64,000 nt of DNA from the NCBI RefSeq assembly GCF_007751035.1, contig NZ_CP036433.1:5251001-5315000 (forward strand). The letters run 5' to 3'. Each line of letters begins with the position of its first letter. Within the stretch, counting starts at the first letter, position 1. This DNA comes from Lignipirellula cremea. GTDB lineage: Bacteria > Planctomycetota > Planctomycetia > Pirellulales > Pirellulaceae. Position numbers and translations under genes: made by a program. The notes under the pieces are model-generated. The model had not been told where the DNA came from, ran no database searches, and worked only from the letters and a program-made list of their open reading frames with translations. Of this stretch, positions 1 to 64,000 are shown piece after piece.

Positions 1-429
1 GCGAAGCCGGATCAGGCGGAATTGTTCCAGCAGTTTGAGAAAACCCTTTCCGGCGCCCGGCTTGTCGGCAACTTTACCGTGACGGGAAAAGACACCGACA
101 AATTGCGGAAGGAAGAATACGTGATCACCAGCGTCACCAAGTTAGACGAAGGCGACTACTGGCTGTTCAAAGCGAGAATCAAATATGGCGAGCATGACCT
201 TGAAGTGCCAATGCCGCTGCAGGTGAAGTGGGCAGGCGACACCCCCGTGATCACCCTCGACGAAGTCAAGATTCCCGGCCTGGGCACGTTCAACTCGCGC
301 GTGGTGATCGAAAACGGCAAGTATGCGGGCACCTGGACCCACGGCAAAGTCGGCGGCCACCTGTTTGGCGTGATTGTTCCCCTGGACGAGAACAAAGAGA
401 AGCCGGCCAAAGATTCGGAAACGAACTAA
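1..429 (+). CDS. hypothetical protein, 3' end only
   Basis: The frame is open from the first base of the window (it begins Ala-Lys-Pro-Asp-Gln-Ala-Glu) and stops at 427-429, so the gene very likely starts upstream and about 142 C-terminal residues are visible. The visible part alternates short hydrophobic and charged stretches like a beta-rich fold; repeated glycine and aspartate turns support this. No catalytic motif, membrane segment or known family was recognised. The C-terminus is charged (Lys/Glu/Asp) and looks like a true end. An internal TTG at 22 could serve as a start, but no Shine-Dalgarno sequence precedes it, so I prefer a truncated longer gene. Function unknown. Confidence 0.6.
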   Translation, partial: AKPDQAELFQQFEKTLSGARLVGNFTVTGKDTDKLRKEEYVITSVTKLDEGDYWLFKARIKYGEHDLEVPMPLQVKWAGDTPVITLDEVKIPGLGTFNSRVVIENGKYAGTWTHGKVGGHLFGVIVPLDENKEKPAKDSETN

Positions 430-766
430 CCCGACGGTTCGGGAAACTTTGGTCGAAAGAAACGGGCCAACCGCCTGGTCAGGGGCATACCCACACGCTG
501 CAGAGCGCGCCCTGAACAGGCGGCCATTAGGGGTTGCGCAAAGCTGCAGCGTGCGCACGCAGAAAACGTGGTATATTTTTGTCTGGCGTCGATGTCGAAA
601 ACATTGGAGAATGTAGGGGCCAATCGCCCTGTACCGGTTATCTGACTCGGCAAACTCGGGCAGGGCATCGTGGAAAGTCGCCTGATTCGTCCCGCCTGCC
701 CCCCACATCTGCTTGCCGCTGAAGAAGAATCGGAAACCTGGAACAAGCCCGGAAGGCGTAGCTCAA
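430..766. other. intergenic region with a dyad and a -10-like box
   Basis: 337 bases without a gene. A perfect 12-base palindrome, GCGTGCGCACGC, lies at 549-560, and a TATATT box at 572-577, which could be the -10 of a promoter for the downstream LRR-PDZ gene; no good -35 lies at the right distance. The palindrome just upstream would suit a regulator site, but this is only inference. Confidence 0.3.
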
Positions 767-1930
767 ATGACCACCATGATTTTTTCCTTTCGCCGCTGCC
801 TTAGCCGGGGAATGCTGGCTGCCGCCTGTCTGCTGGCGACGCTGCCCGGGACTTTACGGGCGGCCGAGGACGAAGCGCCGGCGAAGCCGACAGCCGAAAG
901 TCTCGATCGCTGGGTGCACAACCTGGACGCCGACGAATACAGCATTCGCGAAGGCGCCATGCAGCAGCTTCTTTCGGCGGGACCGGCCGCGATCGAACCG
1001 CTGTCGGCCGCGTTGCCCGAGGGAAATCTCGAAGTCGCCAGCCGTGGCGTTTATGTGCTGGGCGTGCTGGCGCTCGACAAACGGACGGAGACTGCCGATT
1101 CGGCGATGAGCGCACTGGAGAAACTCGCCGCGAGTCAGACCAGCCCGGTCTCCGGACGGGCCGCCGGCAAGCTCCTGCAGATCGGCGAGCTGCGCCGTGA
1201 AAATGCGATTACCGAACTCCATGCATTGGGCGCCGAGGTGCATCGCGGTTTTCAGCAGATGGGACTTGGCGGAGCGGCAGAACTGGTCGTCAAAATCGAG
1301 ATTGGCGCCAAATGGGAAGGGGACGACAACGACCTGCGTCGCCTGGTCTGGCTGAGCGATGTGCAGCAGTTGACCTTCAACTCGAAACGGGTCGGCGATG
1401 CGGGCCTGCAGTATCTGGCCAATCTAAGCGGCATTACCAACCTGGAGATCAAGCGGGCTTCGATCACCGATAATGGCCTCGCTCCGCTGGCGAAAATGAA
1501 AGGCTTGCGGATGCTGTCGATCTACTACACGCCTGTCGGCGACGGTTCCCTCACGCATTTGACGGGCATCACTTCGGCCGCCGAAATCAAACTGTTTGGC
1601 ACCAAAATCAGCGATGACGGCGCCGAGAAGCTGGCGGCCGCCCTGCCAAATGCCCGCATTGACCATCGCCGGGGCGGCTTTCTCGGAATCGGCTGCCAAC
1701 CGCACGACGAAGGTTGCCAGGTCGCCATTATTCATCCCGGCAGTGCGGCCCAGAAGGCCGATCTGCGCATCGGCGATGTGATCGTCCTTTATGAAAAGCA
1801 GCCGGTCAAAGATTTCGAGAACCTGACCCTGCTCATCGCCGAGAACGCCGCCAATGAAGAGGCCGTTATCGAGGTCCTTCGCGGCGAGGAGCGTATGACC
1901 AAAAAGATCCTGCTGGGCGAGTGGGAATAG
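767..1930 (+). CDS. secreted leucine-rich-repeat and PDZ domain protein
   Basis: About 387 residues. The start at 767 (ATG ACC ACC ATG) is chosen because it places a classic signal peptide at the N-terminus (Arg-rich n-region, hydrophobic core, cleavage near LRAAE); an upstream in-frame start at 713 would bury it. A GGAAGG lies about 12 bases upstream. After the signal come helical HEAT-like repeats (about residues 40-150), then four leucine-rich repeats with the spacing L..L..L.I....I.D.GL, and finally a PDZ domain (starting around GFLGIG, containing G.AA..A.L..GD.I). PDZ domains bind C-terminal peptides, and LRRs are protein-binding, so a periplasmic or surface scaffold is likely. No protease triad is present, so this is not a DegP-type enzyme. 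Partner unknown. Confidence 0.85.
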   Translation: MTTMIFSFRRCLSRGMLAAACLLATLPGTLRAAEDEAPAKPTAESLDRWVHNLDADEYSIREGAMQQLLSAGPAAIEPLSAALPEGNLEVASRGVYVLGVLALDKRTETADSAMSALEKLAASQTSPVSGRAAGKLLQIGELRRENAITELHALGAEVHRGFQQMGLGGAAELVVKIEIGAKWEGDDNDLRRLVWLSDVQQLTFNSKRVGDAGLQYLANLSGITNLEIKRASITDNGLAPLAKMKGLRMLSIYYTPVGDGSLTHLTGITSAAEIKLFGTKISDDGAEKLAAALPNARIDHRRGGFLGIGCQPHDEGCQVAIIHPGSAAQKADLRIGDVIVLYEKQPVKDFENLTLLIAENAANEEAVIEVLRGEERMTKKILLGEWE

Positions 1931-1985
1931 CCGCCGCGCCCGCCCGGGTCGTCTTGCACGCCGGGCCTGGACAGCCTGCCAGCGG

Positions 1986-4217
1986 TTACAGATCAAACCG
2001 AAAGGTGCGCGACAGGTAACGCCAGACACGCGGCCCGATCGGCCGCCAATCGGCGTGGATCTTCGCCTGTCCACGGACGCCGATCTGCAGCAGGTCGGCC
2101 GACTCAAGCGTGGCCTTTGCCTGGTAGTGGGTCGTGATCGGCCGTGCTACGCCGGATTCGTCGGTTGTTGTTTCGATGTCCCCTCCGGCCTGAGTCGACA
2201 GGCTGGCTGGCGTCTGGTCGACGTTAATCTCGGCGATCTCGCGGATTTCAGAACGGAACGTCTGGCCGGGCAAACTATCAAACTGGATCGATACGATCTG
2301 GCCTGGCCGCACATAGGGCGTGTCGTTCTGGTTGATCAGCAGCACCGCTTCCAGCTTTTCCGCGTCGCCCACAATGCATACCAGGTCGCCCACCTGCAGC
2401 AGGGCGTTCTGGTTCTCCGGGTCCAGCGGGGCGCCGCTCCAGGAAGGCAAGCCTTCCTCATGGCGGTCAGGCCGTTCCGGCGGCGGCAGCACCATTCCCT
2501 GCCGGGGCGATTTGAGCACCAGCTGGTCCAACTGGCGCTGCTGCTGCGTGATTGCACGCTCAATCGTGTCCAGCCGTTCTTTCAGATTGGCCAGCTGCAG
2601 ACCTGCTTTGTCGTCAGAGAATCGACGCCGGAGCATGCTGCTTTTGTCGGCCTCCAGTTCGCTCCGTCGCGCGTGCAGGTTTGCGATCTTGAGCTCGACA
2701 TCGAGGTTTTCTAACTCCAGGATCGTATCACCCTGTTCGACATGGGCGCCCGGACGGGCGGCGACTTTCGCAATCACGCCCGGCTGGGTGACGTACACCA
2801 GCGCTCCCTGCAGCGGCTGCACTTCCAGCGGGCAGGCTATGTAATGCGGCGCCGGAGCAAACCAGACGGCAATCAGCAGGGCGACCAGAACGACCGCGCT
2901 TGTCGCAGCTTGCCAGCGTTTCACTTGTTTGAGACTCCCAGGTTGGCGAAAAAAGCGATATACCGTCATGACAGGCTGGGCAATCATCCCGATGACGCCG
3001 ACCAGCCCGAACAAACGGCCCAGGTTCTTCAGGCCATAAGGTTCCAGCGTTTTGGTGACGAACATCAAAATAGAAAACACCACGACCCACCGATACAAAT
3101 ACGACGCCACGGAATACGCGGCGATCAGCGCCCGATGACGCTGGGGCAGGTACGGGTCGGGCTGCGGTTCGATCCCCAGGCATACAAAAAACAGGAACCG
3201 CCGCAGCAGGTCGCCTGCCTTTTGTCGCAGGTTGGGAATCTCCGCCAGGTCGGCCAGAATGTAGTAACCGTCGAAGCGAAGCAGCGGGTTGCCGTTAAAC
3301 ATGAGCGTACTGATCGAACAGACAAACATCACCCTCAGGCAAAGCATGCTCAGCATGCCGCCCGGTTCGCTGCCCCACCAGAGCAGCGTGGCAATCGAGG
3401 CCAGCGTGAGTTCGACATACATGCCGGCCGCGCCGATCGCCGCCCTGCGCCACTTGCTTTCCAGTAGCCAGGAATCAGAAACATTGCAGTACAAAGCCGG
3501 CGTAAACACCAGCAGCATGAAGCCCATCTCATGGCACTCGCCGCCAAAACGCTTGCAGGCCAGGCCGTGGCCGAACTCATGCAGAACCTTCACCGCGGCC
3601 ATCGTCAAGGCAATCGCCAGCCAGTTGCCCGGACCAAAAAACTCATGGAACGTCGGCATCCTCGCCAGGAAATCACCGTAGTTGACGGCCAGAGTCAGCA
3701 AGGCGCAAATTCCCAGCAGGCAGGCCATCGATACGGCCCGGCCGGTAAAGAACCAGCGGGTATAAGGGTAAAGGAAATTCAAGATCCAGTCGGGATCAAT
3801 GCCTTTCCAGCGGATTGCGAAGATATTGGTGAGCAGACCCATCCATTTTTTGCGGCGTTCTTTTTTGGCTCTTTCGTACAGCCGCCAGCCTTGGACGGGG
3901 GATTCGCTGATCACCAGGCCGCGCTGATGCAGCGAGCCCAGGAACTGCTGCAGGTCTTCGTATTTGATCCTCTCCGCGATGAACCGCTTCTCGTACCGCT
4001 TTTTCAGTTCCTCCAGGCTGATCCGGCCGTCGAGCTGCATCAGGAGAAAGTACTCTTCTTCGTGCAGTCGCGAATACTTGAGGCCGATCGGCTCTTTGAT
4101 CACCCAGAACGGTTTCCCCTGGTATCGATGTCGCCGCGCGGTCAGATCGGACCGTCGGCGCACCGGCACCGGCCGGGTACGGCTTTCCACCAGGCTGTCA
4201 ATGAACGTCGACGACAT
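1986..4217 (-). CDS. PqqD-like/site-2 protease (M50)/HlyD fusion membrane protein
   Basis: 743 residues, last gene of a three-gene minus-strand operon. Domains in order: a PqqD-like winged-helix segment (about 50-105), multiple membrane segments (about 155-450), an M50 site-2 protease signature HEFGH at 213-217 with the second motif NPLLRFDG at 310-317 supplying the catalytic Asp, then after the last membrane segment (about 438-455) a biotinyl-lipoyl-like HlyD module (about 468-505), a coiled-coil hairpin and a second beta-barrel half. Both M50 motifs are intact, so the protease is probably active. Such proteins are annotated as peptide zinc metalloprotease proteins; PqqD-like domains bind leader peptides in RiPP systems. 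Inference: an inner-membrane unit recognising, trimming and handing on a secreted polypeptide. Substrate unknown. Confidence 0.88.
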   Translation of the reverse strand: MSSTFIDSLVESRTRPVPVRRRSDLTARRHRYQGKPFWVIKEPIGLKYSRLHEEEYFLLMQLDGRISLEELKKRYEKRFIAERIKYEDLQQFLGSLHQRGLVISESPVQGWRLYERAKKERRKKWMGLLTNIFAIRWKGIDPDWILNFLYPYTRWFFTGRAVSMACLLGICALLTLAVNYGDFLARMPTFHEFFGPGNWLAIALTMAAVKVLHEFGHGLACKRFGGECHEMGFMLLVFTPALYCNVSDSWLLESKWRRAAIGAAGMYVELTLASIATLLWWGSEPGGMLSMLCLRVMFVCSISTLMFNGNPLLRFDGYYILADLAEIPNLRQKAGDLLRRFLFFVCLGIEPQPDPYLPQRHRALIAAYSVASYLYRWVVVFSILMFVTKTLEPYGLKNLGRLFGLVGVIGMIAQPVMTVYRFFRQPGSLKQVKRWQAATSAVVLVALLIAVWFAPAPHYIACPLEVQPLQGALVYVTQPGVIAKVAARPGAHVEQGDTILELENLDVELKIANLHARRSELEADKSSMLRRRFSDDKAGLQLANLKERLDTIERAITQQQRQLDQLVLKSPRQGMVLPPPERPDRHEEGLPSWSGAPLDPENQNALLQVGDLVCIVGDAEKLEAVLLINQNDTPYVRPGQIVSIQFDSLPGQTFRSEIREIAEINVDQTPASLSTQAGGDIETTTDESGVARPITTHYQAKATLESADLLQIGVRGQAKIHADWRPIGPRVWRYLSRTFRFDL

Positions 4218-4268
4218 AGAAAGGAACAGCCAGGCTGAATACAGTGAGAAGAAAAAAGGAGGGAAGAC

Positions 4269-5228
4269 CTACCGGGGACTGGCCGACTGGTCAAACCGCA
4301 ATTCGGCCGGCAAGGGAAGCTGGCGGGCGTTGATCTCCAGGGTCATGGACGCCGTCATGCCCGGCAGCAGGACCCAGAACTTTTTCCCCGCGGCCGTTAT
4401 CTGGTGATTGTCCACTTCGGCCCACACGCGGAAATCGCCGTTCGGTTCAATCTCGGAAGCGGCATAGCTGATCGTGCAGTTTTCAATCACCACGGAGCGC
4501 TGTCCAGAGAACCGCACGGTAATCGTGGCTGTTGCGCCCAGTACGTCGCTGGGGGTAAACGCGTTTTCGCTGACGAAGCCTTCGACCCGCAAACGCTCCA
4601 GCGGAACAAAGCGGACGATCGGCTCGCCCAACTGGACCCATTCGCCCTGATCCTTGTACACCTGCGCAATGATCCCGTTCCGCGGGGCGAGAATCGTGCG
4701 TTCGGCCACGTCGCTGGAGGCCAGTTCGACTTCGGCTTTTTTCTTATCCCGTTCATGCTCTGCAATCAGCAGTTCGCGGTTGGCCAGTTTTACCTGCAGC
4801 TCGGCGTGCTTCATCTGCAGCCAGGCTTTTTTAAGCTCGATCGCCGACACGGCCTTTTCGGCTCGCTGGGAGACTTCGATCATTTGCTGATGCTCAAACG
4901 TGCTGACCTGGGCCGAGTATTCCGCGGCCGTCACCCGGGTGGCGTCGGTCGCCTCTTTTTCCGCCGCGCTCAGATCAAACTGGGCGATCGCCAGCCTCCG
5001 CTTTGCGTCGTTCAGTTCAATCTCGGCCAGCAGATCGTCTTTGGAGACTTCCGCGCCCAGGCGATGCGGCAGTTTCCGCAGTACGCCGGCCCGCTGCGAG
5101 GGAATGTCGATTTCATCAATCGCGGCAACCAGGCATCGCTCCAGCGTGATGGAAGAAACGATGCCGTCGTCGCCGGGCGGCGCAGCAACGGCAGCGCTTA
5201 GCAACAGGGCGGCAAAAGGCAGATACAT
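4269..5228 (-). CDS. HlyD-family periplasmic adaptor (membrane fusion protein)
   Basis: 319 residues from the ATG at 5228, chosen because CGGAG lies about six bases upstream and a signal peptide (MYLPFAALLLSAAVAAP) then begins the protein; a longer version starting 12 codons earlier lacks these advantages. It has a split lipoyl domain, a long alpha-hairpin coiled coil (roughly residues 70-165, rich in Ala/Glu/Lys) and a beta-barrel domain, the usual periplasmic adaptor plan for RND and type 1 exporters. It sits 51 bases upstream of the M50-HlyD gene and downstream of the GAF-HlyD gene on the same strand. Membrane fusion proteins normally bridge an inner-membrane transporter and an outer-membrane TolC; neither is encoded nearby, so its transporter may be the M50 protein or lie elsewhere. 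Confidence 0.87.
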   Translation of the reverse strand: MYLPFAALLLSAAVAAPPGDDGIVSSITLERCLVAAIDEIDIPSQRAGVLRKLPHRLGAEVSKDDLLAEIELNDAKRRLAIAQFDLSAAEKEATDATRVTAAEYSAQVSTFEHQQMIEVSQRAEKAVSAIELKKAWLQMKHAELQVKLANRELLIAEHERDKKKAEVELASSDVAERTILAPRNGIIAQVYKDQGEWVQLGEPIVRFVPLERLRVEGFVSENAFTPSDVLGATATITVRFSGQRSVVIENCTISYAASEIEPNGDFRVWAEVDNHQITAAGKKFWVLLPGMTASMTLEINARQLPLPAELRFDQSASPR

Positions 5229-5331
5229 GGAGACTCCGCTGCTTTCCAGGGAACGCGGTAGCAAGAACTCGCTACGCGTCCGGTCGTTGGTGGAAAAGGG
5301 CCAGGCGACAAAGGCGCCTCAGGCCAGCTGC

Positions 5332-7410
5332 TTAGAACAGGACGTTTTCCTGCACCCATTCCAGCATTTCATGGAACAGAACATAACCCAGCGAGCGACG
5401 ACCGCAGTACACTTCCGCAGTGACGCTGGCGCCGGGGCGAGGGTTTTCAATCGGTCGCGGGGAGCCGTTGACATCGATCTCCACCCGCACTTTGACCGCA
5501 TGGCCGACTTCAGGATACATGGCGGCGACAGGTTCGATCTCTTTCACCGTGCCGGTGCGTCGGGTGCTGGGATCGCTCGACAGCACATAATCGACCCGCA
5601 GCGGCGCGTCGGCTTCCTGCTCGCGCTGCGCCCGAGCGACATGGCCGATCCGTTTCTCCGGCATCAGCAGTTCCAGTCGCCAGGGTTTTTTGGCGTCGGC
5701 GATGGTCAACAGCCGCTGCCCCGCGGCGACGGGCCTGCCATCGAGCAGACGGACCACATCCCACGTAACGATCTGGCCGGCCGCAGGGCTGACCAGGCGG
5801 AGGGAGTTGATTTTTTTGCGCACCAGCGCCAGCTGGGTGTTGGCGTGTTCCTGATGGGATCGGGCGCGGCTTTGCTCGCTCGATAAACGGTGCCGGTCGT
5901 CGTCGCTCAGGCCGCGACGGAGCAGCTCGCGATGGATCGACTGCAGTTCCTGCTCGCTGGACTGGCTCTCGCCCAGCAGCCGCTCTTCTTCCAGCAGGAG
6001 GTCCGGATTGTCGAGCTCCAGCAGCAACTGCCCCTGCGTGACGTAATCTCCCGTTTTCACATGCAGCGAATTCACGACTCCATCGGTCTGGGCGAACAGC
6101 TCCCGTTTCTCTACCGGCTGCAGGGCTCCACGAGCCTCCAGGTTGAAGTCGGCCGGAACCAGCCACAGGATCAAAATGGCGGCCAGCACCGCGGTGCTGG
6201 CGGCGATCGTTTTGGGCAAGGTCTTCGCTTTGATCAGCCAGGATGCATTGCCCAGGGCGCGCCAGACCGGCAGCAGAAAGAGCCGGCTATGCTCCAGGGC
6301 GTTCGCCAGGGCGAGTGCTCCCTGCCGGGCGACAAACTCAATCTGGGCCGTCGTTTGCGGGTCGTTGAGGACGGCTTCATCTTCGACGACCAGGGCCCCA
6401 AAAATTTCGCCCTGGTCCAGTTCCGGCGGTTCTTCTTCGTTGGGACGACCTTGCTCGCGGGGCGGAGCCGGCCTGCGGAGTGGAATGACGATGACCGTCT
6501 TCGACGAGGTTTCGTCGGAATAAACATCAAGCGCTTCGGTGAGCGCTTCCTGCAGGGCCGTCTCGATCTGCGGCGGCAAATTATCGAATTCGCCGCGGTA
6601 CCATAAAGGCTCGCCAGCGGCCGTAACGCACTTCGCCAGGGCCGCCAGACGGGTCGCCACGTTCGACCGGCGATCAATTTCGTCCTGCCCGCTGACGGCG
6701 GCGACGCGCATGCCCGTTCCGTGATTCAGCGTGACGCTGACCCGGCTGGCCCCAATCAATCGTCGGGCTTCGTTGGCCAGGGTGTAGGCGGTCAGGTTGC
6801 TATCGATGCTCTGATGGACGAGTTCGACAAACTGCTGGCGATCACTCCAGCTTTCTTGCGATTTCTGGATTTGTCGCACCTGGCGTGTGCGATACCACTC
6901 CCCCGCCATGTCGGTAACGCGGCTGAGGAACCGCAAGTAGTCGGGCGAATCGTCCGAAGGCGGCGCTGGCCCCACCAGCACTTCGACGACCCCGCGACAG
7001 GCCCCGTCATGCATCATGGGGGCGGCCAGCAGCGAACCTGTCTGACTGGCGTCGCTTTTCAGGGCGGCGCCAAGCGGTTCGCCGCGAGTGGTAACCGCCT
7101 GCAGCAGTTCCGCACGGCTCTTGCGAAAGCTCTCGTCTTCCGTCGCTTTGAAGTCGCCCCGTTCATACGCCGGAGCCACCGTGCCGTCGTCCTGGAAGAC
7201 CCAGAACACGCCGTACTCGCCCCTGATGGCCGAAGTGGCCAGGGCCAGGAACTGCGGGTAGAAAATCTCCGGATCGGCTTCCGACTTGACCAGGCCGACA
7301 ATCTCCTGGACAACCTGCCGAATCTGTTCTTGTTGAGGCACAATCACCGTGGCAGCGCCTGACCTTGGTAAGAATTTGCTGCTGAAAGAGGAAGTATTCA
7401 GTCTACCCAT
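5332..7410 (-). CDS. tandem-GAF and HlyD fusion membrane protein
   Basis: 692 residues, first gene of the three-gene operon. Residues about 30-180 and 195-375 look like two GAF-type sensory domains: alternating beta strands with patterns such as PMMHDGACRGVVEVLV and GALVVEDE, followed by the typical final helix. A single membrane segment follows at about 401-419 (ILILWLVP), then a lipoyl/HlyD half (about 428-470), an alpha-hairpin and a C-terminal beta domain. This gives a cytoplasmic sensor joined through the membrane to a periplasmic adaptor. GAF domains bind small ligands or cyclic nucleotides; the ligand cannot be read from the sequence. The start at 7410 is uncertain, because no clear ribosome site precedes it and GTG codons about 22 codons in are possible. 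Placement with the next two genes implies one complex. Confidence 0.85.
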   Translation of the reverse strand: MGRLNTSSFSSKFLPRSGAATVIVPQQEQIRQVVQEIVGLVKSEADPEIFYPQFLALATSAIRGEYGVFWVFQDDGTVAPAYERGDFKATEDESFRKSRAELLQAVTTRGEPLGAALKSDASQTGSLLAAPMMHDGACRGVVEVLVGPAPPSDDSPDYLRFLSRVTDMAGEWYRTRQVRQIQKSQESWSDRQQFVELVHQSIDSNLTAYTLANEARRLIGASRVSVTLNHGTGMRVAAVSGQDEIDRRSNVATRLAALAKCVTAAGEPLWYRGEFDNLPPQIETALQEALTEALDVYSDETSSKTVIVIPLRRPAPPREQGRPNEEEPPELDQGEIFGALVVEDEAVLNDPQTTAQIEFVARQGALALANALEHSRLFLLPVWRALGNASWLIKAKTLPKTIAASTAVLAAILILWLVPADFNLEARGALQPVEKRELFAQTDGVVNSLHVKTGDYVTQGQLLLELDNPDLLLEEERLLGESQSSEQELQSIHRELLRRGLSDDDRHRLSSEQSRARSHQEHANTQLALVRKKINSLRLVSPAAGQIVTWDVVRLLDGRPVAAGQRLLTIADAKKPWRLELLMPEKRIGHVARAQREQEADAPLRVDYVLSSDPSTRRTGTVKEIEPVAAMYPEVGHAVKVRVEIDVNGSPRPIENPRPGASVTAEVYCGRRSLGYVLFHEMLEWVQENVLF

Positions 7411-7604
7411 TCCGCCAGGAAATGCGAACTACTTCCGGGGGATTCAGCGGTCAGCTGCCAGGGCGGCTCCTTATAATTCGCAAATCCGACCCACCTGACG
7501 TCCCTTCACGTCCGTAACCAACGCCATCGCCAGCGATTGGCTGCCCAGGCATCGTCAAACGGCTTCCAAATTCCGTCGCGAAGGCGGCGGCTACTAGCGC
7601 GCCG

Positions 7605-7658
7605 TTAGGAACGCGGGAAAAATAATTTCGGTATTTTTCTCGACAGGAACCACGAAAC
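7605..7658 (-). repeat. partial copy of the dispersed repeat (copy C)
   Basis: Reverse-complemented, this stretch reads GTTTCGTGGTTCCTGTC...CCGAAATTATTTTTCCC...TTCCTAA, matching the terminal 55 bases of copies A and B. It lies inverted relative to copy A, about 130 bases away, giving an arrangement like the one at 33.6-34.0 kb. Confidence 0.55.
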
Positions 7659-7789
7659 CTGAGCAGCCCAAGCCGGCTGATCCTGTGAGCCGAACGCGCT
7701 AGCGTCGGGCCGTTCTTCGGAATGAGTTCTTCGGTTTTTGTATAACAGCGATGACGTTCAACTTTTACGTATGCTTCACCTGGTGATCA

Positions 7790-8000
7790 AACCGCCAATC
7801 TCTCCTGCAACGGCTGGAAGATAAAATGAGCGGGTTGAAAAATCGGCATCGCGGAAAAGGGGAACTCACGCAAAGGCGCGAAGGCGCAAAGAAGGAGGAA
7901 GAGGTGTGAGAAGGAATTCGCCACGACCCTTGTGGATGTCGCGTTTCCGATTCCTGCCAAACGGGAAAAATCGCCGAAGTTATTTTCCCCCGATTCCTTA
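7790..8000 (+). repeat. dispersed intergenic repeat, copy A
   Basis: About 211 bases that align, by eye, with the reverse complement of 33584-33786. Conserved blocks include ACCGCCAATC, GCGGGTTGAA versus GCCGGTTGAA, CTCACGCAAAGGCGC (7865 onward), GAGGTGTGAGAA, GATGTCGCGTTTC and GCCGAAGTTATTTTCCCC. Identity looks like roughly 70-80% over the length. It lies between genes and codes for nothing obvious. Confidence 0.75.
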
Positions 8001-8076
8001 GCGGGCTGGAGAGCCGCCGGTTCCTGGTGGAGTCCGGCGGCAGGAGTGCAGCAAAAGTCGCCCTCAAGCAACCGGT

Positions 8077-10431
8077 TTAACGGTGCGTTTGGAAGACCTC
8101 CATCAACATGTCGAGCATCGGGCTCTTCATCAGGGCCTGCGTCTCTTCTTTGCGGAGGCGATTGCCGGTCATCTCATTGAGGAAATGCGACATGGCCGCG
8201 ACGTCCTCGGGTCGCATCCCATTCGTGCCCGGCGACGACGGGCCGCCAGAATTTGGTCCGCTGTTTCCGGGGTTGGCGTTACCCGAACCCGGCCCGCCCG
8301 GTCCATCTCCGGGCGAGTTGTTCTCATTGCCCCGCTTGCCGGCATAGTGGGCGGTGCTGGTGAACCGCGTGTTGCCGCGTTCCACGAAAACTTCCGCAAC
8401 GATATCGTCCGCGATCGCCCAGGCGTCGCTTCGATCCTGGGTCTTGAGTCGGATCAGCTCGATAGAATCCAGCTCGACGTTGACTCCGTTGGCGTTGACA
8501 TGATCGTTGGCCACGATAAACAGATCGTTGTGGTACATCGTGCCGGATATCTCCAGCTGATCGCTCCGCCCGCCGCCCAGCACCTGCACGCCATCGACCG
8601 GCCGGACGCCGGGCCCAAGCTGGATCGCAAACCGGTCGTCCCGGTCGGAACCATGCAGAATTACCTTGCTGACGTCATTGGCGGCCTGGGAAACGAGAAC
8701 CTCGCCCGAGCGGCGGTCAACCACCTGCAGGTTCTCCCCTTTCGAGGCGAGCCGCACATCGGCCTGCTGGCCTGGGGCCGCCTTGAAGTAGAGCACGGAC
8801 GGGTCATAGAACACGTTTTGCTGCAGGCCCGTGATGCTGGTGTTCCGTTCGATCACGTCGGCCAGTGTGGTGCTTTCGATCTCTCGCAACGCCTGTCCAG
8901 CGAACAGGTTCTCGTACCAGAAGCGGTCGCCGTCGCGGATCCTCGCAAACTGATCGGCGATGATCGTGCTGAACAGTTGACCGACGCTGGAGCCCGGCGC
9001 ATGATCTTCGGCCAGGCCGCCTACCCACAGATCGATGTTATCGACCGAGCCGTACGTTTGCTCCAGGGCGGCCTGCAGCTCCGGGTCGGAAGTGATTTCC
9101 GCAAAGCTGGTGACAGGCGACAGACCGTAGTCCACGCGCGCCTGGTTATAATCCGCGAGGCCATGATCGCGGCCGCGCTGGATGTTCAGCGAGGTCAGGT
9201 CGAAACCGCCCGACCCGGGAGGACCGAACAAGAAATTGCGGACGTCGTCGATCACCTGGTTATCCAGCTCTTGCGACGTACTGGCGGCCAGACCTCGCAA
9301 CAGCGAATCGATGCCGTTGTCGATAATCTCCTGGGGCGCAAAAAACGCATGCTGCAGCGACAAATTCCCGGCAGCGATCACCTCGCCGTTTTCGTCCAGG
9401 CGCTCGAGTTCCGGCGATAGCAGGCTATGCCCGATCCGATAGGCGGCCGTCGAAAACTCATTGGCGATGCCCGGGTTGACCGTCGGGTCGTATCCGGCGT
9501 AGTCCGCCAGCGCGTTCTCGCCCAGCAGCGCCGGGAGGAATTCGTTATAGGTGATAACCTGGAGTTCCGCGCGAACAATGGCCCGGGCTCTTTGGAAGAT
9601 CTCCTCGTCGGACAGATCCGGATCGCCGGCGGCGATTTCATCGGCAAGGCGATTATGTTCACGCACCCAGACGGTTTGCATTGCCGTCAAAGCGGCGTTC
9701 TCGTTCGCCCTGACATCGCCTGCCAGGAACAGGGTGCTGCTGGTCCCGCCCGCGTTGTCCAGGCCGGCCGTATTGAAAGGAAGCAGATCGCCTTCGCTTG
9801 TTTTCAGGCGCCCGCCCGTTCCTTCGCGAAGTTCGGCGGCCCGGACTTCGTCGGATCCGTAAATCACGGAGCCATCGAGAAAAGCCGTGATGGAGTTGAT
9901 CTGCTGCCGCGGATCGCCCGCTTCGTCGCCGGTCGTTTCGTCGTAGTCGGAACGCGTCAGTTCAATTTCCGCCGTGCCGGAACCCGAAGGGTCAAAGTAG
10001 GCGTCGCCCATGGGCACGCTGATCGAGAAATCTTCGCCGGCCTCGCCCGCTTCGGTGAGATCCAGATCGTGGTCGATGAACTGCCCCCAGACCCAGAGCA
10101 GGTCCGACAAGTGGCGGCTGTTTTCGGTCGATTCCGTCTGTGCGGCGAGCTGGTTGCTGACCTCGCGGGCGCTCGGCCGATCTTCGCCTGCGGGAGTGCT
10201 GATCCCGTCGCCGTACTCGGCCTCCGCCAGGCGGAGTAAAGCGGTGTTGGCCGCTCCAAAATCCGGGTTGGCCAGGTTGTTTCCCGTTCCGTCAATCGCG
10301 GCCGGCGTACTGAACAGGCCTGACTGATACTGCTCCAGATACTGAGTAAGGTTCAAGGAGTCGGCCACATCGGCGGCGAACAATGCGCGCGGCTCGAGCG
10401 CCTCGGGCCGCAGGTTTCTGCGTCGTTTCAT
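8077..10431 (-). CDS. secreted animal-type heme peroxidase with LEPR sorting motif
   Basis: 784 residues. The N-terminus is MKRRRNLRPEALEPRALFAAD, the Arg-rich LEPR-type export motif found on many planctomycete surface proteins. The catalytic core matches the peroxidase-cyclooxygenase superfamily: distal His in FIDHDLDLT (His121, with the calcium-ligand Asp next to it), WVREHNRLA at about 255-263, proximal His in YRIGHSLL (His335), and LNIQRGRDHGLADYNQAR further on. These enzymes use H2O2 to oxidise halides or organic substrates. After the core there is a beta-rich region and a Gly/Pro/Asn/Ser linker (about 695-735) before a short helical C-terminus. A GAGGA site precedes the ATG by nine bases. 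The neighbouring HlyD/M50 operon is on the same strand, but a link is only inferred. Confidence 0.9.
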   Translation of the reverse strand: MKRRRNLRPEALEPRALFAADVADSLNLTQYLEQYQSGLFSTPAAIDGTGNNLANPDFGAANTALLRLAEAEYGDGISTPAGEDRPSAREVSNQLAAQTESTENSRHLSDLLWVWGQFIDHDLDLTEAGEAGEDFSISVPMGDAYFDPSGSGTAEIELTRSDYDETTGDEAGDPRQQINSITAFLDGSVIYGSDEVRAAELREGTGGRLKTSEGDLLPFNTAGLDNAGGTSSTLFLAGDVRANENAALTAMQTVWVREHNRLADEIAAGDPDLSDEEIFQRARAIVRAELQVITYNEFLPALLGENALADYAGYDPTVNPGIANEFSTAAYRIGHSLLSPELERLDENGEVIAAGNLSLQHAFFAPQEIIDNGIDSLLRGLAASTSQELDNQVIDDVRNFLFGPPGSGGFDLTSLNIQRGRDHGLADYNQARVDYGLSPVTSFAEITSDPELQAALEQTYGSVDNIDLWVGGLAEDHAPGSSVGQLFSTIIADQFARIRDGDRFWYENLFAGQALREIESTTLADVIERNTSITGLQQNVFYDPSVLYFKAAPGQQADVRLASKGENLQVVDRRSGEVLVSQAANDVSKVILHGSDRDDRFAIQLGPGVRPVDGVQVLGGGRSDQLEISGTMYHNDLFIVANDHVNANGVNVELDSIELIRLKTQDRSDAWAIADDIVAEVFVERGNTRFTSTAHYAGKRGNENNSPGDGPGGPGSGNANPGNSGPNSGGPSSPGTNGMRPEDVAAMSHFLNEMTGNRLRKEETQALMKSPMLDMLMEVFQTHR

Positions 10432-11052
10432 CGGTGTTGTTCCTCAGTGTTCCGATCCGTCTCCTGGACACCCCTGCACTTCAGGAAACGGGCTCTTCTA
10501 GCTGGCCAAAGGGGGGACGGCCTGGCGCACTGAGATGCTGTCGTAGCATGGCCTCGATACATGCTGCGCTAGAGAAGATGGTCCGATCTCCGTCCCGCAA
10601 TCATTAACGGGAAAGACGCGGCGAAATTGCAGGCGTCACGACGTTTTTCCGGATGTTGCCTCTCTGGCCCGACAGTTCTAGCTGGGGTCCCTGGCCCGCA
10701 ATGGCGCCGATGGAAGCGATTGTGCGGGTTACCTAGGGTTCTGTTTCGGCCGTGACCGACGCGCGACATGAGCCGATCAACACAGGTCCGAGCAAAACCC
10801 GTCATCTGCCGGGCCTGTCCCTGGGGAGATCTACGCCGGCGCCGCCAGGAAGTTCCTGGCGGTAATCCATCGGCAAGAAGCTGGCGCTGCTGCAGCAGGC
10901 CAGCATGCTGTCAAATCGCGGTGCAGAATAAGACGCATCGCGTAGAGGCGAAAAGCACGCTGGCGCAAAATATCATGGGAGTGGGCCTGGCAACCAGTCC
11001 CGGTTCCTGCGTGGGGTCGAGGGGACGTGCGCCCAGGTCCACTACAGCAGTG
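10432..11052. other. gene-free region with a perfect dyad
   Basis: 621 bases upstream of the peroxidase gene and downstream of the sigma-factor gene, both minus strand. No supported gene. The only clear structure is the 21-base dyad at 10842-10862, listed separately. Short frames here have no ribosome site and no homology I can recognise. Confidence 0.5.
10842..10862. repeat. perfect inverted repeat, 10-base arms
   Basis: CCGCCAGGAA and TTCCTGGCGG flank a single G. It lies about 190 bases past the sigma-factor stop and about 410 bases before the peroxidase start. There is no T-tract after it on either strand, so an operator or a processing/termination hairpin are both possible. Confidence 0.6.
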
Positions 11053-11952
11053 TTAGGCTTCCATCCGTTCGCGCGGATCTTTCAGCCCTTCGCCCAGCTT
11101 GTTGAGCGCTTCGGTCTCGATCTGGCGGACACGTTCCCGCGTCAGTCCGAGTTGCTCGCCGATCTCTTTCAGCGTGTGCGGCTCGTGTTCATCGAGGCCG
11201 AACCGCATCCGCAGAACGGTCGCTTCGCGCTCGTCCATGTTTTTCATCATTCGCATCACATGGCCCAGCACGTCGTGTTCGACCAGCTCCTCCTCAGGGC
11301 TTTTCATCCGCTCATCCATAATCATTTCGCCCAGCGACAGTCCTGACTCGGACTGGTCGGTTTGCGGCGTGGAGTTATAAATGCGGATCGCCTTTTTGAT
11401 GATCGGCAGCTTCTTCTTCGGCAGGCCTAACACCCGGGCGACTTCCTCCGGCGTGGGCGTGCGGCCCAGCTCTTCGTTCAGCCGGGCGCTGGCGCGGCGC
11501 CACTTCGACAAGAGTTCGACCATGTAGGCCGGAATACGAATCGTTTTAGCCGAGTTGATCAAAGCCCGTTTGATCGACTGCTTGATCCAGTAGCTGGCGT
11601 AGGTGCTGAAGCGGGTGCCCATGCCGGGGTCAAAACCTTCGACCGCCCGCAACAGGCCGAGGTTGCCTTCTTCGATCAGGTCCTGCAGGCCAAGACCTTT
11701 GCCGGTATATCCTCGAGCAATGTTAACGACCAGTCGCAGGTTGGCGCGGACCATGCGGTCCCGAGCGCGGACGTCGCCATCGGCGATCTGGCCGGCCAAT
11801 TCCTGCTCCTCCTTGGCGGACAGGAGGGAAGTTTCATTGATCTCGCGAAGATAGGTTTCCAGCGGCGTCTGCAGGGCGTCGGACTTGCGACTCCGGACAG
11901 GCGTCGCCGCTTTGCGACGGGGGGCGGCGGGCTTGCGGCTAACGGGGGACAT
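11053..11952 (-). CDS. RNA polymerase sigma-70 factor (RpoD/SigA-like, short)
   Basis: About 299 residues from the ATG at 11952 (preceded by AGAGAGACGCCT); the frame extends 41 codons further, but that part is low-complexity and unlike the family. It contains region 1.2 (LETYLREINET), region 2 (NLRLVVNIARGYTGKGL, DLIEEGNLGLLRAVEGFD, FSTYASYWIKQSI), region 3 and region 4 (RFGLDEHEPHTLKEIGEQLGLTRERVRQIE). The large region 1.1 and the non-conserved insert of a housekeeping RpoD are absent, so this is more likely a group 2 (alternative, RpoS/SigB-like) factor than the main one. It directs core RNA polymerase to -35/-10 promoters. It is divergently placed from the ATPase gene at 12284. Confidence 0.92.
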   Translation of the reverse strand: MSPVSRKPAAPRRKAATPVRSRKSDALQTPLETYLREINETSLLSAKEEQELAGQIADGDVRARDRMVRANLRLVVNIARGYTGKGLGLQDLIEEGNLGLLRAVEGFDPGMGTRFSTYASYWIKQSIKRALINSAKTIRIPAYMVELLSKWRRASARLNEELGRTPTPEEVARVLGLPKKKLPIIKKAIRIYNSTPQTDQSESGLSLGEMIMDERMKSPEEELVEHDVLGHVMRMMKNMDEREATVLRMRFGLDEHEPHTLKEIGEQLGLTRERVRQIETEALNKLGEGLKDPRERMEA

Positions 11953-12283
11953 AGGCGTCTCTCTGTTCTTATGCAAAAGATTCGCCGAACCGTTCGCCGA
12001 AATCGTGGCGGATGCATCCTTGCCGGTTCGTTTTAAATCAGGGTCGGGTGTAAGATGTACCATCGACCTTATCAAGATAAACCTGCAGTACTGCGAAGAA
12101 CTGTGGGGGTACGCGGTTCTTGCCTGTTATAACACTCCCCCTGGTGGCGTATTCGATTCCGGTTGTAACGCCTGTAACGATCACAACAGACCTCGACGCC
12201 TGGCTACAGTTATTCCGGCCGCTGCGACCGCGCGGAAATGCCTGCCAGCTCGCGACCGTTTTCTTCTCTCGCAAAGTCCCGTC
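11953..12283. other. divergent intergenic region (sigma factor / GspE-like ATPase)
   Basis: 331 bases between two divergent starts. On the minus strand a TTGATA followed 17 bases later by TACACC (about 12050-12078) is a weak promoter candidate for the sigma gene. On the plus strand TTGCCT and the near-palindromic GTTATAACA (about 12119-12131) are suggestive but badly spaced. Nothing here is decisive. Confidence 0.25.
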
Positions 12284-13561
12284 ATGCCCAAATCGATGGT
12301 TTCCCTGGCGACCGCCGCCCATGACCGGCTGCGAGCGATGGACGCCGCGTCGCCGCAGTACGCCACGCAATTTGTCGAAGCTCTGCTGGCGGCGGCGAAA
12401 GCGATTGGAGCCAGCGATGTGCACCTGCAGCCGACCGTCCCGGGGCTCGATATCTGCTGGCGGCTCGACGGCGTGCTGCAGCCGCTGGGGGTTTATCCGC
12501 ACGGCGCCCGGACCGATGTACTGAGCCGACTGAAAGTTCTGGCCGAGTTGCTGACCTACCGCACCGATGCTCCCCAGGAAGGCCGCATACGCCGCACCGA
12601 AGACGACGTAGAAATGCGCGTCAGCACCTTTCCCACCTTGCACGGCGAACGGGCCGTGGTGCGGATCTTCGCCGCCCGGCAGCAGCTGCGTCGTCTCGAT
12701 GATCTGGGGCTGGGCGAACTGGGAATGGGGGACGATGCGCTGCCTGCGCTCCAGCGACTGCTGGCCGAGACTTCAGGCGCCGTGTTGATTGCGGGACCGG
12801 CCGGCAGCGGAAAAACGACGACCGCCTATGCCTGCCTGCGCCAACTGGCCAGCAATGGGGAAGGACGCCGCAGCATCGTCACGCTGGAGGATCCGATTGA
12901 ATCGGCCGTGGCCGGGGTGGTGCAATCGCAAGTGAATGAAGCGGCCGGTTTCGACTTTGCCATCGGCGTGCGCAGCCTCATGCGGCAAGACCCCGAGGTG
13001 ATCCTGGTCGGCGAGATCCGCGACCCGCCGACGGCCCAGGCGGCCTTTCAGGCGTCGCTGACCGGCCACCTGGTGCTGACCACGTTCCACGCGGGCAACT
13101 CGGCCGAGGCAGTGGGGCGTTTGACCGACATGGGGATTGAACCCTACGTTCTGCGGAGCGGTCTGCTCGCCATTTTGAGCCAGCGCCTGCTGCGGCGGCT
13201 GTGTTCCTGTGCGGTCCCTGGCAGCGGCGCTGATCGGCTTGGTCTGCCCGTGGAACAGACCCGCCAGGCCGGCGGTTGTCCCATGTGCCACCAGACGGGT
13301 TACGAGGGACGCATGCTGCTGGCTGAAATGCTGTCGACCCGTCGGCCACGCATCGGCCAGGCGATCAGCGACCGGATGAACGCTCGCGAACTGGGCCGCC
13401 TGGCGATCGAAGACGGCATGACGACCCTGTGGCGTCGGGCCGTTGCGGCCGTAGAACAGGGACGCACTAGCGCGGCCGAAGTCCGCCGCGTTCTCGGCTT
13501 CGAAGCCGAACGAGAAGAGCAGGAAGCAGCCCCGTCCACCTCACAGAATCGCCTCGTCTGA
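12284..13561 (+). CDS. GspE/PilB-family secretion or pilus ATPase, short form
   Basis: 425 residues from the ATG at 12284; an open frame reaches upstream to 11885 but overlaps the divergent sigma gene and is not plausible. The GspE core is complete: Walker A GPAGSGKTT (171-179), Asp box (LEDPIE, about 201-206), Walker B VILVGEIRD (239-247) and His box GHLVLTTFHA (261-270). The larger N-terminal domain of GspE is missing, leaving only the PAS-like N2 part. A Cys-containing C-terminal zinc element is partly kept (LCSC ... CPMC). Such hexameric ATPases drive type II secretion or type IV pilus assembly. No other secretin, pilin or inner-membrane gene of such a system is nearby, so it is an orphan here. 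Confidence 0.88.
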   Translation: MPKSMVSLATAAHDRLRAMDAASPQYATQFVEALLAAAKAIGASDVHLQPTVPGLDICWRLDGVLQPLGVYPHGARTDVLSRLKVLAELLTYRTDAPQEGRIRRTEDDVEMRVSTFPTLHGERAVVRIFAARQQLRRLDDLGLGELGMGDDALPALQRLLAETSGAVLIAGPAGSGKTTTAYACLRQLASNGEGRRSIVTLEDPIESAVAGVVQSQVNEAAGFDFAIGVRSLMRQDPEVILVGEIRDPPTAQAAFQASLTGHLVLTTFHAGNSAEAVGRLTDMGIEPYVLRSGLLAILSQRLLRRLCSCAVPGSGADRLGLPVEQTRQAGGCPMCHQTGYEGRMLLAEMLSTRRPRIGQAISDRMNARELGRLAIEDGMTTLWRRAVAAVEQGRTSAAEVRRVLGFEAEREEQEAAPSTSQNRLV

Positions 13562-13738
13562 GCGACGACGTCGACTCTTGCGCCCCAACGTTTCGCCAGG
13601 TCGATATCTCTACTGCTGCGTCAAGGCAAAGAGTTCGGGTTCTTCCCATTAGCCGTTTTGGCGATAGCCACGGTTAACGAAAAGGAACAGCGGCTCGCGC
13701 GAAAATGGCCAAACCTGAAAGTGAAACTTGACGCACCA

Positions 13739-15388
13739 CTACCCTTCCTGGCTGGACGCTGAAACACGCCAGCGATCGCTGAACAGCCAGATCATCACCA
13801 TCAGACAAGTGAAGTTCATCAGCGCGGTAAAACCCAGATACCCAGCGACCAGCAGCCAGCTGCCGCGTTCCGTCCCTTCCTCAAAGACAGCCTCCGTATA
13901 CAACGGTACCTGGGCGGCCGCCGCAAAAGGACTCAAAATGCTGGTGGCCTCCATATACGGCGTGGCCGGGTGATCGGGAAAGAAAGTGGTCGCAAAGAAT
14001 TGCACCGCCAGCGGACTGCAGAACAGCAGGACAATCACCAGATACGTGGTCATCAGACTCGTCGCCGTTTTGCGAAAAAGCACTGAGCAGAACAGCCCCA
14101 GCACCGAGGTGGTGACGCACGTCATCAGCACAATCGCCAGAAACGCCGCCACCGCCCCCAGGTTCGACCAGTACGCACTGATCATGGCGGAAGCCAGCAA
14201 CACCGGCCACAACAGAAACAGGGTCAGTACGCTCGACACCCGCAGCCCGGCGATGAGCTTGCCGGATAAAATCTGCCAGGGAGTGAACAGCGTCGTCAGC
14301 AGCAGATCCAGCGTTTGCCGCTCCCTTTCGCTCGTCACGCTGCCGGCCGAATACACCGGGCCGACCAGCATGTTGAACATGCACACATAGCCGATATACC
14401 AGGCGGCCCACTGCGGAAAAATGTAAAGGCAAAACGCCATAATGGGGATCGCCACCAGCATGCTGACCTGGATCACCAGCCGCAGCATGAGCGTCCCCTG
14501 GGCGAAAATATCGGACCGCATCTCCTTGTCGTAGACCGCGTTTCCTTTATCCGGCAACAGGTCGTTTCGCTTGGGCGGGGCGAACAGCATGTCGGGAAAC
14601 TGGTCGCGCTGGATGACCAGCCCCACTGCCTGCTGCGATTCCTGCTCCAGGTCGACCACCTCTTTTCCCTCGCTGCCGACATCGGGCGGATGCAACATAC
14701 GGGACGACGTATTGTCAAACAGCACCGCGCACATCAGCAGGGCGACGCTCGGAGCGACCAGCAGCGCCACCCCCAGTCGCACCTGCCCGCCAAACCAGAG
14801 ATCCAGGTTCACCCATAACAGCACCGCCAGCATCGCCAGCGGCAGGATCAACAGGTAGGAAACCACCAGCGACGCCGAGGTCCGGCTGAAGTAGCTGCTG
14901 CAGGCAATACTGATGGCGCCAAACGTCAGCACCGAACAGATCAGCCCCAGGTAAGCCGCCAGCACCTCGTAGGGAGACACGCCGCCCAGCGGCAAACAGA
15001 GCATGACAATCGGCAAGGAAGCAAACACCAGGACGCCCAGGTGCGCCAGCGAAGAGATGAACTTGCCGATTACAATCGCCCCCGGCCGCAGCGGGCTGGC
15101 CAGCAGCATCTCGTACGTTTTCCGTTCTTTCTCTCCCGTAATGGCCCCGGCCGCAAAACTGGGCGCCATCAGCGAAGCCAGGATGTACTGCCCCAGAAAA
15201 AACAGATCGACCAGATTCCGTGCGGCGGCCGGATTTTCGGTCAAGTCCAGCCGGGCGTCCTGCGGCCAGGCAAAGTAGACCACCGCCCCCAGCAACGCCT
15301 GGTACAGGAACAACAGCACGAACGCCCTGGGCATCCGCAAATTAATCAGCAGTTCGCGCTGCAGGACAGGATTTTCAAAAAGGTACAT
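13739..15388 (-). CDS. ABC-2 type transporter permease, two fused copies
   Basis: 549 residues with about twelve hydrophobic segments in two similar halves. Each half carries the ABC-2 cytoplasmic signature: GAITGEKERKTYEMLLASPL in the first and GSVTSERERQTLDLLLTTLF in the second. A polar linker (about 240-290) separates them. ABC-2 permeases pair with an ATP-binding subunit to export drugs, polysaccharide or lipids, or act as gliding-type transporters; no ATPase gene adjoins it in this window. It converges with the GspE-like gene, 177 bases apart with no clear terminator between them. The start lacks a strong ribosome site. Substrate unknown. Confidence 0.88.
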   Translation of the reverse strand: MYLFENPVLQRELLINLRMPRAFVLLFLYQALLGAVVYFAWPQDARLDLTENPAAARNLVDLFFLGQYILASLMAPSFAAGAITGEKERKTYEMLLASPLRPGAIVIGKFISSLAHLGVLVFASLPIVMLCLPLGGVSPYEVLAAYLGLICSVLTFGAISIACSSYFSRTSASLVVSYLLILPLAMLAVLLWVNLDLWFGGQVRLGVALLVAPSVALLMCAVLFDNTSSRMLHPPDVGSEGKEVVDLEQESQQAVGLVIQRDQFPDMLFAPPKRNDLLPDKGNAVYDKEMRSDIFAQGTLMLRLVIQVSMLVAIPIMAFCLYIFPQWAAWYIGYVCMFNMLVGPVYSAGSVTSERERQTLDLLLTTLFTPWQILSGKLIAGLRVSSVLTLFLLWPVLLASAMISAYWSNLGAVAAFLAIVLMTCVTTSVLGLFCSVLFRKTATSLMTTYLVIVLLFCSPLAVQFFATTFFPDHPATPYMEATSILSPFAAAAQVPLYTEAVFEEGTERGSWLLVAGYLGFTALMNFTCLMVMIWLFSDRWRVSASSQEG

Positions 15389-15563
15389 GCCAGCGCGCCA
15401 GAGGGGAAAGCCTCAAAAAGATCAGATCCAACCCGCGAGGAAAACCGCAGCGACCGAATGCCCTTTGTGGGGAACGCATCCAACTGCTCTTGAGCCGGCG
15501 GCCCGCCTTCGCTAGTTTCCGCCATTCTCCCCGGCTCTTCGGTCCGCTTCAAGGGAGCATGGA

Positions 15564-16547
15564 GTGGGCAAACTCCATCTCATCACTGGCATCCTTCTGC
15601 TGCAGGCGATCCTGGGCTGTGCGAATCCGCGCTGGGCTTTACGCGATCGCGACTACCGGGACAAGTATTCCCAGGATACCAGCGACCTCCGCCTGCAGGC
15701 GAAGCAGGCAGTCGATGCTCGCCATGTTCGGGAAAAATGGGGATATGTGGGCGGCGGCGGAGCTTCGCCGGGTTCGCCCTTTGCTGGGCATCTGAAGTTC
15801 GGGTATTTCGATTACATGGAATCCTGGCTGGAACGGCAATTCACGCTGGGCGCGTTTCGCTCCAACAGCTTGAACGACACCGTGTTCGGTCCCCAGGCCA
15901 CGTTCCGGGTGCAATCGCCCAGTCGACTGGCGCCGTTTGTTGGCGTCAGCGGCCTGGCCGGCGTGCTGCATAAAGGGACGCTGCATGATGGCGTCGATCT
16001 GATTGTCCGCTCGCTTCAGAATGACGACGATGACTGCGGCTGCGACAAGAATCGCGGCTTGCCCGACGACCATCTGCACCCGGTCTTCGTCGGCGCGCCC
16101 GAGGTCGGCGTGCATTACTGGCTGAACGCGGATCTCAGGGCAACCGCCAGCCTGAGCTACGCCATGAGCACCGAGGGCCGTGACCACGACGCCTTCTTTT
16201 TGAATTTCGAAATTGCCCGCCTCAACCTGAAACATTCCACGGCGCCGATAAGTTTCGCCGCCCGACCGGAGTCGTCACCGCGTCCGCCGCTCATGGCCCC
16301 GGCGGACGCTCCGGCTGCAGAACTCTGCCTGCTGCCGCCGATCGGGCCTTCGAACCTGGGAGATACAGGCGAGGTGGCGCCGCCGGTGCCGCTGGAGATT
16401 TTCAAGCCGACGCCTGCCCGGACCTGGAACGAAGATCCCTCCTCGAACTTCGATCTGTACGACGACAATCTCGCAGGGGACAGTTCCCGCGACAAAGCTT
16501 TTGAGGAGGCAGCCCGCCGCGCTCGCTGCCAGGTTCGTCCCCGATAA
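15564..16547 (+). CDS. lipoprotein of unknown function
   Basis: 327 residues starting at GTG 15564, supported by AAGGGAG six bases upstream. The N-terminus is a lipoprotein signal with lipobox ILGC (Cys19), so the protein is probably lipid-anchored. The middle part (about residues 70-220) is rich in Gly, Phe and Tyr with alternating strands (FGYFDYMESW, ATFRVQSP, GVHYWLNADLRATASLSYAM), which suggests an outer-membrane beta-barrel-like or surface fold; a short acidic/Cys patch (DDDDCGCDK) lies near 155. The C-terminal third is Pro-rich and probably disordered. No enzyme motif was recognised. It is transcribed away from the permease gene, with about 175 bases between them. Confidence 0.8.
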   Translation: MGKLHLITGILLLQAILGCANPRWALRDRDYRDKYSQDTSDLRLQAKQAVDARHVREKWGYVGGGGASPGSPFAGHLKFGYFDYMESWLERQFTLGAFRSNSLNDTVFGPQATFRVQSPSRLAPFVGVSGLAGVLHKGTLHDGVDLIVRSLQNDDDDCGCDKNRGLPDDHLHPVFVGAPEVGVHYWLNADLRATASLSYAMSTEGRDHDAFFLNFEIARLNLKHSTAPISFAARPESSPRPPLMAPADAPAAELCLLPPIGPSNLGDTGEVAPPVPLEIFKPTPARTWNEDPSSNFDLYDDNLAGDSSRDKAFEEAARRARCQVRPR

Positions 16548-16928
16548 GGCGATTATTATCGGGAAAACGGCGGCATGCAGGGCATGCTGGCGAACCGCAG
16601 ACCTCCCGCAATCGGCGACGGCCTGGGAAAGAGCCGAACTGGGAAAGAGCCGAAGCAGCTTAACGCTGGCCGGCGATCGATTCGATATAATGGCTTTGGC
16701 GAGCTTTGGCTTCCCGCCGTCAGGCAAATGTCCTGAAGGGGCCAGCCATTTTTCAGGGCGGATCGTTTTGTGTTTTTGCGGGAATGCCGACAGTTTTTCC
16801 GTTACCGCCGCCCGCCTGCCCGGGAAGTACGGCACTGCTGGTGGAAGCAGGCGCCGACCTTCCGCTATAATGCCCGCTGCCACTGCTAGCAGCTGCAGTC
16901 TTCTTCTTTAGCGACGGAACGTCTTGTC
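16548..16928 (+). promoter_or_regulatory. dnaE upstream region with two perfect TATAAT boxes and a tandem repeat
   Basis: 381 bases without a gene. A perfect TATAAT lies at 16686-16691 and another at 16866-16871, the second about 58 bases before the dnaE ATG, a good position for its -10. Neither has a strong -35 at 16-18 bases. A 16-base unit (CTGGGAAAGAGCCGAA) is repeated exactly twice at 16623-16638 and 16639-16654, just upstream of the first box. Confidence 0.45.
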
Positions 16929-19900
16929 ATGAGCGACAAAAAGTTTGTCCATCTTCATTGCCACAGCCACTACAGCCTGCTCGACGGCGCCAGCTCGATT
17001 CCCAAGCTGACGGCCCGCGCACGCGAGCACGGCATGAACGCGCTCGCGCTGACCGACCACGGCAATCTGCATGGAGCGTTGCAGTTTTATCGCGCGTGCA
17101 AGAAAGAAGACCTGAATCCGATCCTGGGGTACGAAGCCTACATCGCCCCCGGCAGCCGCTTTGAACGCGGCGCCAGCAGCATGAAAGAAGCCAGCTACCA
17201 TCTGACTTTGCTGGCCAAGAATCGGACCGGTTTCAAGAACCTGGTCAAGCTGGCCTCGGCGGCGTCGCTGGAGGGCTTTTACTTCAAGCCCCGCATCGAT
17301 AAAGAGATCCTGGCCGCCCATAGCGAGGGATTAATCTGCCTCAGCGGTTGCCTGTCGAGCGAGTTCAGCCGCAAGATCCTGGCCGGCAGCGCGCCCGATG
17401 CGGAGTTTGCCGAGGCCTGCGAAACGGCCGCCTGGTTTGAAAAAATCTTCGGTGAGCGGTACTTCATCGAGGTGATGAACAACGGCATTGATCTGCAAAG
17501 GGTGCAGCTGGAAGGCGCCGTAGAAATCGCCAAGAAAATGGGGTTGCCGGTCGTCGCCACCAGCGACTGTCATTACATCAACCAGGATGACGCCGAGGCC
17601 CAGGACGTCATGCTGTGCATCAACACCGGCAAGTTCCGCACCGATCAGTCTCGCATGAAAATGGAGAACGACCAGTTCTTTCTCCGTTCGCCGGAAGAAA
17701 TGTATCGCCATTTCCCCGGCCTGGAAGACGCCGTTGCCCGCAGCCAGGAGATCGCCGATTCGGTCGATATCGACCTGGAACTGGGCAGCCGAAATTTTCC
17801 CACCTATCGCTTGCCGCCGGACCGCAAACCGGACGAATACCTGCGTGAAACTTGCCTGGCGGGCCTTCGCGACCGCTATGCCGATGTGCCGGAAATGTGG
17901 GACGGCGACGAACTGGCCGAGGTTGTGATTGCACGCCTGGATCGTGAACTAGGCGTGATCAACAAGCTGGGCTTTCCAAACTACTTTCTGATCGTATGGG
18001 ACTTTGTCGTCCACGCCCGCGATGTCGGCATTCCGGCGACCGCTCGTGGATCGGGCGTCGGGGCGATCGTCTGTTTTGCGTTGTACATGAGCCATGTCTG
18101 CCCGCTCAAGTACGGCCTGCTGTTCGAGCGATTCCTGGATGAGAACCGCCTGGAAGCTCCTGATATCGACATCGACTTTTGCAAGGAGCGTCGCGGCGAG
18201 GTCATCCAGTATGTGAAGGATAAATACGGCGAAGACAACGTCGCGCAGATTGGCACCTTCGGCACGCTGGCGGCCCGCGCCGCCATCAAGGACGTCGGCC
18301 GCGCCCTTGGCATTCCTCTCGCCCGGGTGAACCAGGTCACCGGCATGGTGCCGGAAGAGCTGGGCATTACGCTCGACAAAGCACTTCAGAAAAGCGACGA
18401 GCTGAAAGCCACCTACGAAGGCGACGGCGAAATCCGCGAGCTGCTCGACCTGGCCCGCAAGATCGAAGGCCTGGCGCGCAACGTCGGCACGCATGCCGCG
18501 GCGGTGGTGATCGCCGACAAGCCGCTGACCGAATACGTGCCGCTGGGACGCGTCAGCGGCAAGGACGACATCATCACGCAATGGTCGATGAACGATGTCG
18601 AAGACGCCGGTCTGCTCAAGATGGACTTCCTGGGTCTCCGCAACCTGACGATGCTGCGGACCTCGGTCGATCTGATCGAACAAACCACCGGCGAGCGAAT
18701 CGACCCGCTGAAATTCCCGCTCGATGACAAGCCGACCTACGCGCTCTTGCAGCGCGGCGAAACCAAAGGCGTGTTCCAGCTGGAAAGCGGCGGCATCCGC
18801 GACCTGCTGCAGCGGATGAAGCCCGACCATTTTAACGACATCATCGCCACCGCCGCCCTGTATCGCCCGGGTCCGCTCGAAGGCGGTATGGTCGACACCT
18901 ACGTTAACGTCAAAAACAAACGGCAGGAGCCCGAGTACAAGCACGAAATCCTCAAAAGCATTCTGGAAGAGACCAACTCGGTCATGGTCTACCAGGAACA
19001 GGTGATGCAGATCCTGAATCGCCTGGGCGGGATCGAACTGGCCAAAGCGTACACCTGCATCAAAGCGATCAGTAAAAAGAAAGAATCGCTGATCGCCCAG
19101 AACCACGAGCAGTTTATCAAAGGGGCCGTGGAGAACGGGCTGACCAAACAGGAAGCCCAGGAATTCTGGGACATGATCCTGAAATTCGCCGGCTACGGTT
19201 TTAACAAGTCGCACAGTACCGCATACGCCCTGATCGCCTACCAGACGGCCTACCTGAAGGCCCATTACCCGGTCGAGTTCATGGCCTCGCTCCTGACGGG
19301 CGACATTCCGGGCCGTAACTTCAAGCGGAAAGACTCACTGGTCGAGCACCTGGAAGACTGCACCCGCATGAACATCGAGGTGGTTTTCCCCTCGGTGAAC
19401 ACCTCCGACGTGTTGTTCAGCGTGGCCGACGGCAAGATCCCCTTCGGCCTGGCCGCCATCAAGGGCTGCGGCGGCTCATCGGCGGAAGCGATCGTCGCCG
19501 CCCGCCAGAAAGACGGCCCTTTCAAGGACCTGTTTGATTTCTGCGAACGGGTCGATCCCTCGGCCTGCAACCGCTCCACGATCGAAACACTCATCAAGGC
19601 GGGCGCCTTTGACTGCTTTGGCGCCAAACGGTCGCAACTGTTAGCGGTTGTCGATCGGGCTCTGCAGGCAGGCGTTTCCGCCCAGGCCGATCGCAAAAGC
19701 GGCCAGCGGAGCCTGTTCGGCGATATCGAAGAGGAAGAAGAAACAAAAGCGACCGTCAGCCTGCCCGACATCCCCGAAACGCCCGAACGGGAGATGCTGG
19801 TCGCCGAAAAAGAGGTCCTCGGCTTCTACCTGCGCAGCCATCCCCTGGCCGAGTTTGAAAAGCAGCTGCGGACCTACTGCACGCACACCACGTCCAACAT

Positions 19901-20498
19901 CGGCGGCCTGGCCGATCGGACCGAGATCATCCTGGGCGGCATGCTCTCCGCGATCAAGTTCGCCCATACCAAAAACCCCAAGCCGGGCGCCCCCAGCAAG
20001 TACGTCAACTTCGACCTGGAGGATGTCGACGGCGCCATCCGCTGCATCCAGTGGCCCGACGGCTTTGCCGAAAGCGGCCACCTGATCCAGGCCGACGCCA
20101 TTCTGGTCGTCCGCGGCGTACTCGATCGCCGCGGCGGAGACGAAGCGAACCTGATCGTCAACGAACTGGTCCCGCTCGACCAGCTTGACGCCAAGTACAC
20201 CCGAGGGATCAAAATCCGCATCGACGAGAAAATCCACGGACTGGGCGCCGTGAAAACCGTCCGCGAGATCCTGCGAGGCTACCCGGGCGGCGGCGAGGTG
20301 CAGCTGGTGCTGTGCCTGGAAGAAGGCACCCGCGTCTATGTGAAAAGCGGCCGGGAAGGCGTCGACATGAGTAAAGAGATGCGCGCCCGCCTCGACGATT
20401 CCCTCGGTCCCGGCAACTACCAGACGATCACCGCCCCGCCGCAGGTCGGTCGCTCCAACGGCAACGGAAACGGCCGCCGCTACAGCAAAAAGGGCTGA
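16929..20498 (+). CDS. dnaE: DNA polymerase III alpha subunit
   Basis: 1189 residues, the normal DnaE1 length. The N-terminal PHP domain begins HLHCHSHYSLLDG. The polymerase core carries the catalytic aspartates in DIDIDF (Asp412, Asp414, Asp416) with the preceding ARGSGVGA; the palm, fingers and little-finger pattern continues through GVFQLES and the NKSHSTAYALIAYQTAYLK region. A helix-hairpin-helix follows, and an OB fold near the C-terminus begins around the stretch IILGGML. It is the replicative polymerase catalytic subunit, acting with the beta clamp and clamp loader. The C-terminus ends in a low-complexity GNGNGRRY tail. The start ATG has only a weak ribosome site. The gene stands alone, followed by the oxoprolinase gene about 130 bases on. 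Confidence 0.97.
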   Translation: MSDKKFVHLHCHSHYSLLDGASSIPKLTARAREHGMNALALTDHGNLHGALQFYRACKKEDLNPILGYEAYIAPGSRFERGASSMKEASYHLTLLAKNRTGFKNLVKLASAASLEGFYFKPRIDKEILAAHSEGLICLSGCLSSEFSRKILAGSAPDAEFAEACETAAWFEKIFGERYFIEVMNNGIDLQRVQLEGAVEIAKKMGLPVVATSDCHYINQDDAEAQDVMLCINTGKFRTDQSRMKMENDQFFLRSPEEMYRHFPGLEDAVARSQEIADSVDIDLELGSRNFPTYRLPPDRKPDEYLRETCLAGLRDRYADVPEMWDGDELAEVVIARLDRELGVINKLGFPNYFLIVWDFVVHARDVGIPATARGSGVGAIVCFALYMSHVCPLKYGLLFERFLDENRLEAPDIDIDFCKERRGEVIQYVKDKYGEDNVAQIGTFGTLAARAAIKDVGRALGIPLARVNQVTGMVPEELGITLDKALQKSDELKATYEGDGEIRELLDLARKIEGLARNVGTHAAAVVIADKPLTEYVPLGRVSGKDDIITQWSMNDVEDAGLLKMDFLGLRNLTMLRTSVDLIEQTTGERIDPLKFPLDDKPTYALLQRGETKGVFQLESGGIRDLLQRMKPDHFNDIIATAALYRPGPLEGGMVDTYVNVKNKRQEPEYKHEILKSILEETNSVMVYQEQVMQILNRLGGIELAKAYTCIKAISKKKESLIAQNHEQFIKGAVENGLTKQEAQEFWDMILKFAGYGFNKSHSTAYALIAYQTAYLKAHYPVEFMASLLTGDIPGRNFKRKDSLVEHLEDCTRMNIEVVFPSVNTSDVLFSVADGKIPFGLAAIKGCGGSSAEAIVAARQKDGPFKDLFDFCERVDPSACNRSTIETLIKAGAFDCFGAKRSQLLAVVDRALQAGVSAQADRKSGQRSLFGDIEEEEETKATVSLPDIPETPEREMLVAEKEVLGFYLRSHPLAEFEKQLRTYCTHTTSNIGGLADRTEIILGGMLSAIKFAHTKNPKPGAPSKYVNFDLEDVDGAIRCIQWPDGFAESGHLIQADAILVVRGVLDRRGGDEANLIVNELVPLDQLDAKYTRGIKIRIDEKIHGLGAVKTVREILRGYPGGGEVQLVLCLEEGTRVYVKSGREGVDMSKEMRARLDDSLGPGNYQTITAPPQVGRSNGNGNGRRYSKKG

Positions 20499-20633
20499 CG
20501 CGCGACAAGGACGCATCGGCCGGAAGATACGCGAAGCCGCCCGCCGCCGATTGCCGGCGACGCGGGCTGGCGAAACACCATGAAAAAAGACGCAGTGGTT
20601 GCTTGATCCCCCCTGAAAATGCAGGCTCGCATG

Positions 20634-23600
20634 GCGTGGCAATTCTGGATTGATGTCGGCGGAACCTTTACCGACTGTTTCGGACGCACGCCCCAGGGCG
20701 AACTCCGCCGCTGCAAGGTGCTCAGCTCCGCCGCCACCAAAGGGACGGCCGCCGCAGGTTCGTCGGCCGCGCAGATCATCGACCCGTCCCGCCAGGGCGA
20801 TCCGCCCGGCTTCTGGAACGGCTATCGCCTGCGCATCATCAACGCCAGCGGCGAAGTGCTCGACGAAACCGAAGTGACAGACTTTGACACCCAGGCCGGC
20901 ATGCTGGGACTGGCGCGGTCCCTGACCGGCCTGGCGGAAGGCTGCCGGTATGAACTCCAGGCTGACCAGCCGGCGCCGATTCTGGCCATTCGCTGGCTGC
21001 TGGGCCTGCCGCTGCAGGAGCCGATCCCGCCAGTCAGCGTCCGACTGGGAGCGACCCGCGGAACCAACGCCCTGCTGACCCGCCAGGGAGCTCGCACGGC
21101 GATGGTCGCCACGCGCGGCTTCGCCGACATCCTGCGGATCGGCTACCAGAATCGTCCGCGACTGTTTGAGCTGGATATCGTCAAGCCGGCGCCGTTGTTC
21201 TCCACGGTGATCGAAGCCAACGAGCGGATCGCCGCCGACGGCTCGGTCCTGCAGCCCCTGCACGAGCAGGCCGTCGCCCAGCAACTGCAGCAGCTGCACG
21301 CGGAGGGTTACCAGTCGCTGGCCGTCTGCCTGCTCAACGCTTACGCTAGCGCCGAGCATGAACAAGCGATCGGCCGGCTGGCCGAGGCGGCCGGCTTTGC
21401 CGAAGTCAGCCTTTCGAGCGACGTCTCCCCGCTGGCGAAGCTCGTCTCTCGCGGCGATACGACCGTGGTCGACGCCTACCTGACGCCCGTGCTGCGGACC
21501 TATGTGCAGGACCTGCAGCGACGCCTTGCCGGCAGCGATCTGCGTTTGTTGACCTCGGCCGGCGGACTGGTCGATGCGGCCCGTTTCACCGGCAAGGACA
21601 GCATTCTTTCCGGCCCGGCCGGCGGGGTCGTCGGTTTCTCCCGTGTCGCCCAGGCGGCCGGTTTTGAAAAATCGATCGGCTTCGACATGGGCGGCACCAG
21701 CACCGACGTCTCCCGATTCGATGGCCGGTTCGAGCTGGAATTCGAAACCGAAAAGGCAGGCGTGCGAATCGTGGCTCCGACCATGGCGATCGAAACGGTC
21801 GCCGCCGGCGGCGGTTCCATCTGCGCGTTCGACGGCGTCAAGCTGGTCGTCGGGCCGGCCAGCGCCGGCTCTGATCCGGGCCCGGCCTGCTATGGCCGCG
21901 GCGGGCCGCTGACGATCACCGACATCAACTTTTACCTGGGGAAGATCCTGCCGGACCGCTTTCCCTTCCCGCTGGACCGCACCGCCGTAGAGCGTCGCCT
22001 GGCTCGGCTGATCGAACAGATCACGGACGAGGCCGACGTGCATTATGAACCGCAGCAGCTGGCCGACGGTTTCCTGCAGATCGCCAACGGGAGCATGGCC
22101 AGCGCCATTCGCACCATCTCGCTGGCCAAAGGGTACGACCCCCGCGAATACGTGCTGACCGCGTTTGGCGGCGCGGCGCCCCAGCATGCGTGCGCCGTGG
22201 CCGAAGAACTCGCCATTCCGCAAGTGCTCAACCATCCTGACGCAGGCATTTTAAGCGCCTATGGCATCGGCGTCGCCGATATCGTGCGGCATCGGGCAAT
22301 CGGCGTGTACCGTCTGCTGCCGGACTGCCAGGACGAACTGCCCGACCTGTTCCGTCAGGCCGCCGCCGAGGCGCTCGCCGAAGTGGAAATCGAAACCCAG
22401 GTGGAATCCCAGGGAAGGACGTCTGGCACAGGCGAGGCGATTGAACTTCAGCGTTCGCTCGATCTGCGTTACCAGGGTCTCGACGCCTGGCTGCCGATCC
22501 CGGAACCGGAGGGCGGCGATTATGTGGCCGCGTATACAGCCGAGCATCAGCGGCTGTATGGCTTCACACAGGACCGGCCGCTCGAGGTCGTCGCCGTGCG
22601 CGTCGAAGCGACCGCCAGAAACCCGGTGCGGCCGCCCGCGTCGCGGCGGGCAGATGTCACGCGGCGGGCCGTTCCAGCATTTTCAACGCCGGCGCACTTC
22701 CGTGCGCAGCCGTGCGATTGTCCCGTCTACGAGCGAAACGCCCTGCGCCCAGGCGACCAGATCGCGGGACCCGCCATCGTCCTCGAAGCCGTGTCCACCA
22801 CCGTGATCGATCCGGGCTGGCAGGCCGAAATGCTGACCGCTGGCGAACTGCTGCTGACCCGTCCCGCCTCCCTGCAGTCACGGCTGCACGGGATAGATCC
22901 GCAGGAAGCCGACCCGGTGCTGCTGGAACTGTTCAACAACCAGTTCGCCGCCGTGGCGGAACAAATGGGGGTGCGTTTGCGACGGACGTCGAGTAGCGTC
23001 AATGTGAAGGAACGGCTCGACTTCAGCTGCGCCGTCTTCACTTCCACCGGCGACCTGGTGGTGAACGCGCCGCACATTCCTGTCCATCTGGGGGCGATGA
23101 GCGAAACGGTCAAATGCATCCTGGCCGATAACCCCCACCTGCAGCCGGGCGACGTGCTGGTGACCAACGATCCATATCGTGGCGGCTCGCACCTGCCCGA
23201 CGTCACGGTTGTTACTCCTGTCCATGACCGGGCGACCGGCCAGCTACTTTTTGTAACGGCCAGCCGGGCCCATCATGCGGAGATCGGCGGCATGGCGCCC
23301 GGTTCAATGCCGCCATTCTCCCACAACCTGGCGGAAGAAGGCGTACTGATCCAGAACTTCAAACTGATCGACGGCGGAAAAAGTCGGCGAAACGAACTGC
23401 GCGAACTGCTGGGCTCCGGTCCGTTCCCGTCGCGGAATGTGGACCTCAACCTTGCTGATATCGACGCCCAGATTGCGGCCAACCTGCAGGGCTCCCGCGA
23501 TCTGTTGTCGCTGGTGGAGCGTTATTCGCTGCCAGTCGTACAAGGCTACATGGGCCATATCCAGCAAGCGGCCGAACGGAAAATGCGGGCCGCCCTGGCC

Positions 23601-24470
23601 CGATTGCCCGACGGTCGACGCGAGTTTGTCGATTACGTCGACGACCACTCGCGGATCGCTGTGGCGGTAACCATTACCGGCGACGCGGCCGTGATCGACT
23701 TTGCTGGATCGGCCGAAGCGGCGGCAGGCAACCTCAACGCCAATCGGGCCATTGTCACGGCGGCGGCGATGTATTGCCTGCGATGCTTGCTGGGGGAAGA
23801 TATCCCGCTCAACCAGGGCGTACTCGCGCCGGTGGAGATTCGCATTCCGCCGGGACTGCTCAATCCTCAGCCGGGAGCCACGCCGGCCGACAGCCCTGCC
23901 GTCGCCGGTGGAAATGTGGAAACCTCCCAAAGAGTGGTCGACGTGCTTCTGGGCGCTCTGGGACTGGCGGCCGCCAGCCAGGGGACGATGAACAACCTGC
24001 TCTTTGGCGACGGTTCCTTCGGCTACTACGAAACGATCTGCGGCGGAGCCGGCGCGACGCCCCAGGCCGACGGAGCCGACGCCGTGCATACCCATATGAC
24101 GAACACCCGACTCACCGACCCCGAAGTCCTGGAACAGCGATATCCGGCCCGGGTGCGGCGCTTTGAAATTCGTCGCGGTTCCGGCGGACAGGGCGAACAC
24201 CGCGGCGGCGACGGCGTCATTCGCGAGATCGAATTTCTCGCCCCGCTGGAAGTCTCCCTGCTGACCACCCGGCGCGGCGTCCACCCGCCTTATGGACTGG
24301 CCGGCGGCCTGCCTGGAAAACCGGGCCGCAATTGCCTGCAGCGGGCCGGCTCTGGGGAGATCGAAGAGCTGCCCGCCATTACGCAAATTTCCGTCCAGGT
24401 TGGCGATCGCCTTACACTGGAAACGCCGGGAGGCGGCGGTTTCGGTCCCGCGCCCAAAACGCCCAGCTGA
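20634..24470 (+). CDS. 5-oxoprolinase (ATP-hydrolysing), HyuA-HyuB fusion
   Basis: 1278 residues, close to the eukaryotic 5-oxoprolinase length. The first half is the hydantoinase-A/oxoprolinase ATPase fold (VGGTFTD near the start; [27 protein letters not shown]). The second half is hydantoinase-B-like ([48 protein letters not shown]). The enzyme opens 5-oxoproline to glutamate using ATP, closing the gamma-glutamyl cycle; a hydantoinase-like substrate cannot be excluded. I chose ATG 20634 because the ATPase motif then lies at the usual distance; ATG 20619 is equally possible. Ribosome sites are weak for both. It is followed by the NHL protein, about 130 bases downstream. Confidence 0.9.
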
Positions 24471-24602
24471 AGGACGTCCGCCTTCCATACTTCCGGCTTT
24501 CCCTACGCGCCACGGGAAGTGGCATCCGTTATGCTAGCACTTCTACCCCCACTGAACCGCCGGGCTGCACGTGCCTGGCTACGCAACCTGAGAGACGCCG
24601 CC

Positions 24603-25685
24603 ATGCTTCGCCCTGCTTTTGCCGCCCTGGTTCTGCTTACTGCCGTCGGATCGCTCCCCGCGGCCGACCGGATTGATACCGTCGCGGGGACCGGCCAGCC
24701 GGCCGATAACGGAGCGGCGGGGCCGGCGCTGGAAGTGAACATTGGTGATCCGTTCGGCGTGGAGATCGGACCCGATGGGGCACTTTATATCTGCGAGGTG
24801 CGAAACCATCGGGTGCGGCGGCTTGACCTGAAAACGGGCCAGCTGACCACGGTCGCCGGGACCGGCAAAAAAGGTTACTCGGGCGACGGCGGCCCGGCCG
24901 TCAAGGCGGAACTGAACGAGCCGTACGAAATCCGCTTCGACGCGGCTGGCGACATGTACTTTGTCGAAATGATGAACCACCTGATCCGTAAGGTCAGCCA
25001 GAAAACAGGCGAGATCTCCACCGTCGCCGGCACGGGCAAGGCCGGATTTTCCGGCGACGGCGGCCCGGCGGTCCAGGCCCAGTTCCGTAGTCCCCATAGC
25101 ATCGCTCTCGATGGCCGCGGCGGGCTTTACGTCGCCGATATTGGCAATCATCGGATCCGCCGGATCGACCTCGCCGAAGGCCGGGTGGAAACGATCGCCG
25201 GTAACGAAGAGAGAAAACTCCCCAGCGACGGGCAGCAGGCCCGCGGCAACCCGATCCTGGGTCCCCGGGCGTTGTTTATCGACGGCGACACCCTGTGGAT
25301 TGCTCTCCGCGAAGGGCATAGCGTATGGCGAATGAATCTAAAGCAGGGGGTGCTCAAGCATGTCGCCGGCACCGGCAAAAGCGGCTACCAGGGCGACGGC
25401 GTCCCGGCCCGGGAAGCGACCTTTAACGGCCCGAAAGGAATCGCCATCGGCCCGGAAGGGAAGGTGTACGTCGTCGACACCGAGAACCAGGCCATCCGTG
25501 AAATCGATCCGGCCTCGGGTCAGATTCGCACCGTCGCCGGCAATGGTGAAAAGGGCGGGAGCGGGGACAAGGGACCGGCCACGGCCGCCCAACTGGCCCG
25601 TCCGCACGGCGTTTGCATCGGGCCAGACGGCGACATCTACATCGGAGACACGCTCAATCACCGCGTCCGCAGGGTCATGGAGTGA
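24603..25685 (+). CDS. secreted NHL-repeat beta-propeller protein
   Basis: About 360 residues. The start at 24603 gives a signal peptide (LRPAFAALVLLTAVGSLPAA); an upstream start at 24519 would hide it. It then has five or six NHL repeats with the recurring phrase VAGTG...GDGGPA...L..P.GI (for example around residues 20, 70, 125 and 270), which form a six-bladed propeller. The protein is probably periplasmic or extracellular. NHL propellers are binding scaffolds and sometimes lyases; no catalytic residue pattern is evident. It lies on the same strand as the oxoprolinase gene. Confidence 0.87.
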   Translation: MLRPAFAALVLLTAVGSLPAADRIDTVAGTGQPADNGAAGPALEVNIGDPFGVEIGPDGALYICEVRNHRVRRLDLKTGQLTTVAGTGKKGYSGDGGPAVKAELNEPYEIRFDAAGDMYFVEMMNHLIRKVSQKTGEISTVAGTGKAGFSGDGGPAVQAQFRSPHSIALDGRGGLYVADIGNHRIRRIDLAEGRVETIAGNEERKLPSDGQQARGNPILGPRALFIDGDTLWIALREGHSVWRMNLKQGVLKHVAGTGKSGYQGDGVPAREATFNGPKGIAIGPEGKVYVVDTENQAIREIDPASGQIRTVAGNGEKGGSGDKGPATAAQLARPHGVCIGPDGDIYIGDTLNHRVRRVME

Positions 25686-25974
25686 CCCCTGGCTAAGGGA
25701 TGGTATTACGCCCTTGACGCAACAGCTCTGGCGTTGCCCGCCTGCCCGTCAGGGCTCGCATGGGGGGTGCGACGATCCTTTTCTTCACATTCGGTCGGTA
25801 TCCTGGGCGGCAGCAGGCAGGTCTCCCTTCATTGACACCTTTTGCACGCGAGAAACGAGCTGGAACGGTGGGGAAGTTGTTGACGATTCTGAATGGTTTC
25901 GCCTACTTTTGCTGCCTTTTCCGGCGAATTCCGCGCGGCATTGAAAAAATGCTCGCCCCAGGGCCGTGGAGTGT

Positions 25975-26002
25975 TTGACAGCGTTGCTAGCACGCTTACA
26001 AT
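25975..26002 (+). promoter_or_regulatory. sigma-70 type promoter for dnaA
   Basis: TTGACA (25975-25980) and TACAAT (25997-26002) are separated by 16 bases, a near-consensus promoter about 295 bases before the chosen dnaA start. The transcript would have an unusually long leader. Confidence 0.65.
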
Positions 26003-26073
26003 CCCCTTCTACATTAACGAAATGTTTAGAGCAGGAGGCCAGTCAGAGAGAGTCCCAAGGCGATTACCCCCGC

Positions 26074-26094
26074 AATTTCGCAAGCGAAGAAATT
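26074..26094 (+). other. hairpin in dnaA leader
   Basis: AATTTCGC and GCGAA(G)AAATT are nearly complementary around a two-base turn, giving a stem with one bulge. It lies in the predicted leader, about 70 bases after the promoter. Confidence 0.35.
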
Positions 26095-26134
26095 CCCTTG
26101 TGATACCAACGGGTTAGCGACGAGATCACGCTTC

Positions 26135-26162
26135 CAGCCGGTTTCTAACCGACGACCGGCTG
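26135..26162 (+). other. perfect 8-base inverted repeat in dnaA leader
   Basis: CAGCCGGT and ACCGGCTG are exact complements across a 12-base loop. It may be an RNA hairpin or a regulator site between the promoter and the start codon. Confidence 0.5.
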
Positions 26163-26297
26163 ACGGATTCTCTCACGCAGGGCGCTTCTGCTTGGACCTT
26201 TCTGCTTTGGGTGGTTATCCCTGGCATTCGACCTGGGATGGTTGTCTCCATGCTTTCCAGTGTTTTGCTAAGAAGGCGATATGCGCGGAGGATATGC

Positions 26298-27698
26298 GTG
26301 ACTGGAAGTGATCAGATTATTGCGTCGGCGCTGTCAGAGGACCTGGCAGCGCGCATCGGCGCCGAACGTTTCGACGTTTGGTTTGGGCAAAGCGCCCGGT
26401 TGATTTATGAAAATGGCGAGTTCCTCGTGGCGGCGGATGATCCCTTTACCCTTGACCGGGTGAAGCACAGCTTTCGTCAAGAGTTATTGGAAACGGCGCG
26501 AGCCATCCTGTCCGAGAATGCTGGCGTCGCCTATCGCGTCGTGCCGGCCCCAGCGCAGCCCGATGTCGCTCCTGTTGTCGAAGCCCCGCACAAGGCGGCG
26601 GCACCCGAGGTGGTGCGTCCTGTCATTACCAATGAACCGCCCGCCCGGCGTCCTGGGGTTCCACGTCAACGTCGAACGCTCGAAGGCTTTGCTTGCTGCC
26701 GCGAGAATCAGCTGGCCCGGTCTGCCGTGCAAATGGCGATGGAAGGGCACGGCTCGATATCGCCCCTGTTCCTCTACGGACCGACCGGATGCGGTAAGAC
26801 GCATCTGCTGGAAGCCCTGGCGGCGCAAACTCGCCGCAGCGGCCAGTCCAAACGCGTGGTGATGCTGTCGGCCGAACAGTTCACCTGCCAGTTCCTGGAG
26901 GCGTTGCAAGGCTCCGGCCTGCCCAGTTTCCGCCGCAAGTATCGCGACCTGGGAATGCTGCTGATCGACGATGTGCAGTTTTTCTCCGGCAAGCGAGCGA
27001 CGATTGTCGAACTGCTGCACACGATCGATACGATCAGCCGGGCCAACAATCAGCTCGTGCTGACCTCGGACCGCTCGCCGTCGGAACTCGTCGGCCTGGG
27101 ACCGGAATTTGTCGCCCGCACCGCCGGCGGTCTGGTCGCCAGCGTCGGTTATCCTGATGCGGCGGCCCGCCTGGAGATCCTGCAGTCGCTCTCGCGGGAA
27201 CGCCAGCTGGAGGCTCCGGCCAATGTGCTGCAGTTGATGGCGGATCGTCTGGAAGGAGACGTCCGTCAGCTCAGCGGCGCCATGAACCGCCTGCAGGCGT
27301 CGGCCCATGCCCATGGTGAACCGATCACCATGGCGTTGGCGGAATCCGAACTGGAGGAAGCGTTTCGTGGGAGTTGTCGTCGCGTCCGTTTGAAGGATGT
27401 CGAACGGGCCGTCTGCGAGGTTTTCGATCTCGATCCCAAAACGCTGCATTCCGCCAAACGCGCCAAGTCGGTCAGCCATCCCCGCATGCTGGCCATGTGG
27501 CTGGCCCGCAAGTACACCCGGGCCGCCTTTTCGGAGATCGGCGAGTACTTCGGCCGCCGCAGCCATAGCACGGTGATCTCCGCCGCCAACAAAGTCGACT
27601 CCTGGGTGGAAGCCGAAGGGGTGATTGACCTGGCCCGCGGACAGTGCCGCGTAAACGACGCCCTCCGCCGCGTCGAAGCCTTGCTACGGACCGGCTAA
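26298..27698 (+). CDS. dnaA: DnaA-like replication initiator, isolated copy
   Basis: About 466 residues from GTG 26298, chosen for its strong GGAGG seven bases upstream and because the family N-terminus follows; earlier in-frame starts add a meaningless tail. Domain I is short and domain II is Pro/Ala-rich. Domain III has Walker A GPTGCGKT (161-168), Walker B LLIDD (221-225) and sensor I LTSDRSP. Domain IV carries the DNA-binding signature region RSHSTVISAANKV. The usual FVxGxxN motif before Walker A reads FACCRENQLA and the Arg-finger stretch reads ARTAGGLV, so it is somewhat divergent. DnaA opens oriC and regulates genes. No dnaN, recF or gyrB neighbours are present, so it may be a second, specialised copy. 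Confidence 0.93.
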   Translation: MTGSDQIIASALSEDLAARIGAERFDVWFGQSARLIYENGEFLVAADDPFTLDRVKHSFRQELLETARAILSENAGVAYRVVPAPAQPDVAPVVEAPHKAAAPEVVRPVITNEPPARRPGVPRQRRTLEGFACCRENQLARSAVQMAMEGHGSISPLFLYGPTGCGKTHLLEALAAQTRRSGQSKRVVMLSAEQFTCQFLEALQGSGLPSFRRKYRDLGMLLIDDVQFFSGKRATIVELLHTIDTISRANNQLVLTSDRSPSELVGLGPEFVARTAGGLVASVGYPDAAARLEILQSLSRERQLEAPANVLQLMADRLEGDVRQLSGAMNRLQASAHAHGEPITMALAESELEEAFRGSCRRVRLKDVERAVCEVFDLDPKTLHSAKRAKSVSHPRMLAMWLARKYTRAAFSEIGEYFGRRSHSTVISAANKVDSWVEAEGVIDLARGQCRVNDALRRVEALLRTG

Positions 27699-27833
27699 TC
27701 GAGTCCGTCCGGCCGACTTGCCTGACAGGTCGACAACCGGCCTGCTTCCGGCCGGCCGTCTGTTCTGTCGGGAAACGGACTTCCCGCGATAAGGCTACCG
27801 GCTGTTTCGCTTTCGCCAGACAGATTTTCTCGC

Positions 27834-27855
27834 TCGCGATTTCTTCGCGATTTTT
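27834..27855 (+). terminator. intrinsic terminator downstream of dnaA
   Basis: A perfect 6-base stem TCGCGA/TCGCGA with a five-base loop is followed directly by TTTTT. It lies about 135 bases past the dnaA stop and just before the ECF sigma gene. Confidence 0.65.
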
Positions 27856-27920
27856 CTGTGGGCGATAAACAAATGCGGCCGCCTGCTCCGTCTAAGATGT
27901 CGGAAGCAGGAGGAACGGCA

Positions 27921-28418
27921 TTGAATGCATCAGAAACGTGGTCGGACTGGATGGCAGCACAGGGGCCTTCGCTCCTGCTGTTCGCTCGCCGCTGGACGGT
28001 GGACCAGGCCGCGGCCGAGGATCTGGTGCAGGAGGCGTTCGTCCGCTTTTGGCGCACCCGGCAGGAGGTGCGTGATCCCTTGTTGTACCTGTACCAGTGC
28101 GTGCGGACGACCGCGATCGATGCCGCCCGCAGCCGACAGTCGCGCAAGTTGCGGGAGACGGCCGTCCTCCAGACGGTTGACCCGGCCCCGCAGTTTGTCT
28201 GCACGCTGGAACAGGAAGAACGCCGGCTGCAGATCGAAGCGGCCCTGGCGGAATTGCCCGTCGAACAGGCCGAAGTCGTGACGTTGAAAATCTGGTCGTC
28301 GCTTACTTTTGCCCAGATCGCAGAGTTAACGTCGACCTCAGGCAGCACGGTCGCCAGCCGTTATCGCTACGCTCTCGACCGGCTGCGTCATCTGCTCCAG
28401 GAGGCGGGTACACAATGA
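27921..28418 (+). CDS. ECF-family RNA polymerase sigma factor
   Basis: 165 residues. TTG at 27921 is chosen because a perfect AGGAGG lies seven bases upstream; ATG codons upstream (27873, 27897) have no such site. Region 2 (DLVQEAFVRFWRTRQEVRDPLLYLYQCVRTTAIDAAR) and region 4 (LPVEQAEVVTLKIWSSLTFAQIAELT...VASRYRYALDRLR) are clear, and there is no region 3. ECF factors redirect RNA polymerase to a small regulon, usually held by a cognate anti-sigma factor. The next gene overlaps this one by four bases (ATGA) and encodes a likely partner, so the two are probably co-translated. An intrinsic terminator upstream separates it from dnaA. Confidence 0.92.
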   Translation: MNASETWSDWMAAQGPSLLLFARRWTVDQAAAEDLVQEAFVRFWRTRQEVRDPLLYLYQCVRTTAIDAARSRQSRKLRETAVLQTVDPAPQFVCTLEQEERRLQIEAALAELPVEQAEVVTLKIWSSLTFAQIAELTSTSGSTVASRYRYALDRLRHLLQEAGTQ

Positions 28419-28921
28419 ATCAACCCCTTGAACCGAACGATCGCCTGGCGGAAGAACTGGCCCGCTGGCAGCCGGCCCCGTTGTCGGCCGATTTTCATCG
28501 CCAGCTGGCAGCACGGCTGCAGACGACACGGGCGAATGGACCGGAAGCCCCTCCGCGGCGAACGTTGCTCGTCCGTGGCCTGCTGGCGACGGCCGCCCTT
28601 GCCCCGTTGCTGCTGATACTGGCCGGCGTGAGCCTGCTGCCCAAGGCGTTTATCGCAGGGCGAGCCACACCACTTCCGGCCGATACCGTGGCGGCCCCCG
28701 CGTCGGAACAGCCGCTTCCCCCGGCGATTTCACTCGCAGAAATCATGGCGGCCGCCAGTCAGGAATGCCCTGCGACCGGGGCGGCGCCGCCGACGTTGTT
28801 CGCCTACAGCCAGGCGATGCGCGGCCCTGGCGCCGAGCTGGATCTTCTGCTCAATCGACATGCGGTCGCGTTACTGCCGTCGACAGCGCGGTATTCCGTC
28901 ACCGGTCCAACGGGCCCCTGA
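28415..28921 (+). CDS. putative anti-sigma factor, single-pass membrane protein
   Basis: 168 residues. A cytoplasmic N-terminus (about 1-45, with LAEELARWQPAPL and DFHRQLAARL helices) precedes one membrane segment (about 50-72) and a Pro/Ala-rich periplasmic part. This layout and its 4-base overlap with the ECF sigma gene suggest an anti-sigma or sigma-regulating membrane protein. The HxxxCxxC zinc motif of ZAS anti-sigmas is absent, and no other known anti-sigma fold was recognised, so the role is inferred from position only. Another reading is an unrelated membrane protein sharing the operon. Confidence 0.6.
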   Translation: MNQPLEPNDRLAEELARWQPAPLSADFHRQLAARLQTTRANGPEAPPRRTLLVRGLLATAALAPLLLILAGVSLLPKAFIAGRATPLPADTVAAPASEQPLPPAISLAEIMAAASQECPATGAAPPTLFAYSQAMRGPGAELDLLLNRHAVALLPSTARYSVTGPTGP

Positions 28922-28970
28922 CGGAAGGTCCGTAGTTTTTCCTCCTCCTCTCTTCTTCCCAGGTGATCCG

Positions 28971-29969
28971 ATGCGCCGATTCTTCCCCGCTGTCCTTGTC
29001 GCCCTGGCGATAACTTCTGGCCTTCGCCTGCTGCAGGCGGAGCAACCGTTTGCTCCCGATAACCGGCCGACGAATGCCGCGCTCGTTTACTGGACCGCAT
29101 TCGCCATGCTGCCGGAACTCTCGGACGAGGAGTCGGACCTGCTGCCCAATTGGGGAACCGGCGAAATGAGACTGAAGGAGCTGGCGTCGCTGCGGTCGCA
29201 AAGCCGTACCTCGCTGCAACTGGCAGGTCACGCGGAGCCGACGATGGATTGCCAGTGGCAGCTCATCGACTCGGGGCCCGCGACGCTGCTGCCGCATATC
29301 AGCAAGGCGCGGCTGCTGGGCATGTTGTTCCTGCTGCAGGCTGAAGCCGACGTCGCTGCGGGAAAAAACAAAGCCGCCATCGAACATTTGGCCTCGGCCT
29401 GGCTGTTGGCCCGGAACATCGACGAAGGCGCCCTGATCCAGCTGCTGGTTGGTCACGCCCTGGAGGCACAGGTGCTGAATATCGCCGAGCCGTTACTGCC
29501 GACGCTGAACGCCCAGGAAAGGGCACAGTTCAAAGCAGCCTTCGAAGCTCTGCCGGCGCCCGTCGAATATGCGACGGCGATTGGCTACGAGCAGCGCATG
29601 TTTGGCGAATGGCTTCGCCCTTTACTGACGGGCGAGCCCCAGGAAGCGGTCGCCCGGTTCAAGGAAATCTCCGGGCAGGTCGATCCCCTGATGCTGCTGG
29701 GAATTTTCGCGGGCAGCAAGGAAGTTCGCCTGCAGCGTTTCAACGACTTTATCGGAGAATACGACAAGGTCGCGAAAGCCTCCCAGTTGCCGCCCGAAGA
29801 AGCCAAAGCAGAAATGAAGCGACTGGAAGAAGCACTGCCCAAATCGAAGAATGCGCTCGCCCGTGTGATGATGCCGGCGTTCGCTCGCTCTTTTACCAAC
29901 CATCTGGAACTGCAGGCACGGATCGCCCGATTCAAGAAAGCCCTGCAGGACGCCCCGGCCGGCAAGTGA
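28971..29969 (+). CDS. secreted protein of unknown function
   Basis: About 332 residues starting at ATG 28971, with AGGTGA five bases upstream and a good signal peptide (FFPAVLVALAITSGLRLLQAE). The mature protein is mainly helical, with patterns such as AKAEMKRLEEALPKSKNALAR and the stretch AAGKNKAAIEHLASAWLLARN, which resemble TPR-like helical hairpins, but no confirmed TPR was counted. It follows the sigma/putative anti-sigma pair by about 50 bases and may belong to that operon. No catalytic motif was recognised. Confidence 0.75.
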   Translation: MRRFFPAVLVALAITSGLRLLQAEQPFAPDNRPTNAALVYWTAFAMLPELSDEESDLLPNWGTGEMRLKELASLRSQSRTSLQLAGHAEPTMDCQWQLIDSGPATLLPHISKARLLGMLFLLQAEADVAAGKNKAAIEHLASAWLLARNIDEGALIQLLVGHALEAQVLNIAEPLLPTLNAQERAQFKAAFEALPAPVEYATAIGYEQRMFGEWLRPLLTGEPQEAVARFKEISGQVDPLMLLGIFAGSKEVRLQRFNDFIGEYDKVAKASQLPPEEAKAEMKRLEEALPKSKNALARVMMPAFARSFTNHLELQARIARFKKALQDAPAGK

Positions 29970-30041
29970 CGCAGCCAAACGGACCGCGTCGTCCGGCGCT
30001 TTCCGATGGCGCCGAACGACCGCAGTCCTCATGCAGAAAGC

Positions 30042-31853
30042 CTATTTGATGCCAGCGGCCCGACGGGCGATGAACTGGCGGACCTTGCTGATTTTGCAGC
30101 CAGCGGCCAGCTTTAACGCCTGGGCCCGGTCCAGTTCCACCAGCGGCTCAATGCCGTACCAGTAGACCAGCGGCAGGTTGTGGTCGTCGGCGTCTTCTTC
30201 ATGGGCAATCAGGTTCGCCGCCAGCGTCCAGCGTTGCTCCAGCGGCAACCGCTGCAGGGCCGAGGCCAGGTACAACCGCACCACCGGCGACGGATCGTCC
30301 GCCGCCATCGCTTCGTAACGGGCCAGTTGCTCGGCCGTCGTCTGCTTGTCTTCCAGGTCCAGCTGGATCGCCCAGGAACGCAGGTACGGGTCGCTACTGT
30401 CCAGCAGACCCAACAGCAGGGCGTCGTCGACAGCTTCCATCCCATGCAGGGCCCAGAGCGCGCGAAGTTTTTGCGGCGTTGTGGTTTCCTTGCTCGCCAC
30501 CATCGCCTGAAGTTTCTTCACCGCCGACGCGACATCCTGGCCTGCGGCCGCCCGTTCGGCCAACAGGCGCCGGGCGTGCCGCACCTTCCATTCGTTCCGG
30601 CTGAGCTGCTGCTCGGCCAGTCGGTCGGTGCTGTGGGCCTTCATGTTGATCGACTCGGCTTTGGAATCGCCGTAAGTGATTTTGTAGATGCGACCCGTAT
30701 CTTTCCCCTCGGGCGTTTCACCGTGGCACTCTTTGGAATCGTACCAGTCGATGACATAAATGGCCCCGTCGGGACCGAGCTGCAGATTGAAGCCGAGGAA
30801 CCATTTGTCGTTGGCGATGATAAAGTCGCTGTGATGTTCCCCCTGAAAACCGGACCGATGCTGTTTGAGCTGGTCGACGTACATCATGTGATGATGGATG
30901 CTGCACATGAACAGCTTGCCGCGGTACTCGTCCGGATAACTCTCGCCCAGGTACAGCAGCGCTCCGCCATGGGCATGCCCGCCGGGTCGGCCTTTGAAAT
31001 CCTTGTGCGTATGCAGGGCGATCGTTTTGATGTCGTCAAACACGTACGGATTGAAGTGCGTGCCGGCCTGCCGATGATACCGGGCGCCCTGGATTACGTG
31101 CCATAAATGGGGAATCACGCAGGCCGTCATCAGCAGCTGGCCGTTGTCGTCGAAGTCGATCCCCCAGGGATTGCTGGTCCCCCAGGCAAACACCTCAAAC
31201 TGGTCGTGCAGCGGATGATAGCGCCAGACGCCGCCGTTAAGCGGCGTGCGTGCGCTATCGGGCTCGCCCGGCTTGCCGACCTTGGAATGGGTGAACACGC
31301 CATGACAACCATACAGCCAGCCGTCGGGACCCCAGGTGAACGTGTTGAGCGTTTCGTGCTGATCCTGCCCGCCCCAGCCGTCGCGAACAATGCGGGCCTT
31401 GCCATCGGGAACGTCGTCGCCGTCCGCGTCGGGAATGAAGAGCAGGTTCGGCACGCTGCCCACCCAGACCCCGCCATAACCGACCTCGAGCCCGCTCACA
31501 TACGTGATATCTTCGGTGAACACCTTCCGCGTATCAAAGCGGCCGTCGCCGTCGGTGTCTTCAAAAATCAGGATGCGATCCCGTTTGTCCGGCGACCAGC
31601 CGTACTTGGTGTAGGTGTAGTTTTCGCCGACCCAGAGCCGGCCGCGATCGTCGATACAGAACGCGTTCGGCTGCCGCACATCGGGTTCGCCGGCAAAGGG
31701 GATCACATGAAAGCCGTCCGGCGCCGTCATGTTGGCGGCCGCCTCTTCCGGCGTATAAAAGAAATGCTTCCCCCGTTCCAGCTCTTCCGCGCCCACGAAA
31801 GAAAACGGCAACGACAGCAGCCCGGCAAACAGCAATAAAACGAAGCGGTTCAT
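30042..31853 (-). CDS. PVC-type membrane-bound dehydrogenase-like beta-propeller with HEAT repeats
   Basis: About 603 residues from ATG 31853, which leaves a signal peptide (MNRFVLLLFAGLLSLPF). The N-terminal part is a beta-propeller of the putative membrane-bound dehydrogenase family common in planctomycetes (motifs NAFCIDDRGRLWVGE, IFEDTDGDGRFD, FTWGPDGWLYG, GGHAHGGALLYLGE, FNLQLGPDGAIYVIDWYD). The C-terminal part has HEAT-like helical repeats (residues about 420-590). The usual C-terminal CxxCH heme-binding domain of full-length relatives is absent. Sugar dehydrogenase activity (PQQ-type fold) is often proposed for such proteins, but no cofactor residues can be assigned here. No operon partner lies on the same strand nearby. 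Confidence 0.82.
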   Translation of the reverse strand: MNRFVLLLFAGLLSLPFSFVGAEELERGKHFFYTPEEAAANMTAPDGFHVIPFAGEPDVRQPNAFCIDDRGRLWVGENYTYTKYGWSPDKRDRILIFEDTDGDGRFDTRKVFTEDITYVSGLEVGYGGVWVGSVPNLLFIPDADGDDVPDGKARIVRDGWGGQDQHETLNTFTWGPDGWLYGCHGVFTHSKVGKPGEPDSARTPLNGGVWRYHPLHDQFEVFAWGTSNPWGIDFDDNGQLLMTACVIPHLWHVIQGARYHRQAGTHFNPYVFDDIKTIALHTHKDFKGRPGGHAHGGALLYLGESYPDEYRGKLFMCSIHHHMMYVDQLKQHRSGFQGEHHSDFIIANDKWFLGFNLQLGPDGAIYVIDWYDSKECHGETPEGKDTGRIYKITYGDSKAESINMKAHSTDRLAEQQLSRNEWKVRHARRLLAERAAAGQDVASAVKKLQAMVASKETTTPQKLRALWALHGMEAVDDALLLGLLDSSDPYLRSWAIQLDLEDKQTTAEQLARYEAMAADDPSPVVRLYLASALQRLPLEQRWTLAANLIAHEEDADDHNLPLVYWYGIEPLVELDRAQALKLAAGCKISKVRQFIARRAAGIK

Positions 31854-32387
31854 AGAAAGCAGTATCATCAAAGAGAGAAGGAAGTTAACAAGACAAAGAG
31901 CACCCCCGGCACGCAGGACGTGCGCCCGGCCATGAGCCCGGATCCATTGCTGGGGAATAAATCGTCGCGCCGCCGAGACCCGTAAGGCTTCCACGGCAAC
32001 GAATTCTCCCCTGCCATGATAACCTCCCCGCGCCCCCTCGTCAGCGCAAGCCGCCGCTTCCAGGAAAGGCCAGCCCAGCAAGCCAGGTCGTGCTTTTGAC
32101 GCTCAAATGGCGCCGGGCAGCCGGGAAACCAGAAAGGTCGGCGCCTGGTTTCTGAATTTTGGATGGCCCTGATCATCCGCCGGGGTAACAGAATCCGTCT
32201 TCTTCCGCTTGCGAGTTCTGTGACCTCGCCGCTCGTTTTGGGGACCCGAGAAACGCATTTAGGCGAAAAGAAGTGCTGCGCCGGCGTCCTGCCCACCATG
32301 GCGGGATTTCCGACGCATCGCCGGCGAATCTCGCACCAGGGGAAACACGTCCGTTCGAAGCCTCCGCACGCATTGGGACTCAATCTG
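31854..32387. other. divergent intergenic region with a hairpin
   Basis: 534 bases between divergent starts. One structure stands out: GAAACCAG (32125-32132) and CTGGTTTC (32145-32152), exact inverted repeats with a 12-base loop followed by TGAATTTT on the plus strand, which could be a hairpin or an operator. No supported small gene was seen. Confidence 0.4.
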
Positions 32388-33449
32388 ATGAATGTCTACC
32401 TGAAATCGCTCCTCCTTATCTTCGTTCTGCTTGTCGTTCCCTCAATGGTGGGCTTTGCCTTCTACAGCCAGGCACAAACGGTCGGCGCCGCTTGTCGCGA
32501 ACATGCGGCAGCTTTCTTAGCGAAGAAAGAAAGCCTGAAGCAGATCGAAAAGGCATTGGACCCGGCCGAAGTCAGTAAAGATTGGGTCAGGCCCAACCTG
32601 GACCCGCCGCTGCAATGCGACGAAGAGCGAATTACACTCGGCTTCTTCCATGCCTGCGAACTCAAGGGCGATGCCTTTATCAGCACCGACGAGCAAACCT
32701 GCGACCAGCTGCTGGCGGAAGCAATCGACCAGTCCCGGCCGAATCACTTCCAGGGCGATCCGCGGTTCGGCTTGAGTCCTCTGGTCGAGCAGTTGGCCGC
32801 CGCGCCCTATGCCATCGTCAAATTGCCCGGTTACAGCGAGGCCGAAGCGTCGGGCCTGCGAGAGCGACTTATCTTTGATCTTCGGACGAAGGAACTGGTC
32901 GGCTCCTACCACTATCTGGCCAGCGAAGATCAGCCTGGGACGGACGCGCTTCGCCTGACGCAGTTGGCCGGCGGCTCGTTCCGGTTTGTCCCCCGACGAC
33001 TCTCCCGCGAAGGCGTCAATGCGGCGGTAGTGATCGTTCCCCTTATTCTTTACCTGGTGGCGGCGGGGATTGGATTGCTGATTGGGGTCTCCAAAATGAT
33101 CCTCGGCGAAAAAGACCGTCTGGCGATCGACGCCATCAGATTCCGCGGCGCCTATCCCGATCGGATCGTCTGCCCTTGCTGCAGCAGCGCTTCTCCCGCG
33201 ATCAAACGTTTGCGCCTTCCCAAATTCATTCTGTACGTAGGGATCGCAGCGGTCGTCCGACACGCGGAGGTGACCGCCTGCCCCACGTGCATGCGAAGCC
33301 GCGTGGTGAAGTCGTACCTGCTCAACTTGTTGCCCGGCAACGTGGTCACCTTGCTGCTCACGCCGATGTTTGGTGTCATGTATCTCTTAAGCTTCCGCTC
33401 CGGCCATCAGGCCAAAGTCGTGCTGGAAGCCGTGCAAACATCGCCTTAA
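32388..33449 (+). CDS. membrane protein with two CxxC zinc-knuckle-like motifs
   Basis: 353 residues from ATG 32388. It begins with a signal-anchor (SLLLIFVLLVVPSMVGFAF), continues with a soluble region of about 190 residues, then a hydrophobic segment (VPLILYLVAAGIGLLIG), a cytosolic part with IVCPCCSS and ACPTCMRS (two CxxC pairs about 40 residues apart, plausible zinc ligands) and another hydrophobic pair near the C-terminus. The two CxxC pairs flank a hydrophobic stretch (ILYVGIAAVV). No family was recognised. It is the last gene before the repeat-rich gap at 33450-34032. Confidence 0.75.
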   Translation: MNVYLKSLLLIFVLLVVPSMVGFAFYSQAQTVGAACREHAAAFLAKKESLKQIEKALDPAEVSKDWVRPNLDPPLQCDEERITLGFFHACELKGDAFISTDEQTCDQLLAEAIDQSRPNHFQGDPRFGLSPLVEQLAAAPYAIVKLPGYSEAEASGLRERLIFDLRTKELVGSYHYLASEDQPGTDALRLTQLAGGSFRFVPRRLSREGVNAAVVIVPLILYLVAAGIGLLIGVSKMILGEKDRLAIDAIRFRGAYPDRIVCPCCSSASPAIKRLRLPKFILYVGIAAVVRHAEVTACPTCMRSRVVKSYLLNLLPGNVVTLLLTPMFGVMYLLSFRSGHQAKVVLEAVQTSP

Positions 33450-33583
33450 AGTCCGGCGGATGACCTTACTCCCCCTGGTATATTTGACGGGGACGAGCCT
33501 GCCAGCGGAAGCGTTGCATTGGCGGAACCGACGCAGGAAAATTTGCCCCCTTCATTATCCAGAAAAACGCCCGCTCATATACG

Positions 33584-33786
33584 GCAAGGAGTTGGGGAAA
33601 AATAACTTCGGCTATTTCCTCCATCTGGTCGGAGTCTGAAACGCGACATCCCCCAGGGTCGCGGCCAATTTATTCTCACACCTCTTCATCCTTCTTTGCG
33701 CCTTTGCGTGAGTCCCCATTGACGCGAGGGAAATTCTTCAACCGGCTCAATTTTTCTTCTCGCCGTTCAAGGACGGATTGGCGGTT
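33584..33786 (-). repeat. dispersed intergenic repeat, copy B
   Basis: The reverse complement aligns along its whole length with 7790-8000. Shared blocks are AACCGCCAATC, CGGTTGAA, GGGGACTCACGCAAAGG (one GCGAAGGC-type unit shorter than copy A), AGAGGTGTGAGAA, GATGTCGCGTTTC and GCCGAAGTTATTTTTCCCC. The ends coincide within a few bases. Confidence 0.75.
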
Positions 33787-33802
33787 CTGTCACGAAGAGG
33801 AT

Positions 33803-33828
33803 CTCACGCAAAGGCGCGAAGGCGCAAA
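33803..33828 (+). repeat. short copy of the repeat core
   Basis: 26 bases identical to 7865-7890 (starting CTCACGCAAAGGCGC), lying inverted relative to the core inside copy B, about 90 bases away. The two together could fold back. Confidence 0.6.
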
Positions 33829-33930
33829 AGGCCGGTCGGCAGCGGATCGTCCTTGATGAAGTCGGCCAGACTGGCTCCTTCGGCACAGGTCGCGACGTGA
33901 TTTCAAGCAGGCTCGCTTTCCCGAACGTCC

Positions 33931-33971
33931 TCGGTGTTATACAAAACCGAAGTTATTTCCCCCTCGTTCCC
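33931..33971 (+). repeat. partial copy of the repeat end (copy D) with TATACAAA motif
   Basis: The 20 bases at 33931-33950 are a small inverted repeat (TCGGT...ACCGA) whose reverse complement resembles 7731-7748. They run into CCGAAGTTATTTCCCCC...TTCC, the terminal block of the dispersed repeat. Confidence 0.5.
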
Positions 33972-34032
33972 AAGACAAACACGACAGCCACTTTCGCGCA
34001 GACATGGGGAGTTGCCACAGGGATGGAGATGG

Positions 34033-34479
34033 TTACGGCGAAGGCGAATCTCTCTGTTCGAAAGATTCCTGGTCAGCCGCTTCCTCCAGGTTCTCGATGA
34101 ATCTGGATCGCTGCTCCGGGGTTGGAATGAGGCACGTGTCGCGGCGTCCAAACCAGCGGTAGCGATTCCTGGCGACCAGGGAGTACATCGCATCACGCAG
34201 CCCGCGGGGCAGAATTCGGAAGATGCGCAGCCAGCGCCACCAGCCTAAATCCCGCGCGATCTCCAAGGCGGCGTCGGAACGAACATAAGCTTTGTCCGCC
34301 TTGATCAGCAGAAAACTTTGGGCGTCATCCGGATCAAGGCCATGCTTTGCCAGTAACGTTCGGCCGAGTTCACTCTGCGCCGGAGCAAAGCGAATCTTCC
34401 CGCGCACATCGTTCTTCAGGATGAACTGGACCGATGCCGAACAGAAGCTACACAGGCCGTCAAAGATCACGATGGGCAT
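34033..34479 (-). CDS. DCC-family thiol-disulfide oxidoreductase (DUF393)
   Basis: 148 residues from ATG 34479; an upstream extension is not thioredoxin-like. The N-terminus carries the family signature FDGLCSFCSASV (Asp-x-x-Cys-x-x-Cys, Cys10 and Cys13). The rest fits DUF393, including the later WWRWLRIFRILPRGLRDAMYSLVARNRY region. Such small proteins are predicted disulfide oxidoreductases, usually cytoplasmic and often of unknown partner. It stands about 150 bases from the zinc-ribbon coiled-coil gene on the same strand. Confidence 0.85.
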   Translation of the reverse strand: MPIVIFDGLCSFCSASVQFILKNDVRGKIRFAPAQSELGRTLLAKHGLDPDDAQSFLLIKADKAYVRSDAALEIARDLGWWRWLRIFRILPRGLRDAMYSLVARNRYRWFGRRDTCLIPTPEQRSRFIENLEEAADQESFEQRDSPSP

Positions 34480-34632
34480 GAAAGATCGCCTGGCTTGTTG
34501 AAAGAGAATTGGCAAGACATGACGAACCCCGAGGCAAAACCAGACACCCATTTTCGCCCCGACAGCAGGCGTGTGAATCAGGTCGACTAAACTTCCGCTG
34601 GCAGGAATCGAATCAAACGCCTGCCCGGTTGA

Positions 34633-36303
34633 TCAATAGCCCGCGTCATAAAAGGTCTGATACGTGCGGTCTTCTTCTTCGAGTTTCCCCTGCAGCGTCC
34701 GCAAGGCGGCGACGAGCGGGGGGACGTTCTGTTCCAGGGGGGGAACGAGTTGCTGCAGGGCGAGCGATTTTTGCTGTTGCTGGACGAGCGTTGTTTCGCT
34801 TTCTGTCACGCTGGTTTGGAGCGAGGCCAGACGCGTGGCGCGTTCGGCGGCGGTGAGGAGTTCGCGATCGAGGAGCAGAACGGAGGCGCCGTTGGTCAGG
34901 CTTTGCCATTGCGAGAGAGCGACGGAGATCTGCTCGGCCGGTTTGTCGCCAGTCGGGTGCTCGACGGCCAGACTGTAGAAGGTCTGGCGCCGCTGAATCC
35001 GTTTGGCGCCCAGCTCTTCAGGCGGATTCGCCGGGGGAGCGTCTGCCGGATCCTGCGGCTGCATCCCGGTTCCCGAACGGGTCAGCGCAGGCGCCGGTTT
35101 CCAGACTCGCGTGCTGTACGAATACCAGGGCTGCATGACGGGGTCTTGCCGGTAAACTTCCTGCTGATACGGAACCTGCCGGGTGCGGGTGACGATCCTC
35201 GGGGTACGCCGCGTGCGGACAACATCACGGTAGATTGTTTCGGTCCGATAGCGGGGCGTTCGCTGAAAGCGTCCGTTGCCCAGATCCCGCACGTCGTGGC
35301 CGTTGGGCACCTGCTTTGTGCCGGAGGCGACCCGCTCGGTGTAGGTCTCCGTGTCGAAGCCGTCCTGCTCGCGATAGGTTTCCGTGCGATAAAGCGTGTC
35401 GACATGGTCCAGTACACGCTGATGGTGATGCACCTTCGGCTCGCTGGTGACGGCGAAGGCGTTGGCGGGATGCGTCCAGCCGGAACCCGGCTGTGCGACG
35501 CACTCTTCCAGATACAGATTGACGGACCAGTGATGGTCGGCCACCTGCACCTCGGCCGCTTTATCCAGGGTGTCGATCCGTGATAGTAGCGACACCAGGG
35601 TGGTTTGGGTGTCGGCCGCTTCGCGTTCGGCCTGGGCCGCGCTTCGCCGGGCCTGATCGACTTTCTGCTGGGCCGCATCAAGCTGTTGCTGGGCGCTCGC
35701 GACCTCTGTTTTGGCGGCAGCGACCTGTGCCTTGAGACCTGCGACCTTGGCGCTATAAGCTCGATAGCGGAGCGTGACGTTGACGCCATAGATCAAAACG
35801 ATCAGCAACAGCACGCCCAACACCGCCAGCACTGTTTTGCTGGGTCGCCAGCGAAGCAGGGCAAACACCGGAGCGACGAGCGGCGCCAGCAGCGAGGTGG
35901 ACGACCGCCGGCTGACGGCGGGCCGGTGCGGCGGGCCGGCCGCTGGCATGGTGGCGGCGCCAGACTCGGGCAACGCCCGGGGCGCCTGGCGGGCGTCGTA
36001 GGTTTGCGTGCGCTGCCGGCGAAGTGTTTCGTCGTGCGTGGATTTGCAGTTAATGCAGGCGTCGTGCGTCGCTGGCATCCAGCTGTCGCAGAAGGCGCAT
36101 TGCCAGTCGGTCCCCGCCAGCGCGGCCTGCCGGCCGGCGTGGTCGTGAACCACTTCGGCCTGTTCGGGCAAATAGAACCGCACGTCGCTGGGTCGCGGCG
36201 CGCCGCAGGTGGAACATTGATAAGAATCGCCGCGGACTCCCCGGGCGCCGCACGCCCCGCAGTCCCAGCAGCCCATGAGAATTTCGCCGTCGGGGTCAGA
36301 CAT
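34633..36303 (-). CDS. zinc-ribbon/single-TM/coiled-coil protein of unknown function
   Basis: 556 residues. A perfect AGGAGG five bases before the ATG supports the start. The N-terminal part (residues 10-90) holds two Cys-rich ribbons: Cys12/15/18 with Cys30/33 and Cys69/72 with Cys83/86 (WQCAFC...CINC). A Pro/Ala linker leads to one membrane segment (about 155-175), then a coiled coil (about 185-240, with QQQLDAAQQKVDQARR) and a folded region rich in Tyr, Arg and Thr (about 260-420, including RTETIYRDVVRTRRTPRI), ending with a second coiled coil (about 490-545). The orientation would put the zinc ribbons in the cytoplasm and the coiled coils outside. No enzymatic motif was recognised; family unknown. 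Confidence 0.8.
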   Translation of the reverse strand: MSDPDGEILMGCWDCGACGARGVRGDSYQCSTCGAPRPSDVRFYLPEQAEVVHDHAGRQAALAGTDWQCAFCDSWMPATHDACINCKSTHDETLRRQRTQTYDARQAPRALPESGAATMPAAGPPHRPAVSRRSSTSLLAPLVAPVFALLRWRPSKTVLAVLGVLLLIVLIYGVNVTLRYRAYSAKVAGLKAQVAAAKTEVASAQQQLDAAQQKVDQARRSAAQAEREAADTQTTLVSLLSRIDTLDKAAEVQVADHHWSVNLYLEECVAQPGSGWTHPANAFAVTSEPKVHHHQRVLDHVDTLYRTETYREQDGFDTETYTERVASGTKQVPNGHDVRDLGNGRFQRTPRYRTETIYRDVVRTRRTPRIVTRTRQVPYQQEVYRQDPVMQPWYSYSTRVWKPAPALTRSGTGMQPQDPADAPPANPPEELGAKRIQRRQTFYSLAVEHPTGDKPAEQISVALSQWQSLTNGASVLLLDRELLTAAERATRLASLQTSVTESETTLVQQQQKSLALQQLVPPLEQNVPPLVAALRTLQGKLEEEDRTYQTFYDAGY

Positions 36304-36384
36304 CGATTCCTCCTGACGACAGGCGTCTACGAAAAGACAACGAAGAATCGCGGAACGCCGTTCCGCAGGCAGCGAAGATCCGGG

Positions 36385-37005
36385 CTACTTTACGTCGACC
36401 ACATCGACCTGGATAAACTGCCCGTTGTACGCATCGGGGGCGGGCGGCACGTCTTCGACCACCAGCTTTTTGAAGTTGGAAATCAATCGCCCGTTCTGTC
36501 CGTCGCCATGGAAGGTCACCGTGGCGCCGCCGTCGATCTCGATCGTTTGCGTGTAGTCGATCGTAAAGATCTTATGGCCCACTTTGTCCTGCCGGTTGAG
36601 AAAGTAATGCGACTCGGGCGATGAGATGCTGATCTGATAGACGTTATAAGTCGCATTGTTTTTCTCGCCGCCGATATAGAAGTACTCCCCGACCTGCTTG
36701 CCGTTTTTGTACATCATCGGTTCGACTACGCCGCGGAACCGCAGGGTCACCTGGTAACGCTTGCCGGGCTCTCCGCCGAACGTTTTCACCGTGGTGAAGT
36801 TGTCGGTCGTATTGGGATCGCCCTTGACCAGGCCCGACAGGCAGCCGGCGCCTTCCTGGGGATTTTCCGGCGCCGGCGAGGCGCAGGGAAAGGCAAAGCG
36901 ATAACCGTCGATCGGTTGGGCGGGCGATGCCGGTTCGGCGGCCAGGCCGACTCCGCAACCCAGAAGAACCATGCCAGCCAGACCGGAAAGAATACTGCGT
37001 TTCAT
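36385..37005 (-). CDS. secreted protein of unknown function
   Basis: 206 residues, with AGGTG five bases before ATG. The signal peptide (SILSGLAGMVLLGCGVGLAAE) has a possible lipobox (LLGC) but also a normal signal peptidase I site, so it is either a lipoprotein or a secreted protein. The mature part is beta-rich: GKRYQVTLRFRGVVEP, EYFYIGG and TYNVYQISISSP. This resembles a lectin-like or jelly-roll binding domain, but I cannot name the family. One or two cysteines (CASPAP, GCLSG) may form a disulfide. It ends about 80 bases from the zinc-ribbon gene. Confidence 0.75.
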   Translation of the reverse strand: MKRSILSGLAGMVLLGCGVGLAAEPASPAQPIDGYRFAFPCASPAPENPQEGAGCLSGLVKGDPNTTDNFTTVKTFGGEPGKRYQVTLRFRGVVEPMMYKNGKQVGEYFYIGGEKNNATYNVYQISISSPESHYFLNRQDKVGHKIFTIDYTQTIEIDGGATVTFHGDGQNGRLISNFKKLVVEDVPPAPDAYNGQFIQVDVVDVK

Positions 37006-37172
37006 GCTACACCTGATGCAGGGACGTGAGGGAATTGCAAGGCGACCCGCCTGCCGCAGCGGGCCGTGTCGCCGCTGCTGAGTTTACCACGCGCCGAAGT
37101 CTGGCGCAACAGTCCCGGCGGGAGCACGTTTCCCCAAGCCAGCATCCGGTGGGAAAGCACCGCCGGTTCGTC

Positions 37173-38963
37173 TTAGAGCGTTTTCAGAAATTCGATCAGC
37201 GCGTGACGTTCGTCTTCCGACAACACTTCGCCGCGGACATTTTCCGGGGCGTGCGGCCCTTCCAGAACCTGCTCGAGCGATCGGGCGCGTCCATCGTGCA
37301 GCAGGGCTGACTTGCGAAAGACGCCCAGCAACGACGGCGTATTGAACGTCTTGTACCGGTCTCCGGAAGAGCCCAGCCCGACGTCGTGATTCTTGCCGTC
37401 GGTGTAGAGGTCGCCCGAATGGCAGGTCGAACAGGCGGCCTTGGCGCCAAAGAACAGGTCGCGACCGGCGGTCACTTCGGCGCTATCCTGCAGGGCCAGC
37501 GGATTCGGCGGCGGCGTCAGCGTTTCGAAGTACGCACGTAACGCGGCCAGATCGTTGTTCTGCGGCTCAGGTCCCAGCATGGTCGTGGTCAAGGAACGGT
37601 GCAGGGCGTCATCGAGATCGGTCTGCCAGCCGTGCCAGGTCCAGGGAGCCGTGCGGGTCACGTTATACAGCGGCAGCACGGTTTTGAAGGTGCGGCTGGA
37701 GCCGTCATTGAGAGTGTCCATCGCCACCGCGTTCCCGCCGCCTTCGTAGTGGCAACTGTGGCAGCTGTACCATTGGTCCAGGCTGCGTTTGCCGTCGTAG
37801 AAGATGGCTTCTCCCTGGCGGGCCAGCGACGGCGTCGGCGGTCCGCCCAGGTCGAATTCGGCCGTCACTTCGCGGCGCTGAAGGTCGATCTGCTGGACGG
37901 AGTTCCGCAGGTAGTTGGCGACGTAGACAAGGTTGTTGTCGGGGGCGATGCGGAGCCCCAGCGGTCGGCCTGGCAGCGGGATGCGGAAGAAGCGATCCTT
38001 GTCGGCCTGGAGCGCGGGGTCGATGTGATCGGGGCCGCCGACCGACTCAAACGGCAGGCCGGGCAACTGATAGACGAGCAGTTCCTGCGAGCCCGACGCA
38101 GAGCAGACGATGCGATCTTCGTCGCTGGTCAGGGCGATGCCATGCGGGTCGGCGATTGCTTCGCCGCGGGGATCCAGCGAGATCGCTTCGCGCCGTTCCT
38201 GTTTGTCCAGGCGGCTGCGGGCGATACGACTGGCCAGCACCCAGCCCAGCCGGATGTTGCCGGCGGTGATCGCATTGGCCCGGTACACCATCCACGGGTA
38301 ATAGGCGAATTTGCCGTCATTCGACATGACCACATGGCCCAGGTTCAGGGCGACAAAGCGATCGAGCCAGGCCAGCTCGCCCTCCACCAGATCGACGATC
38401 GCCATGCCGCGGTCGCCGGAGGCGGTCACGGCCATCCGCTTGCCGTCGGGCGTGATCGCCAAATGCCTTGGCCAGCGGCCGACGTCGATGCGTCGCCGCT
38501 CCTTGCCGGTCGCCAGATCAATTTCCAACACCTGGTCGAGAGCAGTCAACGCGACATATAAAAGCTTGCCGTCGGTCGTAATCGCCATGCCATGCGGCTC
38601 GCCGACGGCCGGCAGCGAGGCTTGCGGCACGAGTCTATCGCCGACGACTTCCAGCACGTCGATCCGACCGGCATGTCCGGCCGACACAAACAGGCGCTTG
38701 CCGTCGGGGTGTAGCAGAATTGACTGCGGATGCTGGCCGACCGATGCTTCATCCAGCACCTGGCCGTCGCGGGTGCGGACCAGCGACACGGTGTGCGACG
38801 TTTGATTGGCGGTCGCCAACAAGGCGCCGTCCTGCAGTAGCACCAGATCGACCGGCGAGCGATCCTGCTCGGCTGCGTCCAGGAGAACGGAGGGAAGGAC
38901 CAGGGCGGCGGCCGTCAGCAGAATCAGCATCCAGGGCAATCGCGACAACAGCATCTCTCGCAT
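37173..38963 (-). CDS. YVTN-type beta-propeller fused to diheme cytochrome c
   Basis: About 597 residues. The start is probably ATG 38963, or ATG 38954, which has AGGA eight bases upstream; both give a signal peptide (RLPWMLILLTAAALVLPSVLL). The N-terminal two-thirds is a YVTN/NHL-like seven-bladed propeller (LATANQTSHTVSLV, LFVSAGHAG, DGKLLYVALTALDQVLEIDL, NNLVYVANYLRNSVQQIDL). The C-terminal part has two heme sites, CHSCH and CSTCH, in the di-heme cytochrome c peroxidase (MauG-like) arrangement, with a later PSLLGVFRKSALLHDGR. The protein is probably periplasmic and may reduce peroxide or oxidise a protein or substrate. Neighbours give no clue, apart from hisS 200 bases upstream on the same strand. 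Confidence 0.87.
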   Translation of the reverse strand: MREMLLSRLPWMLILLTAAALVLPSVLLDAAEQDRSPVDLVLLQDGALLATANQTSHTVSLVRTRDGQVLDEASVGQHPQSILLHPDGKRLFVSAGHAGRIDVLEVVGDRLVPQASLPAVGEPHGMAITTDGKLLYVALTALDQVLEIDLATGKERRRIDVGRWPRHLAITPDGKRMAVTASGDRGMAIVDLVEGELAWLDRFVALNLGHVVMSNDGKFAYYPWMVYRANAITAGNIRLGWVLASRIARSRLDKQERREAISLDPRGEAIADPHGIALTSDEDRIVCSASGSQELLVYQLPGLPFESVGGPDHIDPALQADKDRFFRIPLPGRPLGLRIAPDNNLVYVANYLRNSVQQIDLQRREVTAEFDLGGPPTPSLARQGEAIFYDGKRSLDQWYSCHSCHYEGGGNAVAMDTLNDGSSRTFKTVLPLYNVTRTAPWTWHGWQTDLDDALHRSLTTTMLGPEPQNNDLAALRAYFETLTPPPNPLALQDSAEVTAGRDLFFGAKAACSTCHSGDLYTDGKNHDVGLGSSGDRYKTFNTPSLLGVFRKSALLHDGRARSLEQVLEGPHAPENVRGEVLSEDERHALIEFLKTL

Positions 38964-39164
38964 CCTGAAGAAAGGGGCGTTGGTTGGTCCGTGGCGCATC
39001 ACCGCAACGCGTGCTGCGACGCCCACCTGGTATCGCCAGTGCAGCCGATGCCAGCAGGAAACGCATCGGACGGCGCGGATTCGTAAGGGATATTCTATCT
39101 GCCCGCAGCGGTCGATGCGAGTGTCGACCGCGCGGATGCTTTCCGACCCCATCCCGGTGCGACG

Positions 39165-40505
39165 TTACGCCTGGAGTTTGGCCAGCAGATATCCGGCCAG
39201 CTCGCTCCGCGGGATGGTCTCCTGCGAGCGGTCCGAAAGATCCTTCACGGCGACCGTTTTGTCGGCGATTTCCTGCTCGCCGGCGATCACGGCGAAGCGT
39301 ACGCCGGCGGTGGCGGCATAGCCGAACTGTTGACCGAGCCCTTTGGATTCGTGGTAAACCTCGGTCGGGATGCCAGCCTCACGGAGCAATTTGGCGAAAC
39401 CAAGATACTCCTTGAGGAACCGCTGGCGGTCCTGCGCGGTGACCAGCACCTGGGTGGGCGTATGCTTGTCGGCGGTAACGGTTCCCGCTTCCAGAGCGAC
39501 GGCCAGCAGGCGGGACAGGCCGATCGAAACGCCCACGCCGGGGAACTTCTGTTTGGTGAAGAACGAAGTCAGATCGTCGTAACGTCCGCCTGAGCAAACG
39601 CTGCCCATCTGCTCATAGCCTTCGATGAACGTCTCGTAAATCGTGCCGGTGTAGTAATCGAGGCCGCGGGCGATGGAGAAGTCGACCTCCAGCCGATGCT
39701 CGGGCATGCCCAGGGCGACCGCGTTCTCCAGCACCTGGTCGAGCTCGTCGAGTCCGGCGACGGGGGCGTTCGCCTTGGCGAAGATCTGCCGGGCGGCGTC
39801 CATCGTTTTGGCCTGGATCAGTTCCAGGATGGCGGGGATCACGCTGGCGTCGACCTGCTCTTTGACGAGTTCGGCTTCCGTTTTTTCCAACCCCGCGTGC
39901 TGGCTCTTGTCGACGGCGCGAAGCACGCTTTCGTACTGGCTGGGGGCCAGGCCGCTGCCTTCGATCAGGCCGCTGAGGATGCGGCGATTGGAGACGCGGA
40001 CGCGGAACTCCGGCACGGGCAATTTGCTGAAGACCGAGTTGATGACGCACGGCATTTCAGCGTCGTGGATCAGATCGAGCGAGGTCCGACCGACGATATC
40101 GATATCGCACTGATAGAATTCGCGGTAACGGCCCCGCTGGGCTCTTTCGCCGCGCCAGACTTTCTGGATCTGGTAGCGGCGGAACGGAAACATGAGTTTC
40201 TCGGAGTGCTGGGCGACGTAACGGGCCAGCGGTACGGTCAGGTCAAAGTGCAGACCCAGGGCGTTCTTGTCATCGTCCCGCTCGGCGCCTTCTTCGGGCT
40301 TGCCGACGGTGTAGATCTGGCGCTGCATCTCCCCTTTGGCGAGCAGCACTTCCAGGCGTTCGACGGCCGCCGTTTCGATCGGCGTGAATCCATACAATTG
40401 ATACTGGCGTCGAATGGTATCGATAAACTGCTCTTCGACCAGCCGCATATTGGGAAGCCACTCGGGAAAACCTGAAATGGCGGTTGCCTTTACCAGTTCG
40501 CTCAT
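39165..40505 (-). CDS. hisS: histidyl-tRNA synthetase
   Basis: 446 residues, standard length. Class II motifs are present: motif 2 in FRRYQIQKVWRGERAQRGRYREFYQCD, the histidine-specific ARGLDYYTGTIYE, and motif 3 in GVGVSIGLSRLL. A C-terminal anticodon-binding domain (TQVLVTAQD...) completes it. It charges tRNA-His with histidine using ATP, as a cytoplasmic dimer. The ATG has AGGTAGAAG just upstream. Its leader region contains two small hairpins (see the region entry), but no T-box motif was found. Confidence 0.96.
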   Translation of the reverse strand: MSELVKATAISGFPEWLPNMRLVEEQFIDTIRRQYQLYGFTPIETAAVERLEVLLAKGEMQRQIYTVGKPEEGAERDDDKNALGLHFDLTVPLARYVAQHSEKLMFPFRRYQIQKVWRGERAQRGRYREFYQCDIDIVGRTSLDLIHDAEMPCVINSVFSKLPVPEFRVRVSNRRILSGLIEGSGLAPSQYESVLRAVDKSQHAGLEKTEAELVKEQVDASVIPAILELIQAKTMDAARQIFAKANAPVAGLDELDQVLENAVALGMPEHRLEVDFSIARGLDYYTGTIYETFIEGYEQMGSVCSGGRYDDLTSFFTKQKFPGVGVSIGLSRLLAVALEAGTVTADKHTPTQVLVTAQDRQRFLKEYLGFAKLLREAGIPTEVYHESKGLGQQFGYAATAGVRFAVIAGEQEIADKTVAVKDLSDRSQETIPRSELAGYLLAKLQA

Positions 40506-41081
40506 CTTCTACCTGTTCTTCGCAATTGCGGAAATCTGCAGACTCGGCCCGCTGATCCAGCGTCGTCTGGACACGCCGAACGATGTCGAGAGACGAGGAA
40601 CCTGCCGGCACGCGCTGATTACTTCTAGTTTCTCAGAGGGAAGACCTGTCGGTCGGACGCACCGGTCGAACACACCGTTTCCGGGCTGCGGGGACCTCCC
40701 CGCTGAGGGACTGTGGGACGTGATCGATCCCAAGGCAATCCTGCAGCCTGGGCCAGCCTCCGTTTCCGCCCAGTGTATCTTCACCGGCGGAAACACGCAC
40801 CTGGGGGCCGCCCCGCGACGGCGCCGGGCAGGGTTCGACCCCGGAAAACGGGTCGGTCGAAAGGGAACTTGCGGCATATAACGCCGCGCCCCCTCGGGGG
40901 CCAGCCTCTCGCGGGCCGGGTCGGAAAACGACGTTATTGTCGGAGAAAGAGGCCCAAACGGGTCGGCGGGTTCACCGGAAAACGCAGATCCGGCAGCAGG
41001 GACGCTTGTTCTGGAGATCTGGTTCTGTAACAAGCGAGCGGCTGCGGTTATACTCTTTTAGAAAGGACTACGCGGCCGGCC
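40506..41081. other. intergenic region between hisS and the kinase gene
   Basis: 576 bases with no supported gene. Two adjacent small hairpins occur at 40871-40887 (GCGGC/GCCGC, 7-base loop) and 40888-40901 (GCCCCC/GGGGGC). A TATACT box at 41049-41054, 28 bases before the kinase ATG, could be a -10; the -35 is poor. GGGTTCGACCCC at 40831-40842 was considered as a tRNA T-arm and rejected. Confidence 0.35.
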
Positions 41082-43814
41082 ATGACAGTTGTAACAAGTG
41101 TTTCTGACTTCAGAAAACGTCTTGTCGATAGCACGCTGATGAAAGCGGAGCAGGTCGATCGTTTTCTGCAGAAGCTGCCGCCGCAAAGCCAGCCGGAAAG
41201 TGGAAATCGCCTGGGCCGCCTGCTGGTCAAAAGCGATCTGCTGACAGCCTACCAGGTGGAGCAGCTGTTGCTGCCCGACGGACGTCGCCTGGTGCTGGGA
41301 AACGTGGTTCTGCAGCAACCTCTGGCCAGCGGAGGGATGGGCGAAGTTTTCCGCGGCTATCACCGCCGGATGAAGCGGAACGCGGTCGTGAAAATGCTGC
41401 ATGCCTCCGTCGGCGATGAGGCGGCCCAAAGGCGGTTTGAACGCGAGATCCAGGCGGCCGCGCGGCTCTCTCATCCCCATATTATCACCACCTTTGACGC
41501 CGACCAGATCGATGGCGCCTGGTACATGGTGATGGAATATGTCGAAGGCGTGGATCTGGCGACGCTGGTCGTCCGCTCGGGTCCCTTGCCTGTCGCCGCG
41601 GCGATCAGCTATGTCATGCAGGCGGCCCGCGGACTGGGTTACGCCCACAGCAAAGGGGTCATCCACCGCGATGTGAAGCCGAGCAACATTCTGGTCGACT
41701 CCAGCGGCGTGGTGAAGGTTTTCGACCTGGGGCTGGCCCGCTTTGAAGAAGGCCGCCGTCCCCAGGCCGACGAAAGCCTGACTGGCGAGCAGCAGATCGT
41801 CGGCACCGTGGAATACATGGCGCCGGAACAGGCTCGCGGGGGGAATATTGATCGCCGGTGCGACATTTACGGCCTCGGCTGCACTCTGCATCGCCTGTTG
41901 ACCGGTTCCCCTCCCTATGTGGGAAGCGAGCTGATGCAAGTCCTGGTCGGCGACGTCGACCTGCCTTTTCCTGCTCTTCACGACATACGACCGGACTGCC
42001 CGCTGGAGCTGGAGACTGTTTTCCAGCGGATGATCGCCCGGCGCCCCGCTGACCGTTACCGGTCAATGAAAGAGGTGCTGACGGCGCTCAAGCCGATTGC
42101 CGCGGTGGTAGGCGTGAGCCCGCAGCCCCCTAAATTTTCGTTAGCCTCGCTTGCCGAGACTCAACCGATTCTTACTCCCGACCCCGATTCTCCTATGTCG
42201 TCGCCGGACCAGCCCACCGCCTGGGATCTTTCGCCCACCCTATCGCCAAACGCCCGCGCCCCCGAACTGGCGATTGGGATCGACCTGGGCACAACCCACT
42301 CCGCCCTGGCGTACCTCGATGAACATGGACGCCCGCAAACCGCCAACAACATGGAAGGGGACAAAACCACGCCCAGCGCCGTGTTCTTTGACGGGCCCGA
42401 TGTGATTGTCGGTAAAGAGGCCGTCAAAGCGATGGGGGTCGACGCCTTGAATGTGGCGGAAACCTCAAAACGCGATCTGGGCTTCCAGTTTTATCACAAG
42501 CCGCTGGCCGGTCGGGAATTTCCGCCGCAAGCGCTGGAAGCCTGGATTCTGAACAAGCTGCGCGTCGACGCCGAGCGCACGCTGGGGCCGCTGCAGAAGG
42601 CCGTGATTACGGTGCCTGCGTACTTCGACGAGGTTCGCCGCAAAGCGACGCAGGACGCCGGTTACATCGCGGGCTTTGAGGTGCTCGACATCATCAATGA
42701 GCCGACAGCCGCCGCCCTGGCGTTCGGCTTTCGGCAGGGATATTTCGAGAAACAGGTCGGCGAAGGCGCCAGGAACATTCTCGTTTACGACCTGGGCGGC
42801 GGCACGTTCGATGTCACGGTGATGGAAATCGACGGCAACCGCTTCAAAGCACTCGCCACCGATGGCGACTGGCTGCTGGGCGGACGTGACTGGGACCAGC
42901 GCCTGATCGACTTCGTCGCTGAGGAGTTCATCAGGGCCCACGGACTGGATCCCCGCACCGACCCGAACGTCCACGGCATGCTGTGGCGGGAGTGCGAGGA
43001 CGCCAAACGTACCCTGACGGCCCGGCAAAAAGCGATGGTCACAGTTTCCCATGCGGGACGTAACCATCGGGTCGAAGTCTCGCGAAAGGTCTTTCAAGAG
43101 GTCACCCAGGACCTGCTCGATCGCACGCTGTTCACGACCCGGCAGACCCTGCAGGCGGCAAACCTGGAATGGCCGGATCTCGATCGCGTCCTGCTGGTGG
43201 GCGGTTCCACCCGGATGCCGGCCGTGGTCGAAGCGCTGCGTAAAATGTCCGGCAAGGAGCCCGACTGCAGCATCTCTCCCGATGAAGCGGTCGCTCATGG
43301 CGCGGCCCTGTACGCCGGGTTGATCCTCAGCGAGCAATCGGGCCGCAAGCCGCAGTTCCTGGTGCAGAATGTCAACTCGCACAGCCTGGGCGTGATCGCC
43401 ACTAACCAGCAAACGGGTCGCCGGCAAACGTCGGTCATGATTCCACGGAACACCCCGCTGCCGGTCACCGCCACGCAGAATTTCACAACCAGCCGCGACA
43501 ACCAGAAATCCATTCATGTGCAAATCGTCGAAGGCGAAAGCAAGTCGCCCGAGGACTGCTATCCCCTGGGCGCCTGCACGCTGAGAAACTTGCCGCCCAA
43601 CCTGCCGGCGCAAACGCGAATCGCCGTCCGTTTCCATTACGAAACAAACGGCCGCCTGGAAGTCACCGTGAAAGTCGACGGCGTTGACAACCCGCTTAAG
43701 CAGGAAATCACCCGCTCCACCGCGATGACGTCGGAACAGATCGATAGCTGGCGGCAATTTATTTCCGGTCGCGGGCCCGGCCCTGGCGCCGCCACCACCA
43801 CCAAACCGACCTGA
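41082..43814 (+). CDS. Ser/Thr protein kinase fused to Hsp70 (DnaK-like) ATPase
   Basis: 910 residues. A helical N-terminal segment (1-70) of the kind that precedes planctomycete kinases leads to a Hanks kinase: Gly loop ASGGMGEV (82-89), Lys104, HRDVKPSN with Asp197, DLG instead of DFG (215-217) and APE (247-249). A linker of about 60 residues (335-395) is Pro/Ser/Thr-rich. Residues 396-755 are a complete Hsp70 nucleotide-binding domain: DLGTT (401-405), VPAYFDEVRRKATQDAG, INEPTAAALAFG, YDLGGGTFD (569-577) and LLVGGSTRMP. A substrate-binding beta domain follows (about 760-880); the helical lid is very short or absent. Both ATPase cores look catalytically competent. I infer a kinase whose targets are presented by, or controlled through, an attached chaperone. 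No DnaJ or GrpE lies nearby. Confidence 0.93.
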   Translation: MTVVTSVSDFRKRLVDSTLMKAEQVDRFLQKLPPQSQPESGNRLGRLLVKSDLLTAYQVEQLLLPDGRRLVLGNVVLQQPLASGGMGEVFRGYHRRMKRNAVVKMLHASVGDEAAQRRFEREIQAAARLSHPHIITTFDADQIDGAWYMVMEYVEGVDLATLVVRSGPLPVAAAISYVMQAARGLGYAHSKGVIHRDVKPSNILVDSSGVVKVFDLGLARFEEGRRPQADESLTGEQQIVGTVEYMAPEQARGGNIDRRCDIYGLGCTLHRLLTGSPPYVGSELMQVLVGDVDLPFPALHDIRPDCPLELETVFQRMIARRPADRYRSMKEVLTALKPIAAVVGVSPQPPKFSLASLAETQPILTPDPDSPMSSPDQPTAWDLSPTLSPNARAPELAIGIDLGTTHSALAYLDEHGRPQTANNMEGDKTTPSAVFFDGPDVIVGKEAVKAMGVDALNVAETSKRDLGFQFYHKPLAGREFPPQALEAWILNKLRVDAERTLGPLQKAVITVPAYFDEVRRKATQDAGYIAGFEVLDIINEPTAAALAFGFRQGYFEKQVGEGARNILVYDLGGGTFDVTVMEIDGNRFKALATDGDWLLGGRDWDQRLIDFVAEEFIRAHGLDPRTDPNVHGMLWRECEDAKRTLTARQKAMVTVSHAGRNHRVEVSRKVFQEVTQDLLDRTLFTTRQTLQAANLEWPDLDRVLLVGGSTRMPAVVEALRKMSGKEPDCSISPDEAVAHGAALYAGLILSEQSGRKPQFLVQNVNSHSLGVIATNQQTGRRQTSVMIPRNTPLPVTATQNFTTSRDNQKSIHVQIVEGESKSPEDCYPLGACTLRNLPPNLPAQTRIAVRFHYETNGRLEVTVKVDGVDNPLKQEITRSTAMTSEQIDSWRQFISGRGPGPGAATTTKPT

Positions 43815-43968
43815 CCGGCGTTTCTGCAGGCGGGCGGTCGCTGCCGGAAATACCAATTCTCGAGAAAAAGCCAGTTTTACCGGCCAAACAGATCCGCCCC
43901 GCCCCCTGGCGCCAGGCTACACTAGTAAAGAAAAGGCAGCACCCAAACATCAACGACAGGAGGTTTTC
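43815..43968. promoter_or_regulatory. short intergenic region with a palindrome upstream of the transglutaminase gene
   Basis: A perfect 12-base palindrome CCTGGCGCCAGG (43905-43916) lies immediately before a -10-like TACACT (43918-43923). The -35 at the expected place is poor. It could be an operator overlapping a promoter. Confidence 0.35.
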
Positions 43969-45210
43969 GTGACCGCCATGCAACGAGCCCTCGGTGCGAT
44001 CGCATTCCTCGCTCTCGCCATCGCCAGTCTGACCGTAGCGTCGGCCCGCACCTGGACCGATGCGACCGGCAAGTTCCGCATGGAGGCTGAACTGGTCTCC
44101 GCCAACGACAGCCAGGTCGTCTTGAAAACGACCGACGGACGGGAGCTTACGGTGCCGCTGGCCCAGCTCAGCCGGAACGATCGCGTCTATCTGGCTCGCA
44201 TCAAGGCGGCCGGAACCGACGCCCCGACGGAACCGACGGAACCGACGGGCAGCGACTCCGCAACGGATTCCCCCAACGCCATTCCCATGGGAACGCCCGG
44301 CCAGAATCCTGCCCCAGGCCAGTCGAACGAGGACGCCAACGGCCCGCAGTACGGCGAGCCGGTGACGCTTACCATCGTCAAAGGAGTGCGTATCACCACC
44401 CCCGGCGGGGCGCGGGGCGTTACCGCCACCTTCCCGATTCCCGCGACCTGGCCGGAGCAGGCGGTTGAGGAGCTGCAGACCGATCACCCTGCCAGCGTGC
44501 AGCGGGCCGGCACGCGCGATCTGCCAGGCGGGTCGCAACAGATCGTGCTGAGCATCCCCCTGATGAAAGCAGGCGAGGTGGCCGAGGTCGCCAATACCTA
44601 CCGCGTGCAACGTCGCCCGATCGAGCCGCCGGCCGATACCAGCCGCCTGCAGCGTCCGCCGCGTCCGGTGGGCGAGTTACGCCAGTACCTGGGAGCCAGC
44701 CCCGGCATTCAAACAGCGAATACCCGCTTTCGAAAAACGGCCGAAGAAATCGCCGCCGGCGAAGTCGAAGGCTGGGCCCTGGTAAAAAAGACGTTCGACT
44801 GGGTGCGCGCCAATATGAAGTATGTCGGCGGGGAACTCCGCGGCGCGCTCTGGGCGGCCGAACACGGCCAGGGGGATTGCGAGGAGTACACCTCGCTGTT
44901 CATCGCCCTTTCGCGAGCGAACGGCGTTCCCGCCCGCGCGGTCTGGGTGCCCGGTCATTGCTATGCCGAATTTTACCTGGAAGATGCATCGGGCCGCGGC
45001 TGGTGGTTCCCGTGCGACGCCCTGCAGGAGAACGAACCCGGGCGGCTGAGACGGACCTTGCCGATCCTGCAGAAAGGGGACAGCTTCGAAGTGCCCGAGC
45101 TGCGCGGCAAGCAGCGTTACCTGTCGGAATCTTTGACCGCCCGCGACGTCGGCCGCGGCGCCCCGCCCCAGCTGGAAGCCATTCTGCGTAACGCGGACGC
45201 GGCGCCTTAA
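43969..45210 (+). CDS. secreted SHD1 and transglutaminase-like protein
   Basis: 413 residues starting at GTG 43969, with a perfect AGGAGG five bases before it. A signal peptide (ALGAIAFLALAIASLTVASA) is followed by an SHD1 domain (about 26-80: RTWTDATGKFRMEAELV...LKTTDGRELTVPLAQLS), a Pro/Ser/Thr linker (about 82-125) and a transglutaminase-like core with the catalytic triad Cys304 (GDCEEYTSLF), His330 (GHCYAEFY) and Asp350 (PCDAL). These enzymes are often proteases or protein-modifying peptidases rather than true cross-linkers. SHD1 is known from eukaryotic Sla1 and is frequent in planctomycetes. It lies 150 bases after the kinase-Hsp70 gene on the same strand. Confidence 0.9.
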   Translation: MTAMQRALGAIAFLALAIASLTVASARTWTDATGKFRMEAELVSANDSQVVLKTTDGRELTVPLAQLSRNDRVYLARIKAAGTDAPTEPTEPTGSDSATDSPNAIPMGTPGQNPAPGQSNEDANGPQYGEPVTLTIVKGVRITTPGGARGVTATFPIPATWPEQAVEELQTDHPASVQRAGTRDLPGGSQQIVLSIPLMKAGEVAEVANTYRVQRRPIEPPADTSRLQRPPRPVGELRQYLGASPGIQTANTRFRKTAEEIAAGEVEGWALVKKTFDWVRANMKYVGGELRGALWAAEHGQGDCEEYTSLFIALSRANGVPARAVWVPGHCYAEFYLEDASGRGWWFPCDALQENEPGRLRRTLPILQKGDSFEVPELRGKQRYLSESLTARDVGRGAPPQLEAILRNADAAP

Positions 45211-45557
45211 CGGTCTGTCCCCGCAATCAATTTTACCGGCGGCGGCAAGCGATCGGCAGGGCCTCCGTTCCGGTTTGCCCTGGCGGGAAAGTCAGCCAGG
45301 GCGTTCCCTTGCATTCGTTGCAATCGTTACCACTCCTCTCGGGGGAGCCGGATCGTTTGGTCGCCAGGGTTGATTTTCTATTCGGTCGGGTGGAAACTAG
45401 AAGAACCGCCGGCGATGGTGCGGCGGCGCATCTCCCTTCCTGCCTTCATTTCGATCCTGCCAGCAACGATCCTTCCGCGCGATCCGCTTGAACGCCCTGG
45501 TCAGGGGCCATTCGAGCCGAATCGCCGAGACCGCCTGGCGCCGAGGTCCTCCTTCTT
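45211..45557. other. intergenic region, no gene seen
   Basis: 347 bases between the transglutaminase gene and the 88-residue gene. Short frames exist but have no ribosome site and no recognisable product. No clear promoter or terminator was found. Confidence 0.4.
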
Positions 45558-45824
45558 ATGTCGATTCCGCTTTCATCTGCTGAAGTGCTCCAGCGAGAGT
45601 TCTTTGAAATGCGCGCCAAGCTGCTGGAGCTGGCTGCTTCCTTTGACCGGCTGGACCGCGCCGACGGCGAGGTGAAGGGCGACCCGCGCATGGCCCAAAT
45701 TGAAGAAGCCCTGCGCGTGCTGCTGGATCAAAAACCGGATCGGGCCGAGCAGATCCAGCTGCTGTTTTCCCTGCCCTACGACGACGCCTGGCAGAAGGAA
45801 TTCGCCATGCCCACGGCTCGATAG
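45558..45824 (+). CDS. small conserved-looking protein of unknown function
   Basis: 88 residues, mostly helical (MSIPLSSAEVLQREFFEMRAK, then the stretch EALRVLLDQKPDRAEQIQLL). It starts at ATG 45558 with a weak GAGGTC before it and ends 50 bases before the TatD-like gene on the same strand, so they are probably co-transcribed. No signal peptide, membrane segment or known domain is seen. It may be an accessory to the hydrolase. Confidence 0.6.
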   Translation: MSIPLSSAEVLQREFFEMRAKLLELAASFDRLDRADGEVKGDPRMAQIEEALRVLLDQKPDRAEQIQLLFSLPYDDAWQKEFAMPTAR

Positions 45825-45873
45825 CCCGCCGCCGTTTGCATTTTCTTCTCTCCTCCTTTGAAGGCGGAAATTC

Positions 45874-46704
45874 ATGGATTACTTTGACCCGCATATCCAT
45901 ATGGTGTCGCGCACGACCGACGACTACGAAACCCTGGCGCGCATGGGCTGCGTCGGCGTTTCAGAACCGGCGTTCTGGGCGGGCTTTGATCGCGGCAGCG
46001 TGGAGAGTTTCCGGGACTACTTCCGCCAGCTGACCGACTTTGAAGCAAAGCGGGCGGCCCAGTTTGGCATCCAGCACTATACCTGGCTGTGCATCAACGC
46101 CAAAGAGGCGGAAAACGTTGAGCTGTCGCGGGAGGTCATCGCCATGATTCCCGAATTCCTCGACTGCCCCGGCGTGCTGGGCATCGGCGAGATCGGCCTC
46201 AACAAAAACACCAAGAACGAAGCGACCATCTTTGTCGAGCACCTGGAACTGGCCGTCAAATACGACCAGCAGATCCTCATCCATACGCCCCACCTGGCAG
46301 ACAAATACCAGGGCACCCGGATGATCCTTGACATGCTCTGCGACGACAGCCGGCTCGACCACAGCCGGGTGCTGGTCGACCATGTCGAAGAGCACACGGT
46401 TCGCCATGTGCTCGAAGAAGGCTTCTGGGCCGGCATGACGCTCTATCCCGTCACCAAATGCACGCCGGCCCGGGCGGTCGACATCATTGAAATGTACGGA
46501 CCCGAGCGGTTAATGGCCAACTCGGCCGGCGACTGGGGCCCCTCCAAGCCGACCGCCGTCCCCGATCTGATCGTGGAGATGCGGCGTCGCGGCCATCCCG
46601 AAAGCCTGATCCGCAAGGTGGTTTACGAGAACCCTCTCGAGTTCTTCCGCCAGAGCCAGGGCTTCCAGTTTACCCCTCGCGACGCCGAACAGACGCGCGT
46701 CTAA
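45874..46704 (+). CDS. TatD-like metal-dependent hydrolase
   Basis: 276 residues, amidohydrolase (TIM-barrel) fold. Metal ligands fit the TatD plan: His7-x-His9 (DPHIH), Glu106 (GEIGL), His137 (LIHTPH), His170 (VDHVEEH) and Asp220 (NSAGDWG). The sequence resembles the TatD-like hydrolases found in some small-molecule pathways rather than the typical DNase TatD; it lacks the usual TatD spacing of later motifs. The protein is probably cytoplasmic, with no signal peptide. The upstream 88-residue gene is in the same orientation, and the convergent methylofuran-type operon ends 12 bases past it. Confidence 0.82.
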   Translation: MDYFDPHIHMVSRTTDDYETLARMGCVGVSEPAFWAGFDRGSVESFRDYFRQLTDFEAKRAAQFGIQHYTWLCINAKEAENVELSREVIAMIPEFLDCPGVLGIGEIGLNKNTKNEATIFVEHLELAVKYDQQILIHTPHLADKYQGTRMILDMLCDDSRLDHSRVLVDHVEEHTVRHVLEEGFWAGMTLYPVTKCTPARAVDIIEMYGPERLMANSAGDWGPSKPTAVPDLIVEMRRRGHPESLIRKVVYENPLEFFRQSQGFQFTPRDAEQTRV

Positions 46705-46716
46705 AGGTTCAGAGAT

Positions 46717-47331
46717 TCAGCGATCCCGTAGCGGACCTGGCAACGCCAGACAGTGAACTGGCGGGATCGACGTCAGCTGCGGCAACCATGCGTCGACATA
46801 GCCCCGGTCAGCCAGTTCCTGGAGCGACGCTCGCTCCCCGGGCGGCGGCGTCGCTTTCAGCAACCAACAGGCGTCGGCGTCCAGCACGCCGGCAAGGCGG
46901 GCTGCGATCGAATCGCTCGTCACCCGCCAGTCGCACGGCAGCGGTCGCGGCGGCTGATGCGGCTCCTCGGTCTGCAGCCAACGGCAAGGGTCAAAAATCA
47001 CGGCCTGTGATCGCCCCGACTCCCCCAGGAAACGCAGGTCGGCCGACTCCGTTAACTGCGGCAATTCCGGCAGCAGCGCCCGCAGCACCTGGGCGGATGT
47101 CGACAGCAGGCCGATGCACAGGGCATGCGAGACGGCCTGTCCCAGTGCCTGGCGTTCATCATAAAAGCGGATCGCATCGGCCAGCTGGCCTCCACCCGCG
47201 ATCAGCACGGTGCTGCCCGGCAAGGTCCTGAGCCAGGAAGCCAGCCGCGGCCCCAGTTTCGCAGCAGCCAGCAAGCTGCCGCCGACTTTGACGACCCGCA
47301 GCGGCGACTGCGGTCGGGCGTCGGGCGTCAC
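46717..47331 (-). CDS. mfnE: amino-acid-kinase-family protein, probable MfnE (methylofuran synthesis)
   Basis: 204 residues starting at GTG 47331, overlapping the stop of the preceding mfnF-like gene (GTGA, 4 bases), which supports the start. It has the amino-acid kinase phosphate-binding loop VVKVGGSLLA near the N-terminus, then LIAGGGQLAD and DSIAARLAGVLDAD, where this family holds nucleotide. MfnE phosphorylates the aminomethylfuran precursor in archaeal methanofuran synthesis, and the length agrees with its ~200 residues. Order and linkage with mfnF and mfnD make this likely; a different amino-acid kinase is possible. It is the last gene of its operon. Confidence 0.72.
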   Translation of the reverse strand: MTPDARPQSPLRVVKVGGSLLAAAKLGPRLASWLRTLPGSTVLIAGGGQLADAIRFYDERQALGQAVSHALCIGLLSTSAQVLRALLPELPQLTESADLRFLGESGRSQAVIFDPCRWLQTEEPHQPPRPLPCDWRVTSDSIAARLAGVLDADACWLLKATPPPGERASLQELADRGYVDAWLPQLTSIPPVHCLALPGPLRDR

Positions 47332-48341
47332 GCATTTCCCCCTTCGCCGGCCAGCACCGCCAGGGCATGCGCTGTGGCGCAGCGGGAAACGAGCCAGCCC
47401 AGCTCACGGGTCAGGGAGACATAGCGAACCGGCAGCTCCAGTTTCTCCAGCGCCTTTCGAGCCAGAAACTCGCCATGGCCGGAAAGGATGATCGTTTCCG
47501 GCGGTTTCGGCATGCCCGAGATCACCTGCCTGGCGGCGGCGACAAGGGCATCGACCTGGGTCTGCATCACGGCCTGCGCGATCACGGCCGCATCGCGGTG
47601 GTTGAACTGGCTGTCGTCGGCGCAAACCATACGTCCCAGGCGGCGCCGGGCAGCGGCTTTGGTCGCGGGACGATGGTCGGCCGTTCGCAGATCGCCGGTT
47701 GATTCCGGCAGTACGCCCAGCAACAGGTAAGCGTCCCGGGTAGTGGCGAAAAACTCTTGCGCCACCGGGCACTTCTTGCCGCGGTAAACAGTCTCTTTCA
47801 GGACGGCGCAAACAGGGCTGCGTTCGATGCCCGTATAGACCAGCTCGCCACATACCAGACGGTCCGTATCCGTCAGGCCATGCGGGGCCGGATCGCCATG
47901 CCGCAGCGCGACCAGGTCGCAGGTGGTGGAACCGACATCGACCGCCAGCGAAGGACCGATCGGGGCGCAGCGGCCCACATAGGTCGTCAAGGCGCGCCAA
48001 TTGGCGGCGGCCGCCGACAGGGGATTGGAGCGGGCCGCCTGGGGCGTCACCATTTTTCCGCTGGTGAGAAACACGCGCGTATGGCGTCCGTCGGCCGCGC
48101 CTTCCACCGCCGTCAGGATATGCTCGACGCCTTCGGTTTTGGTGTCAAAGCAGTCGGCCAGTTCGCCCGTCATGGCGACAATCAGACGATCCGACGGAGG
48201 CGCTTCGCTGATTGCCGTGCGTAGCTCCTGCTCCAGTAGCTCGGGCGTTTGCCATAAAGCGAAAGCCCGGGAAACAGCGTAACCGCGCCCGTCGGCCAGT
48301 TTGATGTTGGCCCCACCAATGTCCAAGCCCAACCAGTTCAT
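47328..48341 (-). CDS. mfnF: H4MPT-linked C1 pathway protein, probable MfnF
   Basis: 337 residues. It has an ASKHA-type ATPase layout like hydantoinase A: DIGGANIKLADG (7-18) and AVDVGSTTCDLVAL (133-146), with further motifs such as TGELADCFDTKTEGV (58-72). This is the family described as H4MPT-linked C1 transfer pathway protein, characterised in archaea as MfnF, which joins the furan unit to tyramine or tyrosine in methanofuran synthesis. The gene overlaps mfnE by four bases and follows the ATP-grasp gene by 42 bases. The assignment rests on the ATPase motifs plus neighbours. Confidence 0.78.
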   Translation of the reverse strand: MNWLGLDIGGANIKLADGRGYAVSRAFALWQTPELLEQELRTAISEAPPSDRLIVAMTGELADCFDTKTEGVEHILTAVEGAADGRHTRVFLTSGKMVTPQAARSNPLSAAAANWRALTTYVGRCAPIGPSLAVDVGSTTCDLVALRHGDPAPHGLTDTDRLVCGELVYTGIERSPVCAVLKETVYRGKKCPVAQEFFATTRDAYLLLGVLPESTGDLRTADHRPATKAAARRRLGRMVCADDSQFNHRDAAVIAQAVMQTQVDALVAAARQVISGMPKPPETIILSGHGEFLARKALEKLELPVRYVSLTRELGWLVSRCATAHALAVLAGEGGNA

Positions 48342-48383
48342 ATGCAGTCACCCGGCGATTTTCCCCTGGCAGTTTCGCCCCGG

Positions 48384-49394
48384 CTAACGGCCGACTCGAT
48401 ACAGGATTTGTGAATTTTTTAACCTTAACAGTACCGATTCCCCTTGGGCAGTCCCCATCATACAAGCGGCCGTATTCGAGATCTGCCGCAACGCTGCATA
48501 CGAGGTCGTCAGTCGCGGATTTGCTTCAACGACCGTATCGGCCGTCCCCGCAGGATCGTTCCCCAGCACCAGGTCGAAGCCCGCATACCCCGTCAATGGC
48601 GGCAACGCGCGGAGCGCCGCCCTTACCAGCCGCTGGGCCCGTTCCTGCAACGAAGCTGCCAGCGGGCCAGCCGCTCCTTGATAGACGAAGTCGCCGGCCG
48701 AAAGCAGCTGCTCAAACGCCGGCAACAGAACGGGCGGACGATCCCCGCCCCCCAGCACCGCCAGGCTGGCCGCCATCCCCGGCGCAAACGCCTGTACCAG
48801 CAGCTGCTCCTGCTCCGCCGCGTCCGTCGTCGCCAGCAGATGCTCCAGGTCGCCCCGCTCCTGCAGCAATCGCAACCCTTGCGACCCGGCGCCGGCCCGC
48901 GGTTTGAGGATCGCCGGAAAGAACAGCCGCTTGCCCGCCGCCGCGGCATCGGCCAGCAAAAACGTGGCCGGCGTGGGCGCTCCGGCCGCTTCCAGCAGGC
49001 TGGCAAATCGCAGCTTGTCGGACGTCGCGGTGATGAAGGCTTCGCCCGGACTCAGCAAACGTACGCCAGCCTGCAGGGCCCAGCGGCAACGACGCAGCAG
49101 AATCTGATCGAACTCAGGAGCAATCAGCAGGGCTGCGTCGCAGCGTTTCGCGACCCGCGAAAAGGCCAGCTCTTCCGCGACCCGGCTGTCAACAGACGTC
49201 AGCTCGCCCAGGTGTCGGAAGTGCGGCAAGCGAACATCGCGCAAGAGATACGTTTGATGCCCGAGAGCGGTAAGATCTTCGGCGACGGCCGCCGCCATCG
49301 CGGAGCCTTCTGCCAGCAGCGAACCGGTCGGCGGTTCGCTTGACTGCTCAAACCAGCCTCCGCCGGTGACGTACTCATAAACAAAAACGCGCAC
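48384..49394 (-). CDS. mfnD: ATP-grasp ligase, probable tyramine/tyrosine-glutamate ligase MfnD
   Basis: 336 residues from GTG 49394. It has an ATP-grasp layout: N-terminal VFVYEYVTGGGW, a SDKLRFASLLEAAGAPTPATF stretch and the FPAILKPRAGAGSQGLRLL lysine-containing motif, with a late YAGFDLVLG...VVEANPRLTTSYAAL metal-binding region. This belongs to the ATP-grasp type seen with methanofuran/methylofuran synthesis, where MfnD adds glutamate. It is upstream of mfnF and mfnE on the same strand and follows the SMP-30 gene by 27 bases, so all four may form one operon. Specificity for tyramine, tyrosine or another acceptor cannot be read here. Confidence 0.7.
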   Translation of the reverse strand: MRVFVYEYVTGGGWFEQSSEPPTGSLLAEGSAMAAAVAEDLTALGHQTYLLRDVRLPHFRHLGELTSVDSRVAEELAFSRVAKRCDAALLIAPEFDQILLRRCRWALQAGVRLLSPGEAFITATSDKLRFASLLEAAGAPTPATFLLADAAAAGKRLFFPAILKPRAGAGSQGLRLLQERGDLEHLLATTDAAEQEQLLVQAFAPGMAASLAVLGGGDRPPVLLPAFEQLLSAGDFVYQGAAGPLAASLQERAQRLVRAALRALPPLTGYAGFDLVLGNDPAGTADTVVEANPRLTTSYAALRQISNTAACMMGTAQGESVLLRLKNSQILYRVGR

Positions 49395-49421
49395 CGCAGG
49401 ACTCGCTTTCCAGCCAGACGG

Positions 49422-50486
49422 TCAGTCGTTTTCGTACTGCGCATGAAAGCCGTGTGTTTTCAGCCGGATGCGCACCAGCCCCTGGTCCACGGTGATGTAG
49501 AGCATATTACTCTCTTCTCCCAGGCCGAACTCCACATTGCTGGGCAATCCGACGACCGGCTTTTCCGGCGTGGGACGCTGGTTAGCGGGCCCGGTCGGAA
49601 TGTAGCCGATCTCTTTCCCTTCGGGATTGATAACCATCACCCCCGGCAGCGATTCATCGCGAACACTCAAGTAGATATTGCCGTCGCGATCCACCGTCAT
49701 GCCGTCGCAGCCGAACTGGTCGCCAAAATCCACCAGCCGCCGCTTCGGTCCCGCGATTAGCCCCTGATCGTCCAGGGGATAAGCGACGATCTCCTGCACG
49801 CCCAGCGGCGGCCGTGGTTTGGTCGGGTCGATCCGATCCGTCCCGTTATCCAGGTCCGAAACGATCAACGTTTTTCCGTCGGGAGCGATGGCCAGGCCGT
49901 TCGGTTTGGCAATGTCCTTCGTCAGCTCCATCACCGTACCATCGGTGTCGATCCGATACACCGAACGACGCGTCAGCTCCCGTTCTTCGTCGCCCACGTA
50001 ACGCGGATCGCTGAAGTAGATCCGGCCCGCCTTGTCCAGGCAGATATCGTTTGGCGAGTTGAACCGCTTCCCGTCAAAACGATCGGCAACCACCGTCCGT
50101 TTCTTCGTCCGCGTATCCCACCGCACGATGCGCCGTCCGCCATGGTCGGCCCCCTCGCAAGCGACCAGCTTGCCTTGCCGGTCGAAGACCAGGCCGTTTG
50201 ACTTGCCCGAATTGGCGACGAACACGGTCGTTTGTTTCGTCTGCGGGTTGAATCGCAGAATCATGCCCGAATCGTTGCCGAAGGGAATATCGCTGAAATA
50301 GATCGAGCCATCCGGCGCCACGGCCGGACCTTCAGTCAAGCCGCCTCGAATGCCGGCGGTACGGGTGAACAGCGGCTCTAGCCTGGAGTCGGGCGAAACA
50401 ATGGCGTCGCCTTCAGGGGGAGGAACTTCCGCCGCCTGGGCAAGTACCGCGAAACAGAGCAGGCCGACTCCAGCAAAAAAACGCAT
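49422..50486 (-). CDS. secreted SMP-30/gluconolactonase-like protein
   Basis: 354 residues from ATG 50486, which has GAGGAG about six bases upstream. A signal peptide (FFAGVGLLCFAVLAQAAE) is followed by an SMP-30/gluconolactonase propeller: GLTEGPAVAPDGSIYFSDI, SNGLVFDRQGKLVACE, RFNSPNDICLDKAGRIYFSDPRY, KPNGLAIAPDGKTLIVSD, CDGMTVDRDGNIYLS. Conserved Glu, Asn and Asp residues that bind the metal in this family appear in place (TEGP, SPND, SD). It probably hydrolyses a lactone outside the cytoplasm. It is the first gene of the run ending with mfnE; whether it is functionally related to C1 metabolism is unknown. Confidence 0.88.
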   Translation of the reverse strand: MRFFAGVGLLCFAVLAQAAEVPPPEGDAIVSPDSRLEPLFTRTAGIRGGLTEGPAVAPDGSIYFSDIPFGNDSGMILRFNPQTKQTTVFVANSGKSNGLVFDRQGKLVACEGADHGGRRIVRWDTRTKKRTVVADRFDGKRFNSPNDICLDKAGRIYFSDPRYVGDEERELTRRSVYRIDTDGTVMELTKDIAKPNGLAIAPDGKTLIVSDLDNGTDRIDPTKPRPPLGVQEIVAYPLDDQGLIAGPKRRLVDFGDQFGCDGMTVDRDGNIYLSVRDESLPGVMVINPEGKEIGYIPTGPANQRPTPEKPVVGLPSNVEFGLGEESNMLYITVDQGLVRIRLKTHGFHAQYEND

Positions 50487-50642
50487 CGCAAGCTCCTCAA
50501 GTAGAACTAACTGAACAGGCAGGAGCCGCTACGGCCCCGGCGAATGTTGCTGGGCGCGATTGCCCTATACTTGTCGCAATCTGGCCCATCCCGCAAGCGG
50601 CCGCCTGCTTGCGGGATAAACGTTTCATCACTCCCAGCTTGT

Positions 50643-52652
50643 TTAATACTGGTTCTGAGCACTCCGGTCGCCGAAGCCGGCGTCGCCGCCAAACGACTGC
50701 CGCACCGTACGTGCTTTGACTTCGTCGTGCAAGCGACGGATCGCCTCGTCGACGCTCATCGCTCCCAGATCGCCGTCAATACGATCCCGCACCGAGACAG
50801 TCCCGGCTTCCTGGTCCCGCGGTCCGACGACAAACATATAAGGCGTTAAATCGATCTGGGCGTCGCGAATCTTGGCGCCAAGTTTTTCCGACCGGTAGTC
50901 GCCCGTCGCTCGCAGTCCAGTCGCCCGGGCCGTGCGTTCGATCGACAGGGCGTAGTCCGATGACTTCTCGCTGACCGGCAGCACGCGGACCTGTTCCGGC
51001 GCCAGCCACAGCGGGAACGCTCCGGCAAAGTGTTCAATCAGCACGCCAATGAACCGCTCCATCGAACCCAAAGGCGCGCGGTGAATCATCACCGGCTGAT
51101 GCCGGGAGTTATCGGCTCCGATGTATTCCAGGTCAAAGCGTTCCTTGCTGGGCAGGTTATAGTCCAGTTGCACCGTGCCCAGTTGCCATTCGCGGCCGAG
51201 ACAGTCCGTGACCACGAAGTCGGCTTTCGGCCCGTAGAAGGCTGCTTCCCCTTCTTCGGCTTCGGCCGTGATCCCCAGGCTGCGGCAGACTTCGACAATG
51301 GCGTCCTGGGCGCGTTCCCAGTTCTCTTCATTGCCGACGTACTTGTCGCTTTTGGGATCGCGGAAACCCAGACGCACGCGGTAATCCTTCAGGCCCAGCG
51401 TATCCAGCACAAACTGGGTCATTTCCAGACAGGCCCGGAACTCGCTGGCGACCTGGTCGTCGGTGCAGAAAATATGGGCGTCGTCCTGGGTGAAACCGCG
51501 GACGCGGGTCATGCCGGAGATTTCGCCCGACTGTTCGTAGCGATACACGGTGCCAAACTCCGCCAGCCGCAAGGGCAGGTCGCGGTAGCTGCGCGGTTTG
51601 GCCTTGTAGATCATGGTGTGATGCGGGCAGTTCATCGGCTTGAGCAGATACCGTTCGTCTTCGCTCATAACGATTGGCGTGAACTGGCTGTCGCTGTAGT
51701 AGGGGAAGTGGCCCGAGGTTTCGTACAGCTCGACCCGGCCAATGTTGGGCGTATAGACGGGCTCGTAACCGCGGCGATCCAGCTCGTCCTTGACGAACGT
51801 TTCCAGCGTGCTGCGAATCCGGGCGCCTTTGGGCTGCCACAGAATCAGGCCGGAACCAACCAGCGGGCTGATGGTGAACAGATCGAGCTTTTTCCCCAGC
51901 ACGCGGTGATCGCGTTTTTTGGCCTCTTCAATCCGCTGCAGATGTTCTTCCAGATCTTTGTCATTAAAGAACGCGGTCGCGTACAACCGCTGCAGCTGGG
52001 CGCGGGACTGGTCCCCTTTCCAGTAGGCTCCGGCCACCGATAGCAACTTGAAGGCGCCAATGGCGGCGGCGCTGGGAATATGGGGCCCGCGACAAAGATC
52101 GATAAACTCGCCCTGGCGATAGAAGCTGACCGTGTCATGTTCGGCCAGGCCTTCTTCGATATGTTCGACCTTGTACTTTTGATCCAGGCCGCGGCAAATT
52201 TTCAGAGCTTCGGCCGACTCGGCTTCCGAGCGGACGAAGGGTTCGTCCTCGGCGATGATCTTCCGCATTTCTGCTTCGATCGCCGGGAAGTCGTCCTCGC
52301 TGAGGGAATGCTCCAGCCCAAAGTCGTAGTAAAAGCCGCCTTCGATGGTCGGCCCGAACGCCAGCTGCACCCCTTCAAACAGCCGCATCACGGCCCGCGC
52401 CATAATATGGGCGCAGCTATGCCGCATGACGCCCAGCGCCTCGGGGTTTTTGTCGGTGAACAGCTTCAGGGCGACTTCGCCCGATCTGGGCAAGGGATAG
52501 TCGAGCCCGACGATCGTGCCATCGACTTCCGCGGCCAGGGCCGCTTTTGCCAGTCGCGGGCCGATCGTGGCGGCGACATCGGCGGGGGTCACTGACTCGG
52601 CAAACTCTTTGACGCTTCCATCAGGCAAAGTGACGTTGAGCATTGGATCCAT
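50643..52652 (-). CDS. thrS: threonyl-tRNA synthetase
   Basis: About 669 residues from ATG 52652 (GAG about six bases upstream); an ATG three codons further on is possible. The order is TGS domain ([23 protein letters not shown]), editing domain ([15 protein letters not shown]), class II core with [29 protein letters not shown] and the motif 2 stretch [15 protein letters not shown], and a C-terminal anticodon-binding domain ([17 protein letters not shown]...). It loads tRNA-Thr and edits mischarged serine. A promoter candidate lies upstream (52753-52780). Confidence 0.96.
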
Positions 52653-52655
52653 CAA

Positions 52656-52987
52656 TTTCTCGGAGAATTATGGGGGAACGGACGTCTGCACAAACGACGT
52701 CTTCACACATCCACCCACAAGCGGCGCCGCGGTTTCCCCGCAACGGAGTCAAGTATAGGCGCAACCAGGCGCCCAACAAAAGGACACTTTCGCGGCAACC
52801 GGGGTTCGGCGGAACCCTTCGCTCCGCGTCCCGGTCGCCTGGCCCGGTCCGGCCGGAAGGCGCTGGGGATTTTCTCCCCCCCTTAACTGGCCTCCAGGGC
52901 GACGATCGGCTATCATCCTCAAAGGTAGATCGGATGGGTACTCGACCGCATCCCCGCCTGCGACCTCAGGTTAAGGAACTCCCTGCG
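52656..52987. other. divergent intergenic region between thrS and floA
   Basis: 332 bases. A promoter candidate for thrS is listed separately. A TATCAT box at 52911-52916 might serve floA, but no -35 lies 16-18 bases upstream. No small gene was supported. Confidence 0.4.
52753..52780 (-). promoter_or_regulatory. candidate sigma-70 promoter for thrS
   Basis: On the minus strand TTGTTG (52775-52780) and TATACT (52753-52758) are spaced by 16 bases, about 100 bases before the thrS start. Confidence 0.45.
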
Positions 52988-53965
52988 ATGGAAGGTCTCG
53001 TTTTACTCGCCGTTATCGGCGGCGTTCTGGGTTTTGGCTTGTTGATGCTGGCAATCGTTTTTATGCGATACGGCGCCAAATGGTTCCAGGCATTCATGTC
53101 AGGCGCCGATGTCAGCATGTGGAGCCTGGTCGGCATGGATTTTCGCCAGGTGGATATTGCGACCATGTTGGCGACCAAAATTAAAGCAGCCCAGGCCGGC
53201 CTGGATATCAGCCACGGCGGCGTCAGCACGACCCGCCTGGAAGCCCATTACCTGGCCGGCGGCAGCGTGGTGAATGTGGTGCAGGCGATCATCGCCGCCC
53301 ATCGCGCCGGTATCGACCTGGACTTCGACCGGGCGGCCGCGATTGACCTCGCCGGTCGCGATGTGGTCGACGCCGTGCGAACCAGCGTGCTACCCAAAGT
53401 GATCGACTGCCCCGATCCCCGTCGCAGCGGCAAAACGACCCTCAGCGCCATCGCACGTAACGGCGTGGAACTACGCGTGCGAGCCCGGGTGACGGTTCGC
53501 ACCAACCTGGAACAGTTGATCGGCGGAGCCACCGAAGAGACGATCATCGCCCGCGTGGGCGAGAGTATCATTTCCTCGATCGGTTCGTCCGACACCCACC
53601 TGCAGGTGCTGGAAAATCCCGACCGCATCTCCAAGGCGGTGCTCGCCCGTGGACTCGACGCCCATACGGCGTTCCAGATCGTGTCGATCGACATCGCAGA
53701 TATCGACGTGGGCGAGAACATCGGCGCCCGACTGCAGGCCGACCAGGCCGAAGCCGACACCCGTGTCGCCCGGGCCGAAGCCGAACGTCGACGTGCGGAA
53801 GCAGTCGCCGTGGAGCAAGAGAACAAGGCAAAGGTCGCCGCCAACCGCGCCCAGGTGGTGCTGGCCGAAGCGGCCGTTCCGCGGGCGATGGCGGACGCCT
53901 TCCGCAAAGGCCGCCTGGAAGTCGCCCCGCAAGACGGCTACGCCGATCCCGGCACGACCGCCTGA
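52988..53965 (+). CDS. floA: flotillin-like protein FloA
   Basis: 325 residues, the normal FloA length, from ATG 52988 (AAGGA about 12 bases upstream); the open frame reaches back to 52643 but the extra sequence is not FloA. An N-terminal hydrophobic hairpin ([23 protein letters not shown]) is followed by the SPFH-like region ([31 protein letters not shown]) and the C-terminal Ala/Glu-rich coiled coil ([31 protein letters not shown]). FloA organises ordered membrane microdomains and is anchored to the cytoplasmic face. Its usual partner NfeD is not next to it. The FGE-like gene follows 85 bases on. Confidence 0.95.
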
Positions 53966-54050
53966 TTCGCAGCGTCTTCCCCTTCCTGCCGCGCCGGCGC
54001 GATCCTGCTGGTCGCCCCGCGGCGCCGTCTGCTTTCGCCGTTGATTCGCC

Positions 54051-54830
54051 ATGCTCACTCTGCTCGTCGTCGCCATGTCGCTCTCTGCTGATCCGACACC
54101 TGCGCAAACCCAGCTGCTGCAGACCTTTCATGCCGAGTTCATCCCCATTACGCCCGGCGAGAAAGATTTCCCCGCAACCCTCCAGCGCACTCTGGGAGAC
54201 GGCAAAACAGTCGAGATCCGATTTGAGCAGCCGTTCTCGGTGGCCAAATACGAAGTGCCGCAGGATCTGTTCAAGGCTGTCACCGGGAACGACCCCAGCC
54301 GCTGGAAAGGGGACCGCAACTCGGTCGAAGAGGTCAACCGCGACGAAGCGATCGCCTTCTGCCGCCAGGCGACCCAGTTGATGCGGTCCGCCAAACTGAT
54401 TGGCGCCGACGAAGAAATTCGCCTGCCGACCGAAAGCGAATGGGAGTACGTCGCCCGGGCCGGAACCGACACCATCTACTCGTTCGGCAACAAGGTCGCG
54501 GACCTGGACGACTACGCCTGGCACACCGGCAACGCCGCCGGGAACGATCCGCCGGTGGGGACCAAAAAGCCGAATCCCTGGGGGCTGTACGACATCCACG
54601 GTTACCTGTGGGAATGGTGCGCCGATGACTGGTCCAGCGAAACCGCAAAGCTCCCCGTCGCGGGCCAAGCGGTGCAATCCGCAGGCGCCGCCCACGGCGT
54701 CCTGCGCGGCGGCAGCTGGAAGGACAAGGCAGAGAAACTCACCAGCTACTATCGCTACAAAGCCGCCACTGATCTACGCGACGACGCCGTCGGCTTCCGC
54801 TGCATTCTGGCCCGCACCGCCAAAAACTAA
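54051..54830 (+). CDS. secreted FGE-sulfatase-domain protein, probably non-catalytic
   Basis: 259 residues. A short signal peptide (MLTLLVVAMSLSAD) leads into a formylglycine-generating-enzyme-like fold: KYEVPQDLF, the LPTESEWEYVARAG signature, GLYDIHGYLWEWCADDW and VLRGGSW...VGFRC. The two copper-binding/catalytic cysteines of true FGE (in the RGGSx...C...C segment) are absent: the stretch after RGGSW is KDKAEKLTSYY. Such proteins bind protein or sugar, or act in other reactions (the EgtB or lectin-like branches of the superfamily). It is adjacent to floA on the same strand. Confidence 0.85.
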   Translation: MLTLLVVAMSLSADPTPAQTQLLQTFHAEFIPITPGEKDFPATLQRTLGDGKTVEIRFEQPFSVAKYEVPQDLFKAVTGNDPSRWKGDRNSVEEVNRDEAIAFCRQATQLMRSAKLIGADEEIRLPTESEWEYVARAGTDTIYSFGNKVADLDDYAWHTGNAAGNDPPVGTKKPNPWGLYDIHGYLWEWCADDWSSETAKLPVAGQAVQSAGAAHGVLRGGSWKDKAEKLTSYYRYKAATDLRDDAVGFRCILARTAKN

Positions 54831-55173
54831 GAGACGCGCTGGGCTTTATTTCCTGAACAGCGGTCGGCCGGTCAGATTTTTTCACGTCCTGCCAGATCCG
54901 CGACCCCCTGTCTCCTGGCCCGGGAAACTGCTGCGCCGATATCCGTGCGGCCGGGAAACCGTCTCCAATAGAATGACACAATGACAACCGGTCGGTAATT
55001 GTGTTCTGACAGGGGGCGTGTGCTAAGATCCCCTCTGTTGCGTCCTGACAACGGGACGCATTTCGAAGCCGTTTTTTCCGTTCGCCTTCCAGCCCAGCAG
55101 ACCGTGTCGACGGCGTGATCCCGCCTGGCCGTCTTCGCCTGTTTGTTTCCGCCGAACCCCGACGAGGACCCGC
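54831..55173. other. intergenic region upstream of the VWA operon
   Basis: 343 bases, no supported gene. A TAAGAT box (55024-55029) with TTGTGT (54999-55004) is a weak promoter candidate; the 19-base spacing is long. No terminator was seen after the FGE-like gene. Confidence 0.35.
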
Positions 55174-57318
55174 TTGGAGTCCCTGTTCCGCAATCCCTGG
55201 CTGCTGCCGGCTTTGGCCGCGCTGCTGTTGCCGCCGCTGATCGAGTGGTTGTTCCGCCGTCGCAAAAAGCAGGTGGAACTGCCGACCATTCGTTTTCTGC
55301 TGAACAACCAGGAGCAGAAAAAGGTCAAGCGACAGGATCGCATTCTGCTGTTGTTGCGTATGCTGGCGATCGGGCTTGTCGTGTTCGGCGTGGCCCGGCC
55401 GTTGTGGCAGCGGGGCTGGATGGGGGCCGCACCGGATCGGAACGTCACGATCCTGCTTGACGGCACCGGCAGCATGAGCCAGCAACGTGATGTATCCGTC
55501 GCTTTCGCCATGGCGCAAAAGAAGGCCGCCGCCGTCGCCCGCGCACTCCCGGCCGGCACGCCTGTGACGGTGCTGCTGCTGGGGCATCGGCTGGAAGTGG
55601 TGCTGGAAAACGAAACCGACCTGCACACGGCCGCCGCCCGGATCGAAGGCTTGCGGCCGACTTCCGGCGCAGCCCCCATGGCGACCGCCCTGGCCTGGGT
55701 CCGTGATCATACGGCCGACCAGCAGGAACGCTCAGAGCTTTATGTTTTTTCCGACTTCCAGAAACACACCTGGATACAAGCCGGTTCCGCCGCCGCCCCC
55801 GCATTGCTCACCGGCCTGGAAGAGAAGTGCGAGACGTTCCTGATCGATGTCGGCGGCGAGCATGCGTTTAACTATGTGGCGACGCAGCTGCGGCCCGAGG
55901 AGTTCGCCATGTCGGCCGGCATGCCGGTTACCTTCCAGACGCTCATTGAGTGCCGCGGCACGCCGCCGGCGGACGCCAAAGCGTCGGTCACGTTCCTGGT
56001 CGACGGCGTCAAGAAAGATGTACGCGAAGTCACGCCAGGCGAGCAGCCGGTCGTGCTGGAGTTCGCCCATCGCTTTCCCGCCGCGGCCGAGTACCTGGTC
56101 GAGGTGGTCGTCGAGGGGGACAACCACCGTCTCGATAATCGCCGGATGTACCTGTGCCGCGTCCCGGAAGAAGTCCAGGTGCTGTTGCTCGACGAAACGG
56201 CCGATGGCCCGGCAGAACCGCAAAGCCTGTTCCTGGCCCGCAGCATCCGTCCCCCGACGCATGCAGCGCTTGAGAAGGTTTCGCATTTTCAGGTCAAAAC
56301 GATCGTCCCGGCCCGCATCTCTTATGAGAACCTGAGCGAGTATGCGGCCATCCTGCTGACAGGAACGCGTCAGTTGACGCCCGGTCTGGCGGCCCAGCTG
56401 GAAACGTACGCGGCCGACGGCGGCTCCCTCTGGATGTTCATGGGCGACACAGTCAACCTGTACGACTACAACCGCCTGCTCTACCGGGACGGCGAAGGCG
56501 TCATGCCGTGCGCGCTGGCGGAGAAGGTCGCGCCGCAGGATGCCGCGGCGAACATCTATCCGCAGTACGGCGACAGCAACCATCCGGCCCTGGTGCAACT
56601 GGCCCGCCTGGCGTCTGACGATCAAACGGCCGTCCTGAAGTATGTCCATATCGACAGCCAGCAGATGGCGGCCTCGGCCCAGGTGGTCGTTTCGCTCAGC
56701 AACGGCGAGCCCGCGATTGTCGAGCGTCCCTTCGGTCGCGGGCGCTCGCTGCTGCTGAACACGTCCGCCGATGCGGGCTGGAGTCGGTTGCCGGCGCTGG
56801 CGGAGTTCGCCATCCTGGTGCAGGAACTGCTCCGGTATGTGGTGGGCGAGCCCGATGCGGCCGTCAACCTGAACGTGGGGGAAACGTTCGAGCAGCCCGT
56901 CTATATCAGCACGCAACATCTGCTGCTGCGCTACCCGGACGGCTCCAAAGAACGCCTGCGGCCCCGCCGACGCAGCGCCGACCAGGACGAATTTGAGGTC
57001 CTGTTCGACAATACCACGCAGCAAGGGCTGTACGAGATTGAAACGATCGAGGAAGTGCTTCCCCGGAGGCGGTTCGTCGTGAATCCGTCCGCGGCCGAGT
57101 CGGATCTGTCCCGCTTGAGCCAGGCCGACTTCCGCGAAACGTTCCCGGCCGGCGGCTGGAGCTGGATTGGCTCGGGCGTGTCGGTGGCCGACATGGCGGC
57201 TGACTTGCATACGGTGACGGAAATTTCGCCGTGGATCTTTGGGGCGCTGGCCGCGATGCTGGCGATCGAAACCTTACTGGCCTGGCGGTTCGGCCGCCGG
57301 CGAGGGCTAACGGCATGA
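55174..57318 (+). CDS. BatA/VWA membrane protein
   Basis: 714 residues starting at TTG 55174, supported by GAGGA five bases before it. It has the N-terminal BatA-type segment (NPWLLPALAALLLPPLIEWLFRRR with a second membrane helix near 65-80), then a von Willebrand factor A domain with a nearly complete MIDAS site (LLDGTGSMS) and further strand patterns, followed by a large periplasmic part and a final membrane helix (about 690-708). Proteins like this sit beside MoxR ATPases in the Bat (aerotolerance) clusters; no MoxR or DUF58 gene is in view. The next gene overlaps by 4 bases (ATGA), so expression is coupled. Confidence 0.87.
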   Translation: MESLFRNPWLLPALAALLLPPLIEWLFRRRKKQVELPTIRFLLNNQEQKKVKRQDRILLLLRMLAIGLVVFGVARPLWQRGWMGAAPDRNVTILLDGTGSMSQQRDVSVAFAMAQKKAAAVARALPAGTPVTVLLLGHRLEVVLENETDLHTAAARIEGLRPTSGAAPMATALAWVRDHTADQQERSELYVFSDFQKHTWIQAGSAAAPALLTGLEEKCETFLIDVGGEHAFNYVATQLRPEEFAMSAGMPVTFQTLIECRGTPPADAKASVTFLVDGVKKDVREVTPGEQPVVLEFAHRFPAAAEYLVEVVVEGDNHRLDNRRMYLCRVPEEVQVLLLDETADGPAEPQSLFLARSIRPPTHAALEKVSHFQVKTIVPARISYENLSEYAAILLTGTRQLTPGLAAQLETYAADGGSLWMFMGDTVNLYDYNRLLYRDGEGVMPCALAEKVAPQDAAANIYPQYGDSNHPALVQLARLASDDQTAVLKYVHIDSQQMAASAQVVVSLSNGEPAIVERPFGRGRSLLLNTSADAGWSRLPALAEFAILVQELLRYVVGEPDAAVNLNVGETFEQPVYISTQHLLLRYPDGSKERLRPRRRSADQDEFEVLFDNTTQQGLYEIETIEEVLPRRRFVVNPSAAESDLSRLSQADFRETFPAGGWSWIGSGVSVADMAADLHTVTEISPWIFGALAAMLAIETLLAWRFGRRRGLTA

Positions 57319-59678
57319 TGACCTCGCTGACATCGCCGCAGGGGCTGCTCTGGATCGGCATCGCCGCCGCCGCGTTACTTGTTTTCTACACCTTCGTGCT
57401 GGTCCGCGAAGGACGCTCCGCGGCCCGCCTCAACGGCGGCCAGACCGCACTGCTGTGGCTGCTGCGGCTGGGCGTGGCGGCGATTGCCCTGGTCGCACTG
57501 GCTCGGCCTGCCGTTCAGCATGTGCGCACGGAAACCCGGCTGCCGACGGCGCCGATTTTGATCGACGAATCGCTCAGCATGAACTTCCCCGCCAGTCGTG
57601 AGAATCCCCTGCTGCAGTCCGTTCCTGTCAGCGAACGCACCCGTTTCCGCGGAGCCCAGGCGGCCGTGGAGGCGTTGCAGAAAAAGCTCAGCGGCACGCA
57701 TCGCGTGCGGGTGTACGCCTTTTCCGACTCGCTGCAGTTGCTGAAAGAGGTTCCCTTCCGTGCCGATGAGCAGCAGCCGGCGCTCTCCGCCCAGGACATT
57801 TTTGCGGATCATGAGCAGCCGACGGGCGCCTATTCCAATGTGGGCGATGCGGTCAGCGAGGTGCTGCGGGATCTGTCGGGCGAGAAGGTCGCCGGCATGA
57901 TCGTGCTCAGCGACGGACGTCAGACGGGCGGGCTCGATCTGCAAAGGGCGGCCGACGACGCGGAAGCGGCGAAGGTTCCCGTTCATACGATCACGCTGGG
58001 AACCGAGTTCCCGCTCCGCGACTTGCGGATCGACGAAGTGCTCGCCGGCGCCGAGGCCAGCCTGGGCGATGTGCTCACCTTTCATGGGAAGCTCAACAAC
58101 CAGATCAGCTCGTCCCTCACCACGCGACTACTGCTGGAAGAGAAAGACGGCGAGAACCCTGACGCCGAGTATCGCGAGGTGGCCGCCCGGAACCTGCAGC
58201 TCCTCCGCGGCCCTCACCAGACCTCACTGGCCGTGATCCCCGAGACCGAAGGCGTCCGCCGTTTTCGCCTGTCCGTGCCGGAACAGGCCGATGAAGTCGA
58301 TTTGGAAAATAACGTCGTGGAGCTGACCGTCAAGGTCGTCAAACGGACCCTCAAGGCGCTGCTGATCGCCGGCGAACCTTCCCGCGAGTTCCATTACATC
58401 ACGCCCGCCCTGCTGAGGGATCCGATCATCGAGCTTTCCTGTTTTCTCCAGGCGGCCGACGTCGACTACACGCAGCAAGGAAATGTGGTCATCGAACGAC
58501 TGCCGGCCACGGTGAAAGAATGGAGCCAGTACGACGTGGCGATCCTGCTCGATGTCGACCCCAACGGGATCACCACGCAGCAACTGGCCGGGCTGGAGAA
58601 CATGGTCAGCAACGGCGGCGGCCTGGTGATCATCGCCGGCAGAGCCAACGGCCTGGCCCGCCTGGTGCAAGTGCATGCGGCCCGGATCCGCGGCCTGCTG
58701 CCGGTGGAGGTCGACAAGAACTTGCACCTGAACCACGATCAGACTTTTGACAAACCGTTTCATATCAGCCGCACCTCACAAGGCCGCAATCACCCCGTGC
58801 TGATGGCGTCGGCCAATGGCGAACTGAACCAGCAGACCTGGGACACCTTTGGCGAGCTGGACTTCTACTGGCGGCATCCTGTGCAGGGAGTTAAACCGAA
58901 GGCGATCGCCCTGCTGGAAGAAAGCGACGCCAGCAGCGCCGGCGACGGCGTGCTGATGGCGATCCAGCGGTATGTCGACGGGGCCGTCTTCTTCGCCGCC
59001 GTCGACAGCATGTGGCGCTGGCGATACCCGCACGAAAGTTACGACTATGACCGCTTCTGGTCGCGCGTGGTGCGTTACCTGGGCGAGGCTCGCCTGCTTG
59101 GAGCCCAGCAGCAGGTTTCCCTGGCGACCGATCGTCGATCTTATAGCCCGGGAGAAGACGTGGCGATTGAGTTGCGCGTGCTGGACCCGGCGCTCATGTC
59201 CCAACTGGCGGGAGAGCCCATCTATGTGACGATCGCCAGCGAAGGCGCCGAGGAATACAAAACGCCGCTGCTGCCCGACGACCGCGGCGAGCAGTTGTAC
59301 CGCGGTGAGTATCGCGCCCGGCGACTGGGCACGATGACCCTGCGGGCCCAGCAGGCAGCTCCTGACGCCGACTCGGAAGCGAAACCGCTGTTTGATGTGA
59401 GCCATGCTTTCGACGTACGCATGCAATCGCTGGAGAACGCCGATACGAGCGCTGATCTGGCGGCGATGCAGCAACTGGCCAAGGGGACCGGCGGGCTCTA
59501 TCTGGATTATCACACGCTGGATCAATGGGAAACTGTCGCGGCCGCGCTGCCCTCCGATCCGCAAATTCTGACCGAGACCATTACCGCCGAAGTCTGGGAC
59601 GGGTGGCTGCTGCTGGCGTTGTTCGTCGGCCTGGTTTCCTGCGAGCTCAGCCTGCGAAAATGGTGGGGACTACTATGA
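57315..59678 (+). CDS. second membrane VWA-domain protein
   Basis: 787 residues, starting at ATG 57315 inside the stop of the previous gene (4-base overlap). Two N-terminal membrane helices (about 10-30 and 45-65) precede a VWA-like domain whose MIDAS is degenerate (DESLSMNF), then a long extracellular or periplasmic beta-rich region and a last membrane helix near the C-terminus (LLLALFVGLVSCEL). The layout resembles the previous product, so the two may form a membrane complex. The C-terminus overlaps the start of the toroid gene by 4 bases. Confidence 0.85.
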   Translation: MMTSLTSPQGLLWIGIAAAALLVFYTFVLVREGRSAARLNGGQTALLWLLRLGVAAIALVALARPAVQHVRTETRLPTAPILIDESLSMNFPASRENPLLQSVPVSERTRFRGAQAAVEALQKKLSGTHRVRVYAFSDSLQLLKEVPFRADEQQPALSAQDIFADHEQPTGAYSNVGDAVSEVLRDLSGEKVAGMIVLSDGRQTGGLDLQRAADDAEAAKVPVHTITLGTEFPLRDLRIDEVLAGAEASLGDVLTFHGKLNNQISSSLTTRLLLEEKDGENPDAEYREVAARNLQLLRGPHQTSLAVIPETEGVRRFRLSVPEQADEVDLENNVVELTVKVVKRTLKALLIAGEPSREFHYITPALLRDPIIELSCFLQAADVDYTQQGNVVIERLPATVKEWSQYDVAILLDVDPNGITTQQLAGLENMVSNGGGLVIIAGRANGLARLVQVHAARIRGLLPVEVDKNLHLNHDQTFDKPFHISRTSQGRNHPVLMASANGELNQQTWDTFGELDFYWRHPVQGVKPKAIALLEESDASSAGDGVLMAIQRYVDGAVFFAAVDSMWRWRYPHESYDYDRFWSRVVRYLGEARLLGAQQQVSLATDRRSYSPGEDVAIELRVLDPALMSQLAGEPIYVTIASEGAEEYKTPLLPDDRGEQLYRGEYRARRLGTMTLRAQQAAPDADSEAKPLFDVSHAFDVRMQSLENADTSADLAAMQQLAKGTGGLYLDYHTLDQWETVAAALPSDPQILTETITAEVWDGWLLLALFVGLVSCELSLRKWWGLL

Positions 59679-60874
59679 GAATTCCAACCGCCTGGAGCGC
59701 CCTGCTTCTTGCCTTGCTGGCGACCATCTGGCTGGGCTATGCCACGGGTCCCTTAGCGCAAGAACCGGCGTCAGCCAAGACGGCCAATGCCGACGCGGAA
59801 GCAGAGGCCGAGGCGCAGCGTCTGCTGGCCGAACAGGAACGGCGCCGCGGCCCCACTTCCCCCGGGCTCGATCCGGCCTTCCTGGTGCTCCCCAGGGCGC
59901 CGCAGGCCAGCGAGATGGCCCGGGAACTGCTTACCGACGACGTCGTACAAATGAGCCAGCAGGCGCTCGACTTCATCGCCGCCCAGCAGGATCCCGACGG
60001 CGGCTGGTCGGATACGCAATTCGCCTCCAACACAGGCGTCACCGCGCTCTGCTGCCTGTCGCTGATGGCCGAAGGCAGTCGTCCCCGGGCCGGTCGTTAT
60101 GGCCGGCAACTGGATCGCGGTCTGGAATTCCTCCTCAAAAACGTCCAGGCCAGCGGCGCGATCGCTGGCAAAGGGAGCAATCCGTACGGCCCCGGCTATG
60201 AACATGCGCTGTCGACCCTGGCGCTGGTCCTGGCGTACGGCGACATGCCCTGGCGACCCGAACTGCGGGACGTTATCTCCCAGGCCGTGCAGCTGCTCCT
60301 GCGTAGCCAGCGGCTCGACGGGGGCTGGCGATACCAGCTCAGCCGGGAAGGGCACAGCGATATGTCGGTCACGGCGAATGTGCTCTGGGTGCTGCGGACC
60401 GCCAAGAAGGCCGGCTTCACCGTACCGCGGGAGGCGATCGGCCAGGGGGTCGCCTTTGTGGAGAAGTGCGCGCTGCCCGACGGCCACTTCCGTTATCGGG
60501 CCTTCGGTATTGAAGCGGCCCCCAGCCTGGGCGGGACCGGCGTGATTGCTTTGTCCAACAACGGGCAGCTGGATCATCCGCTGATTGCGCCGGCGCGGGA
60601 TAAGATCGTTTACGAGTATGGCCGCTACACCATCGCCGACCTGCAGGAGCGGCGGTACTTTGTCTTCGGCTGTTTTTACGCCAGTCTGGCCGTTTACAGC
60701 TGCGGCGACGAGTACTGGATCCCCTGGTTCAAAAAGGCGTCGACCGTGCTGGCGGCCATGCAGCGGACCGACGGCGATTTTCCCGATCAGCTCGACAATC
60801 ACGTGTACCCGACTGCCATGGCGGCCATGGTGCTGCTCGCTCCCCGCGGTTACCTGCCGCTGTACGAGCGTTAG
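59675..60874 (+). CDS. secreted alpha-alpha toroid protein (squalene-hopene-cyclase-like repeats)
   Basis: 399 residues from ATG 59675, overlapping the previous stop by four bases. A signal peptide (SALLLALLATIWLGYATGP) leads to helical repeats with the QW-type pattern: QQDPDGGWSDTQFASNTGVTALCCL, QRLDGGWRYQLSREGHSDMSVTANVLWVL and QRTDGDFPDQLDNHVYPTAMAAMVLLA. These are typical of the terpenoid cyclase/protein prenyltransferase toroid. The catalytic DxDD motif of squalene-hopene cyclases is not seen, so catalysis as a terpene cyclase is unlikely; a binding role is more plausible. It completes the three-gene VWA unit. Confidence 0.85.
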   Translation: MRIPTAWSALLLALLATIWLGYATGPLAQEPASAKTANADAEAEAEAQRLLAEQERRRGPTSPGLDPAFLVLPRAPQASEMARELLTDDVVQMSQQALDFIAAQQDPDGGWSDTQFASNTGVTALCCLSLMAEGSRPRAGRYGRQLDRGLEFLLKNVQASGAIAGKGSNPYGPGYEHALSTLALVLAYGDMPWRPELRDVISQAVQLLLRSQRLDGGWRYQLSREGHSDMSVTANVLWVLRTAKKAGFTVPREAIGQGVAFVEKCALPDGHFRYRAFGIEAAPSLGGTGVIALSNNGQLDHPLIAPARDKIVYEYGRYTIADLQERRYFVFGCFYASLAVYSCGDEYWIPWFKKASTVLAAMQRTDGDFPDQLDNHVYPTAMAAMVLLAPRGYLPLYER

Positions 60875-60946
60875 ACCAGGCGATATTTGCGTTCAAGTGT
60901 TCCCCGCGACTCTGACAACCAACCGTCAAAAGATCCGGCAATTCGA

Positions 60947-63886
60947 ATGAAACGAATTCCTAACCGCCTGAAGACAACCTTGCTCCCGCGATGGACCTTT
61001 CGTCGCGCCGCAGGGCTGCTCGCACTGACGATGCTGGCCAGCCTCGTTGCGTTTGACGGTCGTTCTGCAGTCGGCGGCGAAGCGGAGGAAGAGTTCCGCG
61101 TCAAACGGGAAGAACGTTTCGAATTCTCCCAGCCGCCGGTGATCGCGGTCCAGGGCGACCGGGTTGAGATCCGCTTCACTGCAGCCGCGTTCTGCGATGC
61201 AACGGTCGCGATTGAGGACGCCGAAGGGAACATTGTTCGGCACCTGGCTTGCGGCCTGCTCGGCTCGTCGGCCCCTGCGCCGTTCCAGCCATCGTTGTTA
61301 TCGCAAGTGCTGTTGTGGGACGGCAAGAACGACCAGGGCCGGTACGTGGATCAGCGGGACAATCTGATCGTGCGCGTCTCGCTGGGACTCAAAGCGCAGT
61401 TCGAACGCACGTTGTACTGGGAGCCGAAGAAGCGTATCGGAAAAGGGAATTCACCGCTAATCGCTCCACGGCCCGAAGGGGTATATGTGTTTGAAGGGGA
61501 AGGCGTCGATCACATGCGACTGTTCGAGCACAACGGCGACTACGTCCGCACCGTGTATCCATTCCCGGCCGAAAATCTCGAGGAAGTGGTCGGCCTGGAC
61601 CGGCAGATTTTCCCGCAGTCGGGCCGCCTGTTGCCGGTGAAGCACGGGCCCAAACATCACAGCACGCTGCTCACCTCGGGCGACAACATGCTGAAGTCGC
61701 CCGGCAAGTACGGCTCGGCCGCAACGGCCATGGCGGTCCACGGCGACCGCATCCTGCTGGCTGGCGTCAAGGTGAATCGACTCTCTACCGTCGGCGGTTC
61801 TACGGGGAAGAATCTAGAGGGACCGGTCGTTAGTTTCGAGCAGCAACCAGCCAGCTCGACCGCCAACGCCGACCTGACCGCGGCGCCGCGGTCGGCCGCC
61901 CTGAGTCCCGACGGACGCTGGCTGTACCTGACCGGCTATGTCTGGAACCGAGGTTATCCCCGCGGCCATGCCTGGCTGCATGGCGTGGCGCGGCTTGACC
62001 TGCAGCACGACGACGCGCCGCTGGAAACGTTTGCCGGCCGCCTGGAGCGGGAAGCCGACGGCGTGGATCCGGGCCAGTTCCGCTGCCCCACCTCGGTCGC
62101 CTGCGATGCGGCAGGGCAGGTGTATGTGGCCGACTACATGAACGACCGGATCCAGGTTTTCGCTCCCGACGGCAAGCATTTGAAGTCGATCACCCATTCC
62201 AGGCCGAGCGTGCTGCAGGTCGATCCCGAATCGGGCCAGATTTACGTGTTCAGCTGGTTCCTGATCAACCGCTTCCTTAAGAATACGGACCGCATCCCGG
62301 CGCAGTACGCCCGGCTGGGACCGCTGGCAGATCCTAGAGTGCAGTTCACGGCTCCGCTGCCGCTGAATAACTACAAGGATCGCATTGGCCTGCGCTGGAC
62401 CGGTCTGGAGTACAACGCGGCCGTCGATACGTTCGCCCAGCCAGCCGCCATCTGGCTGGTTCCCGGCAAGCCCGGCACGACGGAGCAGCTGCAGATTCTC
62501 CGCGGTCTGGGAGGCGGCGAGGCCGACGCCAGGCTGGCCCATCTGCGAATCCTGGAAGAAGGCCCGGAAGAGCTCGTTCTGCGGCGAGACTTTGGCGAAG
62601 AGACAGCCCGCTCGGTTGTCCGTACTAAACCGCCCGTTATTTCCCGCCAGCGGCTATACGTCAATCCGGCCAGCGGAAAACTGTACCTGGGCGAAGGCGA
62701 CTCGGGCGTCAACAAGTCTTTCGAGGAACTGCTGGAGATCGACCCCAACACGGGCGACATTCGCGTGGTTCCCCTGCCGTTCACAGCCGAGGACATCTGC
62801 TTTGGCGTCAACGGGGCCGCGTACCTGCGGACCGATACGATCGTCGGCCGGTACGACAGTCGCACCTGGCGGGAGATCCCCTGGGATTACGGCGAGGAAC
62901 GCACCCAGGAAGGTTTCGATCCATCAGTCAAGTCGGCTTCGCTGGTCTCCGCCCTGGTCCTGCCTGCGGAAGGACGCCCGGCCTACTTTCACATGGGCGG
63001 TATGTGCATTTCGCCGCGAGGAGAACTGGCGGTCGCCTGCTTTAACACAGGGAAACCGTTGGACCGCCGAGAGTTCCAGTCCGATGGCAGCCTGTCCAAA
63101 CGCTGGGCCTCCACGGCAGGCCGGAAGTATCTGCCGAGCTTGTATCCGGGCCGCGTGCGGTACGGCGAAGTGCACGTCTGGGATGTACACGGCCAGCTGA
63201 TCCACGAGGACGCCGTGCCCGGCCTGGGAGCGACGGACGGCATCGCCATCGACAAACAGGGCAATCTCTACGCCCTGGCCTCGGCCCATCGGTTGTTCGG
63301 GGGCGAACCGTACTTTTTACCCTGGACGGAAACGCTCTTCAAAATCTCGCCGTCGGCAGGCAAACTGGTCGCCGGCAGCGATCGGGCGAACATTCCCGCC
63401 GAGAAACACAACCTGCCCGAGCGTTCGCCCGACATGGCCAACCACACGCTGCAGAAGGTCTGGATCGAAGGCGCCGACTGGAAGTACGGCGGCGTTGGTT
63501 TCGGTTCGCAAACGGGCGGATGCGTCTGCTGGAACGCCCGCTTCGCTCTCGACTATTTCGACCGTGTGTTCGCCCCCGAGGTTGACCACTTCACCGTGGC
63601 GGTGCTGGATTCGTCCGGGAACCTGCTGCTCCGCATTGGCGACTATGGCAACGTCGACGATGGCCTGCCGCTGGTCAAACAGGGCGGACCAGCCGACCCG
63701 CGATCGATCGGCGGTGATGAAACGGCCCTGTTCCACGCGGCCTATGTGGCCAGCCATACGGATCACCGCCTGTTCATCGCCGACGCCGGCAACCGCCGGA
63801 TTCTCAGCGTGAAGCTCGACTACCACGCCACCCGCCGCCTGCCGTTGTCTTCCCTGCCTGCCCCTGCCGTCGCTCCTGGAAAGTAA
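60947..63886 (+). CDS. large secreted NHL/propeller-like protein
   Basis: 979 residues from ATG 60947, with a long N-terminal Arg/Lys stretch before a hydrophobic segment (AAGLLALTMLASLVAF) that may be a signal-anchor or signal peptide. It contains propeller strands like NHL/SMP-30 proteins (GQVYVADYMNDRIQVFAPDGKHLKSI, GNLYALASAHRLFG, HRLFIADAGNRRILSVKL) spread over the length, at least seven recognisable blades. No catalytic residue pattern was found. It follows the toroid gene by about 70 bases on the same strand and is probably co-transcribed. Confidence 0.82.
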   Translation: MKRIPNRLKTTLLPRWTFRRAAGLLALTMLASLVAFDGRSAVGGEAEEEFRVKREERFEFSQPPVIAVQGDRVEIRFTAAAFCDATVAIEDAEGNIVRHLACGLLGSSAPAPFQPSLLSQVLLWDGKNDQGRYVDQRDNLIVRVSLGLKAQFERTLYWEPKKRIGKGNSPLIAPRPEGVYVFEGEGVDHMRLFEHNGDYVRTVYPFPAENLEEVVGLDRQIFPQSGRLLPVKHGPKHHSTLLTSGDNMLKSPGKYGSAATAMAVHGDRILLAGVKVNRLSTVGGSTGKNLEGPVVSFEQQPASSTANADLTAAPRSAALSPDGRWLYLTGYVWNRGYPRGHAWLHGVARLDLQHDDAPLETFAGRLEREADGVDPGQFRCPTSVACDAAGQVYVADYMNDRIQVFAPDGKHLKSITHSRPSVLQVDPESGQIYVFSWFLINRFLKNTDRIPAQYARLGPLADPRVQFTAPLPLNNYKDRIGLRWTGLEYNAAVDTFAQPAAIWLVPGKPGTTEQLQILRGLGGGEADARLAHLRILEEGPEELVLRRDFGEETARSVVRTKPPVISRQRLYVNPASGKLYLGEGDSGVNKSFEELLEIDPNTGDIRVVPLPFTAEDICFGVNGAAYLRTDTIVGRYDSRTWREIPWDYGEERTQEGFDPSVKSASLVSALVLPAEGRPAYFHMGGMCISPRGELAVACFNTGKPLDRREFQSDGSLSKRWASTAGRKYLPSLYPGRVRYGEVHVWDVHGQLIHEDAVPGLGATDGIAIDKQGNLYALASAHRLFGGEPYFLPWTETLFKISPSAGKLVAGSDRANIPAEKHNLPERSPDMANHTLQKVWIEGADWKYGGVGFGSQTGGCVCWNARFALDYFDRVFAPEVDHFTVAVLDSSGNLLLRIGDYGNVDDGLPLVKQGGPADPRSIGGDETALFHAAYVASHTDHRLFIADAGNRRILSVKLDYHATRRLPLSSLPAPAVAPGK

Positions 63887-63896
63887 AGGGATATCC

Positions 63897-64000
63897 ATGC
63901 CGAATCCAAACCGATCCCGCACGCCAGGCCCACGGACGCTGGCGATCTTTTTGACGGCCGCCTGCCTCGCATGTTCCGCCGGACAAACGTCGCGTGCGGC
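63897..64000 (+). CDS. exported protein, 5' end only
   Basis: The frame starts at ATG 63897 (AAGGG upstream) and runs off the window. About 34 residues are visible: a Pro/Arg-rich start followed by a hydrophobic stretch (TLAIFLTAACLACSAG), a lipoprotein-like signal with a possible lipobox (LAC). Nothing can be said of the mature protein. It lies 10 bases after the NHL-like gene, so it probably shares its operon. Confidence 0.6.
   Translation, partial: MPNPNRSRTPGPRTLAIFLTAACLACSAGQTSRA

Follow-up and report, generated by a model that had tools for sequence, protein, structure and literature searches.

Why should two VWA membrane proteins be encoded together with an exported protein of terpene-cyclase fold, and on what might such a group act? 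The question is raised by three coupled genes at positions 55174 to 60874 of the window, that is, the whole 64,000-nucleotide stretch of Lignipirellula cremea DNA analysed here (contig NZ_CP036433.1, positions 5,251,001 to 5,315,000). It touches on the Bat/MoxR operons, whose exact role is still called unclear in passages of the literature (PMC3893208, PMC5700661). The answer that we put first, tentatively, is that the trio may stand at the head of a MoxR/VWA envelope machine of 12 genes, on its inner-membrane and periplasmic side, and that this machine may mature exported NHL-propeller proteins.

The first gene (55174..57318, plus strand, as are all features below) starts with TTG and encodes a BatA-type protein of 714 residues with a VWA domain, which matches the Pfam families BatA (PF07584, 58.8 bits at a cut-off of 25.9) and VWA_2 (38.6 bits) as well as the NCBIfam model two_anch (TIGR02226, 47.6 bits). 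Hydropathy predicts two N-terminal membrane helices, a periplasmic VWA domain and one C-terminal helix, and for a BatA protein, experiments described in part of PMC5700661 placed the VWA domain in the periplasm and gave a total of three membrane helices. A MIDAS-type sequence motif, DGTGS (55459..55473), follows the pattern DxTxS, which is present in 11 of 12 orthologous BatA proteins (the window and the named loci whose motif region was read, hence not L142, whose copy is cut by the contig start), the exception being DGSAS in L147. Among BatA proteins above 350 bits from the standard cluster of the host family (see below), DxSxS occurs in 13 of 14, and L154 is without such a motif by pattern. 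The second gene (57315..59678) encodes VWA2, a protein of 787 residues with a match to DUF7408 (PF24157, 27.6 bits), a VWA_2 match slightly below the cut-off (24.5 bits versus 27), two N-terminal and one C-terminal membrane helices by hydropathy, and the MIDAS motif DESLS (DxSxS; 57564..57578, from the sequence). The third gene (59675..60874) encodes an exported alpha/alpha toroid of 399 residues, the N-terminus of which carries a hydrophobic segment by hydropathy (residues 3-21).

The successive ATGA overlaps that a preliminary description had reported were confirmed at 57315..57318 and 59675..59678. A start codon at the overlap position is kept between genes 1 and 2 in 11 of the 13 loci covering both, and between genes 2 and 3 in 12 of 15 (the window and 14 named orthologous loci). 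Judged by this retention in orthologous loci, rather than against a genome-wide base rate, the conserved overlaps look beyond chance. As the coupling is kept down to 50% toroid identity, a common complex of the three products appears favoured, in line with what had been proposed.

With the trio begins a run of 12 genes on one strand, 26 kb long and with short gaps or overlaps between the genes, which ends at window-equivalent position 81075 (C1:5332075). The trio is followed, in this order, by NHL1, NHL2, a large membrane protein, an NPCBM protein, a putative lipoprotein, MoxR-1, MoxR-2, DUF58 and a PQQ/TPR protein. NHL1, an NHL-repeat beta-propeller protein and candidate client, occupies 60887..63886 (first start TTG at 60887, ATG at 60947; NHL 33.2 bits), and NHL2 (63897..64000) is cut by the window end, the run going on outside. 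The preliminary description had stated that MoxR and DUF58 genes are absent. This holds only inside the window and was rejected as a window-edge artefact, since MoxR-1, MoxR-2 and DUF58 lie at C1:5324223-5327270 on the trio's strand and in the same gene run, beginning 9.2 kb past the window end, with the first MoxR 12.3 kb after the toroid stop. The same description had counted a MoxR gene a short distance outside the window against its own reading, and two are present there. The two MoxR proteins match PF07726 with 179.9 and 215.4 bits, and the DUF58 protein matches PF01882 with 162 bits; the whole genome holds 20 PF07726 matches, none in the window and two just beyond its end. By predicted topology, MoxR-1, MoxR-2 and DUF58 have no hydrophobic export segment, and the toroid, NPCBM, PQQ/TPR and NHL proteins carry export-type N-termini.

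The Bat (Bacteroides aerotolerance) operon comprises MoxR, DUF58, BatA, BatB, a TPR protein and BatD. With this operon, which is described in part of PMC5700661, the cluster shares MoxR and DUF58, a VWA protein with the N-terminal domain of BatA, another VWA membrane protein and, in one of its proteins, TPR repeats. It differs, however, by the additional toroid, NPCBM, PQQ-propeller and NHL proteins, by two MoxR genes of which one has an altered Walker A motif, and by the missing BatD domain, as a Pfam search of all 12 genes at E 0.01 gave no BatD family. The cluster thus appears to work like a Bat cluster but is, for want of BatD, not filed as a complete one. An assignment of the large membrane protein to DUF4175 is backed by neither Pfam nor NCBIfam. 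Scans of 54700-64000 for promoters and terminators returned about as many sites as did shuffled sequences. Horizontal transfer is unsupported by base composition, as the G+C content of the cluster (63-64%) lies inside the genome range (62% at window positions 1-54800 and 55 to 64% in 14 other genome stretches), and the patchy distribution described below does not by itself decide between transfer and loss.

Searches for toroid, VWA2 and NHL proteins covered 294 Planctomycetota genomes each, taken as the same draw from agreeing handles, and, as in the class sample, only two to six candidates were scored per genome. Toroid-profile matches at E 1e-90 were obtained in nine genomes, one of them (G116) outside a cluster, and VWA2 orthologues in the same nine. 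The preliminary description had suggested looking for its three-gene order elsewhere in the phylum, and the order recurs: VWA2 lies directly 5' of the toroid gene in 14 of 14 named orthologous loci, two of which (L146 and L148) bear the record label Kiritimatiellae, and BatA precedes VWA2 in all 12 whose contig reaches it, with genes in fetched loci called by a crude ORF picker and by HMMs built from those same loci. In the class-mate G638 the order reads BatA, VWA2, toroid, a 266-residue ORF, NHL, NHL, large membrane protein, NPCBM, lipoprotein, MoxR-1, MoxR-2 and DUF58. It had also been considered that toroid genes might mostly be found away from VWA genes. This is so for the toroid class, as among its 14 matches in the present genome four have a same-strand BatA, VWA2 or large-membrane-protein gene within about 10 kb, one has an opposite-strand VWA2-like gene and nine have none, but it fails for the toroid's own orthologues, which stand directly behind VWA2 in all 14 named loci. 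In G116 the best toroid match lies within a long protein encoded apart from VWA genes, and the VWA2 contig stops before any toroid could show, so that only eight of the nine genomes hold clear toroid orthologues in the cluster setting.

A related standard cluster in the host family has the order PQQ/TPR, MoxR, DUF58, BatA, VWA2, large membrane protein, a gene of about 250 residues, toroid and NPCBM; of the 23 host-family genomes with a toroid, 15 have VWA2 and 19 the large membrane protein near it. Its MoxR, DUF58, BatA, VWA2, large membrane protein, toroid and NPCBM are homologous to those of the present cluster. However, the toroids are only 30-36% identical, the VWA2 proteins form a separate branch, the toroid is not directly behind VWA2, and the MoxR P-loop reads GVPGLAKT (four of four read).

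Standard clusters likewise differ in having no NHL gene in the stretches fetched. The NHL-propeller family in question, with proteins of about 1000 residues, is present in all nine VWA2/toroid genomes, which represent seven families, with 1 to 42 strong match rows each. At E <= 1e-100 the counts per genome are 3, 20, 24, 5, 23, 5 and 16, together with 42 in G116 and 1 in G184; these are match rows, and one gene may give two in fragmented assemblies. At E 1e-60 the family was detected in eight of the nine genomes and in none of the other 285, the ninth being found by profile. In the class sample 5 of 397 genomes carry it, and in each of them it shares a stretch with genes of the cluster; four of these carriers (the window, G638, G578 and G593) were seen to have VWA2 and toroid, and the contig of G629 starts at the large membrane protein.

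These distributions bear on a first alternative, according to which the locus is a generic Bat-like envelope-integrity operon that provides stabilisation under stress, has no dedicated client and carries the NHL genes as passengers sharing its history. Its content of BatA, DUF58, MoxR and VWA proteins would fit, as would the NHL-free stretches of the standard cluster and the effects of MoxR/Bat operons on cell morphology and envelope of Rhizobium leguminosarum described in parts of PMC3893208 and PMC5700661. The coincidence of VWA2, toroid and NHL in nine genomes of seven families, and the presence of cluster genes in all five NHL carriers of the class sample, nevertheless make this explanation unlikely.

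No NHL gene was found in the fetched stretches of clusters L143, L145, L146, L147, L148, L149 and L152, and those of L139 and L141 stop right behind the toroid; the link to the candidate clients thus comes from co-occurrence rather more than from neighbourhood. Where a genome has many copies, the majority of NHL matches are remote from the cluster and adjoin varied genes, among them those for aldehyde dehydrogenase, GntR regulators and sialidase-like proteins, and the neighbours of these scattered genes pointed to no single pathway. A tree of NHL paralogues did not group by genome (26 changes as compared to a shuffled mean of 26.4), so that recent expansion within single genomes does not dominate, three copies in G050 apart. 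The single strong row in G184, the NHL-less fetched stretches, the scattered copies and the toroid of G116 are points against a client model.

A CxC pair is invariant in 39 of 39 NHL proteins, a set made up of NHL1 of the window and copies of 850-1400 residues in fetched stretches, shorter and longer ones having been dropped. NHL1 and NHL2 fail a 19-residue hydropathy threshold and have a hydrophobic core of 13 residues (2.4 and 2.3, respectively; residues 44-56 in NHL1), and the corresponding shorter test is passed by 32 of the 39 family members. The structure model of NHL1 is too poor to be used, for a cofactor site or otherwise (pLDDT 68), its Foldseek matches being generic propellers and other repeats.

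The toroid was modelled by AlphaFold2 with a mean pLDDT of 81.7 and a pTM of 0.78. Its top Foldseek match is squalene-hopene cyclase (3sqc, E 1.4e-6), and further structural neighbours are AprG and the carbohydrate-active (alpha/alpha) barrels GH76, MmpH and YihS. The latter, together with the NPCBM domain in the cluster and with NHL genes that adjoin GntR regulators with sugar-binding-like domains, polysaccharide deacetylase or BNR sialidase-like proteins, are consistent with a surface complex for glycan handling, in which the toroid and NPCBM proteins bind polysaccharide, the NHL proteins are secreted and glycan-active or glycan-binding, and docking at the membrane falls to the VWA proteins. 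We consider this doubtful, given that NHL proteins match only NHL and SGL over the Pfam cut-offs and the toroid only SQHop_cyclase_C (PF13243, 35.3 bits), that NCBIfam gave no match over cut-off for the toroid or the NHL proteins run (NHL2 not among them), that the neighbours of NHL genes are mixed, and that two MoxR ATPases would be left unexplained.

HMM alignment puts the toroid motif GGWRY...DMSVT (60320..60373) where the cyclases have DxDD, with DMSVT opposite DVDDT of wild-type squalene-hopene cyclase (1gsz). The pattern GGWRY..DxS[VI]T is kept in 50 of 51 distinct toroids above 350 bits, a count that was de-duplicated because some loci are the same gene under two identifiers (e. g., L144 and L115/L125). 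The loss of DxDD pointed out previously is hence borne out, and an ordinary squalene cyclase was rejected. While the toroid shares the alpha/alpha fold and QxxDGGW-type repeats with class II terpene cyclases such as squalene-hopene cyclase, it differs in being a single domain with an export-type N-terminus. Binding is likelier than cyclisation, in line with the binding role put forward earlier. That the toroid is instead an active enzyme modifying some small molecule of the periplasm, akin to terpene cyclases or to sugar enzymes such as AprG, could be argued from its fold neighbours and from several polar residues invariant over 19 toroids, but it is improbable in view of the DxS[VI]T signature, the more so as a squalene-cyclase-like protein of the same genome retains DSDDT after GGWGW.

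The P-loops of the MoxR pair read GLPGLGRT in MoxR-1 and GVPGLGKT in MoxR-2, and in all seven clusters read the Walker-A lysine of MoxR-1 is replaced by arginine and MoxR-2 is canonical. A MoxR-vWA-beta-propeller conflict system, which would bring MoxR, VWA and propeller proteins together in one locus and whose bpMoxR Pfam model is matched by MoxR-2 (45 bits) and marginally by MoxR-1 (27.7 bits, cut-off 27), is highly improbable, and bpMoxR membership was rejected. According to part of PMC7159879, the vWA component of these ternary systems strictly carries a propeller, fused behind the vWA domain, and GXXXTAKS is a frequent P-loop of their MoxR proteins, whereas in the present cluster Pfam shows no propeller domain in either VWA protein, the propellers are separate proteins with predicted export, and the P-loops differ.

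We return to the maturation of exported NHL-propeller proteins. The MoxR ATPase pair and DUF58 would drive conformational changes, which BatA and VWA2 may relay across the inner membrane; the toroid would serve in the periplasm as an adaptor without enzymatic activity, docked at the VWA domains, and the machine would act on the NHL proteins by folding, metal or cofactor loading, or delivery. The invariant CxC pair is a candidate site of what is loaded or formed. A client role of the NHL proteins, to which co-occurrence and partial linkage point, is a candidate role and unproven. Should it hold, one machine would serve several to dozens of clients. This more specific scheme of one-to-many biogenesis, with a MoxR heteropair, a BatA/VWA2 transducer, a repurposed toroid adaptor and an expandable exported NHL repertoire with a CxC site, is put forward with somewhat more reserve.

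Methanol dehydrogenase is itself a beta-propeller, and the mxa genes encode VWA proteins. To our knowledge, mxa includes neither toroid nor NPCBM proteins, and every known MoxR/VWA maturation system is dedicated to a single enzyme. MoxR proteins mature specific complexes, including methanol dehydrogenase (parts of PMC3893208), and the MoxR/VWA pair NorQ/NorD is needed for insertion of non-haem iron (parts of PMC9976466). The mxa and NorQ/NorD systems hence resemble the present cluster in combining MoxR and VWA proteins in one cluster, which in their case are needed for enzyme maturation or activation; they differ in that no PQQ dehydrogenase client is shown here and that the candidate clients, the NHL proteins, come in up to dozens of copies. 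Among the matches listed in open-licence PMC literature, no paper dealt with MoxR/Bat clusters that contain a toroid, or with the NHL family described here.

Bat/MoxR operons are widespread, and one whose presence tracks a single exported family would make the question of what a Bat machine acts on directly testable. If the proposed reading is true, the terpene-cyclase fold would have been reused as a non-catalytic adaptor, and MoxR ATPases would operate as a pair with one altered member.

The three genes with four-base overlaps in Lignipirellula cremea, all on the forward strand, encode BatA (window positions 55174-57318), the protein VWA2 (57315-59678) and a toroid (59675-60874), as the preliminary description had placed them, and their ATGA overlaps lie at 57315-57318 and 59675-59678. 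The same description considered MoxR and DUF58 absent, a claim that fails because the same-strand run opened by the trio continues beyond the window, with short gaps or overlapping genes, to the window-equivalent position 81075. Following the toroid are NHL1 (60887-63886) and NHL2 (NHL-repeat beta-propeller proteins), a large membrane protein, an NPCBM-domain protein, a putative lipoprotein, the ATPases MoxR-1 and MoxR-2, DUF58 and a PQQ/TPR protein, with further ATGA overlaps ahead of NPCBM and PQQ/TPR. On the single contig of this genome (9,565,229 bases; the window is C1:5251001-5315000), MoxR-1 starts 9.2 kb past the window end, at a distance of 12.3 kb from the toroid stop codon. Elsewhere, the genome holds many separate MoxR operons, with 18 PF07726 MoxR matches above cut-off that mostly adjoin DUF58-profile genes. 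Immediately on the 5' side of the trio lie genes for a formylglycine-generating-enzyme-like (FGE-sulfatase) protein (54051-54830) and a flotillin-like FloA protein (52643-53965).

Pfam assigns BatA and VWA domains to the first protein, DUF7408 with a sub-threshold VWA match to the second and the squalene-hopene cyclase C-terminal family to the third. By hydropathy, the first two each have two N-terminal membrane helices and one C-terminal helix, and the third has a single export-type segment at its N-terminus; based on the helix pattern and the positive charges beside the helices, both VWA domains and the toroid are predicted to be periplasmic. The Borrelia BatA protein BB0173 has this topology too, as established experimentally in PMC5700661. 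The AlphaFold2 model of the toroid is good (pLDDT 81.7, pTM 0.78); among solved structures, it most resembles squalene-hopene cyclase and further alpha/alpha barrels. The lack of the cyclase DxDD motif was confirmed: in an HMM alignment, DVDDT of the wild-type cyclase 1gsz falls on D229-M-S-V-T233 (that stretch alone is weak, at 4.2 bits), and the same register fits a squalene-cyclase-like protein of the host genome (GGWGW...DSDDT). Of 51 distinct related toroids, 50 (all but L136) have GGWRY followed by DxS[VI]T. The proton-donor motif has been lost, with something else conserved at that site.

Close relatives of the window cluster were found at 14 loci with toroids 50-75% identical, metagenome-assembled records whose titles read Planctomycetota or Phycisphaerae, apart from two Kiritimatiellae titles and one of an uncultured bacterium; eight further loci from the same scan (toroid identity ≤33%) were kept separate. 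The three-gene order recurs, with VWA2 immediately 5' of the toroid at 14/14 loci and BatA next in all 12 sufficiently long contigs. The nearest complete match, in genome G638, has the window-cluster order plus one additional 266-aa ORF following the toroid. In a VWA2 tree built by a quick method, the window and the 14 loci form one branch (SH-aLRT 100) separate from the standard cluster of the host family. The two Kiritimatiellae-titled loci (L146, L148) sit within the planctomycete-sequence branch, possibly by mislabelling or transfer.

Counting the window, a start codon occupies the four-base-overlap position at the VWA2/toroid junction in 12 of 15 cases (all but L149, L151 and L143, whose genes overlap by 1 base) and at the BatA/VWA2 junction in 11 of 13 (all but L152 and L150, the latter again overlapping by 1 base). 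Since ATG and GTG interchange there between loci, the overlap itself seems conserved; among ten standard clusters, BatA and VWA2 overlap in five. These junctions support coupled translation of the trio; the stoichiometric complex drawn from the same overlaps would be a further, conjectural step.

At E 1e-40, toroids occur in 24/41 host-family genomes (own included), those other than the window gene with at most 36% identity. Fetched stretches of the other 23 genomes contain VWA2 in 15 and the large membrane protein in 19; four have neither, two of them with a contig end close to the toroid (L078, L081), one with no cluster gene in the fetched stretch (L183) and one with NPCBM only (L188). Host-family clusters typically run PQQ/TPR, MoxR, DUF58, BatA, VWA2, large membrane protein, a gene of about 250 aa, toroid and NPCBM, and the window cluster is of another kind. 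In 7/7 window-type clusters that were read, MoxR-1 carries GxPGLGR[TS], in which arginine replaces the Walker-A lysine, unlike the GVPGLAKT of standard-cluster MoxR proteins (n=4), and MoxR-2 keeps the canonical GKT (7/7). Window-group BatA proteins have DxTxS instead of DxSxS in 11 of the 12 whose motif was read (exception L147). The host genome also carries another rearranged cluster (L173/L193, C1:8.07-8.09 Mb, minus strand), which comprises toroid, BatA and VWA2, a partial match to the large membrane protein, a protein of 1705 aa, MoxR and DUF58.

Among 294 phylum genomes, the toroid profile (E 1e-90) matches in nine, spanning seven families, and VWA2 orthologues occur in the same nine; a search with NHL1 (E 1e-60) found relatives in eight, and a profile recovered NHL proteins in the ninth, G184. 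Four other genomes were given the same profile test: three yielded no NHL protein at E 1e-10, and G014 yielded a single weak match. Full agreement of two independent nine-genome labels would have a chance of about 2.5e-17, a figure overstated by the relatedness of the genomes. The toroid match in G116, also among the nine, is to a long protein encoded at a distance from VWA genes, and the contig carrying VWA2 there stops before any toroid could appear. Within the host class, 5/397 genomes have the NHL family, each of them on the same stretch as cluster genes. Four of the five show VWA2 and the toroid themselves; the contig of G629 starts at the large membrane protein.

Linkage is partial among loci: NHL genes lie in or adjoin cluster genes in the window, G638 (L140), L142, L144, L150, L151, L113, L118, L246, L248 and L250, and none was found within the fetched stretches of L143, L145-L149 and L152. 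Match rows per genome range from 1 to 42 (E 1e-100), mostly off-cluster in copy-rich genomes, and the grouping of the paralogues does not follow genome of origin. In 32/39 NHL proteins the N-terminus includes a strongly hydrophobic stretch, and the CxC pair (C879/C881 of NHL1) is kept in 39/39. The third NHL-family copy of the host genome (L215, C1:7242539-7245421) lies near genes for an outer-membrane efflux protein and a TPR protein, and five NHL matches stand in an array among large PQQ/malectin and polysaccharide-deacetylase proteins at L121/L122 (G050:C14). GntR regulators with a sugar-binding-protein-like domain adjoin several NHL genes (L110, L144, L224 and, by similarity only, L220), hinting at ligand-controlled expression.

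Beyond what is documented here (gene content and order, predicted topology, coupling, altered motifs and co-occurrence), we infer a mechanism in which the cytosolic MoxR/DUF58 side would supply energy, BatA and VWA2 would relay it to periplasmic partners and the toroid would act as an adaptor, with maturation of NHL proteins as the end result. Precedents for MoxR/VWA maturation are described in PMC3893208 and PMC9976466. That the NHL proteins are the clients of the cluster is a tentative reading, to which we give slightly less than even weight; as a lead, the CxC pair is a candidate pointer to what would be matured (metal, disulfide, fold or delivery). The preliminary description was right in its observation and half right in its interpretation, and the more interesting object than the trio is the whole cluster together with its companion NHL family.
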